Shown one piece after another: positions 1-64,000 of a stretch of DNA of 64,000 bases (position 1 is its first letter; each line of letters begins with the position of its first letter). Origin of the DNA: Acetobacteraceae bacterium (GTDB taxonomy: Bacteria; Pseudomonadota; Alphaproteobacteria; Acetobacterales; Acetobacteraceae); contig DAIDJM010000007.1 in the NCBI GenBank assembly GCA_027451405.1, positions 1 to 64,000 on the forward strand, given 5' to 3'. The notes below the pieces were generated by a model. The model saw only the letters and a program-made list of their open reading frames with translations, was not told where the DNA came from and did no database searches. Made by a program: the position numbers and the translations under genes.

Positions 1-122
1 CCCTTCAGGCCGGCAGCCTGCACCGCGGTGATGTGGACGAACACGTCCTTGCCGCCGTCCTGCGGCACGATGAAGCCGAAGCCCTTGGTCGCGTTGAACC
101 ACTTCACGGTTCCCATAGCCAT
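1..122 (-). CDS. Cold-shock protein, cut by the window edge
   Basis: Only the first 40 or so residues are inside the window; the gene runs off the left edge. The visible part starts [10 protein letters not shown] and contains [17 protein letters not shown], which carry the RNP1 and RNP2 nucleic-acid-binding motifs of the cold-shock domain. Such proteins bind single-stranded RNA or DNA and melt RNA structure. The start is either 122 or the ATG at 116. It is a near copy of the next gene (268-471), on the same strand, which points to tandem duplication. Confidence 0.9.
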
Positions 123-172
123 TCGTCGTCTCTCCTCAGGAAGCGCCCCGAAAGTCTTGCCGCGGGGGCGCC

Positions 173-203
173 GGTCGCGGGGGAAAATCGGTCGCGGGGG
201 AAA
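173..203. repeat. Short direct repeat between the two csp genes
   Basis: The 14-base unit GGTCGCGGGGGAAA occurs at 173-186 and again at 190-203, a 17-base period. It lies in the leader of the first cold-shock gene. It could be a slippage duplication; no function is evident. Confidence 0.6.
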
Positions 204-267
204 TTCGGACGCATCCGGCGCGGCGATGCCTCGCATCACCCCCACCGGTCGGACCGAAAGTTGCGCT

Positions 268-471
268 TCAGGCGACGCGAAGGTTGGTGGCGGCGGCCTT
301 GCCGCGCTCCATCACCACTTCGTAGGTGACCTTCTGGCCCTCGTTCAGGCCCCGCAGGCCGGCGGCCTGCACCGCGGTGATGTGGACGAAAACATCCTTG
401 CCGCCATCCTGCGGCATGATGAAACCAAAGCCCTTGGTGGTATTGAACCACTTGACCGTGCCGGTAGCCAT
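268..471 (-). CDS. Cold-shock protein, CspA family
   Basis: This 67-residue protein is a complete single cold-shock domain of normal length. It starts [10 protein letters not shown] and has KGFGFIMP (RNP1) and DVFVHI (RNP2), the aromatic surface that binds single-stranded RNA or DNA. Family members act as RNA chaperones. The ATG at 471 was chosen because the upstream in-frame extension does not resemble the family. It lies upstream of a second csp gene (1-122) on the same strand, with a 145-base spacer. Confidence 0.95.
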
Positions 472-722
472 CTTTCGAGTCACTCTCTCTGTTCGTTGGA
501 AGCCGCGTTGGGGCGCGGCGGTTAGACAACCGGGCCTTTGGTCGTCTTGAGAGCACCCGAGGGACGGGAGGCACAGCAAGCCAAGCCAAAACGCGATTGC
601 GTTACACAGTTGGCACAGAAACCCTTGGGCCTGTCAATCCGCAGGAATGGGCCGCTGCAACGGGCCGTCCGACAGCAGGGGTGCAAGCAGGTGGAGCATC
701 AGGGGCCGGTCGCACCTAGGCC
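472..722. other. Intergenic leader region without a gene
   Basis: The stretch between the cold-shock gene and the groEL terminator has no coding frame that I can support. It should hold the promoter and long leader of the csp gene on the minus strand. I could not define a convincing cold box or promoter by eye. Confidence 0.5.
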
Positions 723-758
723 ACAAACGAAACGGGGCAGGCGCGAGCGCCTGCCCCG
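723..758 (-). terminator. Intrinsic terminator of groESL
   Basis: On the minus strand an 11-bp GC-rich stem (arms 748-758 and 733-743, loop of four) is followed by the T-rich run TTTCGTTTGT at 732-723. This is a classical rho-independent terminator about 50 bases after the groEL stop. A second, smaller hairpin (776-793, 7-bp stem) sits between the stop codon and this one. Confidence 0.8.
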
Positions 759-802
759 ATCCGTTCAGCGGTGCGGGCGGGGCGAGCCCCGCCTGCGCGA
801 CA

Positions 803-2464
<1,662 letters not shown>

Positions 2465-2510
2465 CTATTCCCTGTTCTTAGTTACGTTCGGAGAACTGGA
2501 AGCAGAAGGA

Positions 2511-2828
2511 TCAAGCGGCCTTCGCATGAGCATGGTGGTTCTCCACGATGCCCATGATGTCGCTTTCCTTCATGATCAGCAGCTCTTCGCCGTCGAGCTT
2601 CACCTCGGTGCCCGACCACTTGCCGAACAGCACGCGATCGCCCGCCTTCACGTCGAGCGCCACGATCGCGCCCTGTTCGTTGCGCGCGCCGGGACCGACG
2701 GCGATCACTTCGCCTTCCATCGGCTTCTCCTTCGCGGTGTCGGGAATGATGATGCCGCCGGCCGTCTTCTCTTCCGCGGTGATGCGGCGGACGACGACGC
2801 GGTCATGCAGGGGACGAAACTTCGCCAT
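2511..2828 (-). CDS. groES: Co-chaperonin GroES, 10 kDa
   Basis: The protein is 105 residues and starts [16 protein letters not shown]. It contains the mobile loop [15 protein letters not shown] (about 22-36) that contacts GroEL, and the conserved [13 protein letters not shown] segment. It is the heptameric lid of the folding chamber. It is about nine residues longer than the usual 95-96 because of a His/Ala-rich tail ([10 protein letters not shown]). First gene of the groESL operon. Confidence 0.97.
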
Positions 2829-2894
2829 GCGGATCGATCCTCTGATTGGGTTGCAGCCCGCACGGTCCCCCTCTCAGAGGCAGGTGGCAGGCTG

Positions 2895-2921
2895 TTAGCA
2901 CTCCCCCGAGGAGAGTGCCAA
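2895..2921. promoter_or_regulatory. CIRCE operator 1 (HrcA site)
   Basis: TTAGCACTC, nine bases, GAGTGCCAA. This matches the CIRCE consensus (TTAGCACTC-N9-GAGTGCTAA) with one mismatch. It lies just downstream of the -10 box on the minus strand, so it covers the expected transcription start of groES. HrcA bound here would block initiation and be released on heat stress. Confidence 0.93.
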
Positions 2922-2922
2922 C

Positions 2923-2951
2923 GATCTAGTTTCCCCGCCGGAGCAAGTCAA
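2923..2951 (-). promoter_or_regulatory. Sigma-70-type promoter of groESL
   Basis: On the minus strand TTGACT (2951-2946) is followed after exactly 17 bases by TAGATC (2928-2923). The first five bases of the -35 fit consensus, and the -10 is moderate. It lies about 95 bases upstream of the groES start and is flanked on both sides by CIRCE inverted repeats. Confidence 0.75.
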
Positions 2952-2959
2952 GCGTTGAA

Positions 2960-2986
2960 GCAGCACTCCTGGTGTGCGAGTGCTAA
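2960..2986. promoter_or_regulatory. CIRCE operator 2, upstream of the -35
   Basis: GCAGCACTC, nine bases, GAGTGCTAA. The right arm is perfect and the left arm differs from consensus in its first two bases. It sits upstream of the groES -35 box, centred 65 bases from the first CIRCE, so the two dyads bracket the promoter. Confidence 0.88.
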
Positions 2987-3146
2987 GCTCTTGCGCAGCT
3001 TGCGTTTTTTCTTTGCGCCGAAGCGCGAAGATCGCTCATCCTGACGAACCCGCTCGAGGGTCGCACGTCACCAACCGGGCGGATGGGGAGCCAACACCGA
3101 GAACGCGCGGCACCGACCGCCACTTTCGCGCAAGGGACAGACAGCG

Positions 3147-3407
3147 ATGGATTTCTCCCGCCAGATCGAAGGCTACCGGCTCACCACCGCCGAGATCCTT
3201 TACCACATGCCGGACCACCCGGCAGTCCTGCAGACCTTCGTCTGGCAGAATCTTGATCTGGCCCCCCGCTACCCGGTGCTCAGCCGCTTCCTCGCCTTCT
3301 GGGAGCGCGAGATCGAGGGCAAGCTCCACTCGGTCCGGGTCGCCAGCGCCGGCATCATCAAGCCGGCCGAGTTCCGGCACACGGACCATCTCCGGCATCT
3401 TCACTGA
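3147..3407 (+). CDS. usg: Usg family protein
   Basis: The 86-residue protein contains the conserved run LTTAEILYHMPDHPAVLQT, then LAPRYPVL and FWEREIEGKLHSVRVA, all hallmarks of the alphaproteobacterial Usg family. The biochemical function is not established; the name comes from a gene beside trpF in Caulobacter. It is transcribed away from groESL, convergent with cysD, and followed by a GC-rich hairpin repeat. No trp genes are next to it here. Confidence 0.85.
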   Translation: MDFSRQIEGYRLTTAEILYHMPDHPAVLQTFVWQNLDLAPRYPVLSRFLAFWEREIEGKLHSVRVASAGIIKPAEFRHTDHLRHLH

Positions 3408-3416
3408 ACCCGGCGC

Positions 3417-3476
3417 GCCTCCGGCGGCCCGGGCTCTGCCCGGGACCCGCTGGGGCCGCAAGGCCCCAGGCCCCGC
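3417..3476. repeat. GC-rich double-hairpin repeat, copy 1
   Basis: The element begins GCCTCCGGCGG, has a first stem of the CCCGGGCTCTGCCCGGG type, and a second stem CTGGGGCC-GCAA-GGCCCCAG. It lies between the convergent usg and cysD genes and could terminate both. Copies or fragments recur at about 14 other sites in the window. Confidence 0.85.
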
Positions 3477-3479
3477 CTG

Positions 3480-4421
3480 TTAAAAATAGCCCTCGCGCTT
3501 CTTCTGCTCCAGCGACCCACCATCCTCGCCGTCGCTGATCCGCCCCTGACGCTCCGAGGAAAACGCGCCCAGCGTCTCGCGCACCACGTCGGCCAGCGTC
3601 ACCGCGTCGCTCTCGATCGCGCCCGTCACCGGCCAGCAGCCCAGCGTCCGGAACCGCACCTGCCGCATCTCGACCTGCTCGCCCGGCGCCCAGCGCATCC
3701 GCGCCTCGTCATCCACGACGATGAAAGCGCCGCCCCGCCGCACGACCGGCCGCGCCTCCGCGAAATAAAGCGGCGCCAGCTCGATATCGTGCAGCAGCGC
3801 GTAGCTCCAGATATCCGTCTCGGTCCAGTTCGAGAGCGGAAACACCCGCGCCGACTGCCCGCGCGACAGCCTCGTGTTATAGACGCGCCACAACTCCGGC
3901 CTCTGCTGCCGCGGCTCCCAGACATGGCCAGGATTGCGGATCGACACGACCCGTTCCTTCGCCCGGCTCTTCTCCTCATCCCGCCGCGCACCACCGAAGA
4001 TCACGTCGTAGCCGCCCTCGTCGAGCGCCGCCTTGAGCGGCTCCGTGCGCATGATCGTCGTATAGCGGTCGCCGTAGTCGAACGGATTGATGCCGCCCGC
4101 CCGCCCCTCCTCGTTCGCATAAGCGATCAACCGGAACCCGTGCCGTTGCGCGAACCGGTCACGGAAATCGAGCAGCGACCGGAACTCCCAGGTCGAATCC
4201 ACGTGCAGCAGCGGGAAGGGCGGCCGCCCCGGCGCGAAGGCCCGCATCGCCAGATGCGCCATCACCGTCGAATCCTTGCCCGCCGAGAACAGCATCACGG
4301 GCCGCGCCGCCTCGGCCACCGCCTCGCGGATGATATGGATCGCCTCCGACTCGAGCCATGCCAGGTGCGACGGCGCCGAGACGCCCTGGCCCCGAACCAT
4401 CTCAGCCACATTGCCGCTCAT
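3480..4421 (-). CDS. cysD: Sulfate adenylyltransferase small subunit
   Basis: The 313-residue protein has the CysD pattern: HLAWLESEAIHIIREA, the PP-loop SAGKDS (46-51), FPLLHVDSTWEF, and the C-terminal SLEQKKREGYF. With CysN it forms ATP sulfurylase, which makes adenosine phosphosulfate from sulfate and ATP for cysteine synthesis. The ATG at 4421 follows a G-rich Shine-Dalgarno-like run and gives a family-like N-terminus; an open extension to 4631 is not family-like. No cysN, cysC or cysH lies in the window, which is unusual. Confidence 0.93.
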   Translation of the reverse strand: MSGNVAEMVRGQGVSAPSHLAWLESEAIHIIREAVAEAARPVMLFSAGKDSTVMAHLAMRAFAPGRPPFPLLHVDSTWEFRSLLDFRDRFAQRHGFRLIAYANEEGRAGGINPFDYGDRYTTIMRTEPLKAALDEGGYDVIFGGARRDEEKSRAKERVVSIRNPGHVWEPRQQRPELWRVYNTRLSRGQSARVFPLSNWTETDIWSYALLHDIELAPLYFAEARPVVRRGGAFIVVDDEARMRWAPGEQVEMRQVRFRTLGCWPVTGAIESDAVTLADVVRETLGAFSSERQGRISDGEDGGSLEQKKREGYF

Positions 4422-4473
4422 ACTGCCCCCCGTTTCTCGCGAGCCGCCCCTTACCAGAAGGACGGGCGTCCTT

Positions 4474-5001
4474 TCACGAAAAACCGCGCGGAACGCCGGC
4501 CGCCGCCACCGGCAGGTCGCACGCGCCGCTGTGATGCGTCCCCTCCGGGATGCCCGCGCGCACCGCATCCGACGGCGCCAGGTAGAAGATGTGGAAATCT
4601 CCTGCCGCGAGTGCCTGGTAGACGCGCCCATCCGGATCGATCAGCGTCCCGCCTCCGTCCACCACGCGCTGCTCCGAACTGCCATCGAGCTTCCGCAGCG
4701 TGATGCGCCCGCACAGCGCATATTCATGCGGCCCGGCGCCGCTGATCTCGATCTCCGCCTGTCCCTCCGGATGCGCTGCATCGAGCCGGAAACGCGCCAC
4801 CTGATGACCATCGACGAACAGCACGGTGTCCTCGCTGATCTCGATCGGATCGACCATGTCGATCACGTGGAAACGCGCTCCCCCCGCCGCGGCCTGAAGG
4901 CCGGTCAGGAGGAGGAAAGCCCCGAGATAGCGGGGTCCGGCGCCGCGTGGCCGTGGCGGGAGCCAGCCGGGCGAGGCATGGCCCTCCCGGCCCGCCCTCA
5001 C
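4474..5001 (-). CDS. Secreted or anchored protein of unknown function
   Basis: I do not recognise this 175-residue protein. After a basic N-terminus (PPRPRGAGPRY) there is a hydrophobic stretch LGAFLLLTGLQAAAGGA, which reads as a signal peptide or anchor. The rest is probably beta-rich (VLFVDGHQVARFRLD, RVYQALAAGDFHIFYLAP). It has four Cys-free core strands and two Cys (CGRI, CDLP). Its start overlaps the stop of the preceding small gene by four bases, so the two are probably co-translated. A 6-bp hairpin at 4458-4473 directly follows the stop. Confidence 0.6.
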   Translation of the reverse strand: MRAGREGHASPGWLPPRPRGAGPRYLGAFLLLTGLQAAAGGARFHVIDMVDPIEISEDTVLFVDGHQVARFRLDAAHPEGQAEIEISGAGPHEYALCGRITLRKLDGSSEQRVVDGGGTLIDPDGRVYQALAAGDFHIFYLAPSDAVRAGIPEGTHHSGACDLPVAAAGVPRGFS

Positions 5002-5207
5002 CGCACACCGCCGATCTCGCGCAGCTGCTTCGCGATCGTGTCGGCCCGCTCGGTCGCCAGCCGCATATTCCTGACCAGCTTCCCCATCGCCGGGTTGCCC
5101 GCCGACTGACGTTCGAACAGCTCGAGGCTACCTTCCAGAACCGTCAGCAGATTGGCGAGATCATGGGCCAGAGTCCGGATACGGCCGATTGTCTCTGGCT
5201 CCGCCAA
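4998..5207 (-). CDS. Small protein resembling a lone histidine-kinase H-box
   Basis: The 69-residue protein starts at a TTG (5207) preceded by an excellent Shine-Dalgarno, GAGAGGAGG, which overlaps the end of pheT. It contains LAHDLANLLTVLEGSLEL, which resembles the H-box helix of histidine-kinase dimerisation domains (HD..N.LT.). A second helix rich in Arg/Lys follows (KLVRNMRLATERADTIAKQL). The length fits a two-helix hairpin. There is no ATP-binding domain in it or next to it. It may act as a phosphotransfer or dimerisation module; this is inference from one motif. Confidence 0.6.
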   Translation of the reverse strand: MAEPETIGRIRTLAHDLANLLTVLEGSLELFERQSAGNPAMGKLVRNMRLATERADTIAKQLREIGGVR

Positions 5208-5221
5208 TTCTGCCTCCTCTC

Positions 5222-7654
5222 TCAGCGCAATCGGGCCCCAACCTTCGCCGCCGCCGCGACGACGCGTTGCGACACCGCCTCGATCTCGGCATCGGTCAGC
5301 GTGCGCTCTTTCGGCTGCAGCACGATCTCGATGCCCACCGACCGCGCCTCCGACGATAGCGCATACACATCGAAGATCGACGTGTCTGCGATCCCGCGAT
5401 CGGCCGAACGCACCGCGCGCAAAACCGTTTCCGCGCTCACCTCGTGCGGCATGACGAAAGCGAAGTCGCGCCGCACCGGCTGGAAGGGCGCCAAATCGGG
5501 CGCTCCCCGCCGGCGCCGTTTGGCCGGTGCGACCGCATCGAGAAACAGTTCGAAGGCGGCGGCATTCCCGAGTTCCAGGTCCGCGACCAGCGAGGGGTGC
5601 AGCGTGCCGAACTGGCCGAGCACGATCTTCGGCCCCTGCCGCACCACGCCGGACTGGCCGGGATGATAATGCGCCGGCGCATCCGCGGTGACGCTGACCG
5701 CTTCCGCCGGCACGCCGAGCGAGGCGAGCAGCGCGAACAGGTCGGCCTTGGCGTCCATCGCCCCCCAGGGCCGCGCCGGGGCGGCCCAGTGTCGGGGCGT
5801 GGTCCCGCAGCGCAGCCCGGCCGCCAGCGTGTTCTGACCGTCCCTGCCGTACGCACCGCCGATCTCGAACAGGCGCGTATGGCCGAACCCGCGGGCCGCG
5901 TTGCGCGCAGCGGCCAGCGCCAGACTCGCGAGCGGCGTCGGCCGCATCTGATCGAGGTCGGCCGCGATCGGATTGAGCAGCCGCAGGCTCTCGGGCACCT
6001 CCCCGAACCGCGCCGCGCTGGCCCGGTCGAGGAAGGCGAAGCCCACGCATTCCGCGAGCCCCCGCGAGGCCAGCAGCCGCCGCACCCGCGCCACCCGCGC
6101 CTGCCCCGGCGACAGCGCCGCCGCCGGGACCGGCGCCGCCCGCGGCATCGAGACCGCCGCCACCGCGTCGATGCCGCCGATGCGCAGCACCTCCTCGATC
6201 AGTTCCGCCTCCGGGCCAATCTCGCGCGCGCCGGCAATCGCGGCATCGGCGCGCGCCGCTTCCACGCCCCGCGGCTCCGGTGCCGCGCCCGCCGCCACAT
6301 CGTTGCGCCAGGGCGGCACCGAGACCGTGACACTCTCCGCATCCTGCGCCCGCACCGAAAAGCCGAGCCGCTCGAGGATCCCCACCGCGGTGCCAGGCTC
6401 GATCGCCGACCCGCCAAGCGCCGCGATGCGCGCGAAACGCAGCCGCGCCTCCCGCTGCCATGCCGGTTCGCCGCCGGCTTCGGTCAGCGCCGAAACCTCG
6501 CCGCCGCCATGGCCCGCGATCATGCACGCCGCCGCGACCGCATAGTCGCGCAAGCGCGACGGATCGATGCCGCGCTCGAACCGTGCCCGCGCATCGCTCG
6601 AGATCTGGTGCCGCCGCCCGGTCAGCGCGATCCGAATCGGATCGAACAGCGCGCATTCGATGAACACATCCGTCGTGCTCGCGTCGCTGCCGCTCGCCTC
6701 GCCACCGACGATCCCCGCCAGCGACACGACACCGCCGGCGTCGGCGATCACGAGATCCTGTTCCGTGACCGTCACATCGCGGCCCGCGAGTGTTGCGAAC
6801 GTCTCGCCGGCCCCCCGCCGCAAGGTCAATGTGCCGCCGGCCAGTTTGGCGGTGTCGAAGACATGCAGCGGTCGTCCGAGGTCGAACGTGAAATAATTGG
6901 TCACGTCCACAAGCAGGTTGCGCGGCCGCAGACCGATCTGGGTCAGGCGGCGCTGCATCCAGTCCGGCGACGGTCCGTTGCGCACGCCGCGCACGCTGAT
7001 GCCGACAATCCACGGGCAGGCTTCCGGCCACTCGACACGCCATTGGACCGCCGCCGGCGCGCTCCCCGCGACAATCTCTCCCGCCCAAGGCTTCAACACG
7101 CCAAGCCCCGCCGCGGCGAGATCGCGCGCCACCCCGCGCACCGCGAGCGCGTCGCCGCGATTGGGCGTCACGCCGATCTCGATCACCGGATCGTCGAGCC
7201 CGGCCCACCCCGCATAATCGAGCCCGGGCGGCGTGCCCTCCGGTAGTTCGATGATGCCGTCATGGTCCTCGCCGAGCGCCAGCTCCCGCGCGCTGACCAG
7301 CATCCCGGCGCTCGCCACGCCGCGGATCTCGCCCACCTTGAGCGTGATTCCGGTCCCCGGAATGAACGCGCCCGGCGGCGCGAACACCGCGCTCATGCCG
7401 GTGCGCGCATTGGGCGCACCGCATACCACGGTGATTTCGTCCCCGCCCGCCTCGACCCGGCAAACGCGCAGCCGGTCCGCATTCGGATGCGGCACCGCCT
7501 CGATCACCCGCGCGGTGCGAAATGGCGCGAGGCGCTCGGCCGGATTGTCGACGCTCTCCACCTCGAGTCCGATCGCCGAGAGCGTATCGACGATCCGCGA
7601 CAGCGGCGCATCCGTCGCCAGGTGTTCCCGCAACCAGGAAAGCGAAAACTTCAC
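5222..7654 (-). CDS. pheT: Phenylalanyl-tRNA synthetase beta subunit
   Basis: The 810-residue protein has the full PheT layout. It opens MKFSLSWLREHL, followed by a tRNA-binding OB domain (about 39-150), the B3/4 and B5 domains, a catalytic-like core, and a C-terminal ferredoxin-fold anticodon-binding domain (FQPVRRDFAFVMPHEV onward). With PheS it forms the alpha2-beta2 enzyme that charges tRNA-Phe. It overlaps the pheS stop by four bases, showing translational coupling. Last of the rpmI-rplT-pheS-pheT block. Confidence 0.97.
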   Translation of the reverse strand: MKFSLSWLREHLATDAPLSRIVDTLSAIGLEVESVDNPAERLAPFRTARVIEAVPHPNADRLRVCRVEAGGDEITVVCGAPNARTGMSAVFAPPGAFIPGTGITLKVGEIRGVASAGMLVSARELALGEDHDGIIELPEGTPPGLDYAGWAGLDDPVIEIGVTPNRGDALAVRGVARDLAAAGLGVLKPWAGEIVAGSAPAAVQWRVEWPEACPWIVGISVRGVRNGPSPDWMQRRLTQIGLRPRNLLVDVTNYFTFDLGRPLHVFDTAKLAGGTLTLRRGAGETFATLAGRDVTVTEQDLVIADAGGVVSLAGIVGGEASGSDASTTDVFIECALFDPIRIALTGRRHQISSDARARFERGIDPSRLRDYAVAAACMIAGHGGGEVSALTEAGGEPAWQREARLRFARIAALGGSAIEPGTAVGILERLGFSVRAQDAESVTVSVPPWRNDVAAGAAPEPRGVEAARADAAIAGAREIGPEAELIEEVLRIGGIDAVAAVSMPRAAPVPAAALSPGQARVARVRRLLASRGLAECVGFAFLDRASAARFGEVPESLRLLNPIAADLDQMRPTPLASLALAAARNAARGFGHTRLFEIGGAYGRDGQNTLAAGLRCGTTPRHWAAPARPWGAMDAKADLFALLASLGVPAEAVSVTADAPAHYHPGQSGVVRQGPKIVLGQFGTLHPSLVADLELGNAAAFELFLDAVAPAKRRRRGAPDLAPFQPVRRDFAFVMPHEVSAETVLRAVRSADRGIADTSIFDVYALSSEARSVGIEIVLQPKERTLTDAEIEAVSQRVVAAAAKVGARLR

Positions 7655-8694
7655 GCCACGCCCTCATGCAGCGTGACGGGCGCGCAAGCCGGGGTTCCGT
7701 AATGCCGGAGCCAGCGAATGTCGCTTTCGTAGAACGGCCGCAGATCGGCGATGCCATGCTTCAGCATCGCCAGCCGCTCGACGCCCATGCCGAACGCAAA
7801 TCCCTGCCACTCCCGCGGATCGATGCCGCAATTGGCGAGCACGTTCGGATGCACCATGCCGCTGCCGAGAATCTCGAGCCAGTCACCGCCGGCGCCGATT
7901 TCGCCACTGCGCCGGTTCCACCCGATATCCACCTCCATGGAAGGCTCGGTGAACGGAAAATAGCTCGCCCGGAACCGCACCGGCAGGGAGGCGATCCCGA
8001 AGAAAGCGCGCAGGAAATCGATGATGCAGCCCTTCAGGTGCCCGAGCGTGATGTCCCGGTCGATCGCCAGCGCCTCGCATTGGTGGAACATCGGACTATG
8101 CGTCGCATCGTGATCGGCCCGGAATGTCCGCCCCGGCGCGATCACCCGGATCGGCGGCGGCTCGCGCAGCATGGTGCGGATCTGCACCGGACTGGTATGG
8201 GTGCGCAGCACGCGCGCCTCGCCGTCCTGCGCCGCCAGATAGAACGTGTCGTGATCGTCGCGCGCCGGATGATGCGCCGGAATGTTGAGCGCGCCGAAAT
8301 TGTTCCAGTCGCTCTCGATGTCCGGCCCCTCGGCGACCGCAAACCCCATGGCCCCCAGGATCGCCACGATCTCCTCGATCGTTCTCGAGACCGGATGAAT
8401 CGATCCCACAACATCCGGCACCGGCGGCAGCGTCACGTCGATCCGCTCGGCCGCGATCCTGGCCGCGATCTCGGCCGCCTCGAGCGCCTGCTTGCGCGCC
8501 TCGACAGCCGCCGTCAGCGCATCGCGCAGCCGGTTCAACTCCGCGCCGCGCGCGCGCCTCGCTTCGGGATCGAGGCTCCCGAGCTGCTTCAATTGCTGCG
8601 TGATCGCACCGGACTTGCCGAGCAGCTCGACGCGCACCGCATCGAGCGCGCGCAAATCACCTGCCGCCGCAATTCGGTCAATGAATTCGTTCAA
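7651..8694 (-). CDS. pheS: Phenylalanyl-tRNA synthetase alpha subunit
   Basis: This is the catalytic subunit. Class II motif 2 (GRTFRADHDATHSPMFHQCE) and motif 3 (GFAFGMGVERLAML) are visible near the middle and end. The start chosen is the TTG at 8694, which has GGAGG five bases upstream and gives the usual 347-residue length and N-terminal coiled-coil (LNEFIDRIAAAGDL). A longer frame opens at a GTG at 8757, but its extra 21 residues are encoded by the GC-rich hairpin repeat, so I reject it. Confidence 0.94.
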   Translation of the reverse strand: MNEFIDRIAAAGDLRALDAVRVELLGKSGAITQQLKQLGSLDPEARRARGAELNRLRDALTAAVEARKQALEAAEIAARIAAERIDVTLPPVPDVVGSIHPVSRTIEEIVAILGAMGFAVAEGPDIESDWNNFGALNIPAHHPARDDHDTFYLAAQDGEARVLRTHTSPVQIRTMLREPPPIRVIAPGRTFRADHDATHSPMFHQCEALAIDRDITLGHLKGCIIDFLRAFFGIASLPVRFRASYFPFTEPSMEVDIGWNRRSGEIGAGGDWLEILGSGMVHPNVLANCGIDPREWQGFAFGMGVERLAMLKHGIADLRPFYESDIRWLRHYGTPACAPVTLHEGVA

Positions 8695-8698
8695 ACGT

Positions 8699-8793
8699 GC
8701 CTCCGCGGGCAGGGGCTCTGCCCCCTCGCCATCGGTGCTTGAACCGATGGCGCACACGATGGCGAGCCCGCTGGGGCCGGAAGGCCCCAGACC
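8699..8793. repeat. GC-rich double-hairpin repeat, copy 2 (long form)
   Basis: It lies between rplT and pheS inside an operon. The two standard stems are separated by an extra insert around CGCCATCGGTGCTTGAACCG. Its GCCTCCGC end supplies the Shine-Dalgarno of pheS on the minus strand. Confidence 0.8.
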
Positions 8794-8800
8794 TCATCAC

Positions 8801-9160
8801 TTAGGCTGATAATGCCGCTTTGACGCGGTCGACGATGACAGCGAAGGCCGCCTCGTCGTCATAGGCGATCGCGGCAAGCACCTTGCGGTCGAGCTCGATG
8901 CCGGCCTTCTTCAGCCCGTCCACGAACCGGCTGTAGGTCAGCCCATGCGCCCGCACGGCCGCATTGATCCGCTGGATCCAGAGGCCCCGGAACTCCCGCT
9001 TCTTCACCCGCCGGTCACGATAGGCATATTGCAGCGACTTCTCGAGCCGCTCCCGCGCCGCCCGGTAGGTCGTGCCGGACCGGCCGACGAACCCCTTGCT
9101 CTGCGCCAGAACCTTCTTGTGCCGTGCGTGGGTCGTAACCCCGCGCTTCACGCGTGCCAT
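8801..9160 (-). CDS. rplT: Ribosomal protein bL20
   Basis: The 119-residue protein starts [18 protein letters not shown] and has [20 protein letters not shown], both diagnostic for L20. It binds 23S rRNA early in large-subunit assembly, and in some bacteria it represses its own operon. It follows rpmI by 14 bases and precedes pheS. The usual upstream infC is absent. Confidence 0.98.
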
Positions 9161-9174
9161 TGCTCAGTCTCCGG

Positions 9175-9375
9175 TTAGAGGCCGTAAGGGGCCCATTGCT
9201 TGACGGTCAGCCCATCCGCATGGGTCAGCACCTGGCTGCCGCGGTTGCTCCGCTTCGCCTTCTGGCTGCGCGCCGACAGATTGTGGCGCTTTTTGCCGGG
9301 ACCGGCGAGCACCTTGCCCGTCGCGGTGATCTTGAACCGCTTCTTCACCGAAGACTTCGTCTTCATCTTGGGCAT
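9175..9375 (-). CDS. rpmI: Ribosomal protein bL35
   Basis: The 66-residue basic protein [20 protein letters not shown] is typical L35. The ATG at 9375 has GAGGAG six bases upstream; the ATG at 9381 is too close to it. It is first in the rpmI-rplT-pheS-pheT run, so the promoter must lie in 9376-9520, the spacer shared with divergent tlyA. Confidence 0.97.
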
Positions 9376-9520
9376 TTGCATCTCCTCTACGCTGCCGCGC
9401 CCAGCCTTGCCCCATGGCACGCGAGCACGCGTCGCGGCCGGGCATGCCCAATTCCAGGCCCGGAGCGCGCGAACGAAGCGGGGCCTATACGCGCGGCCCC
9501 TCCCCCTGGCAAGCACGCCC

Positions 9521-10285
9521 ATGGCCCGCACCCGCGCCGACGCCCGCCTCCTCGAACTCGGCCTCGCCGAGAGCCGAACCCGCGCCCAGGCCCTCATTCT
9601 CGCCGGCCTCGTCTTCACCGGTGAGCGCCGCGTCGGCAAACCCGGCGACCTGCTCCCCGCCGACGCGCCGCTCGAATTGCGCGGCCGCGACCACCCCTGG
9701 GTCTCGCGCGGCGGCGTCAAGCTCGCCCACGGGCTCGACCATTTCGGCCTCTCGCCCGAAGGCAGGATCTGCCTCGATGTCGGCGCCTCCACCGGCGGCT
9801 TCACCGACGTGCTGCTCTCTCGCGGCGCGACGCGCGTTCATGCGGTCGATGTCGGCCACGGCCAGCTCGCCTGGAAGTTGCGTCAGGACCCGCGAGTAAC
9901 AATCCACGAGCGAACGAATGCGCGCACGCTCGATGCCGAAACCATCCCCGATCCGGTCGCCGCCCTGGTGTGCGACGCTAGCTTTATCGGACTCGAAACA
10001 ATCCTGCCCGCCCCACTCGCGCTGTGCGTCCCGGGCGCGTGGGCCGTGGCACTCATCAAGCCGCAATTCGAAGCGGGCCCTGCGCGGGTCGATCGCGGCG
10101 TCGTGCGAGACGCCGCGATTCGCCAGGAAATCTGCGAAAAAATCGCGGCATGGTGGTCGGAACGCGCCGGTTGGCGCGTGCTCGGGATCGAGCCCAGCCC
10201 CATTCTCGGACCCGAGGGCAATCAAGAATTTTTGATCGCCGCACGCCTCGACTGTCAATCTGGGATGACGCTTGTAACGAAATGA
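9521..10285 (+). CDS. tlyA: TlyA-type rRNA 2'-O-methyltransferase (annotated as hemolysin)
   Basis: The 254-residue protein has an N-terminal S4 RNA-binding domain (1-60, [19 protein letters not shown]) and an FtsJ-like Rossmann methyltransferase domain. The SAM-binding motif [11 protein letters not shown] is at about 86-96, with [11 protein letters not shown] later. TlyA family members methylate ribose 2'-OH in 16S and 23S rRNA; some affect capreomycin sensitivity. It is divergent from rpmI. An open extension to 9200 is antisense to rpmI and is rejected. Confidence 0.9.
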
Positions 10286-10307
10286 CCGAAATTGTCACCA
10301 TTTCGGT
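10285..10307. terminator. Hairpin just after tlyA
   Basis: ACCGAAAT (10285-10292) and ATTTCGGT (10300-10307) form a perfect 8-bp stem with a 7-base loop, beginning at the last base of the tlyA stop codon. No strong U-run follows, so it is a weak terminator or an RNA 3'-end structure. Confidence 0.5.
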
Positions 10308-10390
10308 GTTGCTGGGCGGCGCATCGCCGACTATGGCACCTAGACCGCACGCCGGCTGAGATTTGAGGCGCTGGGGTGTGGCCTCCGCGT

Positions 10391-10406
10391 TGGCGATTCG
10401 TCGCCA
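10391..10406. terminator. UUCG-capped hairpin between tlyA and mnmA
   Basis: TGGCGA and TCGCCA flank a TTCG tetraloop, a very stable RNA hairpin. It sits seven bases past the mnmA stop (minus strand) and 106 bases past tlyA. No T-run is present. Confidence 0.4.
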
Positions 10407-10412
10407 GCACGG

Positions 10413-11519
10413 CTATCGCATTTCAGCGGGCGTGGGGGGCTCTCCCCCCACGCCATTTTCTTCGCGAAGGATGATCCCGCCGCCGAGAACGCGGCTGTCG
10501 CGATAAAAAACACAGGCCTGGCCCGGAGCCGGCAAGGCCGGCTCCGCGAACGTCACCACTGCCCCGCCCTCCCCCTCCGGCCGCACCACCGCCTCCCGCA
10601 GCTTGTCGCGAGACCGCAACTGAACCGCGCACGCCGTCTGCCCAGCGGCAATCAGCCAATTCACCTCCCGCAAGCGCACCTGCATGACCTGGCCGCGCCG
10701 CTCCCCCACCACCACGCGCCTGGCCCGCGGATCGAGCGCGAGCACGGCCGGCCGCGCCCCATCCGCGCTGCCCGGCAAACCCAGCCGCTTCGTCTGGCCC
10801 ACCGTATAATGCGCAATCCCGCGATGCTGACCGATCACCCGTCCCTCGCGATCGACGATGTCGCCGGGCATCCCCGCATCGGGCCGCATCCTGGCCACCA
10901 GCGCCGCATATCCCCCTTCGGGCACGAAACAAATATCCTGGCTGTCCGGCTTGGCCGCAACCGCCAGCCCGAGCCGCGCCGCCTCCGCCCGGACGCGGTC
11001 TTTGGTCGGCATGTCGCCCAGCGGGAACCGGCAGAATTCCAGTTGCGCCCGGGTGGTCGCGAACAAAAACCAGCTCTGATCCCGCGCCGCATCGGCAGCC
11101 CGGTGCAGCTCCGCGCCCTCCGCGCCCTCGACCCGCCGCACATAATGGCCGGTCGCCAGCGCCGCGGCACCCAGTTCGCGCGCGAGCGCCACGAGATCGG
11201 TGAACTTCACGCTCTGATTGCAGCGCACGCACGGGACCGGCGTCTCGCCGGACGCGTAACTATCGGCGAAATCGCGGATCACCGCCTCGCGAAACCTCGC
11301 CTCCGCATCGATCACGTAATGCGGAATCCCCAGCGCCGCCGCCACGTCGCGCGCATCGTGGATATCCTGACCCGCGCAGCACGCGCCACGCTTTCCGACC
11401 GCCTTGCCATGATCGTAAAGTTGCAAGGTCACGCCGATCACATCGTGCCCAGCCTCGTGCATCAGCGCGGCCACCACGCTGCTGTCGACACCGCCCGACA
11501 TCGCCACAACTACGCGCAT
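10413..11519 (-). CDS. mnmA: tRNA 2-thiouridylase MnmA
   Basis: The 368-residue protein has the PP-loop MSGGVDSS (7-14), the first catalytic cysteine in PVPCVRCNQSVKF (Cys97, with Cys100), and the second in SQDICFVPEGG (Cys197). MnmA adenylates and thiolates U34 of tRNA-Lys, Glu and Gln, using sulfur relayed from a cysteine desulfurase; two such genes lie 2-4 kb away. The start is the ATG at 11519, with a GTG three bases earlier also possible. The upstream extension to 11558 is repeat-encoded. Confidence 0.96.
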   Translation of the reverse strand: MRVVVAMSGGVDSSVVAALMHEAGHDVIGVTLQLYDHGKAVGKRGACCAGQDIHDARDVAAALGIPHYVIDAEARFREAVIRDFADSYASGETPVPCVRCNQSVKFTDLVALARELGAAALATGHYVRRVEGAEGAELHRAADAARDQSWFLFATTRAQLEFCRFPLGDMPTKDRVRAEAARLGLAVAAKPDSQDICFVPEGGYAALVARMRPDAGMPGDIVDREGRVIGQHRGIAHYTVGQTKRLGLPGSADGARPAVLALDPRARRVVVGERRGQVMQVRLREVNWLIAAGQTACAVQLRSRDKLREAVVRPEGEGGAVVTFAEPALPAPGQACVFYRDSRVLGGGIILREENGVGGEPPTPAEMR

Positions 11520-11528
11520 CACACTGTT

Positions 11529-11587
11529 GCCTCCGGCGGACAGGGCTCCGCCCTGCACCCGCTTGGGGCCGGAAGGCCCCGGCCCCC
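11529..11587. repeat. GC-rich double-hairpin repeat, copy 3
   Basis: It lies immediately upstream of mnmA and contains CAGGGCTCCGCCCTG and TTGGGGCCGGAAGGCCCC stems. Its GCCTCCGGC end provides GGAGG on the minus strand near the mnmA start. Confidence 0.8.
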
Positions 11588-11650
11588 TTCACTCAAGAGC
11601 AGCGGGGTCTTAGCCTCGCGGGCACAGAAGAACAAATCAGGGGAACGTCC

Positions 11651-12085
11651 ATGAGCGAACCCATGCCGCCGACCCCGGACGGGGTCATCGCCTATCTCTC
11701 CGTCGCCGGCGGCGCCGACGCGATCGACTTCTACAGAAAGGCCTTCGGCGCCACCGAAATCGCCCGCATGACGGCGCCAGATGGCAAGCGCCTGATGCAT
11801 GCCCGCCTCGGGATCAACAACGGCATCCTGATGCTGTCCGACGATTTCCCCGAATATCACGACGGAAAGCCCTCCGCCCCGCAGCCGGGCGCGCCCACCG
11901 GCGTCACGATGCACATGCAGGTCCCCGACGTCGACGTGGTCTTCGCCCAGGCCATCGCCGCCGGCGCCACCCCGATCATGCCCCCCGCCGACATGTTCTG
12001 GGGCGATCGCTACGCCCAGCTGCGCGACCCGTTCGGCCACCGCTGGTCGCTGGGCGCCACGCTGAAACTCGCACCACGGCGGTAA
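11651..12085 (+). CDS. VOC-superfamily protein, PhnB-like
   Basis: The 144-residue protein has two beta-alpha-beta-beta-beta units of the vicinal oxygen chelate fold. It shows IDFYRKAFGATEIARM, then MLSDDFPEY and GDRYAQLRDPFGHRWSLG, as in PhnB-like proteins. Members are metal-dependent or metal-free; the substrate here is unknown. It is monocistronic or linked to the next gene, which starts two bases after its stop. Confidence 0.8.
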   Translation: MSEPMPPTPDGVIAYLSVAGGADAIDFYRKAFGATEIARMTAPDGKRLMHARLGINNGILMLSDDFPEYHDGKPSAPQPGAPTGVTMHMQVPDVDVVFAQAIAAGATPIMPPADMFWGDRYAQLRDPFGHRWSLGATLKLAPRR

Positions 12086-12087
12086 CC

Positions 12088-12813
12088 ATGGTCCTCGATG
12101 ACAGAATCTATCAGCAGATTGTCAACTCGCGCACCGAAATCGTGAAGTGCGGTCTATTGAGAAATGGTCTTAAGCCGGCGGGGGTTTTTCATCCCTATAT
12201 TGGAGAAGCTTTATGTAGTTCAGGTGGCATCTACTTCGTCGGGAAAGCAACACGCGGCAGCTGGTATTCTGACCAGATAGATTCAACTGCCGAAGAGGCG
12301 ATCAAACGAACAATATCTTTTATTGACGAAGGCCTTCGGGGCGAGTTGGGCAACCCCTTTTGGTGTTTCTGCAACCAACTCGTGATCGAAGCGTTCGGTT
12401 CGAGTTTGATAACTGCAAAAAGACGCTGGGGCTGGTCGAACCTACTTAAAGTCGGGGCGTTTTCTGAACAAAACGATTGTGGACCGGACAAATGGGGACC
12501 GGAGATGGTAGATGCTCAAAGAGCTTCGTGCATCTGCGCTCTGAAGTTTGAGCTAAGTTTGTTACGAAACTCGGTCGTCTATGTAGGCTCCGCCGCAAAT
12601 AACTTCGGTATCGTTTATGAAATAAAAAAACAAAATCAGTTCGAACGTTCTCCTGGAGTGCCTGAGGACGCTGGCACGTATGAAGCTCGATTAGACCATA
12701 ACAACATTGTTGTTTACGGTCCTCATCCGAGAGCGATACCAGCAGGTCACCAGAGAATCTCAATACTGGACAGACTGCGACACCTTTTGGCCGAAAGAGC
12801 GGCACCGCGTTAG
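12088..12813 (+). CDS. AT-rich gene of unknown function, possibly UDG-like fold
   Basis: This 241-residue protein is not one I recognise. Its base composition is much less GC-rich than both neighbours, with A/T at many third positions, which suggests recent transfer. Segments GGIYFVGKATRGSW, WSNLLKVGAF, NSVVYVGSAAN and NIVVYGPHPR resemble the strand-loop pattern of uracil-DNA-glycosylase-like proteins (first strand with a G-rich loop, last strand ending in an HP motif). That is a weak pattern match only. It starts two bases after the VOC gene. Confidence 0.55.
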   Translation: MVLDDRIYQQIVNSRTEIVKCGLLRNGLKPAGVFHPYIGEALCSSGGIYFVGKATRGSWYSDQIDSTAEEAIKRTISFIDEGLRGELGNPFWCFCNQLVIEAFGSSLITAKRRWGWSNLLKVGAFSEQNDCGPDKWGPEMVDAQRASCICALKFELSLLRNSVVYVGSAANNFGIVYEIKKQNQFERSPGVPEDAGTYEARLDHNNIVVYGPHPRAIPAGHQRISILDRLRHLLAERAAPR

Positions 12814-12836
12814 CTGCCTGACCGTCGCCAACTAAC

Positions 12837-12900
12837 GGGGTCTGGGGCCCGCGGCCCCAGCGGGGATGCAAGGGGCAGAGCCCCTTGCCCGCCGGAGGCG
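12837..12900. repeat. GC-rich double-hairpin repeat, copy 4
   Basis: An inverted copy (GGGGTCTGGGGCC...GCCGGAGGC) fills the space between the convergent AT-rich gene and the ferredoxin gene and directly abuts the ferredoxin stop. Confidence 0.85.
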
Positions 12901-13230
12901 TCATTTCTGCGCGTTGCGCACGCCCGCCGGCAACTTCACCTTCAAACCATCCAGTTGCGGCGTCATAACGATCTGGCACCCGAGCCGGCTCGTCGCGGTC
13001 AGCCCGAATGCGAGATCGAGCATGTCCTCCTCGTCCTCGGTCGCCTTCGCGAGCTTGCCGTACCAGGAGGGATCGACGATCACGTGGCAGGTCGAGCAGG
13101 CCAGCGAGCCTTCGCACGCGCCCTCGATGTCCACGCCGTGCTTATGGGCGATTTCCAGGACCGATAGGCCGAGCGGCGCTTCCACTTCGCGTTCCTGGCC
13201 GTCCCGCTCGACGAAAATCATCTTCGGCAT
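12901..13230 (-). CDS. fdx: [2Fe-2S] ferredoxin, adrenodoxin/ISC type
   Basis: The 109-residue protein has the cluster ligands [10 protein letters not shown] (Cys39, 45, 48) and a fourth in RLGCQIV (Cys85). The DEEDMLD acidic helix and the pattern are those of ISC-type vertebrate-like ferredoxins, which supply electrons for Fe-S assembly. It lies six bases after a cysteine desulfurase gene on the same strand, matching that role. Confidence 0.92.
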
Positions 13231-13236
13231 AGTCTG

Positions 13237-14409
13237 TCAGGCACCATCCGCGCAGGCCACGCGAGCCTCGGCGCGCAGGCCTGCATATGCCTCGCCAAGC
13301 CGTTCGATCGCCATCTCGATATCGCCGGCGCTCGTAAATCGTCCGACCGAGAGGCGCAAGGTCGCCCCCGCCTCCGCCGCATCGAGCCCGAGCGCGGTCA
13401 GCACGTGGCTCGGCGCAATTTCCGCGGAGGTGCAGGCCGAGCCCGTGGACATGGCGATCCCGGGGCAGGCCTCGATCAGAGAGGCGGCCCGCACGCCCGG
13501 GAAGCGGAGGCTGAGATTGCCGGCGAGCCGCCCCTCGATCGGCCCGTTCAGGCCGAGCCCCGGGATCCGCGCCCGCAGCCCCGCCAGCAGCCGGTCGCGC
13601 AGCGCGCCGATCCGCGCCTGTTCCGCCGCCATCTCCGCCCGCGCGATCCGGCAAGCCTCGCCGAACCCGACCGCGAGCGGCGCCGGCACCGTCCCCGATC
13701 GCAGCCCGCGCTCCTGCCCGCCCCCCGAGAAGAGCGGCGCGAGCCTGACCCTCGGTCGCCGCCGCACGAAGAGCGCGCCGATCCCCTTAGGCCCGTAGAG
13801 CTTGTGCGCGCTGACCGAGGCCAGATCGACGCCCCAGTCGCCGAGCGCGAGCGACACCTTTCCGGCGGCCTGCGCGAGATCGGTGTGAAAGCGCGCGCCT
13901 GCCGCGTGCGCGGTCGCGGCCAGCGCCGGCAGGTCCTGCAACAGCCCGGTTTCGTTGTGCGCCGCCATGACGCTGAGCAGCAGCGCGCCCTCGAGGGCCC
14001 GCGCGAGCCGCGCCGGATCGGCCCGCCCATCCGGCCCCACCGGCAGCACGACCGGCTCGAACCCTTCCCGCTCCAGATCCCGCACGCTCTCGAGCACGCA
14101 TTTATGCTCGGTCGCGAGCGTCACGATCCGCCGCCGCTCGCCCGGCCCCGTGAACCGCGCGAACCCCTTGATCGCGAGGTTGTTGGCCTCCGTTGCGCCA
14201 CTCGTGAAGACGATCTCACGCGCCTCGACGCCGAGCAGCGCCGCCACTTCCGCGCGCGCCGCCTCGACCGCCTCGGCGGCCTCGCGACCGACCCCGTGCT
14301 CGACGCTGTGCGGATTGCCGAACCGCGCGCCGAACCAGGGCAGCATCGCCTCCACGACCCGCGGGTCGCAGGGCGTGGTCGCCTGATTGTCGAGATAGAT
14401 CACGCGCAC
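13237..14409 (-). CDS. Cysteine desulfurase, IscS-like
   Basis: The 390-residue PLP enzyme begins VIYLDNQATTPCDPRV. The PLP lysine is in SVSAHKLYGPKG (Lys203), and the loop cysteine that carries the persulfide is in STGSACTSAE (Cys326). It mobilises sulfur from cysteine for Fe-S clusters and tRNA thiolation. The start is a GTG at 14409 or 14403; either overlaps the preceding desulfurase gene, so the pair is translationally coupled. It is followed by fdx. No iscU, iscA or iscR lies nearby. Confidence 0.92.
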   Translation of the reverse strand: MRVIYLDNQATTPCDPRVVEAMLPWFGARFGNPHSVEHGVGREAAEAVEAARAEVAALLGVEAREIVFTSGATEANNLAIKGFARFTGPGERRRIVTLATEHKCVLESVRDLEREGFEPVVLPVGPDGRADPARLARALEGALLLSVMAAHNETGLLQDLPALAATAHAAGARFHTDLAQAAGKVSLALGDWGVDLASVSAHKLYGPKGIGALFVRRRPRVRLAPLFSGGGQERGLRSGTVPAPLAVGFGEACRIARAEMAAEQARIGALRDRLLAGLRARIPGLGLNGPIEGRLAGNLSLRFPGVRAASLIEACPGIAMSTGSACTSAEIAPSHVLTALGLDAAEAGATLRLSVGRFTSAGDIEMAIERLGEAYAGLRAEARVACADGA

Positions 14410-15491
14410 GCCGCCTGCTTCCCCCCGGCATAGGCTCGCGCGAACGCCGCGACCTCGTCCTCGCCGGCATTCCAGGCCAGCGACACGCGGATCGCACATG
14501 CCGCGAACGGCGCCAGCCCCATCGCCTGAAGCACCGGGCTTGCCCCGATCTTCCCCGAGCTGCAGGCCGCTCCGGCCGAAACCGCCACGCCCGCCAGGTC
14601 GAGGGCAATCACCTGGGCCTGCGCCGACCGGCCCGGCAGAGCGAGACAGGTCGTATTCGCGATCCGCGCGCCGGCCCCGCACACGACGGCGCCGCGCCCG
14701 ACCGCGACCGCCTCGACGGCGTCCCGCAACGAGGTCAGCCGCGCCGGCTCGGGCGCGCAACCGCACGCCGCCGCGAACCCCGCGATCGCCGCCAGCGCCG
14801 GCGTCCCGCCCCGCCGGCCCCGCTCCTGCCCGCCGCCGGCCATCACCGCCGTCACCTCGAGGCCGGGTGCCAGCAGCAGCGCCCCGGCGCCGGCCGGTCC
14901 ACCCATTTTATGGCTCGACACCGCGAGGCTGCTCGCCCCCAGCGCCCCGAGATCGACCGCCATGCGCCCCGCCGCCTGCACCGCATCCACATGCAAAAGC
15001 GCGCCATGGGCCCGGCACAGCAGCGCCGCCTCGGCGATCGGATGCAGCACGCCGGTCTCGTTGTTCGCCAGCATCAGGCAGACCAGCGCCGGCTCACCCC
15101 CCCGCAGCGCCGCCTCCAAAGCTTCGAGCCGCACCTGCCCGCCCTCGCTCACCGGCAATCGTTCGGCCTCGGGCGCCGCCGCGAGCACGGCCGGATGCTC
15201 GGTCGCCCCCACCAGCAGGCGCCGGCCGCGCCCGAGCCCATGCACCGCAAGCGCATTCGCTTCGGTCCCGCCCGAGGTGAAGACGCAATCCGCCGTCCGC
15301 GCCCCGAAACGGGCCGCCACCCGCTCCCGCGCTCGCTCGAGCATGCCCCGGGCGGCCTGGCCGGCCCGATGCACCGACGCCGGATTTCCGGTGATTTCCA
15401 GCGCCTCCAGCATCGCCGCCCGGGCCTCCGGACGCAGCGGTTCGGTGGCGTTGGCGTCGAGATAGGCCAGAGGCATGCGTCCTTCGCGCAT
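14400..15491 (-). CDS. Cysteine desulfurase paralogue, NifS/IscS class
   Basis: The 363-residue PLP enzyme starts MREGRMPLAYLDANATEPL; the ATG at 15491 has GGAG five bases upstream. The lysine motif is VSSHKMGGPAGAG and the active-site cysteine is in SAGAACSSGKIG. It differs clearly from the next gene in sequence, so this is an old paralogue pair rather than a recent copy. It is first of a three-gene run (desulfurase, desulfurase, ferredoxin). Confidence 0.9.
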   Translation of the reverse strand: MREGRMPLAYLDANATEPLRPEARAAMLEALEITGNPASVHRAGQAARGMLERARERVAARFGARTADCVFTSGGTEANALAVHGLGRGRRLLVGATEHPAVLAAAPEAERLPVSEGGQVRLEALEAALRGGEPALVCLMLANNETGVLHPIAEAALLCRAHGALLHVDAVQAAGRMAVDLGALGASSLAVSSHKMGGPAGAGALLLAPGLEVTAVMAGGGQERGRRGGTPALAAIAGFAAACGCAPEPARLTSLRDAVEAVAVGRGAVVCGAGARIANTTCLALPGRSAQAQVIALDLAGVAVSAGAACSSGKIGASPVLQAMGLAPFAACAIRVSLAWNAGEDEVAAFARAYAGGKQAACA

Positions 15492-15785
15492 CAAGGCTCC
15501 GCGAAATATGGCAGAATCGTGAGAGGTGGGCGCTGATTCCTGTGTCATCTCGGCGCGACGTTTGCCTATATTTGGTCATCCCGACGCTGGCTGAAGGCGC
15601 CCGGCCTGAGCGCTTGTGCAGCAGGGATAAAGGCGCCGCGGCCGCCCGCAAGGGCACAAGCAGGGCCGGATGGGGGAGGGGTTCGCGTCCCCTACGTGCG
15701 GGGCATAGCACGGCATTGGACGCGTGGACGTGTTGAGGATCCGCCCCATGCCCGGGGAGCGGACAAGGGACAGAATCGAAAACCC

Positions 15786-16451
15786 ATGCCTGAGGTTATG
15801 TTCGCCGGCCCCGACGGCCGTCTCGAAGGTCGCTATCACCACAGCCGGGAACAGGGCGCGCCGCTTGCCCTGATCATGCACCCCCACCCGCTGCATGGGG
15901 GTACGATGAACAACCGCATCACCTACACGATGTATCAGAGCTTCCAGAAGCTCGGCTTCTCGGTGATGCGCTTCAACTTCCGGGGCGTGGGCCGCAGCCA
16001 GGGCCGCTATGACGGCGGCATCGGCGAGATCGGCGACGCCGCCGCCGCGCTCGACTGGATGCAGATGGTCAACCCGAGCCATGGCGGCCTCTGGATCGCC
16101 GGCTATTCGTTCGGCGCCTTCGTCGGCATGCAGCTGCTGATGCGCCGCCCGGAAGTCTCGGGCTGGATCAGCGTCGCCCCGCCGGCCAGCCACTACGATT
16201 TCGGCTTCCTCGCCCCCTGCCCCTGCGGCGGCCTGCTGATTCACGGCGAAGCCGACGAGCTCGTCCCGGAGCCGACGGTCCGCAAGCTCGTGGACAAGCT
16301 GAACACCCAGAAAGGCGTCTCGGTGGACTACCGGATCTTCGCCGGCGCCGACCACGTCTTCGCCAACCACGCCGAGCAGGTCAGCGCGGCCCTCGAGGAT
16401 TACGTCTCCAAGGTGCAGGCGCGGAAGACGATGGCGCTGGCGGCCGACTGA
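15786..16451 (+). CDS. Alpha/beta hydrolase, small DUF-type
   Basis: The 221-residue cytoplasmic protein has the fold's markers: HPHPLHGGTMNN (oxyanion region), nucleophile elbow GYSFGA, acid in HGEADELV and histidine in GADHVFANH. The length and HPHPLHGG start fit a bacterial family of small serine hydrolases common in Alphaproteobacteria whose substrate is not known. Monocistronic, preceded by a 294-base gap in which I see no gene. Confidence 0.85.
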   Translation: MPEVMFAGPDGRLEGRYHHSREQGAPLALIMHPHPLHGGTMNNRITYTMYQSFQKLGFSVMRFNFRGVGRSQGRYDGGIGEIGDAAAALDWMQMVNPSHGGLWIAGYSFGAFVGMQLLMRRPEVSGWISVAPPASHYDFGFLAPCPCGGLLIHGEADELVPEPTVRKLVDKLNTQKGVSVDYRIFAGADHVFANHAEQVSAALEDYVSKVQARKTMALAAD

Positions 16452-16462
16452 GCCGGACCCGC

Positions 16463-16554
16463 GCCTCGTTCGGGCAGGGCTCTACCCTGCCGTCCTGGGG
16501 TCTGGGGCCGTCCGGCCCCAGTTTGTCCCGGGCGGAGCCCGGGCCGCCGGAGCC
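16463..16554. repeat. GC-rich hairpin repeats, two adjoining copies (5 and 6)
   Basis: Between two convergent genes, GGGCAGGGCTCTACCCTGCC is followed by CTGGGGCC-GTCC-GGCCCCAG and then CCCGGGCGGAGCCCGGG. This looks like two elements merged tail to tail. It is well placed to stop transcription from both sides. Confidence 0.8.
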
Positions 16555-16559
16555 GCGCC

Positions 16560-17450
16560 TCACCGTGGCAGGCAGAGATACTCCCAAACCATCGTCGCGC
16601 CCGCGAGCGCGGTGATCTCGGAGACATCGTAAGCGGGCGCCACTTCGACGAGATCCATGCCCGCGAACGCCAGGCCACCAAGCCGCCGCAGGATCGCCTG
16701 CGCCTGCCAGGAGGCAAGGCCGCCGATCTCCGGCGTGCCGGTGCCAGGCGCGAAGGCCGGATCCAGCGTATCGATATCGAAACTGAGATAACAGGGGCCA
16801 GCGCCGACCACCTCGCGGATTCGCGCGGCGACCGAGGATGGCCCTTGTTCATGAACGTCCTGCGCGCAGACGATCGAAACGCCCTGCGCCACCGTCCAGT
16901 CCCAGACCTCGCGCGGCATGGGGCTGCGGATGCCGATCTGGATCGTGCGGCGCGGATCGATCAGGCCCTCCCGGATGGCGTGATAAAAAACCGACCCGTG
17001 CCCGAACAGCTGACCGAAACTGTCCGGCCACGTATCGACATGCGCGTCGAAATGCACCAGTCCGAGCGGCGCGGCCATGCGCCGGCGCAGCGCCCGCAGC
17101 AGCGGCAGCGTGATGCCGTGTTCGCCGCCGAGTGCCACGAGATGCTCGAAATCGGCCGCATGCTGCTCGATCAGCGCCAGGCTCTGCGGAATATCGCCGA
17201 GCGCGATCGGGAAATCGCCGATATCCGCGACCGGCAAAGTTTTCGGATCGATCCAGGATATCGGATGCGCGCCATCGACCAGCATGGCGCTCGCCCGACG
17301 GATCGCGGCAGGGCCGAAACGCGCGCCGGCCCGATGGGTCGTGCCGATATCGAGCGGAATCCCGGCGATCGCGATCGGCGCCGAGCGATCCTGCCGCGCG
17401 ATGCCGAGAAAACTTGGCGGGGTCGCGAACGTGGGCGGCGTCGTGCTCAA
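16560..17450 (-). CDS. Agmatinase / ureohydrolase family enzyme
   Basis: The 296-residue protein has the arginase-family binuclear manganese motifs: GGEHGI, HFDAHVDTW and SFDIDTLDPAFAPGTGTPE. The last pattern is that of agmatinases, which make putrescine and urea from agmatine; a guanidino acid substrate is also possible. The start is a TTG at 17450 that overlaps the stop of the upstream gene as TTGA, giving 296 residues. No in-frame ATG exists near there, so coupling seems real. Confidence 0.88.
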   Translation of the reverse strand: MSTTPPTFATPPSFLGIARQDRSAPIAIAGIPLDIGTTHRAGARFGPAAIRRASAMLVDGAHPISWIDPKTLPVADIGDFPIALGDIPQSLALIEQHAADFEHLVALGGEHGITLPLLRALRRRMAAPLGLVHFDAHVDTWPDSFGQLFGHGSVFYHAIREGLIDPRRTIQIGIRSPMPREVWDWTVAQGVSIVCAQDVHEQGPSSVAARIREVVGAGPCYLSFDIDTLDPAFAPGTGTPEIGGLASWQAQAILRRLGGLAFAGMDLVEVAPAYDVSEITALAGATMVWEYLCLPR

Positions 17451-17863
17451 GGCGCGGTTTCGTGCAGAGCCGGGTGCGCGGCGCGGTAGGAAACCGGACT
17501 CGAGAAATAGGCGCTGAGCAGGATGTAGCCGGCGATGCCGATCGAGCCGTGCATGGCAACGAGCAGCAGCGACACCGGCCGGCGGCGCAGATGCGTCACG
17601 AGAATGACGAGACCGCCCAGGAACGCCACCACCAGAAGGAGGGCGGAAAGCGATCCGAAAGCGCTCGCCCCTTGCGGCATGGTGCGCTGCGCATGGCCGA
17701 GCGCCTGCCAGAGCACGACCAGGCCGATCGCGCCGGCAGCGCCATGCGCCCACCCGATGACGGGCGCCTGGGCAGGCGGGGTATCGCGCAGCAGGTAGAA
17801 GCCGCCGAGCGTCAGGCCGAGCAGCACGGTGAAACCGAGGATCAGAACGGCAGCGATCAGCAT
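17447..17863 (-). CDS. Four-helix membrane protein of unknown function
   Basis: The 138-residue protein is almost entirely hydrophobic, with four predicted membrane helices (starting AAVLILGFTVLLGLTLG, GAAGAIGLVVLWQAL, LSALLLVVAFLGGLVILV, SLLLVAMHGSIGIAGYILL). The ATG at 17863 has AGGAAAG upstream. It is coupled to the agmatinase-like gene by a TTGA overlap. No family is recognised. Confidence 0.75.
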   Translation of the reverse strand: MLIAAVLILGFTVLLGLTLGGFYLLRDTPPAQAPVIGWAHGAAGAIGLVVLWQALGHAQRTMPQGASAFGSLSALLLVVAFLGGLVILVTHLRRRPVSLLLVAMHGSIGIAGYILLSAYFSSPVSYRAAHPALHETAP

Positions 17864-17928
17864 GGCTTTCCTCTGCCTCATGCAAGGGGAAGAAGAAAGG
17901 GCCTGCCTTTTTGGTGGCGTAATCGCAA

Positions 17929-18606
17929 CTAAAGCCCGGAGCGGGATGCGTTTGGCTGGATGCGTGACGCAACGGTGCGCCCGAGACGCTCGGCGGCGTC
18001 GTTTTGCCATTGGGCGGCCAGACCGGGCATGGCGGCGAGCGCGCGGAGTTCGGCGGCCGAGAATCGGCGGTTGCGCAGGAGGCGGAGAAATCGCGCGAAC
18101 GGCCATTCGGGGTTGGGCCGATCGAGCAGTTCGACAGCTGCGCCGGGCCCGATCCGGCCCGGTTGCGCGACGCGGAAATACCAGCCGGACCGGCCGGTGC
18201 GGGTCATCGCGGCGACCATGCGCGGGTCGCCGTAGCGGAGCGCCAGAGTCCGGCAAGGCTGGCGCGGCTGGCAGGCGATCAGTTCCGCCGTGCCCACGAG
18301 CAGCCGGTCGCCCAGGCAGAGCGTGGTTTCGTCGGCGCCGTCGATGGTCAGATTCTCCCCGAAGCCGCCGGGGATCAGCAGCGCCGCGTGCTCGGGAAAG
18401 TCGGCGCGCCAGGCCGCGTAATGCGCGAACGGGTAGCCATAGACGGCCTTGTCGGGGCCGCCATGGTGACGCAGGTCGCCGACCTCGTCGCCGGCCAGCC
18501 CGGTCTCGGTGACCGCGATTGGGGTTTCAACCGGGTGCTTCACGAAGGCGGTGCGCCGCTTGCCGAGCGACGCGACCTTGCCGACGCGAACGGAGAGAAG
18601 GTTCAA
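17929..18606 (-). CDS. MOSC-domain protein, YiiM-like
   Basis: The 225-residue protein has the MOSC signature: HHGGPDKAVYGYPFAHY, IPGGFGENLTIDG and the cysteine segment ACQPRQPC. MOSC domains occur in molybdenum-cofactor sulfurases; YiiM-type proteins protect against hydroxylated base analogues. The start is a TTG at 18606 just after GGGGGG. Its last codons are part of a repeated sequence (GGGATGCGTTTGG on the plus strand) also found at 63785. Confidence 0.85.
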   Translation of the reverse strand: MNLLSVRVGKVASLGKRRTAFVKHPVETPIAVTETGLAGDEVGDLRHHGGPDKAVYGYPFAHYAAWRADFPEHAALLIPGGFGENLTIDGADETTLCLGDRLLVGTAELIACQPRQPCRTLALRYGDPRMVAAMTRTGRSGWYFRVAQPGRIGPGAAVELLDRPNPEWPFARFLRLLRNRRFSAAELRALAAMPGLAAQWQNDAAERLGRTVASRIQPNASRSGL

Positions 18607-18639
18607 TGTTCCCCCCGCCGGTTCGGGAGCCTCCCTGCT

Positions 18640-18708
18640 CGCCGCAGGCGATTCATAAAACGCGCCGCAGGCGATCCATAAAACCCGCCGCAGGCGATCA
18701 CCAAAACC
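18640..18708. repeat. Three tandem 23-bp units
   Basis: The unit CGCCGCAGGCGAT plus about ten further bases (TTCATAAAAC type) starts at 18640, 18663 and 18686. Each unit holds a small GC palindrome and an AT-rich tail. It lies between the MOSC gene and the CHAD gene, and its last unit includes the CHAD stop codon. Confidence 0.8.
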
Positions 18709-20266
18709 CGTCTGCCCCGAACAGCTTCTTCCACCGGAACTGCGCCCGCTCCAGCGCGTCGCCGCGGCCCGCTGCGAGAAACCCGCGCACGACCCCGGCA
18801 CCGTAGCCGTGCCCAAGGTCGGCCGCGAGGGTCCCGGCCACTTCGGCGTCGTTCAGAGCCCCGAGCGCATCCTGCAGCTTGCCCAGCCGCGCGAGGAATT
18901 TGCGCGTCGCCTTTCCGGGGAAAAGGGGTGCGAGGAACTCCGCGGCATAGCGCAGCCGCTTCGCCTGCTTGCGCAGTTCGTGCCGGGCTTCGGGCGAGAG
19001 CGCACGCAGGTCGGAACCCGGCATGACGAGATGGCGATGCCGGCGCGCGAGGGCCTTGGCGGCAAAATCCTCGATCGGACCGGCCAGCGCGTCGTCCGTC
19101 TCCGGCATGTCGCGCCAGGGGCGCAGGCTCGGCAGCAGCGCCAGGTCGAGCCTGAGCTCGCGCCAGGCGGGGCTGGCCAGATAGGCGGCGACCGCGCGGT
19201 AGGCTGCCTGGCGTTGCCGATCGGCGCGGGCCAGCATCTTGCGGACCGCGCCGTCCTCGGGGAAGCGGGCGCCGATCTCGGCGCCGACACCCTCGGCGAA
19301 GACGTCCCAGTCGCGGGCCGTACCCAGAAGGCGGGCGAGGGATTTGAGCCGCGCATGGACGCCGCGGAGCTCGGCACAGTCCGCGGCGGGGCGGAAAAGC
19401 GCGAGCGCCGAGCGAAGGCGGCGCAATCCGACGCGCATCTGATGCACCGGTTCGGGAGTCACGGCCCCGGGGACGCGCGTCGCCCAATGCAGCACGACAT
19501 CCACGAGGTGAATGAGCACGGTCTCGAAGGCCTCGCCGACGCTCACGCCGGGCGGGATGCGGGGCGCGCCGAGATGGCGCGGGGCGACGAGCTGGCCCCG
19601 GGCGGTGGCGGCGGCTTCGGCGGCCAGGCCGGCTTCGGGGATGCCGAGCGGCAGCGCGGCGGCGACTTCGCGCGCCACCGAGACCAGGCTCGCGGGTTCG
19701 CCTTCGAGGCGCAGGCGGCAGGTCGGGGTTTCGTGAACGAGGCCGCGGATCGCCCCCTCCAGCAGGGTGAGGCGGGTCTCGCCGGCCGGATCGCTGAGGG
19801 CCAGGCGCCTTGCCTGGCCGGAGAAGGCGCCGACGGGCACGAGCCGGTCGGGCAGCGGTTCGGGAAGAGCGGCCGGGCTGCCTGCCTCATGGATCACCGG
19901 CGCCGCGGCCGCCGGCGGCCACTCGGTGGGACGGATCGGCACCAGGCGCTCGAGGCGCCAGCGGCCCCGCTGTTCGGCGAGCACAAGGCCGCGATCGGCC
20001 AGCTCGCCATCCGGTCCGTCGTGCCAGACCACATGGACCGGGCTCGTGCGCCAGCGGCCGAGGCGGCGGCGGATCAGGGCCGGCTCCCGCAGCAGGCGGG
20101 CAGCCTGGCCGGGCGGGAGCGCGAACTCGAGCGAAAGCCGGGAGGAAAGCCGGGAAGCGAGATCGGGGTCGGGCCGGAGAGCGGGGTGCCCTGCGGGAAC
20201 GAGATCGGCCGGGACGGGCGGGGCGGCTTCGCTCAGCTGGCCATCTCCGGCAGGTCGCGCGGGCAC
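18698..20266 (-). CDS. CYTH-like/CHAD-domain protein
   Basis: The roughly 522-residue protein has an N-terminal half that resembles a CYTH triphosphate-tunnel domain (LSLEFALPPGQAARLL, RLEGEPASLVSVAREVA). The C-terminal half is a clear CHAD domain: VHQMRVGLRRLRSALALF, LARLLGTARDWDVF, ELRKQAKRLRYAAEFL and KLQDALGALNDAEVA. CHAD domains bind polyphosphate through their basic helices. The start is uncertain: the first usable codon is a GTG at 20266, inside the sixA gene. The overlap with sixA suggests coupling. Confidence 0.85.
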   Translation of the reverse strand: MPARPAGDGQLSEAAPPVPADLVPAGHPALRPDPDLASRLSSRLSLEFALPPGQAARLLREPALIRRRLGRWRTSPVHVVWHDGPDGELADRGLVLAEQRGRWRLERLVPIRPTEWPPAAAAPVIHEAGSPAALPEPLPDRLVPVGAFSGQARRLALSDPAGETRLTLLEGAIRGLVHETPTCRLRLEGEPASLVSVAREVAAALPLGIPEAGLAAEAAATARGQLVAPRHLGAPRIPPGVSVGEAFETVLIHLVDVVLHWATRVPGAVTPEPVHQMRVGLRRLRSALALFRPAADCAELRGVHARLKSLARLLGTARDWDVFAEGVGAEIGARFPEDGAVRKMLARADRQRQAAYRAVAAYLASPAWRELRLDLALLPSLRPWRDMPETDDALAGPIEDFAAKALARRHRHLVMPGSDLRALSPEARHELRKQAKRLRYAAEFLAPLFPGKATRKFLARLGKLQDALGALNDAEVAGTLAADLGHGYGAGVVRGFLAAGRGDALERAQFRWKKLFGADGFW

Positions 20267-20778
20267 AGGAAACGGACGAGACGCCCGCCGCCTTCGCCCA
20301 GATCGCGCCATTCCGAAGCGATGGTGAATTCGGCGAGCGCGCCAGCCGGGAAACCCTCCGCCAGGCGGCGCAGCATTCCCTCGGCTTCATGACGGTTCGA
20401 TGACACACAGTGCCCCCGCGCGAGCGCGATCGCAAGCTCGTGCAGGCCCGGATTGTGCCCGACCAGCATGAGGCTGCGCACCGTGCTCGCCACCCCGTGC
20501 AGCACGCCCAGCAACTGCGCGGCGCTCGCCAGATAGAGCCGGTCGAGCGGCTCGATGATCGGCATCTCGTCCCAGGGTTCGATCGCCTCCAGGGTCTGCA
20601 TCGTGCGCCGCGCGGTCGACACCAGCACCACGTCGGGCACCAGCCCGAGCGAATGGATCGCCGCGCGCATCTGCGCCGCGGCGCGGCGACCTTTCGGACT
20701 CAGGCCGCGCGCATGGTCGGGCAAGGCTGGATCGTCCCAGGCCGACTTCGCATGGCGCAGGAGCAGGAGCTGGCGCAT
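20233..20778 (-). CDS. sixA: SixA-type phosphohistidine phosphatase
   Basis: The 181-residue protein begins MRQLLLLRHAKSAWDD, with the RHAKS catalytic motif of the histidine-phosphatase superfamily, and has MLVGHNPGLHELA. Small SixA-like enzymes remove phosphate from histidine, for example on HPt domains. It lies just upstream of the CHAD-domain gene with overlapping ends. Confidence 0.88.
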   Translation of the reverse strand: MRQLLLLRHAKSAWDDPALPDHARGLSPKGRRAAAQMRAAIHSLGLVPDVVLVSTARRTMQTLEAIEPWDEMPIIEPLDRLYLASAAQLLGVLHGVASTVRSLMLVGHNPGLHELAIALARGHCVSSNRHEAEGMLRRLAEGFPAGALAEFTIASEWRDLGEGGGRLVRFLCPRDLPEMAS

Positions 20779-20802
20779 GAAACAGGGATGGTTGCGGGAG
20801 GG

Positions 20803-21687
20803 TCAGTCTTCCCGCGGCGCCGGCCCTTGTCGAGACCCGTCTTGCAGCGCGTCGGCAAGGCTCACCTGCCCGCTGCCCCGAGCGGCCGGCTTGGGCTGGC
20901 TCGGCGCCGGACCCCAGCCCGTGAGGTAGGCGAGGCGCAACCGCACCGGCACCCGCCCCTGCTCGGTCGGCAAGGAAGCGAGCGCCATCGGCAGCAGCGC
21001 GCGCGGCGGCGGCCGCCGCTCACGCTCGCGCAGCGCATTCGTCTCCCCGGCGGCCCGCAAATCGTGCAGCAGCGCCAGCGGATCGGCATAGGCGAGCCGC
21101 ATCTCGTCCGCGTCGGCCACCGGCAGGGCGAAGCCGGCCCGCTGCAGCAGCGCCGCGCAATCATAGAGATCGGCGAAGGGTGAGACCCGCGGCGCGGCGC
21201 CGCCGCGCAGCGCCGCCTCCGCCTCGGTGAGTGCGCGGCGCAGCGCGTCGAGCGTGCCCAGCACCGGAAGGCTCGCCAGAAAGAGCCCGTCCGGACGCAG
21301 CGCGCGGCGGATCTGGATCAGCGCGCCCGGAAGATCATTGACCCAGTGCAGCGACAGATTCGCCACCACCAGGTCGAAGCTCGCGGGCGCGAAGGGCAGC
21401 CACTCCTCGTCGCCGGCGACCGCGAGCTTGGTGCCGAGCGCGGCCAGGCGCGCCGAGAGATCGAAGCAAACCGGCTCGATCCCGCGCGCCCGCAGCCGCG
21501 GCGCGACGATTCCGCGCCCGCCGATATCGAGGGCGAAGCGAAACCGGTGCGTCGTGTCGTCCAGCCGATCGAGCAGCCGGTCGGCGGCCTCGGCCAGGAT
21601 CGGCTCGACACGGGAGATGCCGGACGCCGCGCGGTCCCGGCGGCGCCGTACCGCACGCCGGTCGAAAATCTCCATCAGATCGCTCAA
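20803..21687 (-). CDS. NDUFAF5-like methyltransferase-fold protein
   Basis: The 294-residue protein begins MSDLMEIFDRRAVRRRRDRAA, a typical N-terminus of the alphaproteobacterial homologues of human NDUFAF5. A degenerate SAM-binding strand (ALDIGGRGIVAPRL) and the SLHWVNDLPGAL segment follow. NDUFAF5 hydroxylates an arginine on a complex I subunit; the BioC family is similar in sequence. Which activity applies here is inferred only. Confidence 0.78.
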   Translation of the reverse strand: MSDLMEIFDRRAVRRRRDRAASGISRVEPILAEAADRLLDRLDDTTHRFRFALDIGGRGIVAPRLRARGIEPVCFDLSARLAALGTKLAVAGDEEWLPFAPASFDLVVANLSLHWVNDLPGALIQIRRALRPDGLFLASLPVLGTLDALRRALTEAEAALRGGAAPRVSPFADLYDCAALLQRAGFALPVADADEMRLAYADPLALLHDLRAAGETNALRERERRPPPRALLPMALASLPTEQGRVPVRLRLAYLTGWGPAPSQPKPAARGSGQVSLADALQDGSRQGPAPRED

Positions 21688-21716
21688 CGCATCTCGCTTC
21701 TGCTACCGTCGCGTGC

Positions 21717-22436
21717 ATGCGCCCGCTGCGCACGTTGCTGGATGTGGTGTTGCCACCGCTTTGCGTCGCCTGCGAGGCACGCGTCGCCGAGCCGGGTGCG
21801 CTCTGCCCCGATTGCTTCGCCCGGATGCGGCCGATCGGCAGCCCGGCTTGCCCCGGTTGCGGTCACCCGCTGCCCGCTTCCCCCGCGCGGCACTGCGAGC
21901 GCTGCGCCGCCGACCCGCCGCCCTGGGGCGAGGCACGGGCCGCCTTCGCCTACGACCCCGCCTCGCGCGCGCTCGTGCTCGGGCTCAAGCGCGGCGGCCG
22001 GCGCGAGAACGCCACGGTCCTCGGACGGCAGATGGCGCGCGCCGGGGCCGCGCTCCTGGCTCGCGCGGACTGGCTCGTGCCGGTGCCGCTCCACCGGCTG
22101 CGCCTCTGGACGCGCGGCTTCAACCAATCGGCGCTGCTCTCCCGGGAATTGCAGGCCGGACGGCGGCCGCCGCTGCTGCCCGACGCGCTGCGGCGGGTGC
22201 GCCGCACGCCGATGCTCGGGCACCGCAGCCCGGCGCAGCGCATGATCCTGCTCGAAGGCGCGATCACGGTGCGGCGGACCCGCCGCCCGATGCTCGCCGG
22301 CGCCCGCATCCTGCTGATCGACGACGTGCTGACCTCGGGCGCCACCGCGCGCGCCTGCGCGCAGGCCCTGCTTGACGCGGGCGCCGCCCATGTCGACCTA
22401 CTCGTGGCGTGCCGTACCCTCGATCCGCGCCTCTGA
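21717..22436 (+). CDS. comF: ComF-family phosphoribosyltransferase-like protein
   Basis: The 239-residue protein has paired zinc-binding cysteines (LCVACEARV, LCPDCFARM, CPGCGHPL, HCERCAAD) and a C-terminal PRTase domain with ILLIDDVLTSGAT. ComF homologues take part in natural transformation in some bacteria (restart of DNA replication on incoming DNA) and are widespread in non-competent ones. It is divergent from the NDUFAF5-like gene, with a 29-base gap, and leads a four-gene plus-strand run. Confidence 0.9.
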   Translation: MRPLRTLLDVVLPPLCVACEARVAEPGALCPDCFARMRPIGSPACPGCGHPLPASPARHCERCAADPPPWGEARAAFAYDPASRALVLGLKRGGRRENATVLGRQMARAGAALLARADWLVPVPLHRLRLWTRGFNQSALLSRELQAGRRPPLLPDALRRVRRTPMLGHRSPAQRMILLEGAITVRRTRRPMLAGARILLIDDVLTSGATARACAQALLDAGAAHVDLLVACRTLDPRL

Positions 22437-22467
22437 GCGCCGGGCGGAGCGGAGCCTGGAGAGCCGG

Positions 22468-22728
22468 ATGCCGAGCGTCGAAATCTACACCCAGCCCTGG
22501 TGCCCCTACTGCGCCCGCGCGATCAACCTGCTGGAGCGCAAGGGCGTGCCCTTCCGCGAGATCGACGCGCCACCCGGCAGTCCGGCCCGAGCCGAAGCCG
22601 TGCGCCGCGCCGGCGGCAGCCCGACGGTGCCGCAAATCTTCATCCATGGCCGGCATATCGGTGGCAGCGACGCGTTGCTGGCGCTGGACCGGTCGGGCGA
22701 GCTCGACACGCTGCTGGCCGCCCTCTGA
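22468..22728 (+). CDS. grxC: Glutaredoxin 3
   Basis: The 86-residue protein has the dithiol active site CPYC (Cys12, Cys15), the TVPQIFIHGRHIGG glutathione-binding loop and the GrxC length. It reduces disulfides with glutathione in the cytoplasm. The ATG at 22468 follows GGAGAGCCGG. It lies 31 bases after comF. Confidence 0.96.
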   Translation: MPSVEIYTQPWCPYCARAINLLERKGVPFREIDAPPGSPARAEAVRRAGGSPTVPQIFIHGRHIGGSDALLALDRSGELDTLLAAL

Positions 22729-22762
22729 GCGGCGCGGCACAGGCGGGAGATCGACCGGTCCC

Positions 22763-23218
22763 ATGATCCATTACGCGCTGCGCTGCGGCAGCGCTCATGC
22801 CTTCGACGGGTGGTTCGCGAGCAGCGCCAGTTTCGAGGCACAGGCGGCGGCGGGTCTCCTCACCTGCCCGGTTTGCGCCGACACCCAGGTCGAGCGCGCG
22901 CTGATGGCGCCGCGGCTGTCGAGCGGCGCCCGCGAGCCGGCGCCCAAGCCGGAGACGCAGCCGCCACCCACGCCGTCCCGCGCGGTCGGCGCCCTGCCCG
23001 ACCAGTGGCGGGCGGTCCTCGCCACGCTCCGCGCGGAGGTCGAGCGTCGCTGTGACTATCAGGGCGGGAATTTCGCGGCCGAAGCCCGGGCGATCCACGA
23101 GGGCCGCGCGCCCGACCGGCCGATCTACGGCGAAGCAACCGACGCCGAGGTGCAGGCGCTTGCCGAGGATGGGATCGAAACCGCCCGCATTCCCTGGGTG
23201 CCGCGCCACGATGGCTAA
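22763..23218 (+). CDS. DUF1178 family protein
   Basis: The 151-residue protein has the DUF1178 pattern: MIHYALRCGSAHAFDGWF, a zinc-like CPVC pair, and the C-terminal GEATDAEVQALAEDGIE. Function is unknown. The order comF-grxC-DUF1178 is a common alphaproteobacterial neighbourhood. It overlaps the next gene by eight bases. Confidence 0.9.
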   Translation: MIHYALRCGSAHAFDGWFASSASFEAQAAAGLLTCPVCADTQVERALMAPRLSSGAREPAPKPETQPPPTPSRAVGALPDQWRAVLATLRAEVERRCDYQGGNFAAEARAIHEGRAPDRPIYGEATDAEVQALAEDGIETARIPWVPRHDG

Positions 23219-23648
23219 GCCACGGGGGCGTTTCGCCCTCCTGGCGCTCCCGCTGCTCGCCGCGCTGCCCGCGCGGGCCGCGACCCCGGCCGTTCTCGGC
23301 AACTGGCTGACCGCAGACGGCGACGGCGTGATCCGGATTTTCCCCTGCGACACGGGAATCTGCGGCGCCGTCGCCGGACAGAGCACCCCAGGCAGCCGTG
23401 CCTGGACGGGACAGCCGCTCTGCGGCTTCGTCTTCATCCGCGTCCGACAGAGCCCGGGCGAAGACGGCCGGCTGCACGGCCGCGTCACCGACCCCCGCAA
23501 CGGGCGCGTCTATCATGCCGAGCTCTGGCGCGGCAGCGACGGCGCGGTGCGGCTGCGCGGCTATATCGGAATCGAATTATTCGGATCGACCGAGCGCTGG
23601 CCGGCCTTCACCGGGACGCTAGGGGCGGATTGCCGCTTTACGCGCTGA
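23211..23648 (+). CDS. Secreted DUF2147 family protein
   Basis: The 145-residue precursor has a signal peptide (FALLALPLLAALPARAATP) and the DUF2147 layout: GNWLTADGDGVIRIFPC, GFVFIRV, and GYIGIELFGSTERW. Such proteins are small exported beta-barrel-like proteins of unknown role. It starts within the last codons of DUF1178, so the two are coupled. Confidence 0.85.
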   Translation: MAKPRGRFALLALPLLAALPARAATPAVLGNWLTADGDGVIRIFPCDTGICGAVAGQSTPGSRAWTGQPLCGFVFIRVRQSPGEDGRLHGRVTDPRNGRVYHAELWRGSDGAVRLRGYIGIELFGSTERWPAFTGTLGADCRFTR

Positions 23649-23735
23649 AGGAACCTCGTTTGCGGAACATAAAGAACGCAAAAGACCTTTTCCGTATAAG
23701 ACGGGGCGCTTGAACCACCCCGTCCAGCAGAAGAA

Positions 23736-23763
23736 AGTTTTTTGGTTTTTTTCAAAAAAGAAC
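23736..23763 (+). repeat. AT-rich palindromic repeat, copy 1
   Basis: AAAGTTTTTTGGTT leads into a poly-T/poly-A palindrome ending AAAAAAGAACC. It is the first of twelve sites in this window, about 90 bases after DUF2147, and its T-run would suit intrinsic termination. Confidence 0.75.
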
Positions 23764-23770
23764 CGCGTCC

Positions 23771-23816
23771 CTAGAGCGGGTTCACTCTGACTGTGGTCAG
23801 AGTGAACCCGCTCTAG
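23771..23816. repeat. Perfect 21-bp inverted repeat with 4-base loop
   Basis: CTAGAGCGGGTTCACTCTGA plus C pairs exactly with its complement at 23796-23816 around a TGTG loop. A 46-base perfect hairpin is far more than a terminator needs and is not coding. The AGAGCGGGT start recalls other elements in the window. Confidence 0.9.
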
Positions 23817-23831
23817 GCTCTTTGATTTGGC

Positions 23832-23877
23832 GAGCAACTTTATCACCCAGACCGATTCCGGTCTGGGTGATGTTGCT

Positions 23878-23878
<1 letters not shown>
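23832..23878 (-). terminator. Long hairpin at the end of ilvC
   Basis: GAGCAAC (23832-23838) and GTTGCTC (23872-23878) form an outer stem. ATCACCCAGACCG (23842-23854) and its complement (23859-23871) form an inner 13-bp stem with a 4-base ATTC loop and a TTT bulge. It overlaps the last base of the ilvC stop codon and probably ends the ilv transcript. Confidence 0.7.
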
Positions 23879-25489
<1,611 letters not shown>

Positions 25490-25521
25490 GTTCTTTTTTT
25501 GAAAAAAAAGAACCAAAAAAA
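25490..25521 (-). repeat. AT-rich palindromic repeat, copy 2
   Basis: An inverted copy with GTTCTTTTTTTGAAAAAAAA followed by GAACC. It directly abuts the ilvH start codon, so it lies in the ilvH leader. Confidence 0.8.
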
Positions 25522-25572
25522 CTTTTGTCCCTTAATCGCATTCGCTGAGGCGGTCCCGCCCTCCGGAAACAG

Positions 25573-25609
25573 AGAAAAGTTCTTTGCTTCTTTCTTTCAA
25601 GAAAGAAGC
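25573..25609 (+). repeat. AT-rich palindromic repeat, copy 3 (diverged)
   Basis: AAAAGTTCTTTGCTTCTTTC then an exact 11-bp palindrome (GCTTCTTTCTT/AAGAAAGAAGC, 25586-25609). It lies just after the ilvB stop, between ilvB and ilvH. Confidence 0.7.
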
Positions 25610-25623
25610 GCTTTCTTCCTTTC

Positions 25624-27396
25624 TCATACGAGCATCAACCCCTCATCGGTGACGCTCGCCGCGCGCTCCGCCTGCTCCGGCCCGAGAATCATCTCGTTGT
25701 GCGCCGCCCCGGACGGGATCATCGGGTAGCAATTCTCCGCCGGATCGACCGCGATGTCGGCGATCACCGCGCCCGGCGTGTCGAGCATCTCCCGGATCAC
25801 GTCATCGAGTTCGCCGAGGCAGGATGCCCGCAGCCCTTTCGCGTGAAAGCTCTCGGCCAGCTTGACGAAATCCGGCAGCGCCGCGCTGTAGCTCTCGGAA
25901 TAGCGCGATCCGTGCAGCAATTCCTGCCATTGCCGCACCATGCCCATATATTGGTTGTTGAGAATGAACACCTTCACGGGCAGCCGGTATTGCGCGAGCG
26001 TGCCCATCTCCTGGATGTTCATCAGGATGCTGGCCTCGCCCGCGATATCGATCACGAGCGCGTCGGGATGCGCGACCTGCACGCCCATCGCGGCGGGCAG
26101 CCCGTAGCCCATGGTGCCCAAGCCCCCGCTCGTCATCCAGCGGTTCGGCCGCTCGAACCGGAAATGCTGGGCCGCCCACATCTGGTGCTGGCCGACCTCG
26201 GTGCTGATGAACACATCGCGCCCCGACTCCCGGCAGAGCTCGTAGAGCCGGCGCACGGCATATTGCGGCTTGATCAGCGCGTCGGGATTTTTCCTCTGCG
26301 TGAAACGCAAGCTGTCCTTGCCGCGCCACGTTTCGATCTGCTGCCACCAATCGTCGATCGCTTCGGCGGGCTCGGGGTCCGCCTCCCAGGCCTCGATCAG
26401 CGCCGCCAGCACCTGCGCCGCGTCGCCGACGATTGGGATGTCCACCGCGACGTTCTTATTGATGTTCGACGGATCGATATCGGCATGGATCTTCAGGCTG
26501 CCGGGGCTGAAGGCGGCGAGCCGGCCGGTGACGCGGTCGTCGAAGCGCGCGCCGATATTGAGCATGACGTCGCTGCCATGCATCGCGAGATTCGCTTCGT
26601 AGGTGCCGTGCATGCCCAGCATGCCGAGGAAATGCGGATCGCTCGCGGGGAAGCTGCCCAGCCCCATCAGCGTGTTCGTGCAGGGAAAGCCGGTGCGCCG
26701 CACGAAATGCGTCAGCCGCCGGCTGGCCTCGGGGCCGGCATTGATCACGCCGCCGCCCGCATAGACGATCGGCCGCCGCGCGCGCTTGAGCGCCGTGACC
26801 GCGGCGCAAATCGCACCCGCATCGGGAACGGTGCGCGGCCGGTAGGTGCGGTGCGCCGATTCCGGCTTGCTCCGATAGGGCGCGGGACCGATCAGGATGT
26901 CCTTCGGCAGATCGACCACGACCGGGCCCGGCCGGCCGCTGCGCGCCACGTGGAACGCCTCATGGATCACCCGCGCGAGGTCCTCGGCGCGCTTCACCAG
27001 GTAATTATGCTTGGTCGCCGGCCGCGTGATTCCGGTCGTGTCCGCTTCCTGGAACGCATCGTTGCCGATCAGGTGGGTCGGCACCTGCCCGGTGAGACAG
27101 ACGACCGGCACGCTGTCCATGAGCGCATCGACGAGGCCGGTCACCGCGTTCGTCGCCCCCGGCCCGCTCGTCACGAGCACGACCCCGACCCGCCCGGTGC
27201 TGCGCGCGTAGCCTTCCGCGGCATGAACCGCGGCCTGCTCGTGCCGCACGAGGATGTGGCGCAGCGCATTCTGCTGGAACAGCGCGTCGTAGATCGGCAG
27301 CACGGCCCCGCCCGGGTAGCCGAAGATGACCTCGACCCCCTGCTCCTCGAGCGCCCGCAACAATATCTCGGCGCCGCTCTGCGGCTGACCCATCAT
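25624..27396 (-). CDS. ilvB: Acetolactate synthase large (catalytic) subunit
   Basis: The 590-residue thiamine-diphosphate enzyme has EVIFGYPGGAVLPIYDAL, the catalytic glutamate in RHEQAAVHAAEGYAR, and the ThDP-binding GLGTMGYGLPAAMG and DIAGEASILMN. It makes acetolactate from pyruvate, the first committed step to valine, leucine and isoleucine. The ATG at 27396 has GGAG six bases upstream; the open extension to 27450 is not family-like. It is 50 bases after miaA on the same strand. Confidence 0.97.
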   Translation of the reverse strand: MMGQPQSGAEILLRALEEQGVEVIFGYPGGAVLPIYDALFQQNALRHILVRHEQAAVHAAEGYARSTGRVGVVLVTSGPGATNAVTGLVDALMDSVPVVCLTGQVPTHLIGNDAFQEADTTGITRPATKHNYLVKRAEDLARVIHEAFHVARSGRPGPVVVDLPKDILIGPAPYRSKPESAHRTYRPRTVPDAGAICAAVTALKRARRPIVYAGGGVINAGPEASRRLTHFVRRTGFPCTNTLMGLGSFPASDPHFLGMLGMHGTYEANLAMHGSDVMLNIGARFDDRVTGRLAAFSPGSLKIHADIDPSNINKNVAVDIPIVGDAAQVLAALIEAWEADPEPAEAIDDWWQQIETWRGKDSLRFTQRKNPDALIKPQYAVRRLYELCRESGRDVFISTEVGQHQMWAAQHFRFERPNRWMTSGGLGTMGYGLPAAMGVQVAHPDALVIDIAGEASILMNIQEMGTLAQYRLPVKVFILNNQYMGMVRQWQELLHGSRYSESYSAALPDFVKLAESFHAKGLRASCLGELDDVIREMLDTPGAVIADIAVDPAENCYPMIPSGAAHNEMILGPEQAERAASVTDEGLMLV

Positions 27397-27446
27397 GGCT
27401 CGCTCCGCCTGGGAAGCGCGCGAATTACGGTCCGTGCTGCGGCGCG

Positions 27447-28433
27447 TCAACCGTCTTGAACAAGAAAATGCCGCAACTCAGCCATGTCGCTTTCCTTAAA
27501 TTGCGCGGATCGCTCAAATCGAGCAGCGATGATGCGCGTCGCCGCCTTCGCGGTCGGCATGCGATGCCGCAGCCAGGTGCTCTGCCGCTTGACGTACTGC
27601 GCCGTGACCTGCGCCGTCCGCCGCTCCGCTTCGCCCAGCGTGATCTCCCCCCGCAGGAAGGCGCCGAACGCGGCGACCCCGTGCGCCCGCATCGCCGGCA
27701 GGCTCGCGGGAAGCCCGAGCGCCAGCAGCGCCTCGACTTCGGCGAGCACGCCGCCGGCGACCATGGCACGGCAGCGCGCGGCGATGGCCGCCCGCAGCGC
27801 CTCCCGCGGCGGATCGAGCACCACCGCCCGGAACCGCCAGGGTGGCGACTCTCCCGGCTCGCGCTGCCAGGCCGCAAGCCCCCGCCCCGTCCCCCGCCAG
27901 ACCTCCCAGGCACGGGCGATCCGCTGGCTGTCGCTCGGCCGCAGCCGCGCCGCGGTCTCCGGATCGGCGCGCGCCAGCCGCGCATGGAGGCCGGTGGGTC
28001 CGAGACAAGCGAGCTGCTCCCTGGCCTCGGCCCGCGCCGCCGGCCCCGGATCGGGGATCGGCGCCAGACCCTGCATCAGCGCCGCGACATAGAGACCCGT
28101 GCCGCCGCACAGGATCGGCACCCGCCCGGCTTCCCGCGCCGCGCTCATGGCGGCCAGGGCCGCCTCCCGATACCAGGCGGCGCTGCCGGGCTCCGCCGCG
28201 GGCCGGACCCCGTAGAGCGCGTGGGGCACGAGACGCTCATCCTCCGGCGTGGGCCGCGCCGTGAGCACCCGCAATTCGGCATAGACCTGCATCGAATCCG
28301 CGTTGATCACGGTCCCGCCGACCCGCTCCGCCAGCCCCAGCGCCAGCGCCGACTTGCCGCTCGCGGTCGGCCCCGCGACCAGCAACGCCAAGGGCTTGCC
28401 GGCGTCCGGACCGGCTGCCATTGCCCCGCCCAT
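27447..28433 (-). CDS. miaA: tRNA dimethylallyltransferase
   Basis: The 328-residue protein has the P-loop AGPTASGKS (about 20-28), INADSMQVYAELRVLTARPT, and CGGTGLYVAALMQGL. It adds the dimethylallyl group to A37 of tRNAs reading UNN codons. The start may be at 28433 or at the Met four codons later (28421). In the first case its ATG shares the CATG palindrome with the divergent serB start. Confidence 0.94.
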   Translation of the reverse strand: MGGAMAAGPDAGKPLALLVAGPTASGKSALALGLAERVGGTVINADSMQVYAELRVLTARPTPEDERLVPHALYGVRPAAEPGSAAWYREAALAAMSAAREAGRVPILCGGTGLYVAALMQGLAPIPDPGPAARAEAREQLACLGPTGLHARLARADPETAARLRPSDSQRIARAWEVWRGTGRGLAAWQREPGESPPWRFRAVVLDPPREALRAAIAARCRAMVAGGVLAEVEALLALGLPASLPAMRAHGVAAFGAFLRGEITLGEAERRTAQVTAQYVKRQSTWLRHRMPTAKAATRIIAARFERSAQFKESDMAELRHFLVQDG

Positions 28434-29304
28434 GGCTTACGTCCTCACGCTCGTTGCCGCGCGCGCCGCGGGCAGCCTCGGTTTCGCGACCGTCGACCGG
28501 GTCCGCGATGCGGTGCGCGGCGGCGTGCCGCTCGTGCTCAGCGACGGCGAGGCCGCCGATATCCCGGTCCAGCAACCGCCCGATCTCGGGGCGGTCCGCG
28601 CCGCGCTGGAAGACGCGCCGGTCGATGTCTTCCGCACCCGCGCGCATGGGCGGAGGCGGAAACTGCTGATCGCCGACATGGACGGCACCATCGTCGCCGG
28701 CGAGACGCTGGACGAGCTGGCCGAAGCGGCCGGGGTCGGCGAGGCGGTGGCGGCCATCACGGCGCGCAGCATGAACGGCGAGATCGATTTCCGCGAGGCG
28801 CTGCGCGCGCGGGTCGCCATGCTGCGCGGCCTCCGGCTCGACGCGCTGGCGGCGACCTATGCGCGCACCCGCCTGAACCCGGGTGCCCGCACCCTGGTGG
28901 CCACGATGCGCGCCCATGGCGCGCGCACCGTGCTCGTCACCGGCGGCTTCGATTATTTCGCCTCGCGCGTCGCAGCGCTGTGCGGGTTCGACATGCAATG
29001 TTCGAACCGGCTGCTCGACGACGGGACCGCCTTGACCGGTGCGGTAGCGGAACCGATTCTCGATCGCGACTCGAAACGGGCAACCCTGCTCGATCAGGCG
29101 CACGCGCTCGGGCTGCGCCCGCAGGCGGCCCTGGCGCTCGGCGACGGCGCCAACGATCTGGCGATGCTGCGCGAAGCGGGTCTCGGCATCGGCTATCGCC
29201 CGAAGCCCGTGGTGGCCGCCGCGATCGAGAACGCCATCCACCACGCCGATCTTCGCTCCGCGCTCTTCGCGCAGGGTTACCGGGCCGGCGATTTTCGCGA
29301 GTAG
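28432..29304 (+). CDS. serB: Phosphoserine phosphatase
   Basis: The 290-residue HAD enzyme has the nucleophile motif ADMDGTIVAGETLDELAE, motif 2 VLVTGGFDYFA, and motif 3 GDGANDLAMLREAGLGI. About 80 residues precede the HAD domain, as in SerB with an ACT-like N-terminus. It removes phosphate from phosphoserine in the last step of serine synthesis. The start ATG at 28432 overlaps the miaA start on the other strand; no Shine-Dalgarno is seen, so it may be leaderless. Confidence 0.93.
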   Translation: MAYVLTLVAARAAGSLGFATVDRVRDAVRGGVPLVLSDGEAADIPVQQPPDLGAVRAALEDAPVDVFRTRAHGRRRKLLIADMDGTIVAGETLDELAEAAGVGEAVAAITARSMNGEIDFREALRARVAMLRGLRLDALAATYARTRLNPGARTLVATMRAHGARTVLVTGGFDYFASRVAALCGFDMQCSNRLLDDGTALTGAVAEPILDRDSKRATLLDQAHALGLRPQAALALGDGANDLAMLREAGLGIGYRPKPVVAAAIENAIHHADLRSALFAQGYRAGDFRE

Positions 29305-29382
29305 ATGCGGCTGCTGCCGGCCGGCTCCGGAGCGGCGCGTCGGGACCGGCGCATCGGGACCGGCGCGTAATGGAAAGCATCC

Positions 29383-29411
29383 TTGACAGCTCCCGCCGGG
29401 GCCGCCACTAT
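29383..29411 (+). promoter_or_regulatory. Promoter of the membrane protein/XRE pair
   Basis: A consensus TTGACA (29383-29388) is followed after 17 bases by CACTAT (29406-29411). It lies 45 bases upstream of the membrane gene and ends 10 bases before a pair of direct repeats. This is one of the clearest promoters in the window. Confidence 0.7.
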
Positions 29412-29421
29412 GGAAAGGAGG

Positions 29422-29447
29422 CTTTACATAGCCGCACTTTACATAGC
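29422..29447. promoter_or_regulatory. Two 11-bp direct repeats, candidate XRE operator
   Basis: CTTTACATAGC occurs at 29422-29432 and 29437-29447, a 15-base period. The sites lie between the promoter and the Shine-Dalgarno (GGAGG, 29448-29452). A small XRE regulator is encoded just downstream, so autoregulation at these sites is a reasonable inference. Confidence 0.6.
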
Positions 29448-29456
29448 GGAGGCGGG

Positions 29457-29813
29457 ATGCGCTACGCCATCGAACTCGGGATCGCCACCCTCACCTATGC
29501 GGCCGTGCTGGCCGGGACCATTCTGTTGTTGCAACATCACGCCGCGCCGTCCTGGTTCGTGCTGGCGCCCATGCTGCCGGCGCTCGGCGTCGCGTGGGCG
29601 ATCCTGCGGCAATTGCGGCGCATCGACGAGATGCAGCGGCGGCTTCAGCTGGAGGCGATCGCGGTATCGTTCGCCGCCACCGCCTTGATCACTTTCGGCT
29701 ACGGGTTCCTCGAAGGTGTCGGTTACCCGAAACTCTCGATGTTCGTGGTCTGGCCGCTCATGGCGACAATGTGGGTTCTGGCCCTCGGTGTCGGCATGCG
29801 CCGTTATCGGTGA
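29457..29813 (+). CDS. Small membrane protein paired with XRE regulator
   Basis: The 118-residue protein has four hydrophobic helices (LGIATLTYAAVLAGTILLL, WFVLAPMLPALGVAWAIL, IAVSFAATALITFGYGFL, MFVVWPLMATMWVLALGVG), with a charged loop RRIDEMQRRLQLEA. GGAGG lies five bases before the ATG. The gene is coupled to the downstream regulator by a GTGA overlap. The family's role is unknown; such membrane/XRE pairs are widespread. Confidence 0.8.
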   Translation: MRYAIELGIATLTYAAVLAGTILLLQHHAAPSWFVLAPMLPALGVAWAILRQLRRIDEMQRRLQLEAIAVSFAATALITFGYGFLEGVGYPKLSMFVVWPLMATMWVLALGVGMRRYR

Positions 29814-30058
29814 AGAACAATCTGCGCGCGTTGCGCACCGGCCTCGGATGGTCGCAGAGCGAACTGGGCGCGCGTCTCGGCGTATCGCGGCAGACCATCA
29901 ACGCCATCGAGGCGGATCGCTACGATCCGAGCCTGCCGCTCGCCTTCAGGATCGCCCGCCTGTTCGAACGGCCGATCGAAGCGATCTTCGAGGACGATCC
30001 GTCCCCCGCGGCCTTGCCGATCCCGGCTGGCGGCCGCGGGGAAACCTGCCCAAAGTGA
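29810..30058 (+). CDS. XRE-family transcriptional regulator
   Basis: The 82-residue protein starts at a GTG and is mostly one helix-turn-helix domain: LRALRTGLGWSQSELGARLG, VSRQTINAIEADRYDPSLPL, AFRIARLFERPIEAIF. This is the Cro/CI-like subfamily of about 70 residues. Its start overlaps the stop of the membrane protein. The direct repeats at 29422-29447 are a likely target. Confidence 0.93.
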   Translation: MKNNLRALRTGLGWSQSELGARLGVSRQTINAIEADRYDPSLPLAFRIARLFERPIEAIFEDDPSPAALPIPAGGRGETCPK

Positions 30059-30066
30059 GGGGACAT

Positions 30067-30105
30067 GGGGCAGGCAAGGCCGCGCTTCCCCTGCCCGCCG
30101 GAGGC
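30067..30105. repeat. Partial GC-rich repeat, copy 8
   Basis: Half of the element, ending CCCGCCGGAGGC, is present 11 bases before the aminotransferase start. It contributes a GGAGG that is somewhat far for a Shine-Dalgarno. Confidence 0.6.
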
Positions 30106-30115
30106 CAGTGAAGCC

Positions 30116-31432
30116 ATGGACGCCCCAGTCAACAGTCTCGACGCCTTCTGGATGCCTTTCACCGCGAACCGCCAGTTCAAGGCCTCGCCGCGGCTCCTGG
30201 TCGCCGCCCGGAACATGCACTACACGAGCCATGACGGCCGCCAGATCCTCGACGGCACGGCCGGCCTCTGGTGCAGCAACGCCGGGCATTGCCGCGAGCC
30301 GATCGTCCGCGCGATCCAGCGCCAGGCGCAGACGCTCGATTTCGCGCCGACTTTCCAGATGGGCCACCCGCTTGCCTTCGAGGCGGCCGCGCGCGTCGCC
30401 CACCTGCTTCCGCCGGGCCTGGATCACGTCTTCTTCACCAATTCCGGGTCCGAATCGGTGGACACGGCGCTCAAAATCGCGCTCGCCTATCACCGCGCCC
30501 GCGGCGAAGGGCAACGCACCCGGCTGATCGGGCGCGAGCGCGGCTATCACGGGGTCGGGTTCGGCGGGCTTTCGGTCGGCGGCATCGGCCGCAACCGTGC
30601 GCAATTCGGCACCATGCTGCCGGGCGTCGACCATCTGCCGCACACGCACGATGTCGCCCGCAACGCTTTCTCGCGCGGCCAGCCGGCGCACGGCGCCGAG
30701 GCCGCCGACGCGCTCGAGCGCATTCTCGCGCTGCACGATCCCGCCACCGTCGCCGCGGTGATCGTCGAGCCGCTCGCCGGCTCCACCGGCGTGCTCGTGC
30801 CCCCGCTCGGCTATCTCGAACGGCTGCGCGAAATCTGCACGCGCCACGGCATCCTGCTGATCTTCGACGAAGTGATCAGCGGTTTCGGCCGTCTCGGCGC
30901 GCCTTTCGCGGTCGACCGTTTTGGTGTCGTTCCCGACATGCTGACGCTCGCCAAGGGAATCACCAACGCCGCGGTGCCGATGGGCGCGGTGGTGGCCTCG
31001 AACCAGATCCATGACGGGCTGATGCAGGGGCCGGCCCACGCGATCGAGCTCAGCCACGGCTACACCTATTCCGGTCACCCGCTCGCCTGCGCCGCCCTCA
31101 TCGCGACGCTCGATCTCTATGCCGACGAGGATCTCTTCGCCCGGGCCGCCAGCCTCGCACCCCGTTTCGAGGAAGCCGCGCACGGCCTGCGCGACTGCCC
31201 GAACGTGATCGATATCCGCAATCTGGGCCTGGTCGCCGGGATCGAACTCGCGCCCCGCCCAGGCGCCCCCGGCACGCGCGCCTACGACGCGTTCGTCGCC
31301 GCCTACGAAGCCGGCATCCTGATCCGCGTGACGGGCGACATCATCGCCATCTCGCCCCCGCTGATCATCAGCGAGGCCCAGATCGACGAATTGTTCGGCA
31401 CACTGCGCAACGTTCTCCAGACGATTGCCTGA
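30116..31432 (+). CDS. Class III aminotransferase, omega-amino acid:pyruvate type
   Basis: The 438-residue PLP enzyme begins DAFWMPFTANRQFKASPRLL and has the motifs GLWCSNAGHCREPI, FFTNSGSESVDTALKIA, IFDEVISGFGR and the PLP lysine in MLTLAKGITNAAVPMGAV. This pattern is that of beta-alanine/omega-amino acid:pyruvate aminotransferases. The exact amine donor is not decidable. It precedes the Rieske fusion by 144 bases. Confidence 0.9.
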   Translation: MDAPVNSLDAFWMPFTANRQFKASPRLLVAARNMHYTSHDGRQILDGTAGLWCSNAGHCREPIVRAIQRQAQTLDFAPTFQMGHPLAFEAAARVAHLLPPGLDHVFFTNSGSESVDTALKIALAYHRARGEGQRTRLIGRERGYHGVGFGGLSVGGIGRNRAQFGTMLPGVDHLPHTHDVARNAFSRGQPAHGAEAADALERILALHDPATVAAVIVEPLAGSTGVLVPPLGYLERLREICTRHGILLIFDEVISGFGRLGAPFAVDRFGVVPDMLTLAKGITNAAVPMGAVVASNQIHDGLMQGPAHAIELSHGYTYSGHPLACAALIATLDLYADEDLFARAASLAPRFEEAAHGLRDCPNVIDIRNLGLVAGIELAPRPGAPGTRAYDAFVAAYEAGILIRVTGDIIAISPPLIISEAQIDELFGTLRNVLQTIA

Positions 31433-31576
31433 GCCGGGCGAGGTTGCGCCGCGGTCGCCCGGAGGAGCGCGAAACCGCGCGCAAATCGGCCTAGCTCGGA
31501 CGGGCATCTCCGGCGGCCGGGGACGTGGCCCGTGCCCCGCGAGGCAACCCTGCCGCGATCGCGCGTTGATCCCGGT

Positions 31577-33028
31577 ATGCCCCGCCTCGATCACCGCGCC
31601 GATCGCGCGATCGGCCGCATCGAGTCCGCGCGCTGGCTCGACGCTCCAAGCTATCTCGCCGAGACGCTGCTTTCGCGCCCTGCCCAGCTCCTCGGCCGCC
31701 CCGCCCGCCCGCTCGCGGACGCCTTGCACGGCACAAGCTGGGGCCATCCGGTTCACCCGATGCTGGTCACCATCCCGATCGGCACCTGGACCTTCGCGCT
31801 CGCGCTCGATCTCCTGGGCGCGCTGGGTCTGATTCGCCGCCGGGCGGCGGAACGATCGGCCCGCCAGGCGCTCGCCACCGGCCTCGCGGCGGCTGGCCTC
31901 GCCGCCACAGCCGGCCTCGCCGACTGGCAGCACACCAACGGCGCGGACCGCCGGGTCGGCGCCGCGCACGCGCTGATCAATGGCTCTTCCGTCGCACTGA
32001 ACGGGCTCTCGCTCGCCCTGCGCCGGCGAAACCGGCTTGGCGCCGGCCGTGTTGCCAGCGTCGTGGCCTGGGGCTTCATGGCGGCCGGCGGCTATCTCGG
32101 CGGCCACCTCGTCTACCGCCGCCGCATCGGCACGGACCACGCCGACCGGGTGCCCGCGCCGGAAACCTGGACCCCGGTCGCGCACCTTGCCGATCTCGAG
32201 GAAGGCCGGCCGCGACGCGCCGAATTCTGGGACGAGGCGACGCGCAAGCCGGTTGCCGTCGCCCTCGTCCGGGCAGGCGGTGCGGTCCACGCGCTCGGCG
32301 CCCGATGCGCGCACAAGGGCGGTCCGCTCGACGAGGGCTGGGTGCTCGACGGCACGCTCGTCTGCCCCTGGCATGGCTCGCGCTTTGATTGGCGCACCGG
32401 CCGTCCCGCCTCGGGTCCCGCCACCTGCCCGCAACCGCGCTACGCCGTCCGCGTGCGGGGCGACACGGTGGAGATCCGGCACCATGCCAGGCCCGGCGAG
32501 GTGCCGCTCTCATCGCCGCAGCCCGAGCCGCCGCCGTCCGGAACATCCCCGAATGCTGGCCCGCGCGCGGATGATCTGCTGACGCAACATCATGCGCTGA
32601 TCCGGAACCTGTTTCAAAGGATCGAAGCGCTGCCGCGCGAGGATCCCGAGCGCCGCGACCGGTTGCGCGTTCTCGCCACCGAACTCGATATCCACGAACA
32701 CATCGAGGATCGCGTGTTCTACCCCGCCGTGCAGCCGGTCAGCCCCGATGTCGTGGTTGCCCATTCGGAACACCGGCAGATGACGGATCTCCTGGCCGCG
32801 ACGCTGAAGCTCAACACGGCCTCGCCGGCGTTCGACCGCCACCTGCGCGCGCTGCGCGATGCCGTCGATCACCATGCGGGCTCCGAGGAAAGCGCGATGT
32901 TCCGCCACGCTCAGCGCCTGGGCGAGGACCGGCTCCGATCGCTCGGCGCGAGAATGGCCGCCATGATGGAAAGGGAGCGTGACTCGCGCTGGCTCGCGAT
33001 GAAAGTTCGATGGCTGGAAGGATCCTGA
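31577..33028 (+). CDS. DUF2231-Rieske-hemerythrin fusion protein
   Basis: Three domains are visible in 483 residues. Residues 1-195 are a four-helix membrane domain of DUF2231 type (TSWGHPVHPMLVTIPIGTW). Residues 200-305 are a Rieske [2Fe-2S] domain with CxH and CxxH ligands Cys244, His246, Cys263 and His266. Residues 333-470 are a hemerythrin HHE domain with QHHALIR, HEHIEDRVFYP, HSEHRQM and DHHAGSEE. It may be a membrane redox or oxygen/NO-linked protein; function is inferred. An alternative GTG start lies at 31532. Confidence 0.85.
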   Translation: MPRLDHRADRAIGRIESARWLDAPSYLAETLLSRPAQLLGRPARPLADALHGTSWGHPVHPMLVTIPIGTWTFALALDLLGALGLIRRRAAERSARQALATGLAAAGLAATAGLADWQHTNGADRRVGAAHALINGSSVALNGLSLALRRRNRLGAGRVASVVAWGFMAAGGYLGGHLVYRRRIGTDHADRVPAPETWTPVAHLADLEEGRPRRAEFWDEATRKPVAVALVRAGGAVHALGARCAHKGGPLDEGWVLDGTLVCPWHGSRFDWRTGRPASGPATCPQPRYAVRVRGDTVEIRHHARPGEVPLSSPQPEPPPSGTSPNAGPRADDLLTQHHALIRNLFQRIEALPREDPERRDRLRVLATELDIHEHIEDRVFYPAVQPVSPDVVVAHSEHRQMTDLLAATLKLNTASPAFDRHLRALRDAVDHHAGSEESAMFRHAQRLGEDRLRSLGARMAAMMERERDSRWLAMKVRWLEGS

Positions 33029-33139
33029 GGACGGAGGGTCGGCCGCCCCATTCACCAGCCCGACATCTTGTCGGCTTCTTTCCCGAAAAACGACATCCTT
33101 CCTTCCTCGATCCGTCCCGATCGTCGCATTCTCCCCGGG

Positions 33140-35443
33140 ATGCAAACGCTGAGCCTGCAGCAGGCTGCCCGTGACGAGCTGATCGATGAATCGGGCCGCC
33201 TGCGCCCGGTCTGGCGGCGCCTGCTCGGCACGCTGCTCGGCCTCGGCACGGCCACGCTGCGCGAACGCACCGCCCAGCTCGACCGCGCGCTGGCCGAAGA
33301 AGGGCCCGCCTCGCTCTCGCCGGTCGCGGGCGGCGCTTGGCGCTGCGATCCGATCCCGCTCCTGCTCGAACCCCAGGAATTCGCGGCGCTCGAAGCCGGC
33401 CTGGGCCAGCGTGCCTCTCTATTGAGCGCGGTGCTCGAGGATGCGTACGGCGCAGGCAGACTCGTCGACGGCGGCGTGCTCCCGCCCGCGCTGCTGTTCG
33501 CTGGCGGCCGCTATCTCTTCCCCTGCCGCGGCGCGCCGGGTGCCGGGCTGCTGTTCTACGCCGCCGATCTGCTGCGCCGACCCGACGGGCAATGGTGCGT
33601 CGTGGCTGATCACACGGCGGCGCCGGCCGGACTTGCCCGGGCGCTGCTGAACCGCAGGCTGATGGCCCGTGTGCTGCCGGAGCTGTTCCGCAGCCTCGAC
33701 GTCGCACCGCTCTCGCCCTTCTTCGAGCGCTTCGCCGCTTCCCTCGCCGCGCTCGGTCCCGCGGAATCGCCGCTGCCCGCGCTGCTCACGCATGGGCATG
33801 CCGATCCGAACTGGTTCGAGCACATGCTGCTCTCCCAGGAGCTCGGCTGCACCCTCGTGCAGCCCGGCGACCTGACCGTGCGCCAGGGCAAACTCTGGCT
33901 GAAGACGCTGCGCGGGCTGCAGCCGGTCGACGGTCTGCTGCGGATGGTCCAAGGCACCGCGATCGATCCGCTCGAATGCCCGGGCGCGGCCACACGCGGC
34001 GTGCCGGGGCTGCTCACCGCCATGCGAGCCGGCCGGGTCTGGGTCGCCAACGGTCCGGGGGTCGGGCTGGCCGAGGCCCCTGCGCTGCCGGCCTTCCTGC
34101 CGCTGCTGTGCCGTCATCTGCGCGGCGAGACGCTGGCCCTGCCGGACGCGGAGACGCTGTGGCTGGGCGATGCCGACGCGCGCGCCCGGGTCGCCGCCAC
34201 GCCCGCTTCCTACGCGGTCCGCGAGGACGCCGCGCGCGCGCTGCCGCCCGCGAGCTACGCGCCCGGTGTCGGTCCGGGCGAAACGCTCGAGCCGCTGCCC
34301 GTCCGGCTCCGCATGTTCCTGATCCGCGACAGGGCCGGCTGGCACGCGCTGCCGGGCGGCCTCGCCAGGGTGGAATCCGGCCCGTCCGCGGGCATGGCCA
34401 AGGATGTCTGGGTGCGGCTCGAGGAGCCGGAGGACATCGCCGGCAGCCATCCGCCGCCGGTTCCGTCCCCCGCGGTGCGCCGCACGGTCGGCGACCTGCC
34501 GAGCCGGACCGCCGACGATTTCTATTGGTTCGGCCGCTACCTGGAGCGGCTCGAGCATGCCGCCCGCCTGAGCCGCGCGCTGCTCGGCCGCCTGTCCCGC
34601 GCGAGCCTGCTGCCGCACGACCTGGCCGAGATGACCGCGCTCTCGGCCTGCCTGGTCGATGCCGGCGTGCTCAGCCCCGAGCTCGCGTCCCAGGCAGGGC
34701 CGGCGGTCCTGGGCGAGCTGCTGACCGGTGCCCTGGCGCGCGAAGGCGGCGCGATGGCGGCGGCCAAGCGCGACGTGCAGCATTTGGCCGATGCGCTGCG
34801 CGACCGGCTGTCCGGCGAGATGCATGCGATGATCGTGCAAGGGGTGCGGGCCCTCGATGCGAGCCGCGCGGCGCTGCTCCTGCGGCCCGATCCGGGCGTG
34901 CGGCCGGGGCTCGCGTCGCTCGGCGCCCATGTCGGGCGGGTCATCGCGTTCTGCGCCGGCGTGTCGGGCTACGCGGCCGAGAACATGGTGCGCGGCGGTG
35001 GCCGGCTGTTCCTCGATCTCGGGCGCCGCATCGAACGGGCCCAGGGAACCGCCGCGGCGCTGGCGCGGCTTTTCGCCGGCGCGCCGGGCGATGCGGCGCT
35101 CGGGCTCGCGCTCGAGCTCTGCGACAGCACCATCACCTACCGGACGCGCTATCGCGGGCTGCCGCAGACCGGACCGGTCCTCGACCTCGTGCTGGCCGAC
35201 GAAGGCAATCCGCGCAGCCTCGGTTTTCAGCTGGCGGCGGCGGCCTCCCTGCTCGAAGGGCTCGAGGCGGAGGAACTGGCGCGGCTTTTGAATGGGACGC
35301 TCGCATCGGTGCGCGAGATGGCGGCGCGCGCCGACGCGGGAGGGCTTTGGGCAGTGCGGGCAGAGGCGGCGCGCATATCGGATGCGGTGACCCGGCGGTA
35401 TTTCTCGCTGCTCCCGGTGACGTGGACCGGAACCCAGCGATGA
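33140..35443 (+). CDS. Fused circularly permuted ATP-grasp and alpha-E protein
   Basis: The 767-residue protein joins a circularly permuted ATP-grasp domain (about 1-440) to an alpha-E helical domain (about 455-767; RTADDFYWFGRYLERLEHAA is its hallmark start). Such proteins occur in predicted amidoligase clusters that make or modify peptides. Compared with the stand-alone copy downstream, the nucleotide-binding segment VVKPVGESGGYG is not recognisable, so this ATP-grasp half may be inactive. It is coupled to the next gene by ATGA. Confidence 0.85.
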   Translation: MQTLSLQQAARDELIDESGRLRPVWRRLLGTLLGLGTATLRERTAQLDRALAEEGPASLSPVAGGAWRCDPIPLLLEPQEFAALEAGLGQRASLLSAVLEDAYGAGRLVDGGVLPPALLFAGGRYLFPCRGAPGAGLLFYAADLLRRPDGQWCVVADHTAAPAGLARALLNRRLMARVLPELFRSLDVAPLSPFFERFAASLAALGPAESPLPALLTHGHADPNWFEHMLLSQELGCTLVQPGDLTVRQGKLWLKTLRGLQPVDGLLRMVQGTAIDPLECPGAATRGVPGLLTAMRAGRVWVANGPGVGLAEAPALPAFLPLLCRHLRGETLALPDAETLWLGDADARARVAATPASYAVREDAARALPPASYAPGVGPGETLEPLPVRLRMFLIRDRAGWHALPGGLARVESGPSAGMAKDVWVRLEEPEDIAGSHPPPVPSPAVRRTVGDLPSRTADDFYWFGRYLERLEHAARLSRALLGRLSRASLLPHDLAEMTALSACLVDAGVLSPELASQAGPAVLGELLTGALAREGGAMAAAKRDVQHLADALRDRLSGEMHAMIVQGVRALDASRAALLLRPDPGVRPGLASLGAHVGRVIAFCAGVSGYAAENMVRGGGRLFLDLGRRIERAQGTAAALARLFAGAPGDAALGLALELCDSTITYRTRYRGLPQTGPVLDLVLADEGNPRSLGFQLAAAASLLEGLEAEELARLLNGTLASVREMAARADAGGLWAVRAEAARISDAVTRRYFSLLPVTWTGTQR

Positions 35444-36315
35444 GAGCCGAAATCGCCTACGCGCTTCGCCACACCACCCGCTACCGCTACGCCACCCCCG
35501 TCGACCTGTCCGCCCATCTCGCTCACCTCACCCCCCGCCCCCTGCCGACCCAGCACGTCGCCAGCTGCGACCTCGAGATCGAGCCGCAACCTTCCTGGCT
35601 CGAAACGGGTGAGGATGCCTTCGGCAATGAAGTGCGCTGGTTCTTTCTGGAAACACCTCACGCCGCCTGCAATGTCACGCTGCATGCCCGGCTTTCGGTC
35701 GCCGCCCCCCGGGTCCCGCCCGCCACGCAGACCCCGCCCTGGACCGATATCGTGACGGCCGCCGCGGCGGCCGGCCCCGGCGGCGCCGAAGCCGGACCTT
35801 TCCTGTTCGAGAGCCCGCTCGTCGAGCCTGCCGCGGAAGCCCGCGATTACGCCGCCCGCTCCTTCTCCGACCGCCGGCCGATCCTCGAGGCGCTGCTCGA
35901 CCTCAATGCCCGCATCCATCGCGATTTCGCCTTCCGGCCCGGCGTCACCACCGTCAACACGCCGGTTCGCCAGGTCCTGGCCCAGCGTGCCGGGGTCTGC
36001 CAGGATTTCACCCATCTGATGATCGCCGGACTGCGTGCCCTCGGCCTGCCGGCCCGTTACGTCTCGGGATATATCCGCAGTCAGGGCGACGCGAATTTCG
36101 TGGGCGCCGATCAGTCCCATGCCTGGGTCGGATGCTGGCTCGGTCCGCAGTTCGGCTGGCTCGATCTCGATCCCACCAACGGCATGGTGGTCGCCGACGA
36201 ACATGTCGTGCTGGGCTGGGGACGTGATTACGGCGACGTCTCGCCGTTGCGCGGCGTGCTGCTCGGCGGCGGCGCGCACGAACTCGATGTCGGCGTCTCG
36301 CTGGTGCCGGTCTAG
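35440..36315 (+). CDS. Transglutaminase-like cysteine peptidase
   Basis: The 291-residue protein has an N-terminal beta domain (IAYALRHTTRYRYATPVDLS) and a transglutaminase core. The triad is visible as RAGVCQDFTHL (Cys), QSHAWVGCW (His) and LDLDPTNG (Asp). In predicted amidoligase clusters this enzyme is thought to cleave or trim peptide or isopeptide bonds. The ATG overlaps the upstream stop. Confidence 0.92.
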   Translation: MRAEIAYALRHTTRYRYATPVDLSAHLAHLTPRPLPTQHVASCDLEIEPQPSWLETGEDAFGNEVRWFFLETPHAACNVTLHARLSVAAPRVPPATQTPPWTDIVTAAAAAGPGGAEAGPFLFESPLVEPAAEARDYAARSFSDRRPILEALLDLNARIHRDFAFRPGVTTVNTPVRQVLAQRAGVCQDFTHLMIAGLRALGLPARYVSGYIRSQGDANFVGADQSHAWVGCWLGPQFGWLDLDPTNGMVVADEHVVLGWGRDYGDVSPLRGVLLGGGAHELDVGVSLVPV

Positions 36316-36336
36316 CGCGGCCGACAGGGGGGCAGA

Positions 36337-37779
36337 ATGCTGGCACGCGGAAACCTGCTCGATGGCTACGACAAGGGTGGCTTCTTCTGCGAGCTCGTCG
36401 ACGGCGCCGCGCGCGACCCCGCGCTGCGCCTCATCGCCGAGCGCCTCGCGGCGATCCCTGCCGAGGAGCTGGAACGCCGCGCCCGCATCGCCGAGGCCGA
36501 GCTCTACAACCAGGGCATCACCTTCACGGTTTATTCCGAAAAGGACGCGATCGACCGCATCCTCCCCTTCGACCTCGTGCCCCGGGTGCTGACCGCGGCC
36601 GAATGGAACACGCTCGAACGCGGCGTCAAACAGCGGGTCGCCGCGCTCAACGCGTTCCTCGGCGACCTCTACGGCGCGCAAAAGATCCTGAAGGACGGCG
36701 TCGTGCCCGCCGCGCTCGTGCTCGGCCACCCCTGTTTCTGTGCCGAGATGGTCGGCTTCGCCGTCCCGCACGGCACCTACGTGCATGTCTGCGGCATCGA
36801 CGTCGTGCGCGATTCGAGCGGCGCCTTCATGGTGCTCGAGGACAATGCCCGCACGCCGTCGGGCGTCTCCTACGTCATCGAGAACCGCAACATGATGCGC
36901 CGCCTGTTCCCCGATCTGATGGCGGGGATCGCGGTCCGTCCGGTCGGCAGCTATGGCATGCGCCTGCACCGGGCGCTCTGCGACATCGCTCCGCCCGACA
37001 TCGCCGACCCGCAGATCGTGCTGCTCTCGCCCGGCATCTATAATTCCGCCTATTTCGAGCATATTTTCCTGGCCCGCGAAATGGGCGTCCCCCTGGTGGA
37101 AGGGCGCGATCTCGTCGTGCAGGACCACCGCGTTTTCATGCGCACGACCGCGGGTCTCGCGCCCGTTCACGCGATCTACCGCCGGCTCAACGACGATTTT
37201 CTCGATCCCGACATCTTCCGCCCCGACAGCGCGCTCGGGGTGCGCGGCCTGATCGAAGCCTGGCGCCGGGGCCGCGTCGCCATCGCCAACGCGGTCGGCA
37301 CCGGGGTGGCGGACGACAAGGCGATCTACGCCTACATGCCCCGAATCATCCGCTATTATCTCGGGGAAGATCCCATCCTCGCCAATGTGGAAACGCATCT
37401 TTGCGCGGAAGCCGGGGGGCTCGCCTACACGCTCGACCATCTGCACGAACTCGTGGTCAAGCCGGTCGGCGAAAGCGGCGGCTACGGCCTGCTGATCGGA
37501 CCGCACGCGACACAGAACGAGCTCGCGACATTCCGTGAGCGCCTGCGCGCCGATCCCGCCAATTACATCAGCCAGCCGCTGATCTCGCTGTCGGTTTCGC
37601 CGACGCTCGCCGATGGCCAGCTGAAAGCGCGCCATGTCGATCTGCGCCCCTTCGCCATCACCGGCCGCGACACCTGGGTTCTGCCCGGCGGTCTCACCCG
37701 CGTGGCGCTGCGCCAGGGCTCGCTCGTCGTCAATTCGAGCCAGGGCGGGGGCTCGAAGGACACCTGGGTGCTCGAATGA
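36337..37779 (+). CDS. Circularly permuted ATP-grasp type 2 protein
   Basis: The 480-residue protein shows intact conserved blocks: YNQGITFTVY, AALVLGHPCFC, VLEDNARTPSGVSYVIENR, LSPGIYNSAYFEHIFLA, and VVKPVGESGGYGLLIG with the nucleotide-binding lysine and glycine-rich loop. It is predicted to form amide bonds using ATP. It follows the transglutaminase by 21 bases and overlaps the alpha-E gene by four bases. Confidence 0.93.
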   Translation: MLARGNLLDGYDKGGFFCELVDGAARDPALRLIAERLAAIPAEELERRARIAEAELYNQGITFTVYSEKDAIDRILPFDLVPRVLTAAEWNTLERGVKQRVAALNAFLGDLYGAQKILKDGVVPAALVLGHPCFCAEMVGFAVPHGTYVHVCGIDVVRDSSGAFMVLEDNARTPSGVSYVIENRNMMRRLFPDLMAGIAVRPVGSYGMRLHRALCDIAPPDIADPQIVLLSPGIYNSAYFEHIFLAREMGVPLVEGRDLVVQDHRVFMRTTAGLAPVHAIYRRLNDDFLDPDIFRPDSALGVRGLIEAWRRGRVAIANAVGTGVADDKAIYAYMPRIIRYYLGEDPILANVETHLCAEAGGLAYTLDHLHELVVKPVGESGGYGLLIGPHATQNELATFRERLRADPANYISQPLISLSVSPTLADGQLKARHVDLRPFAITGRDTWVLPGGLTRVALRQGSLVVNSSQGGGSKDTWVLE

Positions 37780-38732
37780 GCGGGCCGCTGCTTCTCTCCC
37801 GCCATGCCGAATGTCTCGTCTGGCTCGCCCGCTATATGGAGCGCATCGAAAATCTGGCGCGCATCCTGGACGTCACCGACACTTTCGTCCGCCACGGCGC
37901 CGATCAGAGCGGCTGGGAAGCCGTCGTGTGGATCAATTCCGACGACGAACCCTTCTTCCGCAAGCACGATGCCGCCACCGCCGAGACGGTGCTCGATTTC
38001 TACCTGCTCGACCGGGAAAACCCCAACTCCATCCTCTCCGCCATGCTCGCGGCACGCGAGAACGCGCGCACGCTGCGTCCCCTGATCTCGACCGAGATGT
38101 GGACGCAGATGAACGTCTTCAGCAACCGCGTGCGCGCGCTCAAGCGCGCCGATGCCGCCCCCTCGCGCGTCTCCGGCCTGTGCGCCTTCCTCAAGGAAGC
38201 CTGCCAGGCCCATGCCGGCATCACCGATGGCACCTTCTACCGCGACCAGGGCTGGGCTTTCTACTGCATCGGCCGATATCTCGAACGCGCCGACCAGACC
38301 TCACGCCTCGTCGACATCAAATACAACACGCTGCTGCCGAAGCCGGGCGATGTCGGCGGTCCGCTCGATGTCAGCCAATGGCACGCGCTGCTGCGCGCCG
38401 CGAGCGGCTATCACGCCTTTCGCCGCCTTTATCCAAGCGAAATGACCCCGGCCCTCGTCGCCGGCTTCCTGCTGATGAACCACGCGTTCCCGCGCTCGGT
38501 CGTACTGTGCGTCAAGCAGCTCGAGATCTACCTCTCCCAGCTCGGCTCGGGCTACACGCTCCGCGGCACCTATCCCGCTCTCGAGCGGCTCGAGGAACTG
38601 CGCGCAGCCCTGCTCGATCAGCCGATCGAAGCCGTCCTGGAACGCGGGCTGCACGAGTTTCTCGACTGGGTGCAGATGCAGCTGCGCGGCGTACACGATG
38701 CGGTGGCTCAGGCCTTTTGGGCGGAGGCGTAA
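37776..38732 (+). CDS. Alpha-E domain protein
   Basis: The 318-residue all-helical protein begins LLSRHAECLVWLARYMERIE, the hallmark of the alpha-E family, and contains FYCIGRYLERADQTSRLVDI. The family's mechanism is unknown; it always travels with ATP-grasp partners. It ends the four-gene cluster that starts at 33140. Confidence 0.92.
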   Translation: MSGPLLLSRHAECLVWLARYMERIENLARILDVTDTFVRHGADQSGWEAVVWINSDDEPFFRKHDAATAETVLDFYLLDRENPNSILSAMLAARENARTLRPLISTEMWTQMNVFSNRVRALKRADAAPSRVSGLCAFLKEACQAHAGITDGTFYRDQGWAFYCIGRYLERADQTSRLVDIKYNTLLPKPGDVGGPLDVSQWHALLRAASGYHAFRRLYPSEMTPALVAGFLLMNHAFPRSVVLCVKQLEIYLSQLGSGYTLRGTYPALERLEELRAALLDQPIEAVLERGLHEFLDWVQMQLRGVHDAVAQAFWAEA

Positions 38733-38767
38733 GGCCCCCCAAAACGCCCGCCAGCCGCCCCCGGCGC

Positions 38768-39781
38768 TCAAACCTCCTCGTCCCCATACCCGATCAACCG
38801 CAGCGCCCGCCCCCGAAACCCCCGCAACCCCACCGCATGGATCAGCGCCTCCTCGTTCCCATGCGTCACCCAAACCTCCGGCGCCCCCACCTCATCGACC
38901 GTGCGCAACAATTCCCCCCAATCCGCATGGTCCGAAATCACCAGCGGCAACTCCACGCCCCGCGCCCGCGCCCGCTGCCGCACCCGCATCCACCCCGACG
39001 CCACCGCCGTCACCGGCTCTGCCAGCCGCCGCGCCCACCGGTCCGCGATCGCCGAAGGCGGCGCCAGCACGATCGCGCCCCGCAGCTCCGCCTTCGCCGC
39101 CACCGTCGCCGCCCGCAACTCGCCCAACCCCACGCCCAGCCGCTCATAAACCGCGCACAGCGGCGCCAGCGCCCCATGCACATAAATCGGCCGGTCCCAC
39201 CCCAGCTCGCGCAATATCGCGATCAGCCGCTGGCATTTGCCCAGCGCGTAAACCCCCACCACATGCGTCCGCTCCGGAAACAAAGCCAGACTCTCGAGCA
39301 GCTTGCGCGCCTCCGCCACGGCCGGCGGATGATGAAACACCGGCAACCCGAACGTCGCCTCGGTCACGAACACGTCGCAGGCGATAGGTTCAAAAGCGGA
39401 ACAGGTCGGATCGGCCGCCCGCTTGTAGTCGCCGCTCACCACCGCCCGGCTGCCCGCCCATTCGATCGCCACCTGCGCGCTGCCCAGCACATGCCCCGCC
39501 GGCCGCAGCCAGACGGCCACCTCCCGCTCCCGCACCACCTCGCCCACCCGCAGCGCCTGCACCGCCGTCCCCGACCGCGACAGCCCAAGCCGCACCTCCA
39601 GCAAGGCCAGCGTCTCCGCCGTCGCCAGCACCGCCCCATGCCCCGGCCGCGCATGATCGGCGTGCGCGTGCGTAATGACCGCCCGCGCCACCGGCCTCAC
39701 CGGATCGATGTAGAAATCCCCCGGCCGGCAATAGAGCCCCTCCGGCCGCACGCAGAGCCAGGTCTCCGGATGCGGCGCCAT
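38768..39781 (-). CDS. MBL-fold exonuclease, DNA ligase-associated type
   Basis: The 337-residue protein has the metallo-beta-lactamase motif THAHADHARPG, then VVSGDYKRA, and a beta-CASP-like C-terminal part with SDHADW and VTHGNEEAL. This matches the exonucleases usually encoded with an ATP-dependent DNA ligase and a helicase. Neither partner is adjacent here; the next gene is an SRPBCC lipoprotein. Assignment rests on motif pattern and length. Confidence 0.8.
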   Translation of the reverse strand: MAPHPETWLCVRPEGLYCRPGDFYIDPVRPVARAVITHAHADHARPGHGAVLATAETLALLEVRLGLSRSGTAVQALRVGEVVREREVAVWLRPAGHVLGSAQVAIEWAGSRAVVSGDYKRAADPTCSAFEPIACDVFVTEATFGLPVFHHPPAVAEARKLLESLALFPERTHVVGVYALGKCQRLIAILRELGWDRPIYVHGALAPLCAVYERLGVGLGELRAATVAAKAELRGAIVLAPPSAIADRWARRLAEPVTAVASGWMRVRQRARARGVELPLVISDHADWGELLRTVDEVGAPEVWVTHGNEEALIHAVGLRGFRGRALRLIGYGDEEV

Positions 39782-39797
39782 CAGAGCCCCCCGGCCC

Positions 39798-40358
39798 TCA
39801 AGGCGCGCCGTGGCGCGCCACCGCCTCCGCCCGCCGCCGCAGCGCGGTCAGCTCCACCCGCAAATTCCCCTCGGTCGCCCCCGGCGCGCTCAGCCACCCG
39901 ATCAGCGGACCATCCAGCGATTCCGACTCCCGCACCATCGTCCGCCCATCCGGCAGCGGCGTCAGGCGCACCACCCGGATCGCCGCCGCCGCCCAGCTCC
40001 GCCCGATCCACGAAAGCGCCCGCGGCCGGTCCACCAGCACCAGCATCGAGCGCAGCCGCCGCCCCCGCTTGGTCCAGTCGAACCGCGTCCCCGACGCCAC
40101 CGGCCCCTCGATCCGCGCCGCGCTCACGCCGGGAAACCAGCCCGGCCACGCATCCACGTCCGTGAACACCCGCCAGACCACCTCCGGCGGCGCCGCGATC
40201 GACAATCTCACCTCCGCCACGATCGCCGCGCCACGCTCGATCTCGCCCCGCGCCGCCAGCCGCCGCAGCCCCGCATCCGACGGCCCGCACCCCGCCACCA
40301 AGAGCGCCACCGCCAGCCCGAAACCCCGCCACCACATCCGGCCGTTCATGCCCGGCAT
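39798..40358 (-). CDS. SRPBCC-domain lipoprotein
   Basis: The 186-residue protein has a lipoprotein signal with lipobox LLVAGC near residue 24. The mature part is an SRPBCC (START-like) domain: AEVRLSIAAPPEVVWRVFTD, WPGWFPGVSAARIEG, LSWIGRSW. These domains bind hydrophobic ligands. It is located between the exonuclease and the glycosyltransferase on the same strand. Confidence 0.8.
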   Translation of the reverse strand: MPGMNGRMWWRGFGLAVALLVAGCGPSDAGLRRLAARGEIERGAAIVAEVRLSIAAPPEVVWRVFTDVDAWPGWFPGVSAARIEGPVASGTRFDWTKRGRRLRSMLVLVDRPRALSWIGRSWAAAAIRVVRLTPLPDGRTMVRESESLDGPLIGWLSAPGATEGNLRVELTALRRRAEAVARHGAP

Positions 40359-40415
40359 ATGACACGCAATCGCAAACTTTGCGTATGCCCAACAGCCCGC
40401 GGCGATCCGCCGCCC

Positions 40416-41816
40416 CTACCCCGCCGCGATCCCCGCCAGCGCCACCCGCCGCTGCTTCCCCCACCGCCGCGACCCGGAGAAAAACACCACCCACCCCAGC
40501 GCCGCCCCCAAATGCCGCACCGGCTGAAACAAAAGCGGCTCCGTCACCGCCGCCAGAAACGCCATCCCATACGAAACCCCCGCCCCGCGCCCCACCCACC
40601 GCCGGTAAAGCCGCACCGACCACAGATGAAACGCCAGATCGACCCCCACCTTCCCCAGCGTCACCGCCCCCGCCGGCACCAGGATCCAGAACCGCCCCGT
40701 CACCAGGTAAAACCCCAGCAACCCCGCCGCGAGCAGCCCATAAAGCGGCTGCAGCGTATCCGCCGCCTTCACCGGCAGCATCGCCGTCCCGAGCCGCCCG
40801 AAAGCCGGATTCCCCACCATCTCGAGATACCAGTATTGCGTCTGCAGGAACCCGCCGAACCACCGCCGCCGCTGCCGCAGGAACGCCCGCACATCCCCCG
40901 GCGCCTCGGTCGTCGCCACCGCCTCGCCCAGCACCGCCGTATGCCACCCCAGCCCCGCCTGCGCCGAATACCGCCGCAGCCGGTGAATCAGCTCGTAATC
41001 CTCGACCAGGCAGTCGGTGTCGAACCCGCCCACCTCCACCACCGGCGCCCGCCGGAACCCCGCGAACGCCCCCGAAATCAGCAGCAGCCCATCGGCCCGC
41101 ATCCACGCATAGCGTGACAAAAAGTTACGCACGTACTCGTACGTCTGAAACCACTGGAACATCTGCGCGGCCACCCCCGCCCCGCAGATCGGCCGCAACA
41201 CCCCGGTCGCCGCCACCAGCCCCGGATCGCGCGCGAACGCCCCCCGCATCGCCGCCACCGCCCCCGGCGCCAGCAACGTGTCCGCATCCACCGTCATCAC
41301 CAGATCGGTCTCGCAGGCCAGCAACGCCGCATTCAGCGCCCGCGCCTTCCCCCCGCGCGGCAGCCGCAGCCAGCCAACCTCGAGCCCCAGCGCCGCCGCG
41401 CTCTCCCGCACCACCGCGCCGGTATCGTCCCCCGACCCATCGTCGGCCACGAACACGCGGTCCGGCCGGTCCGTCTGCGCCGCCAGCGCCGCCAGCGTCG
41501 CCGGCAACACCGACGCCTCGTTATAGGCCGCGATCAAAACCCCCAGCGTCGGCCGCGCCGCATCCCCCACCCGCCGCGGCCGCGCCCGCCGCAGCCGCCA
41601 GGTCTGCACCGCCGTGAACCCGAGCAGGAACGTGTCGTAGCCCACATAAACCAGCCCCGCCGACCAGGCGAACGGCCCGTCCACCCAGAACGCCCGCGCC
41701 ACCAGCCCGGCGAACAGCGCCACCACCAGCCCGTGAATCAGATAAGCCGCCAACGGCACCCGCCCCGGCCGCAGCCGTGGCGAATGACGCGCGAAACTCT
41801 CCTCGAGACTGGACAT
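40416..41816 (-). CDS. Family 2 glycosyltransferase, membrane-bound
   Basis: The 466-residue protein has two N-terminal membrane helices and a GT-A domain: LIAAYNEASVLP, VADDGSGDD (124-131), VDADT (176-180), LVEDYELIHRL and RQRRRWFGG. Three C-terminal hydrophobic segments follow. This is the processive-type layout of poly-GlcNAc or cellulose-synthase-like enzymes, so it may extend an extracellular polysaccharide. The sugar is unknown. Confidence 0.88.
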   Translation of the reverse strand: MSSLEESFARHSPRLRPGRVPLAAYLIHGLVVALFAGLVARAFWVDGPFAWSAGLVYVGYDTFLLGFTAVQTWRLRRARPRRVGDAARPTLGVLIAAYNEASVLPATLAALAAQTDRPDRVFVADDGSGDDTGAVVRESAAALGLEVGWLRLPRGGKARALNAALLACETDLVMTVDADTLLAPGAVAAMRGAFARDPGLVAATGVLRPICGAGVAAQMFQWFQTYEYVRNFLSRYAWMRADGLLLISGAFAGFRRAPVVEVGGFDTDCLVEDYELIHRLRRYSAQAGLGWHTAVLGEAVATTEAPGDVRAFLRQRRRWFGGFLQTQYWYLEMVGNPAFGRLGTAMLPVKAADTLQPLYGLLAAGLLGFYLVTGRFWILVPAGAVTLGKVGVDLAFHLWSVRLYRRWVGRGAGVSYGMAFLAAVTEPLLFQPVRHLGAALGWVVFFSGSRRWGKQRRVALAGIAAG

Positions 41817-41871
41817 CGAGGCACAGATGCGCCCACCTCACGCAATTCCAACCGCAGGATACGAAACGCCA

Positions 41872-42468
41872 ATGACCCTGCCGGCCCGCTACACGCTCCC
41901 CGCGATCGTCCTCCATTGGGTGATCGCCGTCTTCATCCTCGCCAACATCGCGATCGGCCTCCTCGCCGGCGACCTCCCCGATGCCTGGCAACGCCCCTTC
42001 ATCGACACCCACAAATCGATCGGCCTGACCGTCCTCGGCCTCGCCATCCTGCGCCTCCTCTGGCGCCTCACCCACAAACCCCCCGCCATGCCCAGCACCT
42101 ACCGACCCTGGGAACGCCGCGCCGCCCACGCCGCCCATTGGGCCCTCTACGCGCTGATCTTCGCCGTCCCCTTCACCGGCTGGCTCCACGACAGCGCCTG
42201 GAAAGGCGGCCCCACCCACCCGCTGAAAATCTGGTGGGTCATCCCCTGGTTCCGCTTCCACTCCCTCCAGGCGCTACCGCCCGCGGAACAAGACAAACTC
42301 CACGCCTTCTACTTCCAGATCCACGAATCCCTGGCCTACCTCCTGCTCGCCATTTTCGTCGTGCACGTCGCCGGCGCCCTAAAACACCAATTCCTCGACG
42401 GCGAACCCGAACTGCAACGCATGCTACCCGAGCCCGGCAGCGCCACCGCGGAAGCCAAACGCGCCTGA
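41872..42468 (+). CDS. Cytochrome b561
   Basis: The 198-residue membrane protein has four helices and the b561 histidines: LHWVIAVFILANIAIG, DTHKSIGLTVLGLAILRL, AAHAAHWALYALIFAVP, and IHESLAYLLLAIFVVHVAG. Such proteins carry electrons through two hemes b in the inner membrane. It is divergent from the glycosyltransferase with a 55-base gap. Confidence 0.92.
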   Translation: MTLPARYTLPAIVLHWVIAVFILANIAIGLLAGDLPDAWQRPFIDTHKSIGLTVLGLAILRLLWRLTHKPPAMPSTYRPWERRAAHAAHWALYALIFAVPFTGWLHDSAWKGGPTHPLKIWWVIPWFRFHSLQALPPAEQDKLHAFYFQIHESLAYLLLAIFVVHVAGALKHQFLDGEPELQRMLPEPGSATAEAKRA

Positions 42469-42488
42469 AAGTTTCAGTTACCTGACCG

Positions 42489-42632
42489 CAACTTTCGTAG
42501 GGTGGGTTGCAAAGCAACCCACCACCAACCTCAAACCACCCTCACGCCCGAAAACGCCCGCCCGTCATCGCGAGGCGCAAACCGCCGAAGAGAAGACCTT
42601 CTTTTTCTGAAGAAAAAGAAGCAAAAAGACTT
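42489..42632. repeat. Mosaic repeat, copy A (about 140 bp)
   Basis: The unit begins with a palindrome (GGTGGGTTGC-AAA-GCAACCCACC, 42501-42523), continues with GTCATCGCGAGGCGCAAACC, and ends with an AT-rich palindrome (42599-42620). A near copy is at 42808-42952. It is a nested set of several smaller repeats. Confidence 0.85.
42599..42632 (-). repeat. AT-rich palindromic repeat, copy 4
   Basis: TTCTTTTTCTG/AAGAAAAAGAA stem (42599-42620) followed by GCAAAAAGACTT. It is the end part of mosaic repeat A. Confidence 0.85.
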
Positions 42633-42807
42633 CTCCACCCAACCCGGACCCCGCAACCCCTCGCCCCCAAAAAACCAAAAGGCCGCCACGCTTGTCATTG
42701 CGAGCCGCAAACCGCCGCTGCAATCCATACTGCTTCAACAAAACAGGCAAAGAAACTTCGTCACCAAACGATCGAAAAACCAAAGCAAAGCGCTTCTTGT
42801 TCAAAAG
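42633..42807. other. Non-coding spacer between mosaic repeats
   Basis: No gene is supported. The segment includes another GTCATTGCGAGCCGCAAACC stretch near 42701, of the same kind as in the flanking copies, so it appears built from repeat debris. Confidence 0.6.
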
Positions 42808-42952
42808 CAACTTCGTAGGGTGGGTTGCAAAGCAACCCACCACCAACCTCAAACCACCCTCACGCCCGAAAACAACCACCCGTCATTGCGAAGCGCAAAC
42901 CGCCAAAGCAAAACCCTTCTTTTTCTGAAGAAAAAGAAGCAAAAAGACTTTG
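42808..42952. repeat. Mosaic repeat, copy B (about 145 bp)
   Basis: Near-identical to copy A 319 bases upstream, in the same order and orientation: CGTAGGGTGGGTTGC palindrome, GTCATTGCGAAGCGCAAACC, and the AT-rich palindrome at 42917-42938. Most differences are a few substitutions after CGCCCGAAAAC. Confidence 0.85.
42917..42952 (-). repeat. AT-rich palindromic repeat, copy 5
   Basis: The same palindrome (42917-42938) and GCAAAAAGACTT tail as in copy 4; end part of mosaic repeat B. Confidence 0.85.
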
Positions 42953-43055
42953 CGACCAACCGGGGGCGTTCCAGCCTCCGTCCGATACGAGACCTGTCCG
43001 AACTTGATAGACGCCCATTCTTCTTAGAAGTGTTCCAATCTCAATTACTGAGGTG

Positions 43056-43940
43056 TTACGCGCCTTCGGCGACACCGACAAAATCCATAATGTAAATCGA
43101 CTCAAGAGCACCCGCACGACGGGCTAACTTCGCCCTTACCGCGATTGTGGCTTTTCTGAGCGCGGCGTCAGCATAGGCGTTGGGCTCTTGGTCGGCGAGA
43201 GGATCACGCACTTTTGCTGTCATGAAACGCCCTGGCTGCTCAGGATGGTGAACGCTAAGGGTGCGATTGTGGTAAATCCAACCGTCAGTAGTGAGAGTAA
43301 TTTCTTGCAGATCACTCACGTCCATTTCCCCCTTTGAGCGGATAGCTTCGGCCATAGGCTCATCTACAACAGTTTGACCAGACGTAGACGACGAAAACGC
43401 TAAGCGACGCACAGAGGGGCCTATGGCGGCAACCGCATCGACAGCGGGGCGCTCTTCACGAGAAATGAAACTTTTTATGAGTTCACGCCATGCCGCCTGG
43501 TCGGCAAATATTCTTTCCTCGGATTTATCCCTAGCCGCAAGATGGGCGGCATTCATTTGCACAAGGGCTTCCACGTGAGCATCCGCCTCTTTCTTTCGGC
43601 GTCCGAAGTATTCCAGCACCGCTGAGGCCAACTCCCAAACATTCTCGCCGCCGGCATCTGATACGGCCTTTGCCATAAGAGCTAGTTCATCGTAGTGGTT
43701 TTGAATGAAAGCAAGCAACTCGAAAGAGCCGCGCCTTGGCTCCTGCGCTTGGATAATTAGCGGTGCGCGTTCACCACGTTTGGGCAGCCTCCGAGAAACA
43801 AGTAATACTACACAGTCCGACAGAATGCGATCGAAGCCCAGCATTGATCGAGCAAGTGCCCGCATGTCTACAGCATGCCGGTCCGCATCACCGCCATCAA
43901 ACTTCAAAACAAGGTAGGGATGTGTGACCGCGATTCCCAT
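43056..43940 (-). CDS. Conserved-looking protein of unknown function
   Basis: The 294-residue protein is clearly lower in GC than the surroundings and sits in a repeat-rich islet. It begins TVTHPYLV-like (MGIAVTHPYLVLKFDGGDAD) and has DRHAVDMRALARSMLGFDRI, RLPKRGERAPLIIQA, YFGRRKKEADAHVEALV and a C-terminal IYIMDFVGVAEG. It has no membrane segment. The pattern suggests a soluble two-domain protein of a transferred type, but I cannot name the family. Confidence 0.65.
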   Translation of the reverse strand: MGIAVTHPYLVLKFDGGDADRHAVDMRALARSMLGFDRILSDCVVLLVSRRLPKRGERAPLIIQAQEPRRGSFELLAFIQNHYDELALMAKAVSDAGGENVWELASAVLEYFGRRKKEADAHVEALVQMNAAHLAARDKSEERIFADQAAWRELIKSFISREERPAVDAVAAIGPSVRRLAFSSSTSGQTVVDEPMAEAIRSKGEMDVSDLQEITLTTDGWIYHNRTLSVHHPEQPGRFMTAKVRDPLADQEPNAYADAALRKATIAVRAKLARRAGALESIYIMDFVGVAEGA

Positions 43941-44160
43941 ATTCTCTCCGTAATGGAGAGGTTAGGCTATCAATTGTTGGCCCGTCAAACCTGCCAGGTG
44001 TTCGATCCTAGGATGAGGTGAGGCCGGTCGAGCTTGAAAGGCGAAGGGTTCGCATTGCGAAGGAGCGCAGATGCTCGGAAAGTATAAGGGCTATTGAGCG
44101 CCGGCAGGAAATCCTCGTGCATCGACAAAAGAGTTTCCTTAGGACCAATCGACATTCAGC
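43941..44160. other. Non-coding stretch in the islet
   Basis: No reading frame here is convincing. It separates the unknown gene from the duplicated gene fragment. Confidence 0.5.
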
Positions 44161-44325
44161 GAGTAGGGCGGGCAAAACTCGCCAAGGTTCAGCCGTCTCC
44201 GAACCGCTACCAGATCCCCAGCACCAGCCGAAACCGCCTCCGCGCCGCCTAGGCCTCGTCTCCAACCATCGCCTGCCGCAACATCCGCTTCCCACCAACC
44301 GCCCGGACCACCGAGCCCGGCCACG
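44161..44325 (-). pseudogene. Truncated duplicate of the ICMT-like gene 3' end
   Basis: The sequence 44161-44325 aligns over about 165 bases with 44941-45104, the end of the methyltransferase gene plus its downstream GGGCGGGCAAAAC element. In the matching frame the copy reads KRMLRQAMVGDEA, a TAG stop, then AARRRFRLVLGIW, versus RMLRQALVGYEAYAARVRF in the intact gene. It has no 5' part, so it is a decayed fragment. Confidence 0.8.
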
Positions 44326-44413
44326 GCATCAGAACAGACCCCCCCCGTTCCGCTGCCAAAGGGCTCGGCCTGTCGACTCACCACAAACCCAAAGCCAGCT
44401 TCCGGCCGACCGG

Positions 44414-44844
44414 TCATGCTTGATCCCCCTTCGGCTTGATAAGCGTGACGACCCGGGGGGCCGGCACCTCGATAACGTGGGGCAGCTTGGCACCAGGGAC
44501 CGGAAATGACCGCGGAATCATGTCAAACGCCAACACCACTTGTGTCGGCGCGATGTGGTTGTAGAGGAGCATTGAAATACCTTTTATGAGCCGTTCAACA
44601 AAAGCAGTGTTGGAATTTAGGTTGAGCCTTCTGTGCTGGAGCAGGTAGGTATTTAGTGCAGTCAAACTGAAGCAAACCTCGACTGGGTTTTTTTAACATC
44701 AGACCACCCATCCAGCATGAACGTTCCGTTACCGCATGTAACTTTTATTGCGACGTTCTCAACCTCTGCAGAGCCTCGGACGGCCATAGTAAGACCGCTC
44801 TCAAGATCGACGACCCGCCCTGGTGTATCGTATGTAAAGGTCAA
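44414..44844 (-). pseudogene. Unknown gene split by a frameshift at a run of seven A
   Basis: Two short frames (44662-44844 and 44414-44665) join smoothly if one frame shift is allowed at the A7 run (plus-strand T7, 44688-44694). Across the junction the protein would read GWSDVKKNPVEVCFSLTAL, followed by NTYLLQHRRLNLNSN. About 143 residues result, with no recognised family. It is AT-rich and lies between the two copies of the methyltransferase 3' end. It could be a mutation, a sequencing error, or programmed slippage. Confidence 0.6.
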
Positions 44845-44987
44845 AGAGCGCCCCAGGAGTTTTGATTGCGTTCACGAACCGCCAAACTCGATGCCCACAA
44901 GGGCGCAACGTTTACCATTTCTGCCGCTGCGCAAAGTAGCGACTAGGGCGGGCAAAACCCGCCAAGGGTTCCGCCGCCACCGCAACG

Positions 44988-45677
44988 CTACCAGATCCCC
45001 GGCACCAGCCGGAACCGCACGCGCGCCGCATAGGCCTCGTATCCAACCAGCGCCTGCCGCAACATCCGCTCCTCGCCGACCGCCCGGATACCGAGCCCGA
45101 CCACCCCCACAGGCACCGGCAGCAAGCCCCACCACGACCCCAGCAACAGTGGCGTTCCCACGAAAAACAGCACCGCCCCGGCATACATCGGATGCCGAAC
45201 GATCCGGTAAGGCCCGCTTGTCACCACGGTCTGTCCGCGATCCGCCTGCACCCGGACCTGCGGCGCGGCATAGCTATTGACCCGGAACGTCAGCCACGCG
45301 GCGAAAAGACTGAGCCCGATCAGCCCTCCGCCCGCGATCTGCAGAAACACCGGAACCGCGCTCCCGCCACGCCGCCCCGCATCCCAGCCGCACAGCGCCA
45401 GCCACGCCAGAAACCAGATCCCGGCAAGCGCGAAGAACACCCGGTCCCACCGCGCCTGCCCCGCATGCACGGGCCCCGAAAGCCGCGCCGCGAGCAACGC
45501 CGGATCATGCCGCGCCAGCCACAGGCTGACCGCCATACTCCCCGCCCCGATCTCCGCGAGAAAAATCCAGGCTTGCGCCCAACCCCAGCGCCCCGCCGGC
45601 CAGAACAGCACCAACCCCAGCACGAGAAGCAAGACCGCCGTCTGCACCCAAGCCGCGAAAATCATCCGCCTCCCCAA
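44988..45677 (-). CDS. Isoprenylcysteine methyltransferase-like membrane protein
   Basis: The 229-residue protein has five or so membrane helices and the ICMT/PEMT motif: TSGPYRIVRHPMYAGAVLFF, then GEERMLRQALVGYEAYAARV. Bacterial members methylate lipids or small molecules; the substrate is not known. A decayed copy of its 3' end lies 780 bases downstream. Confidence 0.88.
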   Translation of the reverse strand: MGRRMIFAAWVQTAVLLLVLGLVLFWPAGRWGWAQAWIFLAEIGAGSMAVSLWLARHDPALLAARLSGPVHAGQARWDRVFFALAGIWFLAWLALCGWDAGRRGGSAVPVFLQIAGGGLIGLSLFAAWLTFRVNSYAAPQVRVQADRGQTVVTSGPYRIVRHPMYAGAVLFFVGTPLLLGSWWGLLPVPVGVVGLGIRAVGEERMLRQALVGYEAYAARVRFRLVPGIW

Positions 45678-45724
45678 CGCTCACGCACGAGAGGAAACGC
45701 CGCAACCACCAACCCGAAAAGAAA

Positions 45725-45757
45725 AAGTTTTTTGGTTCTTTTTTTCAAAAAAGAACC
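45725..45757 (+). repeat. AT-rich palindromic repeat, copy 6
   Basis: AAAGTTTTTTGG then GGTTCTTTTTTTCAAAAAAG plus AACC. It lies between the site-2 protease stop (minus) and the methyltransferase gene start. Confidence 0.85.
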
Positions 45758-45788
45758 TCTTCCCCATCCCCCAAAAAACCCGCCCCAC

Positions 45789-46868
45789 TCAAGCCGCCGC
45801 CCGCGCCGCCTGCACCAGCATCAACTGCCCCAGGCTTTCCCGCGTGATCATCCCCCGCAGCCCGCCCGCCGCGTCCACCACCGCGACCGCCGGCGTTTCC
45901 CGATCCTGCAGCCGCCCCAGCGCATCCGACAAACTCGCCCGCGGCGCGATCCGCGGCACGTCGCGGATCATCAGATCGATCACCGGCGTATCCGGTCCGC
46001 GCTCTCCCGACGCCCGCACGATCGCCTCCTGCGTGAGAATGCCGCGCAGCGATCCACCGCCATCCACCACCGGAAACAGATGTTGCGAGGTATGGACGAG
46101 CGATTCCAGCGCGTCCTCGAGCCGGCTCGTGGGCGAGAGCGTCGCGAACCGCGTCACCGCCGCCTCGCCCGCGAGCAGGCTGCGCGCCGCCTGCTGCATC
46201 TGCTCGCCGCTCTCCTCCGCCACCGCGCCGATATAGACGAAGAGCGCGATGAACAGCAGGAACGGATTATAGAGCAGCCCGAAAATACCGAACGCGAACG
46301 CCATCCCCTGCCCCACCCGCGCCGCCACGTGCGTCGCCCGCGCATGGCCGAGCCGCAGCGCCAGCAGCGCGCGCAGCACCCGCCCCCCATCCATCGGAAA
46401 CGCCGGCAGCAGATTGAACACCGCGAGGACCACGTTCGCGACCGCGAGCTGCACGAGCAGCGCCGTCACCGGCGCGTTCGGCTCGAGCCAGCGGGCCGGC
46501 ACCGCGCCCCGCAAAATCAGGAAAAACACCGCCGCCAGCACGATATTGACCGCCGGCCCCGCCAGCGCGATCGCCAGCTCCTCCCGCGGCTTGTCGGGAA
46601 TCCGCTCGAGCCGCGCCACCCCGCCGATCGGCAGCAACGTGATGCTCGGCGTGCGCACGCCAAATCGCCGCGCCACCAGCGCATGCCCCAGCTCATGCAG
46701 CACCACGCAACCGAACAGCAAAACGATGAAAACCGAACTCGCCACCGCCGACGCCACCCCGCCCACCAGGTAGCCACCTGCCGCGATCCAGACGAGAAGC
46801 AACAAAAACGTGAGATGCACGCGAACCACCGTGCCCCTCACTCTGCCGATTGTCACCGACCAATGCAT
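45789..46868 (-). CDS. Site-2 protease (M50) with two CBS domains
   Basis: The 359-residue membrane protein has the zinc motif HELGH (58-62) and the third-ligand motif NLLPAFPMDGGRVL. The C-terminal third is two CBS domains (LVHTSQHLFPVVDGGGSL and DALGRLQDRETPAVAVVD). Such rhomboid-like intramembrane metalloproteases cut membrane-spanning anti-sigma factors or other substrates, with CBS domains sensing nucleotides. It lies near hsp20. Confidence 0.93.
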   Translation of the reverse strand: MHWSVTIGRVRGTVVRVHLTFLLLLVWIAAGGYLVGGVASAVASSVFIVLLFGCVVLHELGHALVARRFGVRTPSITLLPIGGVARLERIPDKPREELAIALAGPAVNIVLAAVFFLILRGAVPARWLEPNAPVTALLVQLAVANVVLAVFNLLPAFPMDGGRVLRALLALRLGHARATHVAARVGQGMAFAFGIFGLLYNPFLLFIALFVYIGAVAEESGEQMQQAARSLLAGEAAVTRFATLSPTSRLEDALESLVHTSQHLFPVVDGGGSLRGILTQEAIVRASGERGPDTPVIDLMIRDVPRIAPRASLSDALGRLQDRETPAVAVVDAAGGLRGMITRESLGQLMLVQAARAAA

Positions 46869-46959
46869 CCCGCGACGCTAACGGCCCCGAACGAGGTCCG
46901 CCTTGATGCGAATCAATTCCGCTCTGGGCGTAGAAGCGTGCCTCCGGCCGTAAAGTAAC

Positions 46960-47020
46960 GGGGTCTGGGGCCTTTCGGCCCCAGTGGGGTCCAGGGGCAA
47001 AGCCCCTGGCCGCCGGAGGC
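46960..47020. repeat. GC-rich double-hairpin repeat, copy 9
   Basis: Inverted form, GGGGTCTGGGGCC...GCCGGAGGC, ten bases after the hsp20 stop and before the site-2 protease gene. A partial GCCTCCGGC piece also lies at 46940. Confidence 0.85.
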
Positions 47021-47030
47021 AAGCGCTCCC

Positions 47031-47582
47031 CTAACCCTGCGCCTTGATCTCGATCTTCTTCTGCCGCGCCGCCGCCTCCGCCGTCTTCGGCATCGTCACA
47101 TGCAGCACGCCCTTCTCGAATTTCGCCTCGATCCGCTCGCGATCCACCCCCGCCGGAATCTGAAACGCGCGCTGAAACGCCCCGAACCGGCGCTCCGACA
47201 CGTAATACGTCTCCGATGTCTCCTCGCGCGTATCCTTCTTCTCGCCCTTGATCGTCAGCACATCGTCCGACATCCCGATCTCGACATCCTTGATGTCGAT
47301 CCCCGGAAGCTCGACGCTGATCCGGTATTCCTTCTCGCCCTCCATCACATCGATCGCCGGCGGCGCCACCCCGAAGCCCGCCTCGAACGGCCAGAAAGCC
47401 GGCGCCCGCCCCGCCGGACGCCGCGCCGGCGCCGCGAAGCCCCGCCAGAAATTGTCGAACACCCGCTCCACATCCTCGCGCAGCGCCGCCAGCGGCGGCC
47501 ACGACCGGTCGAACCAGCCGGCTGCCTCCGCCGGCGCCGGCGCCTTCGCCCCCGCCTGCGGCTTCGTCACGGTTGTACTCAT
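47031..47582 (-). CDS. Small heat-shock protein Hsp20
   Basis: The 183-residue protein has an alpha-crystallin domain (about 75-170): AIDVMEGEKEYRISVELPGI, DVLTIKGEKK, YYVSERRFGAFQRAF, KFEKGVLHVTMPK. It binds unfolding proteins without ATP. The ATG at 47582 follows GGGAGG. The N-terminus (MSTTVTKPQAGAKAPAPAEA) is Ala/Pro-rich. An FNR-like box lies 60 bases upstream. Confidence 0.95.
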   Translation of the reverse strand: MSTTVTKPQAGAKAPAPAEAAGWFDRSWPPLAALREDVERVFDNFWRGFAAPARRPAGRAPAFWPFEAGFGVAPPAIDVMEGEKEYRISVELPGIDIKDVEIGMSDDVLTIKGEKKDTREETSETYYVSERRFGAFQRAFQIPAGVDRERIEAKFEKGVLHVTMPKTAEAAARQKKIEIKAQG

Positions 47583-47634
47583 GCGAACCTCCCTTTTCCT
47601 CCGCGCGATAAACCGCTGCCCGCCGGCGGCCGCA

Positions 47635-47648
47635 TTGACACGGATCAA
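47635..47648. promoter_or_regulatory. FNR/FixK-like box
   Basis: TTGACACGGATCAA matches the symmetric consensus TTGAY-N4-RTCAA. It is centred about 60 bases before hsp20 (minus strand) and 131 bases before the VIT1-type gene (plus strand). An oxygen-responsive regulator may therefore control hsp20 or both. The match is sequence-only. Confidence 0.55.
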
Positions 47649-47683
47649 GGCGGCGCCGACCAAAAACCAAAAGGAAGGCACTC

Positions 47684-47718
47684 TTCTTTTTCTGAAGAAA
47701 AAGAAGCAAAAAGACTTT
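47684..47718 (-). repeat. AT-rich palindromic repeat, copy 7
   Basis: TTCTTTTTCTG/AAGAAAAAGAA with the GCAAAAAGACTT tail, between divergent hsp20 and the VIT1-type gene. As both genes point away, it is not an obvious terminator here. Confidence 0.85.
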
Positions 47719-47765
47719 GTTCCTTTTCCTTGTCCTGGCACCGTCCGGGGCTGAACCTGGGCGAT

Positions 47766-47779
47766 TGTTTCGTGAAACA
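47766..47779. promoter_or_regulatory. Inverted repeat over the VIT1-type start codon
   Basis: TGTTTC-GT-GAAACA is a perfect 6-bp dyad with the start GTG (47772) at its centre. It may be an operator or an RNA hairpin that hides the start codon. Confidence 0.45.
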
Positions 47780-48467
47780 TATCCATCGCGAAAGCCACCT
47801 GGTGCAGCGCGTCGGCTGGCTCCGCGCCGCCATCCTCGGCGCCAATGACGGCATCATCTCCACCGCCAGCCTGATCCTCGGCGTCGCCTCGGCCGCCACC
47901 GCCAAGGAAGGCCCGCTGATCGCCGGCATCGCCGGCCTCGCCGCGGGCGCCATGGCCATGGCCGCCGGCGAATATGTCTCGGTCAGCTCGCAATCCGACA
48001 CCGAACAGGCCGACCTCGCCCGCGAAGCCCGCGAACTCGCGACCGACCCCGCCCACGAGGAAAACGAACTCGCGCAGATCTACGTCGCGCGCGGCGTCGA
48101 ACCCCAACTCGCCCTCGAGGTCGCCCGCCAGCTCATGGCCCGCGACGCGCTCGCCGCCCACGCCCGCGACGAGCTCGGCATCTCCGAGACCACCACCGCC
48201 CGCCCGATCCAGGCCGCCCTCGCCTCCGCCGCCGCCTTCACCTCCGGCGCCATCGCCCCGCTCGCCCTCCTCGCCCTCGCGCCGCCCCCGCTGCGCATCC
48301 CGCTCGTCGCCACCGGCTCCCTGCTCTGCCTCGCCACCCTCGGCATGCTCGGCGCCAAAGCCGGCGGCGCCAGCCCCGCCCGCCCCACCCTCCGCATCGT
48401 CTTCTGGGGCGCCCTCGCCATGGCCTCCACCACCGGCATCGGCCACCTGGTCGGCACCGCCGTTTGA
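47772..48467 (+). CDS. VIT1/CCC1-family metal transporter
   Basis: The 231-residue membrane protein has [24 protein letters not shown] and [20 protein letters not shown] (each visible around residues 15-75), which are the family signatures of the vacuolar iron/manganese transporter. A cytoplasmic loop with paired acidic/histidine residues and a C-terminal three-helix part follow. It likely exports or sequesters Fe2+ or Mn2+. The start is a GTG at 47772, without a Shine-Dalgarno. Confidence 0.9.
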
Positions 48468-49702
48468 CCATCGCCACGCCGCAACTCTGGCGGCGCGGCC
48501 TGATCGCCGCCTACCTGGCGATTGCCGCCCTCGTCCTCCTCCGCGCCGGCGTACGCCGGCCGGTCTCCGACATGCTCGACTGGCTAGCGGCGGCCGCCGC
48601 CCGCCAGCCTGGCCCCGGCCCCTTCCTCGCCTACCTCTGGCTGCCGCACAACGAACACCACCTCGTCTGGGCCAGGGCGCTCGCCGCGATCGACCTCCCG
48701 CTCGGCGCCCACGGAATCGCGTTCCGGCTCGCCGCCGCCGCCGCCCTGCTCGCCACCGCCCTGCTGCTGCGCGCCGAAACGCGGCGCGGCGCCGCCCCGC
48801 CCGGCAGTCTGACCGCACTGGTCCCGCTGCTCGCTGCCTCCGCGCCCGCCGCCGCCGACGCGGCCAACCCGATCGATACGGTCTACCCGCTCGTCACCGT
48901 CTTCGCGCTCGCCTCCCTGACGCTGTTCGCCGGCGAGGGCGAGACGAACCGGCCCTTCGCCCGCCGCCTCGCCGCCCTGGCCTGCGCCATCGCCGCGGGG
49001 CTCGCCAACGCGGTGGGGCTGGCGATCTGGCCGGCGCTGCTCTGGTGCGCCTGGCGCGGCGGCGCCGGCCGCCGCTGGTCCATCGCCGTCGCCGCCACGG
49101 GCATCAGCTTCGGGCTACTCTACCAGGCGGGCCTGCGCGCACCCGCTTCGTCCCGCCCGTTCGCGGACCGGCTCACGACCGGGCTCGGCTTCCTCGGCCT
49201 GCCGCTGTCATCGGCGCACGCGCTCGCCCCGGCCGGCATCGCGCTCGGACTCGCGGCCGCCATGATCGCCCTCGGCCTCGTGCTGCGGCGATCGCTCGGC
49301 CCCCGGCCCGGCCGGCTGGCGCGGATCGCCGCCGGCGCCCAGCTGCTCGGCCTGACCATGGCGGCGATGACCGCCATCGGCCGGTCCGGACAGCTGCCGC
49401 TGCGCTACACGGTGCTGTTGCTGCCGCTTCAGGCAGGCCTCGTCTGGTCGCTCCCGCGCCGCCGGCCTGCGCCGGCCCCGCGCGCGGCGCTGCTCGCGGC
49501 CACGCTGCTCCTGACCGCCCAGGCGGGGCTCGCCGCCGAGATCCTGCGCGTGCAGCACCGCTGGCAAAGCCTCGCCCGCGACTATTATGCCGGCCGCCGC
49601 TCGCCCGGAATGATCCCGCTGATCTACCCCGATCTCGACGCCGCCGACCGCCTCCGCGCCCGCCTCCCGGCGCAGGATTCCGACCCCGCGGCCCACCGGT
49701 AA
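48464..49702 (+). CDS. Polytopic membrane protein of unknown function
   Basis: The 412-residue protein begins at a TTG overlapping the VIT1-type stop (TTGA). It has nine or so hydrophobic segments and a layout ([31 protein letters not shown]) that resembles glycosyltransferase-like or PMT-type integral membrane proteins. It has no clear catalytic motif. The function is not assigned. Confidence 0.7.
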
Positions 49703-49788
49703 CCCGCTACCACAAGCCCCGACGCTTGACCCCGCCACGCTTTTCCGCCACAAGCCCGCGCTCAATCCCACCGGACCCCGTGCGCGCG

Positions 49789-50253
49789 ATGCTCAAGATC
49801 ACCCCCTCCCTCAAGCCGTCCGAGGTGAAGAAGGACTGGATCCTCATCGACGCCGAGGGCCTCGTCCTCGGCCGCCTCGCCGCCATCGTCGCCGGCCGGC
49901 TGCGCGGCAAGCACAAGCCGCAATTCACCCCCCACGTCGATTGCGGCGACAACGTCGTCGTCATCAACGCGGAAAAAATCCACCTCACCGGCAACAAGCG
50001 CGCGCAACGCCTGTTCCACTACCACACCGGTTTCCCGGGCGGCATCAAGGAGCGCAGCATCCCGCAGCGCCTCGCCGGCAAGCGTCCCGGCCAGGTGATC
50101 GAGAAGGCCGTCGAGCGCATGATCACCCGCGGCCCGCTGCAGCGCCGCCAGATGAAGCATCTCCACGTCTATGCCGGCCCGTCGCACCCGCACGAGGCGC
50201 AGAAGCCCGTGCCGCTCGACATCGCCGCCATGAACCGCAAGAACAAGGCGTAA
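49789..50253 (+). CDS. rplM: Ribosomal protein uL13
   Basis: The 154-residue protein has [40 protein letters not shown] and [15 protein letters not shown], all standard for L13. It is an early assembly protein of the 50S subunit. The start is the ATG at 49789; a GTG nine bases earlier is also in frame. It pairs with rpsI. Confidence 0.97.
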
Positions 50254-50257
50254 GCCC

Positions 50258-50758
50258 ATGTCCGGAACCCCGACCCGCTCGCTCGCCGACCTCAAGGACC
50301 TCGTCACCGCCGCCACCACGGCAGCCCCCGACGCTGTTTCGGCGCCGAAATACGAGCCCAAGCGCGACGCGCACGGCCGCTCCTACGCCACCGGCCGCCG
50401 CAAGGACGCCGTCGCCCGCGTCTGGATCAAGCCCGGCCGCGGCGAAATCACCGTCAACGACAAGCGCGTCGGCCAGTATTTCGCCCGCCCCGTGCTGCGC
50501 ATGCTGATCACGCAGCCCTTCCTCGTCGCCGACCGCTACAACCAATTCGACGTGGTCTGCACCGTCACCGGCGGCGGCCTCTCCGGCCAGGCCGGCGCCG
50601 TCCGCCACGGCATCAGCCGCGCGCTCACCCATTACGAGCCCGAGCTGCGCCCCATCCTCAAGCAGGCCGGCTTCCTCACCCGTGACCCGCGCGTCGTCGA
50701 GCGCAAGAAATACGGCAAAGCCAAGGCCCGCCGCTCGTTCCAGTTCAGCAAGCGATAA
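50258..50758 (+). CDS. rpsI: Ribosomal protein uS9 with N-terminal extension
   Basis: The 166-residue protein has [40 protein letters not shown] and the C-terminal [17 protein letters not shown]. The last residues reach the P-site tRNA. About 35 Ala/Thr/Asp-rich residues precede the normal core, longer than the 128-130-residue bacterial standard but known in Alphaproteobacteria. It begins four bases after rplM. Confidence 0.97.
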
Positions 50759-50816
50759 GGAAAAGATTTTCTCCGCATAAGAGGTGCCGGCTGAACCCCC
50801 TCGTCCCATACGAAAA

Positions 50817-50850
50817 AGTTTTTTTGGTTCTTTTTTTTCAAAAAAAGAAC
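50817..50850 (+). repeat. AT-rich palindromic repeat, copy 8
   Basis: AAGTTTTTTTGG then GTTCTTTTTTTT-CA-AAAAAAAGAAC, 60 bases after rpsI. It is head to head with copy 9. Confidence 0.85.
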
Positions 50851-50861
50851 AAAACTTTTTC

Positions 50862-50896
50862 TTCTTTTTCTGAAGAAAAAGAAGCAAAAAGACTTC
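50862..50896 (-). repeat. AT-rich palindromic repeat, copy 9
   Basis: TTCTTTTTCTG/AAGAAAAAGAA with GCAAAAAGACTT, reversed relative to copy 8 with 11 bases between. The two copies together make a larger inverted arrangement. Confidence 0.85.
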
Positions 50897-50942
50897 ATCC
50901 AGATGGGACGTGCTGGCTGAACCACCGTCTCCTATGCGAGAA

Positions 50943-50976
50943 GGTTTTTTTGGTTCTTTTTTTTCAAAAAAAGAAC
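50943..50976 (+). repeat. AT-rich palindromic repeat, copy 10
   Basis: AGGTTTTTTTGGTTC with a poly-T/poly-A palindrome ending AAGAACC, seven bases before the argC start codon. It fills the argC leader. Confidence 0.85.
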
Positions 50977-50983
50977 CTCTCCC

Positions 50984-51907
50984 ATGCCTAGGGTCTTCAT
51001 CGACGGCGAAGCCGGCACGACGGGCCTGGGCATCCGCGAGCGCCTCGCCCGGCTCCCCATCGACATCGTCAAGATCGACCCCGCCCGCCGCAAGGACCCC
51101 AGCGCGCGCCAGGCCGTCATGGAAGCGGTCGATGTCGCGATCCTCTGCCTCCCCGACGACGCCGCCCGCGAGGCGGTATCCCTCGCCGACGCGCTAGGCC
51201 CCCGCGCGCCCCGCCTGCTCGACGCGAGCACCGCGCACCGCACGGATCCCGCCTGGGCCTACGGTTTTCCCGAGCTCAGCCTGAACCAGCCGGAAAAGAT
51301 CGCCTACGCCGCCCGCGTCGCCAACCCGGGCTGTTACGCCACCGCAGCCATCGCGCTGCTCGCCCCGCTGGTCGCGGCCGGCCTGCTGCCCCCCGCCACG
51401 CCCATCACCATCAGCGCCGTCAGCGGTTATTCCGGCGGCGGCCGCGCCATGATCGAAGCGCACGAGCAAGGCAGGGCACCCGCCTTCGAATATTACGCGC
51501 TCGGCCTGTCCCACAAACACCTGCCCGAAATCATCCGCTACGCCGGCCTCGCCACCCCGCCCGTCTTCCTGCCCAGCGTCGGCCATTTCCGCCAGGGCAT
51601 GATCGTCGCCATCCCGCTCGATACGAAATCGCTCGGCACCCCGCCCGAAAAACTCCACGACACGCTCGCCGCCCACTACCGGGATTCCGACCGCATCGCC
51701 GTTCTGCCCCCGGAACCACTCGACCGGCTCGAACCCGAAGCGCTCAACGGCACCGACCGCATGGAACTCCGCGTCGCCCCCGCCGCCTTCGGCCACGCCC
51801 TGCTCCTCGCCCGCCTCGACAATCTCGGCAAAGGCGCCTCCGGCGCGGCGGTGCAGAATTTGTTGCTCATGCTGGGCCTGCCCGAACCCGACGGCACCTG
51901 CGCCTGA
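50984..51907 (+). CDS. argC: N-acetyl-gamma-glutamyl-phosphate reductase, short type
   Basis: The 307-residue protein is the type 2 ArgC with the active-site cysteine in VANPGCYATAAIAL and the nucleotide-binding start VFIDGEAGTTGLGIRERL. The histidine-rich GLSHKHLPEII also fits. It reduces N-acetylglutamyl-phosphate in arginine synthesis. It lies after rpsI; uS9-argC order is common in Alphaproteobacteria. An AT-rich repeat lies in its leader. Confidence 0.95.
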   Translation: MPRVFIDGEAGTTGLGIRERLARLPIDIVKIDPARRKDPSARQAVMEAVDVAILCLPDDAAREAVSLADALGPRAPRLLDASTAHRTDPAWAYGFPELSLNQPEKIAYAARVANPGCYATAAIALLAPLVAAGLLPPATPITISAVSGYSGGGRAMIEAHEQGRAPAFEYYALGLSHKHLPEIIRYAGLATPPVFLPSVGHFRQGMIVAIPLDTKSLGTPPEKLHDTLAAHYRDSDRIAVLPPEPLDRLEPEALNGTDRMELRVAPAAFGHALLLARLDNLGKGASGAAVQNLLLMLGLPEPDGTCA

Positions 51908-51912
51908 AGCAC

Positions 51913-51943
51913 GCCTCCGGCGGGCCGAAAGGCCCCAGACCCC
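51913..51943. repeat. GC-rich repeat, deleted copy 10
   Basis: GCCTCCGGCGGGCCGAAAGG then CCCCAGACCCC: the first stem is deleted and only the second half-stem remains. It lies just after argC. Confidence 0.7.
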
Positions 51944-52029
51944 AACCCGTCATCGCAAGCGAAGCGCGGCGATCCAGAGGCCAACCAAAAACCGTATCCC
52001 AGCCCGAAACAAAACCCCTGACGGCGTAG
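51944..52029. other. Repeat-derived spacer
   Basis: It contains CGTCATCGCAAGCGAAGCGC (near 51948), like the GTCATTGCGAG stretches at 42.7 kb. No gene is supported. Confidence 0.5.
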
Positions 52030-52055
52030 GGTGGGGTGCCCTTCCGCACCCCACC
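52030..52055. repeat. GGTGGGGTGC inverted repeat
   Basis: GGTGGGGTGC (52030-52039) and GCACCCCACC (52046-52055) with a CCTTCC loop, preceded by GTAG. It is the same kind of element as the palindromes at 42501 and 42819, with different arm sequence. Confidence 0.75.
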
Positions 52056-52071
52056 GTTTCGTGTCAGCCGC

Positions 52072-52138
52072 GCCTCCGGCGGGCAGGGAGGCTCTGCCTC
52101 CCTGCACCCTTCGCTGGGGCCGAAAGGCCCCAGACCCC
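52072..52138. repeat. GC-rich double-hairpin repeat, copy 11
   Basis: Complete: GCCTCCGGCGGGCAGGGAGG with a GGAGGCTCTGCCTCC stem, then CTGGGGCC-GAAA-GGCCCCAG. It is direct, and copy 12 follows in inverted orientation. Confidence 0.85.
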
Positions 52139-52183
52139 GGCACTTTAGAAAATCCCCTCCGCCGGCACGGTTTTCAAAGTCAT

Positions 52184-52241
52184 GGGGTCTGGGGCCTTTC
52201 GGCCCCAGCGGGTCCAGGGCGGAGCCCTGGCCGCCGGAGGC
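52184..52241. repeat. GC-rich double-hairpin repeat, copy 12
   Basis: Inverted copy, GGGGTCTGGGGCCTTTCGG then CAGGGCGGAGCCCTGG and GCCGGAGGC. It ends 20 bases before the iron-permease remnant. Confidence 0.85.
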
Positions 52242-52261
52242 AATCACGCTCTCGTGCGCGC

Positions 52262-52477
52262 GTGAGCCGAACCGGGCGGCCGGCCCCCGTCGTTTTCCTC
52301 ATCCATTATGCGCAGAACCGCGACAACCGGGAAATCCGACTCAAGCTCGACGAGCTGCTACGCAACACCGATGGCGCACGGCCGGCAGTCATGGATCTGC
52401 ACCAGCTTTCCGAAGCGCAAATCGAGCGGCTCGAACGGCAATTGCACGAGCGGCGAGCGCCGGACAGTCCCGGCTGA
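52262..52477 (+). pseudogene. C-terminal remnant of a low-affinity iron permease
   Basis: About 71 codons from a GTG. PVVFLIHYAQNRDNREI then RLKLDELLRNTDGARPAVMD and EAQIERLERQL match the conserved C-terminal cytoplasmic part of the Fet4-like low-affinity iron permease family (PF04120 by memory). The membrane domains that should precede it are missing; the GC-rich repeats take their place. It is probably a degraded gene end, but a short independent protein cannot be excluded. Confidence 0.6.
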
Positions 52478-52524
52478 GGCGCGCCTCATCCCCCGCGCCC
52501 CCAACCAACGCTCAAACAAACAAA

Positions 52525-52555
52525 AGTTTTTTGGTTCTTTTTTTCAAAAAAGAAC
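52525..52555 (+). repeat. AT-rich palindromic repeat, copy 11
   Basis: AAAGTTTTTTGG then GTTCTTTTTTTCAAAAAAGA and AC. It lies between the permease remnant and the convergent DUF2950 gene and could terminate both. Confidence 0.85.
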
Positions 52556-52583
52556 GCCTGCTTCCTTCTTGCGCCCCCCCCCC

Positions 52584-53510
52584 TCAATCCGTAACCGCGA
52601 CCCGAGCCCACCCCGCATCCGGGTCGAACGCGGTCATTGCGGTTGCGATCTTGTCGGTATCGTCCCCGAGATCCTTCTGGTACACGACCCCGTCCGGTCC
52701 CATGATGAAGGTCATCACCCCGGAATTCCCGTATTGCGCCGGCCAGGCCACGAACGCGAACCCGCCGGTCATGTCGCTGCCCGAGAGGTAGCTTCGCGCG
52801 CCGCCCTCGGCGTCCGCGCCCTGCGCGGTGAGCACGTGAAAGAAATAGCCGTGATAAGCCACTTTCTTGCCGCCGGGCGAAACCTCGTCCGGATATCCTT
52901 CGTCCCGCGCCTGATCGACGAGCGGTCCGAGCGGGCTCGGCGCGTCCCCGGGGCCGGCCGGCCAGTAGAGCCCGTCCTTCTGCCCGTCGCGGCTGAGGAC
53001 GCGCTGCGCGTAAACCCCGGTGCCCGACCCTGCCTTGACGCGCTCGAAATAATCCTGTTCGGCCTCCGCAATGGCAAGCAGCGTGCGGATGGTGAGCAGC
53101 TCGTTGCGCCCGACCCGCCGGTCGAGCACTTCCTGGGCGCCGGCCGCGGTGTCGAACCGCCAGCGTTTCCCGTCCTGCACGATCGGGATCGGCAGCGGCC
53201 AGTGGTTGGCGCCGATCACGAGCTGCGTGCGGCCATGTCCGATCGAGACCAGCGCATGGTTTGCCGCGTAATCGGCGGCGAAGCCGCGCCGCGCTTGGGC
53301 GTCCTGCACCGGATCGCCCGATTCCACGAGCGGGGCGCCATCGGGCCCCAGCACGGCGAGGATGCGGCCACGGTCGCCCGACTGCACCGCCGCCACCAGC
53401 GCCGCCGCCGCGTCCTGCGGGGAAGCGTAGGTGGCTTGCGCGGCGCGTGCGGCGCCGGCGCACAGCATCGCCGCGATCGCCGCTGCGCCGCAGGCGCGCG
53501 AAAGCGTCAT
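52584..53510 (-). CDS. Secreted DUF2950 family protein
   Basis: The 308-residue precursor has a signal peptide (GAAAIAAMLCAGAARAAQATY) and DUF2950 features: GANHWPLPIPIVQDGKRW, RVGRNELLTIRTLLAI, GYPDEVSPGGKKVAYHGYFF, then FVAWPAQYGNSGVMTF. The family is exported and has no assigned biochemical role. The ATG at 53510 has a perfect GGAGG. It follows DUF3300 on the same strand, a frequent pair. Confidence 0.92.
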   Translation of the reverse strand: MTLSRACGAAAIAAMLCAGAARAAQATYASPQDAAAALVAAVQSGDRGRILAVLGPDGAPLVESGDPVQDAQARRGFAADYAANHALVSIGHGRTQLVIGANHWPLPIPIVQDGKRWRFDTAAGAQEVLDRRVGRNELLTIRTLLAIAEAEQDYFERVKAGSGTGVYAQRVLSRDGQKDGLYWPAGPGDAPSPLGPLVDQARDEGYPDEVSPGGKKVAYHGYFFHVLTAQGADAEGGARSYLSGSDMTGGFAFVAWPAQYGNSGVMTFIMGPDGVVYQKDLGDDTDKIATAMTAFDPDAGWARVAVTD

Positions 53511-53546
53511 CTTGGCCTCCCCTGATATGGATTTGGGTTGAAGCGT

Positions 53547-53576
53547 GCCTCCGGCGGCCCGGGCGCCGCCGGGGGC
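53547..53576. repeat. GC-rich repeat, partial copy 13
   Basis: GCCTCCGGCGGCCCGGGCGC and nearby bases, only the first half. It is preceded by GGATTTGGGTTGAAGCGT, similar to the sequence before copy 15. Confidence 0.6.
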
Positions 53577-53609
53577 AATCGTCAGGAGTCGATCCAAACG
53601 CAACACGCT

Positions 53610-55091
53610 CTAACGGCCCCGGCCCCGGCCACCGCCCGGCCGCATGCCACCGCCCGGCCGCGCGCCGCCGCGGCTTTGCAGGCTTTGCGCCCCTCGATTG
53701 GAAAAGGACGAAGCGCGGGCGCCCTGGCTGCGCCCGCTGAAGGCCGGTGGCGAGGGCCGCGCGCCAGGCGCCGGCCGCGTCATCCCGGGCGCGCCGCCCG
53801 GGCGCGCGCCTTGCCCTGGCCCGGGACGATACCCGCCGCCCGGCACGCCGCCTGGCCGTCCGCCCTGGCCAGCCCCCGGCCGGCTTCCCGCGCCCGCGCC
53901 GGGCCGCTGGCCCTGCCCAACCCCTGGCCGGTTGCCCTGGCCCGGACGCTGGCCCGCACCCTGGCCCGCCCCCGGCCGGCTGATCGGCGGCCGGTTATGC
54001 CCCGGCCCCATGCCCGAAGGCGGCCGCACCACATTGCCCGGCACCGACACGCTCGGCCGCCCGGCGCCCCCCGGCCGCGCCGGCGTGCCGTAGCCCGGCC
54101 GCCCCGGCTGCGAGGGCCGCCCCACCGGACCGCCCGGACGGCTCCAGCCCTGCCCCGGCCGGTAGTTCGGCGTCTGCGGCCGCCAGCCGCCATTGGCCGC
54201 GCCGTTCCAGTGCCGGTTCACGTTGATCTGGTTGTAGCGGTTCACGTTGACGTTGATGTTGCTGTAGCCGTAACGGCCCCAGCCGCCCCAGCCGCCATAG
54301 CAACATCCCCAGTTCGGCCGCGCCCAGCCCCATAGCCCCGCCGTGATCGCCACCCCGGCCCCGAAGGCGAGCCCCGAGACCAGCGCCGCCCCCGCGTAAT
54401 AACCGGCCGGCGGCGGGTAATAGACCGGCGGATAGGCCGGATAGGGCCAGGTCCCATACACGACCGAGGGATCGTAGGCCGGAACATAGACCGTCTGCGG
54501 CTGCGCCGGCTCGATCACGATCACCTGCGAGGGCTGGTCCGGCGGCGGCGGCGGCGCGTCCGGGGGCGGCGCCGGCGCCGGCTCGGTCCGCACCATCAGT
54601 TCCGGTCCCGATTTCAAATTGCCGGCCTGCTGCGCGCGCAGCCGCAACCGCTGCACCGCGCCGAACGCGTCGCCTTCCTGGACCTGCATCGCGTAGCCGA
54701 GCTGCTGCGTCCAATCGAGATTCTTGTCGAGCATCTCGAGCACGGCAGGAAACGGCACGAGCGATTTGACCGACGGATCCCAGCTCATCGGCTTGAGCGC
54801 CGTCTCGAGCGCCGCGCCCTTGAGGTTCTTGTGATCGTCCGCCTCGAGCCAGCGCGCGGCCGCGACCAATTCGAGCGGATAGGTCGTCGCCATCAGCAGC
54901 GGCGTGAGCAGCGCATCGGGATAGAGGGCGATCGGCGCCATCAGCGAGTCGAGCTGCCCCTCGCTGAAAAGTTCGGGCTGCGCGTTCGCCTCCGCGCCGC
55001 CCTGCGCGGCCGGCTGCGCGGGCAGCGGCGGCGGATAGAGCCCGATCAGCAGCGACAGGCCGGCGATCACGCGAACGATGCGGTTGCGCAT
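53610..55091 (-). CDS. DUF3300 secreted protein with Gly/Pro/Arg-rich tail
   Basis: The 493-residue precursor starts with a signal peptide (IVRVIAGLSLLIGLYPPPLP). The DUF3300 core is about 45-180 (LDSLMAPIALYPDALLTPLL, AARWLEADDHKNLKGAAL). From about 180 it is low complexity: PPPP runs, then Gly/Tyr/Asn-rich, then 180 residues of RPG/GAG repeats. The family is exported and of unknown role. It is co-oriented with DUF2950. Confidence 0.88.
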   Translation of the reverse strand: MRNRIVRVIAGLSLLIGLYPPPLPAQPAAQGGAEANAQPELFSEGQLDSLMAPIALYPDALLTPLLMATTYPLELVAAARWLEADDHKNLKGAALETALKPMSWDPSVKSLVPFPAVLEMLDKNLDWTQQLGYAMQVQEGDAFGAVQRLRLRAQQAGNLKSGPELMVRTEPAPAPPPDAPPPPPDQPSQVIVIEPAQPQTVYVPAYDPSVVYGTWPYPAYPPVYYPPPAGYYAGAALVSGLAFGAGVAITAGLWGWARPNWGCCYGGWGGWGRYGYSNINVNVNRYNQINVNRHWNGAANGGWRPQTPNYRPGQGWSRPGGPVGRPSQPGRPGYGTPARPGGAGRPSVSVPGNVVRPPSGMGPGHNRPPISRPGAGQGAGQRPGQGNRPGVGQGQRPGAGAGSRPGAGQGGRPGGVPGGGYRPGPGQGARPGGAPGMTRPAPGARPSPPAFSGRSQGARASSFSNRGAQSLQSRGGARPGGGMRPGGGRGRGR

Positions 55092-55264
55092 GAATCCCTG
55101 GCTACGCCCATGACCGCGCCCGGCGAAAGGCGAATCCGGCAATTTTCCGCGCCCCCCCCCCAAAGCGCCCGTCCAAGCCGCGGGTCGCCCCGTCGCGAGC
55201 CCCCTTTGACTTCGGGGCCGAGCGGGGGCGAAGCTCGCCGCCTTCGCAGCAGCACGGGAGCGCC

Positions 55265-55717
55265 ATGCCGGGTCTCTATTACGAAGAGTTCGCGGTCGGC
55301 CAGGTGTTCCGCCACCGTCTCAGCCGCACCATCACCGAGGCGGACAACGTGTTCTTCTCCTGCCTCACCCACAACCCGGCCCTGCTGCATCTCGACGAGG
55401 AGTATTGCCGGAACGAAACCGAATTCGGCCGGCGGATCGTCAATTCCTGCCTCACGCTCGGCCTCATGGTCGGCATCTCGGTGGGCGACACGACTCACGG
55501 CACCGCGATCGCCAATCTCGGCTGGGACGAGGTGCGCTTCCCCAAGCCACTGTTCCACGGCGACACGATCCGGGTGGAGACCGAAATCCTGGAGAAGCGC
55601 GAAAGCCGCTCGCGCCCCAATGCCGGCATCGTGGTCTTCCTCCACCGCGCCTATAACCAGCGCGACGAGCTCGTGGCGCATTGCCAGCGCACGGCGCTGC
55701 AACTGAAAAAACCCTGA
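55265..55717 (+). CDS. MaoC-like acyl-CoA hydratase
   Basis: The 150-residue hot-dog protein has the MaoC motif [20 protein letters not shown], with the catalytic Asp/His pair, and [20 protein letters not shown]. Such hydratases act on enoyl- or mesaconyl-CoA. Its stop overlaps the start of a CitE-like lyase (TGATG), a pairing typical of C4-C5 acyl-CoA metabolism. Confidence 0.88.
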
Positions 55718-56589
55718 TGCCGCGATCCTGGCTGTTCGTTCCCGCCGATTCCGCGAAGAAGCTCGCCCGCGCCGCGCAATCCGAGGCCGATGCGCTGATC
55801 CTCGATCTCGAGGATTCCGTGGCCCCCGCGTCCAAGCCCGAAGCCCGCCACGCCGCCCGGGAATTCCTTGGCTCGCGGCCCCGGGATTTGCGCCGGGCGC
55901 AGATTTGGGTACGCATCAACCCGCTCGGCCCGCTCGCCTTCGAGGACCTGGCCGCGGTGGTGCGTGGGGATCCCGATGGCATCGTTCTGCCGAAAGCCGA
56001 GGGGCCGGCCGATATCGAGCGCCTCGGCCACGCGCTCGACGCGCTCGAGGCGCGCGAAAGCCTCGCCGCCGGCAGCGTCCGCATCCTGGCGATCGCCACC
56101 GAAACCCCGCGCGCGGCGCTGCGGCTGCCGCAATTCGCGAACGCGGCGCTCCCGCGCCTGGCCGGCCTCACCTGGGGGGCGGAGGATCTGTCCGCCGCGC
56201 TCGGCGCCAGCACCAACCGCGACGCCGCCGGCCATTTCGCGCAACCCTATCTCTGGGCGCGCACGGCGATGCTGATGGCCGCGAAAACCCTGGGCGTCGA
56301 GGCGATCGAAACGCTGCACGCGGATTTCCGCGATCTCGAGGGCCTCGCCGCCACCAGCCGCGCCGCGGCGGCGGAGGGTTTCACCGGCCGGCTCGCGATC
56401 CATCCCGACCAGGTCGGCCCGATCCATCTCGCCTTCCAGCCGAGCGGCGCCGAACTCGAATTCGCGCGCCGCGTCATCGCCGCCTTCGAGGCGGCGCCGG
56501 GCGCCGGCGTCGTCGGCCTCGACGGCCGCATGCTCGACATTCCTCATCTGAAACAAGCGCGCGCCGTGATCGAGCGCGCGCGGCCATGA
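55717..56589 (+). CDS. HpcH/HpaI aldolase, CitE/malyl-CoA lyase-like
   Basis: The 290-residue protein has the CitE fold: SWLFVPADSAKKLARA, DALILDLEDSVAP, WVRINPLGPLAFEDL, GIVLPKAEGPADI, ATETPRAAL and GLTWGAEDLSAALGA. It binds Mg2+ through the Glu/Asp pair. Citryl, malyl or methylmalyl-CoA lyase/thioesterase activity is possible. It is translated with the MaoC gene. Confidence 0.9.
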   Translation: MPRSWLFVPADSAKKLARAAQSEADALILDLEDSVAPASKPEARHAAREFLGSRPRDLRRAQIWVRINPLGPLAFEDLAAVVRGDPDGIVLPKAEGPADIERLGHALDALEARESLAAGSVRILAIATETPRAALRLPQFANAALPRLAGLTWGAEDLSAALGASTNRDAAGHFAQPYLWARTAMLMAAKTLGVEAIETLHADFRDLEGLAATSRAAAAEGFTGRLAIHPDQVGPIHLAFQPSGAELEFARRVIAAFEAAPGAGVVGLDGRMLDIPHLKQARAVIERARP

Positions 56590-56599
56590 AGGCGGGAGC

Positions 56600-57283
56600 A
56601 TGAAAGCGTGGGCGGTCCGCCGCGCCTTCGCCTCGCTGCCGCTCCGCCCGTTCGAGGCGATCGTGGGCGAGGCCCCCCTGCTCGTGCTCTCGCCCCACCC
56701 CGACGACGAATCGCTCGGCTGCGGCGGCCTGCTCGCGGAAGCCGCTGCGCGCGGCCAGGCCGCCGCGATCGCCTGGGTGACGGACGGCGCCGCCTCGCAT
56801 CCCAACCGTCCGGGGCTCGCGGCCGCGCGCGCGCTCGAGGCCGAGGCAGCGGCCTCCCGGCTCGGCGTCCCGCCGGAGCGCCGGCTCCTGCTCGGCGCGC
56901 CCGACGGCGCGGCCCCCCATGCGGGCCCCCTGTTCGACACGCTCGTGAACCGGCTCGAGGCGTTCTGCCGGATGCACGGCATCGGCACGGTGTGCGCGAC
57001 CTGGGCGGGCGATCCGCACCCCGATCATGTTGCGACAGCGAAACTGGCCTCCGCGCTGGCCGCGCGGCTCGGCCTGCGCCACATCGCCTACCCGATCTGG
57101 GCCTGGGCCGCGCCGCGCGGGGCGGACCTGCCGGCGCCGAGCGGCGCCCGCCTCGACGTGTCGCGCCACCGCGCGCAGAAGCGGTTCGCGATCGCCGCGC
57201 ACCGCACCCAGCACCCGAGCCCGCTGCGCTGGTGGTTCCGCCGAAAATTCGACCGCGGAACCGAGATTTTCCTGACGCCCTGA
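56600..57283 (+). CDS. PIG-L family deacetylase
   Basis: The 227-residue protein has the zinc motif SPHPDDESLGCGG (about 31-43) and the third ligand in GDPHPDHVATAKL. It removes acetyl groups from N-acetylglucosamine-type substrates. The start ATG at 56600 lies 10 bases after the CitE stop, so the three genes MaoC, CitE and PIG-L may be one transcript. The substrate is unknown. Confidence 0.92.
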   Translation: MKAWAVRRAFASLPLRPFEAIVGEAPLLVLSPHPDDESLGCGGLLAEAAARGQAAAIAWVTDGAASHPNRPGLAAARALEAEAAASRLGVPPERRLLLGAPDGAAPHAGPLFDTLVNRLEAFCRMHGIGTVCATWAGDPHPDHVATAKLASALAARLGLRHIAYPIWAWAAPRGADLPAPSGARLDVSRHRAQKRFAIAAHRTQHPSPLRWWFRRKFDRGTEIFLTP

Positions 57284-57394
57284 CTTGACCCCGCGCAGCC
57301 CCACACATTAGCGTTCCGCATCCTTGCCGTTGCGGCAAGACACGGGGCGCGCCTGATCGTCCCCCGGCCATTCATTCCATATCCGGAGCAATCT

Positions 57395-60079
57395 ATGCTG
57401 CCGACCCTTTCCCATGCCCGCTCGTTGCGGCGGCGCCTCGCGGCCTGCACGGCGCTGCTCGCGCTGGCAGCGCCGACGTTCGCGCTCGCGGCTCAGACCG
57501 GTTCGCACGAGGAGCATGTCGCCACCGACGATGGGCTGAGCCGCCCGGATTACTATCGCTATCTCGAACAGGCCTTTCCGAGCCCCTATATCGCGCCCGC
57601 GCAGAGCGAAGGCGCGCGGCGGGCTTTCGACTCGCTCTCGCAACTGACCGGCAGCCCCGGCACCTGGACCCAGCTGCGCTACGTGGTGGGCCGCGTTCCG
57701 GCGCCCGTCACCTACACCAATCGCGGCTTCACCGCCGCCGGCCGCGTCACCGCGCTCGCGCTGACCCCGGGTTGCGGCGGCGGCAGCGGTCCGTGCCACG
57801 CCTTCGTGGGGGCCGCGGGCGGCGGCGTGTGGGTGGCGAGCGATCCGTTCGGCCAGCCCAGCTGGAGCCCGGCGCTCGCGGGCCTGCGGTCCAACGCGAT
57901 CGGCTCGCTCGCGATCGACCCCAACGGCGCGGGCCTGGTGCTCTACGCAGGCACCGGCGAGCCGGACAGCTCGGCCGATTCGGAAGCCGGCGTGGGGCTT
58001 TTCCGCTCGGCCGACGGCGGCAAATCCTGGCACGTGCTGCCGGCCTCCGTGCCGCTCGCGGAAGGATTGTCGGTCTCCGCGGTGATCGTCGATCCGCGCG
58101 ATTCGCAACACATCCTGTTCTCGACCATGACCGCGCTGCACGGGCTTTCGGCGTCCGGCAATGCCAGCATCCCGCCCGGCGTGACGCCCCCCGGCATCTA
58201 CGAGAGCCATGACGGCGGCGCGAGCTTCGCGCAGCTCTACAACGCGCCCGCCAACAGTTTCAAAGGTGGGATCGTGCAGATGGCGCTTGATCCCAACGAT
58301 CCCGACACGATCTATGCCTCCGCCTTCGACGAGGGCCTGATCCGCTCCTCGGCGCGGCTCGACGGCGACCGCGTGTTCCGCCTGGTGTACAAACATCACC
58401 CGGCCATCGCCGGCGCGCCCAACGACCATTTCAACCGCCAGGCCTTCGCGCTCGCGCAATACCACGGTCACACGCGCCTCTACGTCGGCGACAGCAACGA
58501 CGGCGATCAGACCTCCTTCATCTCGCGGCTCGACAACGCCGATGTCCCCGCCTCCCAGCTCAGCGACAAATCCTATCTGATGCTGTCGAGCCCGACCCCC
58601 GGCACGCCCGGCTATGCGAGCTGGGGCTTCTGCGAGGGTCAGTGCTGGTACGATATGTATCTCGCGACCCCGCCGGGCCAGCCGGACGTTCTCTGGTTCG
58701 GCGGCTCCATGAAATACAGCGACATCTTCAACGCCAATCCGCCCTCGAACGGGCGGGCCGTGATGCGCTCGGTCGATGCGGGCGTGTCCTTCACCGACAT
58801 GACGCGGGACGACCGCATGCCGGCGGGCGGGATGCACCCGGATCAGCACGTGCTGGTGTTCAACCCGAAGCACCCCGACCAGGTGCTCGCGGGCTCGGAT
58901 GGCGGCCTCGTGGTCACGAGCGGCAAGCTGGTCGATGCGAGCGCGCAATGCGCCTCGCGCGGGCTGTCGAGCACCGATCTCGCGGATTGCGAAGCCTGGC
59001 TCAAGGCCATTCCGACCGTGGTGCGGCCGGTCAATACCGGTCTGCAGACGCTGCAATATCAGGGGGTGGTCTACAACCCGGCCGAGCCGGACACCGACTG
59101 GCAGGGCGGCACGCAGGATAACGGCACCTGGCAGGGAATGGCCGGCAACCTGGTGCAGACCGAGAGCGTCGGCGGCGACGGGGGCAATGGCGGCATCGAC
59201 GCGGTGCTGCCGGACCAGCGCTTCCACACCTATTACGGTCCGCAAATGGATGTGAATTTCCGCGGCGGCGCCGTGCCGGCCTGGGACTGGGTCGCCGACC
59301 CGCTGAACGCCAGCGGGGAGCATTCCGAGTTCTACATCCCGGCGCTGAGCGATCCGCTGGCGAGCGGCACGATCTTCGCGGGTCTGCAGCATGTGTGGCG
59401 GACGCAGGACGAGGGCGGAGCGCAGAGCTATCTCGACCAGCACTGCAACGAATATACCGGTGATTTCTCGGTCACCTGCGGCGATTTCGTGCCGCTCGGC
59501 GGCGATCTCACCTCGACCGCCTACGGCAATTCGCGCAGCGGCGGCGTGGTGACGCTGATTTCGCGCAGCACCAGCGATCGCGACACGATGTGGGTCGCGA
59601 CCAATGCGGGCCGGCTGTTCATCAGCCGGAACGCCAGCGACGCGGCGGCGAACGTGCGGTTCCGGCGCATCGACGAACTGACCACGCCGAAGCGGGTGAT
59701 CACCGGCATCGCGATCGATCCGACCGATGGCACGCACGCTTTCGTTTCCTATACCGGGTATGACGCCTACACGCCGACCACGCCGGGGCATGTGTTCGAG
59801 GTGCATGCGGCGCCGGGCGGAAAGGCCAGTTTCACCGATATCAGCGCCAATATCGGGGACATGCCGATCACCGGGCTGGTGCTCGATCCGGCGACCGGCG
59901 ATCTCTATGCGGCGACCGATTTCGGGGTGATCACCCGTAAGGCCGGTACGAGCGCCTGGGTGCCGGCGGGGGCCGGAATCCCGCATGTGGCGGTCTATCA
60001 GCTGCGGCTCACGGCGGACGGGCTCCTCTATGCGGCGACGCATGGGCGGGGGATCTGGACGTTGAAGACGCGCTCCTGA
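57395..60079 (+). CDS. Large secreted protein with Asp-box (BNR) repeats
   Basis: The 894-residue precursor starts with a signal peptide (AACTALLALAAPTFALAAQT). Asp-box motifs are visible as SADGGKSW, SHDGGASF and SVDAGVSF, with beta-propeller segments such as GLRSNAIGSLAIDPNG and YAGTGEPDSSADSE. Such proteins fold as sialidase-type propellers, often glycosidases or adhesins, but no catalytic residues of sialidases are identifiable. It is the largest gene in the window and monocistronic. Confidence 0.8.
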   Translation: MLPTLSHARSLRRRLAACTALLALAAPTFALAAQTGSHEEHVATDDGLSRPDYYRYLEQAFPSPYIAPAQSEGARRAFDSLSQLTGSPGTWTQLRYVVGRVPAPVTYTNRGFTAAGRVTALALTPGCGGGSGPCHAFVGAAGGGVWVASDPFGQPSWSPALAGLRSNAIGSLAIDPNGAGLVLYAGTGEPDSSADSEAGVGLFRSADGGKSWHVLPASVPLAEGLSVSAVIVDPRDSQHILFSTMTALHGLSASGNASIPPGVTPPGIYESHDGGASFAQLYNAPANSFKGGIVQMALDPNDPDTIYASAFDEGLIRSSARLDGDRVFRLVYKHHPAIAGAPNDHFNRQAFALAQYHGHTRLYVGDSNDGDQTSFISRLDNADVPASQLSDKSYLMLSSPTPGTPGYASWGFCEGQCWYDMYLATPPGQPDVLWFGGSMKYSDIFNANPPSNGRAVMRSVDAGVSFTDMTRDDRMPAGGMHPDQHVLVFNPKHPDQVLAGSDGGLVVTSGKLVDASAQCASRGLSSTDLADCEAWLKAIPTVVRPVNTGLQTLQYQGVVYNPAEPDTDWQGGTQDNGTWQGMAGNLVQTESVGGDGGNGGIDAVLPDQRFHTYYGPQMDVNFRGGAVPAWDWVADPLNASGEHSEFYIPALSDPLASGTIFAGLQHVWRTQDEGGAQSYLDQHCNEYTGDFSVTCGDFVPLGGDLTSTAYGNSRSGGVVTLISRSTSDRDTMWVATNAGRLFISRNASDAAANVRFRRIDELTTPKRVITGIAIDPTDGTHAFVSYTGYDAYTPTTPGHVFEVHAAPGGKASFTDISANIGDMPITGLVLDPATGDLYAATDFGVITRKAGTSAWVPAGAGIPHVAVYQLRLTADGLLYAATHGRGIWTLKTRS

Positions 60080-60125
60080 TTTCGCGGCATCGATCGGGTG
60101 GGGGCCGGAACCTTGGTTCCGGCCC

Positions 60126-60989
60126 CTATTTTTGTTTCCGGGTGACAAGAAAACGAGCGGTGACGAAGAGGAGGGCGCCGGCGAGGCCGAACCAGGTGAG
60201 CGCGTATTGCAGATGGTTGTTGGGCGGCCGGGGCAAGGCGGTGGCGGGTTCGGGGGCGCCGGGCGGGGCGGTGCCGAGGGCGACGAGCGTGAAAGGGGCG
60301 ACGTTGGGCACGCCGAGCGCGGTCGCGATCGTGGCCGGGTTAAGCGTGTAGAAATGTTTTTCGGCCATATTGTCCGCGGGGGAGAGGAGGCCGGGTTTTT
60401 CGGGTGGGCGGGCATAGCCGGTGATGGCGGCAGGGCCGGTGACGGGGGTCGCGCCTTCGGGGACCCAGCCGAGATCGGCGAGCAGGGGCGGCGCGTTCGG
60501 ACGGTGGAGGATTTCGACGAGCTGGCCTCCCATTTTGGGCATGCCGTCCGGGGTGGTGCGGACTTCGGCGCCGTAGAGGGCGGCCTCGGGGCCGATGGTT
60601 CCGCGGGCGACGATTTTTTCGAAGGGTTTGGGCGTGGCGTTGGCGGTGAGCGGGGTGGGCGGGGCTTTTTCGGCGGCGTCGATCTGGGCGAGGAGGTGGG
60701 TTTTCCATTGGAGCCGGTAGAGCTGCCAGACGCCGAGGCTTATCAGGATCGCGAGGGGAACGGAGGCGGCGGCGACAACCCCCCAGGGAGAGGATCGCGG
60801 AGGCCGCGCGCCGGCCGGGTTCGGGGGAGCAGAGACCCCTTGGCCGGAGCGGTCCGGGCGGCCAGCCGGGCCGGCTGGGCTCGGCGATCCGGCTGGGCCC
60901 GTTGATCCGGCTGGGCCCGTTGACCCGGCTGGGCCCGTTGATCCGGCTGGGCCGGCGGGCCCCCCGGGGCTGGCGTGGTTATTCGTCAT
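60126..60989 (-). CDS. SURF1 family protein with collagen-like N-terminus
   Basis: The 287-residue protein has the SURF1 layout: helix 1 ([20 protein letters not shown]), a periplasmic domain ([30 protein letters not shown]), and helix 2 ([20 protein letters not shown]). SURF1 helps insert heme a into cytochrome oxidase. The first 40 residues are Gly-Pro-Ala-rich repeats ([12 protein letters not shown]) from an 18-bp DNA repeat. The ATG at 60989 overlaps the apt end by 11 bases. Confidence 0.9.
60887..60955. repeat. 18-bp tandem repeat in the SURF1 gene
   Basis: ATCCGGCTGGGCCCGTTG repeats at 60887 and 60905 exactly, at 60923 with one change, and partly at 60941. On the minus strand it codes for the repeated GPAGST hexapeptide; unit number could vary between strains. 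Confidence 0.9.
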
Positions 60990-61494
60990 AGGCAACGAGG
61001 GTGGAGACCGGCACGTCCAGCTTCTCGCGGCCCTTGAGGAAGGTCAGTTCGATCAGGGCGGCGGCGGCCGGGACGACGGCGCCGACCTGGCGGAGCAGCT
61101 TGATGCCGGCGGCCATGGTTCCGCCGGTGGCGAGGAGGTCATCGACCACCACGACGCGCTGGCCCGGCGTGATGGCGTCGGCCTGGATCTCGATCCGGTC
61201 GGTGCCGTATTCGAGCGCATAGTCCAGCGCGACGCGCTCGCCGGGCAGTTTGCCGGCCTTGCGCAGCATGATGAAGCCGCAGCCGAGCTTCAGCGCGAGC
61301 GGGGCGGCCATCAGGAAGCCGCGGCTCTCGATGCCGGCGAGCATATCCGGCTGGTGGGTCCGCACCGAGGCGGCCATGCGGCCCATCGCGACCTGCCAGG
61401 CGTCGGGATGCCGGAGCAGGGTGGAGATGTCGTAGAAAAGGATGCCGGGCTTTGGGAAATCCGGGATCCCGCGGATATGGTCCTTGAGGTCCAT
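60979..61494 (-). CDS. apt: Adenine phosphoribosyltransferase
   Basis: The 171-residue enzyme starts [20 protein letters not shown] and has [20 protein letters not shown] and the PRPP-binding [13 protein letters not shown] (about 114-126). It makes AMP from adenine. The ATG at 61494 gives the canonical N-terminus; an open extension to 61611 is rejected. The gene overlaps SURF1 by 11 bases. Confidence 0.96.
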
Positions 61495-62675
61495 CGCTGC
61501 TGTCGTGTCCGTTGCGGTGAAAGCCCGTTGATAGAGCGGTCGCCGCGGTGCGGGAACCGTGCCCGGATTCGCGGGGGCCGCCGGTCCGCCGGGAACGCTG
61601 GGCATCCGCACGGCAAATTCTTAAGAGAACCGGGGTCCGGGGCCTTCCGGCCGCAGCGGGCTCGCCACGGGTGCGCCATGGGTCCGAGCGCCAATGGCGA
61701 GGGGGCAAAGCTTTTCGCGGCCGGTGGCGCGGCACCCCCGCGCGTCAGGGGGCAGGCGGAGGGCAAGAGCAGGGTATGCGGATCTTCATCGCGAGCGTGG
61801 CGGGGCTGACTTTCCTGGTGCTGTGGATCAGCGGGGCCGCGGTGCTCGGGGATGTGTTCCGGGGGACGCCGATCCTGGTGCAGTTCGTTTATTACGCGAT
61901 CGCCGGGTTCGTCTGGGTGTTTCCCATTCGCTGGCTGATGCTGTGGGCCGCGCGCATGCGGTGAGGCTGGCCGGGCGGCGCTCGAGGCGGGGCCGGGCGC
62001 GGGGTTTGGGGGTGGCGGACCCGGGTGGGCGCCGCGGACGAGCCAGGGAAAGGGCGGCTTCGGGGGCGCGCCGGGGCCGGAGGGCGACGGGTCCGGGGTT
62101 TCGGGGGTTTCGGGCGGCTCGGGGTCGCCGGGGCCGGTTTCGGCCAGGGCCAGGAAACGGTCGACCAGATCGGGGTCGATGCAGGGCGAATCCAGGAGGG
62201 CCAGGGTGGCGTCGATGAGCGGCGCCGGGGCGAGCATGGCGCCGAGCGAGCGGCGAAGGGTCTCGATGCCGGGCTGGGCGTCGGGCGGCAGCAGGTAGCG
62301 GTCGCGCAGAAGCAGCAGATGCAGGTCGGTGGGAGCGCCGTCCCAGGTCCGGGTGGCGGCGAGATAGGCGCGGCGGCGGGCGGACGCGTCGGGCGCCTCG
62401 CCGAGCGCGCGGAGCAGGGTGAGAAGGTGGCGCTCGATGAGGTCGAGCAGGATGCAGTCGATGTCGCCGGCGAGCCGCAGGACAGTTTCGATCCCGTGAT
62501 GGACGGTCGCGGCGAGGCTGGCGATCGGGATGTTGTGGGCGCCATGGTCGGCGAAGAGGGAAAGCGCGATCGCATGGATGCGGTCGCGCCTGGCCATGTC
62601 GGCCTCGGAAAGATCGGGCGGCTGCCCGTCGACGCGCGCGGCGGCGGCGCGCAGGATGCGCAGGGGTATTTTCAT
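61311..62675 (-). CDS. TetR/AcrR-type regulator whose frame runs on without a stop
   Basis: The N-terminal half is a clear TetR-type protein: [40 protein letters not shown] (HTH), then [19 protein letters not shown]. The ligand domain ends near residue 195, followed by a Pro-rich tail ([15 protein letters not shown]). The frame does not stop at a normal length but runs on, antisense to DUF2842 and over the start of apt, to 61311. The first 200 residues are convincing; the rest is not. A lost stop or frameshift is likely. Confidence 0.5.
61632..61721. repeat. GC-rich repeat, long form, copy 14
   Basis: GGGGTCCGGGGCCTTCCGG with insert CTCGCCACGGGTGCGCCATG, similar to the long form at 8699-8793. 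It lies between apt (minus) and DUF2842 (plus). Confidence 0.65.
61776..61964 (+). CDS. DUF2842 membrane protein
   Basis: The 62-residue protein has two hydrophobic helices ([20 protein letters not shown] and [20 protein letters not shown]) and matches the DUF2842 family of small alphaproteobacterial membrane proteins. Function is unknown. It lies within the open TetR frame of the opposite strand. Confidence 0.8.
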   Translation: MRIFIASVAGLTFLVLWISGAAVLGDVFRGTPILVQFVYYAIAGFVWVFPIRWLMLWAARMR

Positions 62676-62720
62676 GAGGGAAATTTCAAGTCGGGGCGGG
62701 CTTGCGTTGGCGGCAGCGGT

Positions 62721-62735
62721 GTTAGCATAGCTAAC
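62721..62735. promoter_or_regulatory. Candidate TetR operator
   Basis: GTTAGC-ATA-GCTAAC, a perfect 15-base dyad 46-60 bases before the TetR-type start, in the shared spacer with LysR. It is of the size and position expected for the regulator's own operator. Confidence 0.55.
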
Positions 62736-62779
62736 TGGCCGGGCGCAAGGGGGGCGGAGGGGTTGAGACGGGAAGGTTC

Positions 62780-62814
62780 TTCTTTTTCTGAAGAAAAAGA
62801 AGCAAAAAGACTTT
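62780..62814 (-). repeat. AT-rich palindromic repeat, copy 12
   Basis: TTCTTTTTCTG/AAGAAAAAGAA with GCAAAAAGACTT tail, 61 bases before the LysR start, between divergent regulators. Confidence 0.85.
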
Positions 62815-62874
62815 GTTCCTTGCGGGGGTTTGCGGCGGGCGCGGCCCCGGGGCCGATGCGCTGGGGCTGGCCGG

Positions 62875-63801
62875 ATGGACCTTGAGGATGCCGATCTCGG
62901 GCTGCTTCTCGCGCTCGAAGCCCTGCTGCGGGAAGGCAATGTCACGCGCGCGGCAGCGAGCCTGCAGATCCGGCAATCGACGCTGTCCGCGCGCCTCGCC
63001 CGCCTGCGCAAGCTCCTGGGCGACCCACTGTTCGTGCCCGCCGCATCGGGGCGCGGCGTGGTCCCCACGCCACGCGCGGCGGCTCTGCAGAGCGATCTGG
63101 CCGCCGCGATGGCGGCCTTGCGCCGGATCGCCGGCGACCAGGGCAGGTTCGATCCGGCGCGCACGACCCGCAGCTTTGTGATTGCGTGCCCGGAACGGCC
63201 GGCCATCGTGCTCGGCCCCGCCCTGCTGCGCGATCTCTTGCAGGCCGCGCCCGGCTGCCGCCTCGCCTTCGTCGCGCCGGGCGCCGACATCGCCGAACGG
63301 CTGGAACGCGGCGAAGCCGATCTTCTCATTGCCGGTCCGGATCAGACGAACGGCCAGTGGCGGCGGCGCGCCCTGCTCGCCGATCCGTTCGTGGTGGCGC
63401 AGCGCCAGGACCATCCGCGCGGGCGCGGTCCGCTCGATCTCGATACCTACTGCACCCTCCGGCACGTGATGGTCTCGGCCCGCGGCGATGGTTTTTCGGG
63501 AACGATCGACGACGCGCTGGCCAGGCAGGGCAGACGCCGGCAGGTCGTGGCCTCCGTGCAAAGCTACGCGCTGGCGCCGCTCCTGGTGGCCGCGACCGAT
63601 ATCGTCTGCACGCTGCCGGCCAGCATGCTCACCGGCTTCGCCGCCATGCTCGACTTCGCGCCGCCGCCCCTGGAGATCGCGCCCGCGCAACTCTTCGCGG
63701 TCTGGCATCCACGCAGCCAACACGATGCCGGGCATGTCTGGCTGCGCGAACGGCTCTACGCGGCGGCCGCGCTTGGAGCAAACGGGATGCGTTTGGGTTG
63801 A
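62875..63801 (+). CDS. LysR-family transcriptional regulator
   Basis: The 308-residue protein starts DLEDADLGLLLALEALLREG with the HTH (NVTRAAASLQIRQSTLSARL) and a LysR substrate-binding domain (YCTLRHVMVSARGDGFSGTI near the middle). Its target is unknown. It is divergent from the TetR-type gene. The last codons overlap the repeated GGGATGCGTTTGG sequence. Confidence 0.92.
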   Translation: MDLEDADLGLLLALEALLREGNVTRAAASLQIRQSTLSARLARLRKLLGDPLFVPAASGRGVVPTPRAAALQSDLAAAMAALRRIAGDQGRFDPARTTRSFVIACPERPAIVLGPALLRDLLQAAPGCRLAFVAPGADIAERLERGEADLLIAGPDQTNGQWRRRALLADPFVVAQRQDHPRGRGPLDLDTYCTLRHVMVSARGDGFSGTIDDALARQGRRRQVVASVQSYALAPLLVAATDIVCTLPASMLTGFAAMLDFAPPPLEIAPAQLFAVWHPRSQHDAGHVWLRERLYAAAALGANGMRLG

Positions 63802-63806
63802 TGCGT

Positions 63807-63864
63807 GCCTCCGGCGGCCCGGGCTCTGCCCGGGACCCGCTGGGGCCGAAAGGCCCCAGACCCC
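63807..63864. repeat. GC-rich double-hairpin repeat, copy 15
   Basis: Complete and almost identical to copy 1 at 3417: GCCTCCGGCGGCCCGGGCTC onward with CTGGGGCC-GAAA-GGCCCCAG. It starts five bases after the LysR stop and is a likely terminator. Confidence 0.9.
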
Positions 63865-64000
63865 GTGGGTTCGAATAGGTCCGTGTTGACTGGAGTGGAT
63901 TTTCTCAGGGCGTTAACCCCCTTGACTCAGGCCCCAATTAGCAAAGGATAACTTTCCCTATTATATTCGTAACGTAGCGGGGAATATTCCTATTGCCTGA
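63865..64000. other. AT-rich end of window
   Basis: No gene is visible. TTGACT (63922-63927) and TATTAT (63959-63964) occur but are too far apart to pair well as one promoter. The next gene probably starts beyond the window. Confidence 0.4.

Follow-up and report, generated by a model that had tools for sequence, protein, structure and literature searches.

A DUF2231-Rieske-hemerythrin fusion protein forms a conserved family in the Acetobacteraceae

Introduction

Are a membrane domain, a Rieske [2Fe-2S] domain and a hemerythrin-type di-iron domain that share one open reading frame the parts of a genuine protein and, if so, what might such a protein do? The question is raised by a gene from an α-proteobacterium, an Acetobacteraceae bacterium (GenBank assembly GCA_027451405.1, contig DAIDJM010000007.1), that lies in a stretch of 64,000 nucleotides (positions 1 to 64,000 of the contig, forward strand), referred to below as the window. 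The original prediction, made from the sequence, was that a DUF2231 membrane domain, a complete Rieske domain and a diiron-type HHE domain are joined in one chain, and that the addition of hemerythrin to the first two, which are known together, suggests a redox enzyme at the membrane that senses or consumes O2 or NO.

The DUF2231 family is in effect undescribed in the literature that we searched, and searches of that literature with hemerythrin, Rieske and domain-architecture terms returned no description of the fusion. A survey of long hemerythrin proteins reports 56 architectures (PMC4919030); the word “Rieske” is absent from its main text.

Gene and domain organization

All three domains are recognized by Pfam above their cut-offs, in the order DUF2231, Rieske, Hemerythrin from the N to the C terminus. 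DUF2231 (PF09990) scores 64.6 bits against a cut-off of 26.4 and covers positions 1-138 of the 139 in the family model, Rieske (PF00355) scores 62.4 bits against 20.3, and Hemerythrin HHE (PF01814) scores 51.2 bits against 25.3. The CxH and CxxH ligands of the Rieske domain are present, and the motif H-HxxxE-H-HxxxE, which the protein has in common with RIC/YtfE and other HHE proteins (PMC12753109), is intact. The combination in a single chain is therefore as originally described. The ATG of the gene matches the start in most relatives (alignment A1, below). The features, in window coordinates, are as follows.

31577..33028, + strand: DUF2231-Rieske-HHE gene, 483 amino acids; ATG at 31577, stop codon ending at 33028
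31742..32137, + strand: DUF2231 membrane domain, residues 56-187, from Pfam, structure models (four long helices) and hydropathy peaks
32105..32107, + strand: His177, which closes the fourth membrane helix directly before the Rieske domain
32165..32443, + strand: Rieske [2Fe-2S] domain, residues 197-289, from Pfam, a match to PDB entry 1vck and a match of the model
32306..32314, + strand: Rieske ligands C244-x-H246 (CxH), kept in 15/15 proteins
32363..32374, + strand: Rieske ligands C263-x-x-H266 (CxxH), kept in 15/15
32486..32560, + strand: variable linker (residues 304-328) that joins the Rieske and HHE domains, of low identity and with pLDDT <50 at 304-327
32570..32908, + strand: hemerythrin HHE domain, residues 332-444, from Pfam and a match to PDB entry 6q09
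32591..32593, + strand: HHE ligand H339, kept in 15/15
32693..32707, + strand: HHE ligands H373xxxE377, kept in 15/15
32771..32773, + strand: HHE ligand H399, kept in 15/15
32873..32887, + strand: HHE ligands H433xxxE437, kept in 15/15
32924..32980, + strand: predicted extra helix (residues 450-468) that follows the HHE bundle and has a counterpart in the Mycobacterium kansasii protein (model; VIA-align to 6q09)

A conserved family

Searches of named records and family genomes found 14 further, distinct proteins with this order in separate assemblies, making 15 with that of the window. All three Pfam families match in each of the 15, and none has lost any of the four Rieske or six HHE ligands. 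Conservation of the HHE ligands in homologues and the recurrence of the fusion outside a single assembly, the two points on which the original prediction could have failed by its own account, both came out in its favor. The three-domain fusion is confirmed as a genuine family of proteins, which combines known domains in a new way.

Six of the relatives are named loci, complete or almost complete in length and 57-60% identical to the window protein, from Pseudoroseomonas oryzae, P. rhizosphaerae, P. vastitatis, Belnapia moabensis, Roseomonas sp. SXEYE001 and Acetobacteraceae bacterium AT-5844. They came from a one-genome-per-species scan of 84,980 species with peptides of the window protein alone, which detects close relatives only and in which 6 of the 19 pattern matches were relatives. 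A sample of the family gave matches at E <= 1e-30 in 13 of 397 Acetobacteraceae genomes, representing 8 of 102 genera (the window's own included); leaving out four of these 13 as duplicates of named records gives the 15 distinct proteins. Alignment A1 holds 12 of them, at 53-61% identity to the window protein, and three (L003, L039 and L042) were added afterwards. The protein L003, from Acetobacteraceae genome G021, has a different N terminus, in which the first membrane helix is lacking together with H51 and H57; its Rieske and HHE ligands are intact.

With L003 left out, mean pairwise identity among the remaining 14 proteins is 71.5% in DUF2231, 73.7% in the Rieske domain, 76.2% in the HHE domain, which is thus the best conserved, and 47.2% in the linker. 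For the window protein compared with its 13 relatives, the corresponding identities are 63.0, 61.7, 66.6 and 20.8%. Retention of the Rieske and HHE ligands while the linker between the two domains drifts indicates that both centers are under constraint; both are presumably filled with metal. H338 and H396 are unlikely to be essential ligands, because each is missing in one family member.

Distribution and history

Within the samples searched, the fusion was found only in the Acetobacteraceae. Among the 60 nearest genomes, multi-domain matches were confined to the window's own and G021, and the remaining matches were to many Rieske domains and one HHE domain. No other full-length match at E <= 1e-20 appeared in a class sample of 385 genomes or a phylum sample (Pseudomonadota) of 398, each including the window's own, where at most four or three candidates per genome were scored and misses are possible. 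The matches in these two samples were to single domains: HHE (L050, L052), Rieske (L051, interrupted by one stop) and DUF2231 (L053). None of 26 pattern matches in viral contigs was a relative. Lineages outside the Pseudomonadota were sampled only through plasmids, and fusions that arose independently elsewhere may exist.

It is through these plasmids that the pairing of DUF2231 with Rieske, said in the original prediction to be already known, was recovered. Seven actinobacterial plasmid records (from Streptomyces, Kitasatospora, Nonomuraea and Rhodococcus) encode DUF2231-Rieske proteins with the same two domains in the same order, at 34-37% identity over 53-61% of the window protein. Like the window protein, all seven have His177 and Trp117 (7/7); they differ from it in that their frames, of 306-316 amino acids in the three annotated ones, are without HHE. 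One of the seven loci searched (L056, on a plasmid of Streptomyces sp. NBC_00257) has a separate hemerythrin gene nearby, at 384-944, ~4 kb from the DUF2231-Rieske gene at 4872-5792.

In the simplest history, a DUF2231-Rieske protein would have gained an HHE domain in or near the Acetobacteraceae and then been inherited patchily. Most of the seven loci compared (below) have different flanking genes. On plasmid p1318-1 of Roseomonas marmotae (L060:3866-4165), an HHE remnant of 99 amino acids, 63.8% identical to residues 365-411, lies ~200 bases after an IS110 transposase gene; it is a decayed copy of the fusion family.

Structure model and membrane topology

A full-length model built from a seven-sequence alignment reached a pLDDT of 68 and a pTM of 0.43, and with confidence at this middling level no distance between the metal centers is quoted. 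The model has DUF2231 helices at residues 59-82, 88-119, 122-150 and 154-184, a Rieske part that is β-rich, and an HHE part that is helical, with added helices. DUF2231 modeled alone reached a pLDDT of 77.5. A search with DUF2231 by itself gave no match in the PDB at E <= 0.001; the non-significant listings, which include respiratory supercomplex subunits and cytochromes b561 and b562, are not counted as evidence.

The side of the membrane on which the two metal-binding domains lie can be approached through loop charges. Those of the window protein are +4 in loop 1, 0 in loop 2, +5 in loop 3 and +2 after helix 4 and, by the positive-inside rule, would place the Rieske and HHE domains outside. 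In the relatives the pattern is less clear: loop 3 still carries +2 to +5, but loop 1 has just +1 to +2, and the first 60 residues have 0 to +7. Moreover, the solved structures closest to either domain are of soluble proteins.

Relatives of the Rieske and HHE domains

The Rieske domain matches PDB entry 1vck at E 4e-9, and its model aligns with Rieske ferredoxins at a Z score of about 14. Fold and ligands are those of the Rieske ferredoxins of aromatic dioxygenases (CarAc 1vck, BphA3 and others), which differ in being separate proteins, whereas the domain described here follows a membrane domain and has a possible acceptor in the same chain. Models for more specific Rieske classes scored below their cut-offs: 57.4 bits against 150 for the dioxygenase ferredoxin subunit AndAb (NF041683) and 14.5 against 250 for the cytochrome b6f Rieske subunit (NF045928).

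For the HHE domain, the closest solved relative is 6q09, a hemerythrin-like protein of M. kansasii (phmmer 6.5e-20; Foldseek E 4.3e-5). Model residues 328-483, the extra fifth helix included, superpose on it with a VIA-align Z score of 18.2 and an rmsd of 2.5 Å over 156 residues. The M. kansasii protein, an ortholog of Rv2633c, is a five-helix di-iron NO peroxidase with weak catalase activity, the ligands of which are four His, two Glu and one Tyr (PMC8913304). Its authors regard the Tyr-containing ligand pattern and the unfused state as distinguishing the mycobacterial HLP class (PMC8913304); it is a single domain, whereas the HHE domain of the window protein is fused to membrane-bound DUF2231-Rieske. 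In the alignment with 6q09, its two tyrosines just past the HxxxE ligands correspond to F381 and Y382 of the window protein; the Tyr ligand may be missing here. The likeness to 6q09 is one of sequence and predicted fold and does not imply activity.

HHE domains also occur in other layouts in the window's genome. At L090:1198-1920 there is a separate ScdA_N-hemerythrin protein, the typical layout of RIC, and at L092:1477-3384 (minus strand) a P-type ATPase frame carries a C-terminal hemerythrin domain, a combination known for metal-transporting ATPases. No membrane or Rieske domain is known in RIC/YtfE or other HHE proteins.

Residues that mark the Rieske-fused DUF2231 domain

If DUF2231 and Rieske work together, DUF2231 residues confined mostly to Rieske-fused proteins would be expected, and two were found. 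His177 is present in 22 of 22 Rieske-fused proteins compared with 2 of the 48 readable Rieske-less ones, and Trp117 in 22/22 compared with 4/62. The Rieske-fused set consists of the 15 family members and the seven actinobacterial proteins, which are related (L056 and L100 are nearly identical), so the counts are not independent. For the Rieske-less set, 64 proteins were sampled, seven of them from plasmids, and those gapped at the position in question (16 at 177, 2 at 117) were left out of the counts. No Rieske motif was found in any of the 64 frames, and Pfam, run on two, returned DUF2231 alone.

Other residues are common to both kinds of protein: among readable residues, the Rieske-less proteins agree with the window protein at H60 in 60/61, D78 in 55/64, H131 in 46/62, H57 in 39/52 and D116 in 34/62. 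By the order of the helices in the models, H57, H60, D116, H131 and H177 all appear to be nearer to the side of the membrane at which the Rieske domain starts. The His177 pattern is a correlation, and it points to a site where DUF2231 would meet Rieske.

Individual Rieske-less proteins add detail. The Dermacoccus protein L094 has His177; a quick tree groups it with the Rieske-fused set, and its 6.3 kb of sequence shows no Rieske-like motif. L112 (genome G892) has the GGH of the Rieske-fused proteins at position 177. The closest Rieske-less relatives, L093 and L095 of Deinococcus, have Gln177, but Trp117. On a Roseomonas mucosa plasmid (L099:1959-2456), a stand-alone Rieske-less DUF2231 gene sits among genes for cytochrome c oxidase, CopD and an oxidase assembly protein, a hint of a respiratory role for DUF2231.

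Upstream region and genomic neighborhood

Upstream regions were compared for 14 genes, L003 being left out and the start codon of L048 being a guess. No match to FNR-, NsrR-, OxyR- or EcfG-type patterns occurs in any of the 14, and the strict consensus GGAAC-N15-17-CGTT was likewise found in 0/14. A relaxed box, GAAC-N16-[CT][GAT]TT, is present in 9 of the 14, 74-84 bases before the start codon; the pattern is post hoc, having been fitted after inspection of the aligned upstream sequences, and the relatives are not independent. Its form agrees with that of the EcfG general-stress promoter, GGAAC-N16-CGTT, and the reported -10 variants of that promoter include TGTT and CATT (PMC7083833).

With a spacer of N15-17, nine of the 14 match, whereas 500 rounds of dinucleotide shuffling gave 0.24 on average and 3/14 at most. 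Among 200-base pieces drawn at random from the six named loci, 0.7% match with N16 and 2.4% with N15-17, and across these six 13-kb loci the relaxed pattern occurs eight times on both strands, four of the occurrences being the boxes themselves. The stricter GAAC-N15-17-CGTT is found in three of the 14 genes, and the loosest pattern, AAC-N16/17, in 12, compared with 2.8% of random pieces; L032, L035 and L042 match this last pattern alone. Neither the window gene nor L048 matches even the loosest pattern upstream. The window gene has instead a weak candidate, excluded from the count of nine:

31544..31567, + strand: weak candidate EcfG-like box GCAAC-N15-CGTT, with the spacing one off and near the ATG

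A NepR match in the window's genome scores 26.1 bits, just over the cut-off of 25.7, and the frame beside it reads, by eye, like an ECF sigma factor. The box is consistent with a gene that would be induced by general stress. No link between EcfG and a hemerythrin regulon was found in the literature searched.

Genomic context was compared for seven of the 15 loci (the six named ones and the window), over ~6 kb on each side and with frames of at least 80 amino acids; the other loci have flanks that are too short. No neighboring gene is common to all seven, and the context therefore names no partner or substrate. L032 and L036 have flanking genes in common on both sides, and L033 and L035 a block in common on one side; other similarities are few, single and scattered. 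The neighbors in the window, a class-III aminotransferase gene and, downstream, a run of CP-ATP-grasp/Alpha-E, transglutaminase, CP-ATP-grasp and Alpha-E genes (33146-38729), have no visible link to the fusion.

What might the protein do?

The proposal of an O2- or NO-sensing or -consuming redox enzyme at the membrane holds up in part. It is plausible in view of the metal ligands kept in all 15 proteins, the NO-peroxidase relative and the upstream box in nine of 14 genes; genomic context in the seven loci compared supplied no partner for it, and sensing and consuming are not distinguishable from sequence alone. The reading that we tentatively favor, at a confidence a little short of even, is of a stress-linked membrane redox protein in which Rieske feeds the HHE di-iron site, which in turn consumes a small oxidant. 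DUF2231 would anchor the protein in the membrane and probably provide a site of electron entry (quinol or bound cofactor) on the side that holds the conserved histidines and the Rieske domain; it may take part in the redox chemistry itself. The [2Fe-2S] center would then relay single electrons to the di-iron site, and that site would reduce or disproportionate the oxidant. The substrate is most likely to be H2O2 and/or NO and less likely O2, and the role of the protein would be to protect stressed or non-growing cells.

The same domains could serve a sensor or regulator, with the di-iron site binding O2, NO or peroxide, the Rieske center reporting redox state, and the binding of a partner changing without turnover. 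There is precedent in MsmHr, a hemerythrin-like protein that represses a sigma factor (PMC4295536), and the HHE part scores on the PA2171 persister-protein model (NF053874), at 56.4 bits far below the cut-off of 190. The protein has no kinase, cyclase, DNA-binding or other output domain that Pfam recognizes, however, and no regulator gene is common to the seven loci compared; we consider a sensor unlikely.

A respiratory side branch, in which DUF2231-Rieske carries electrons to another complex and HHE only stores O2 or delivers it to the membrane, has about the same standing; the occurrence of DUF2231-Rieske proteins without HHE in Actinobacteria speaks for it. Against it, the HHE domain scores only 11.4 bits, below the threshold of 51.75, on the NCBIfam hemerythrin model TIGR02481, which we take to represent the O2-carrier type. 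Gluconobacter belongs to the same family as the bacterium studied here, the Acetobacteraceae. Hemerythrin-like proteins of Myxococcus xanthus speed the growth of Gluconobacter oxydans (PMC12753109), which lends the idea some appeal, but the conservation of the HHE domain at 76.2% over 14 proteins exceeds what a mere O2 store would need, and this reading too seems to us unlikely.

A bolder form of the favored scheme, to which we give a rather low probability, is a self-contained respiratory detoxifier. Here DUF2231 would itself be redox-active (quinol-oxidizing or cofactor-binding), with His177 beside the Rieske cluster, and electrons would pass from quinol through Rieske and the di-iron site to H2O2 or NO. 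If true, this would be a one-chain, non-heme-iron quinol peroxidase or NO reductase, and its activity would be the first function assigned to the DUF2231 family.

A role in iron handling is decidedly improbable: the HHE site might store or donate iron, for example in Fe-S repair, as in RIC/YtfE, but the window's genome encodes the separate ScdA_N-hemerythrin protein described above, and Pfam finds no ScdA_N in the fusion protein. A chance or mis-assembled frame, an idea to which the variation in neighborhood between relatives might lend something, has next to no probability and is ruled out, because 14 further distinct proteins, drawn from separate assemblies, carry this fusion.

Concluding remarks

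The favored reading, a membrane redox protein in which Rieske feeds a di-iron site, would mean that the HHE site of this family may have its own electron donor built in. That a Rieske partner and a probable terminal di-iron site occupy a single chain suggests a place for DUF2231 in redox biology. The protein is a compact and testable system: it offers two metal sites, a marker histidine and a candidate promoter, its Rieske-only relatives serve as natural controls, and the conserved fusion family is a good handle on the uncharacterized DUF2231.
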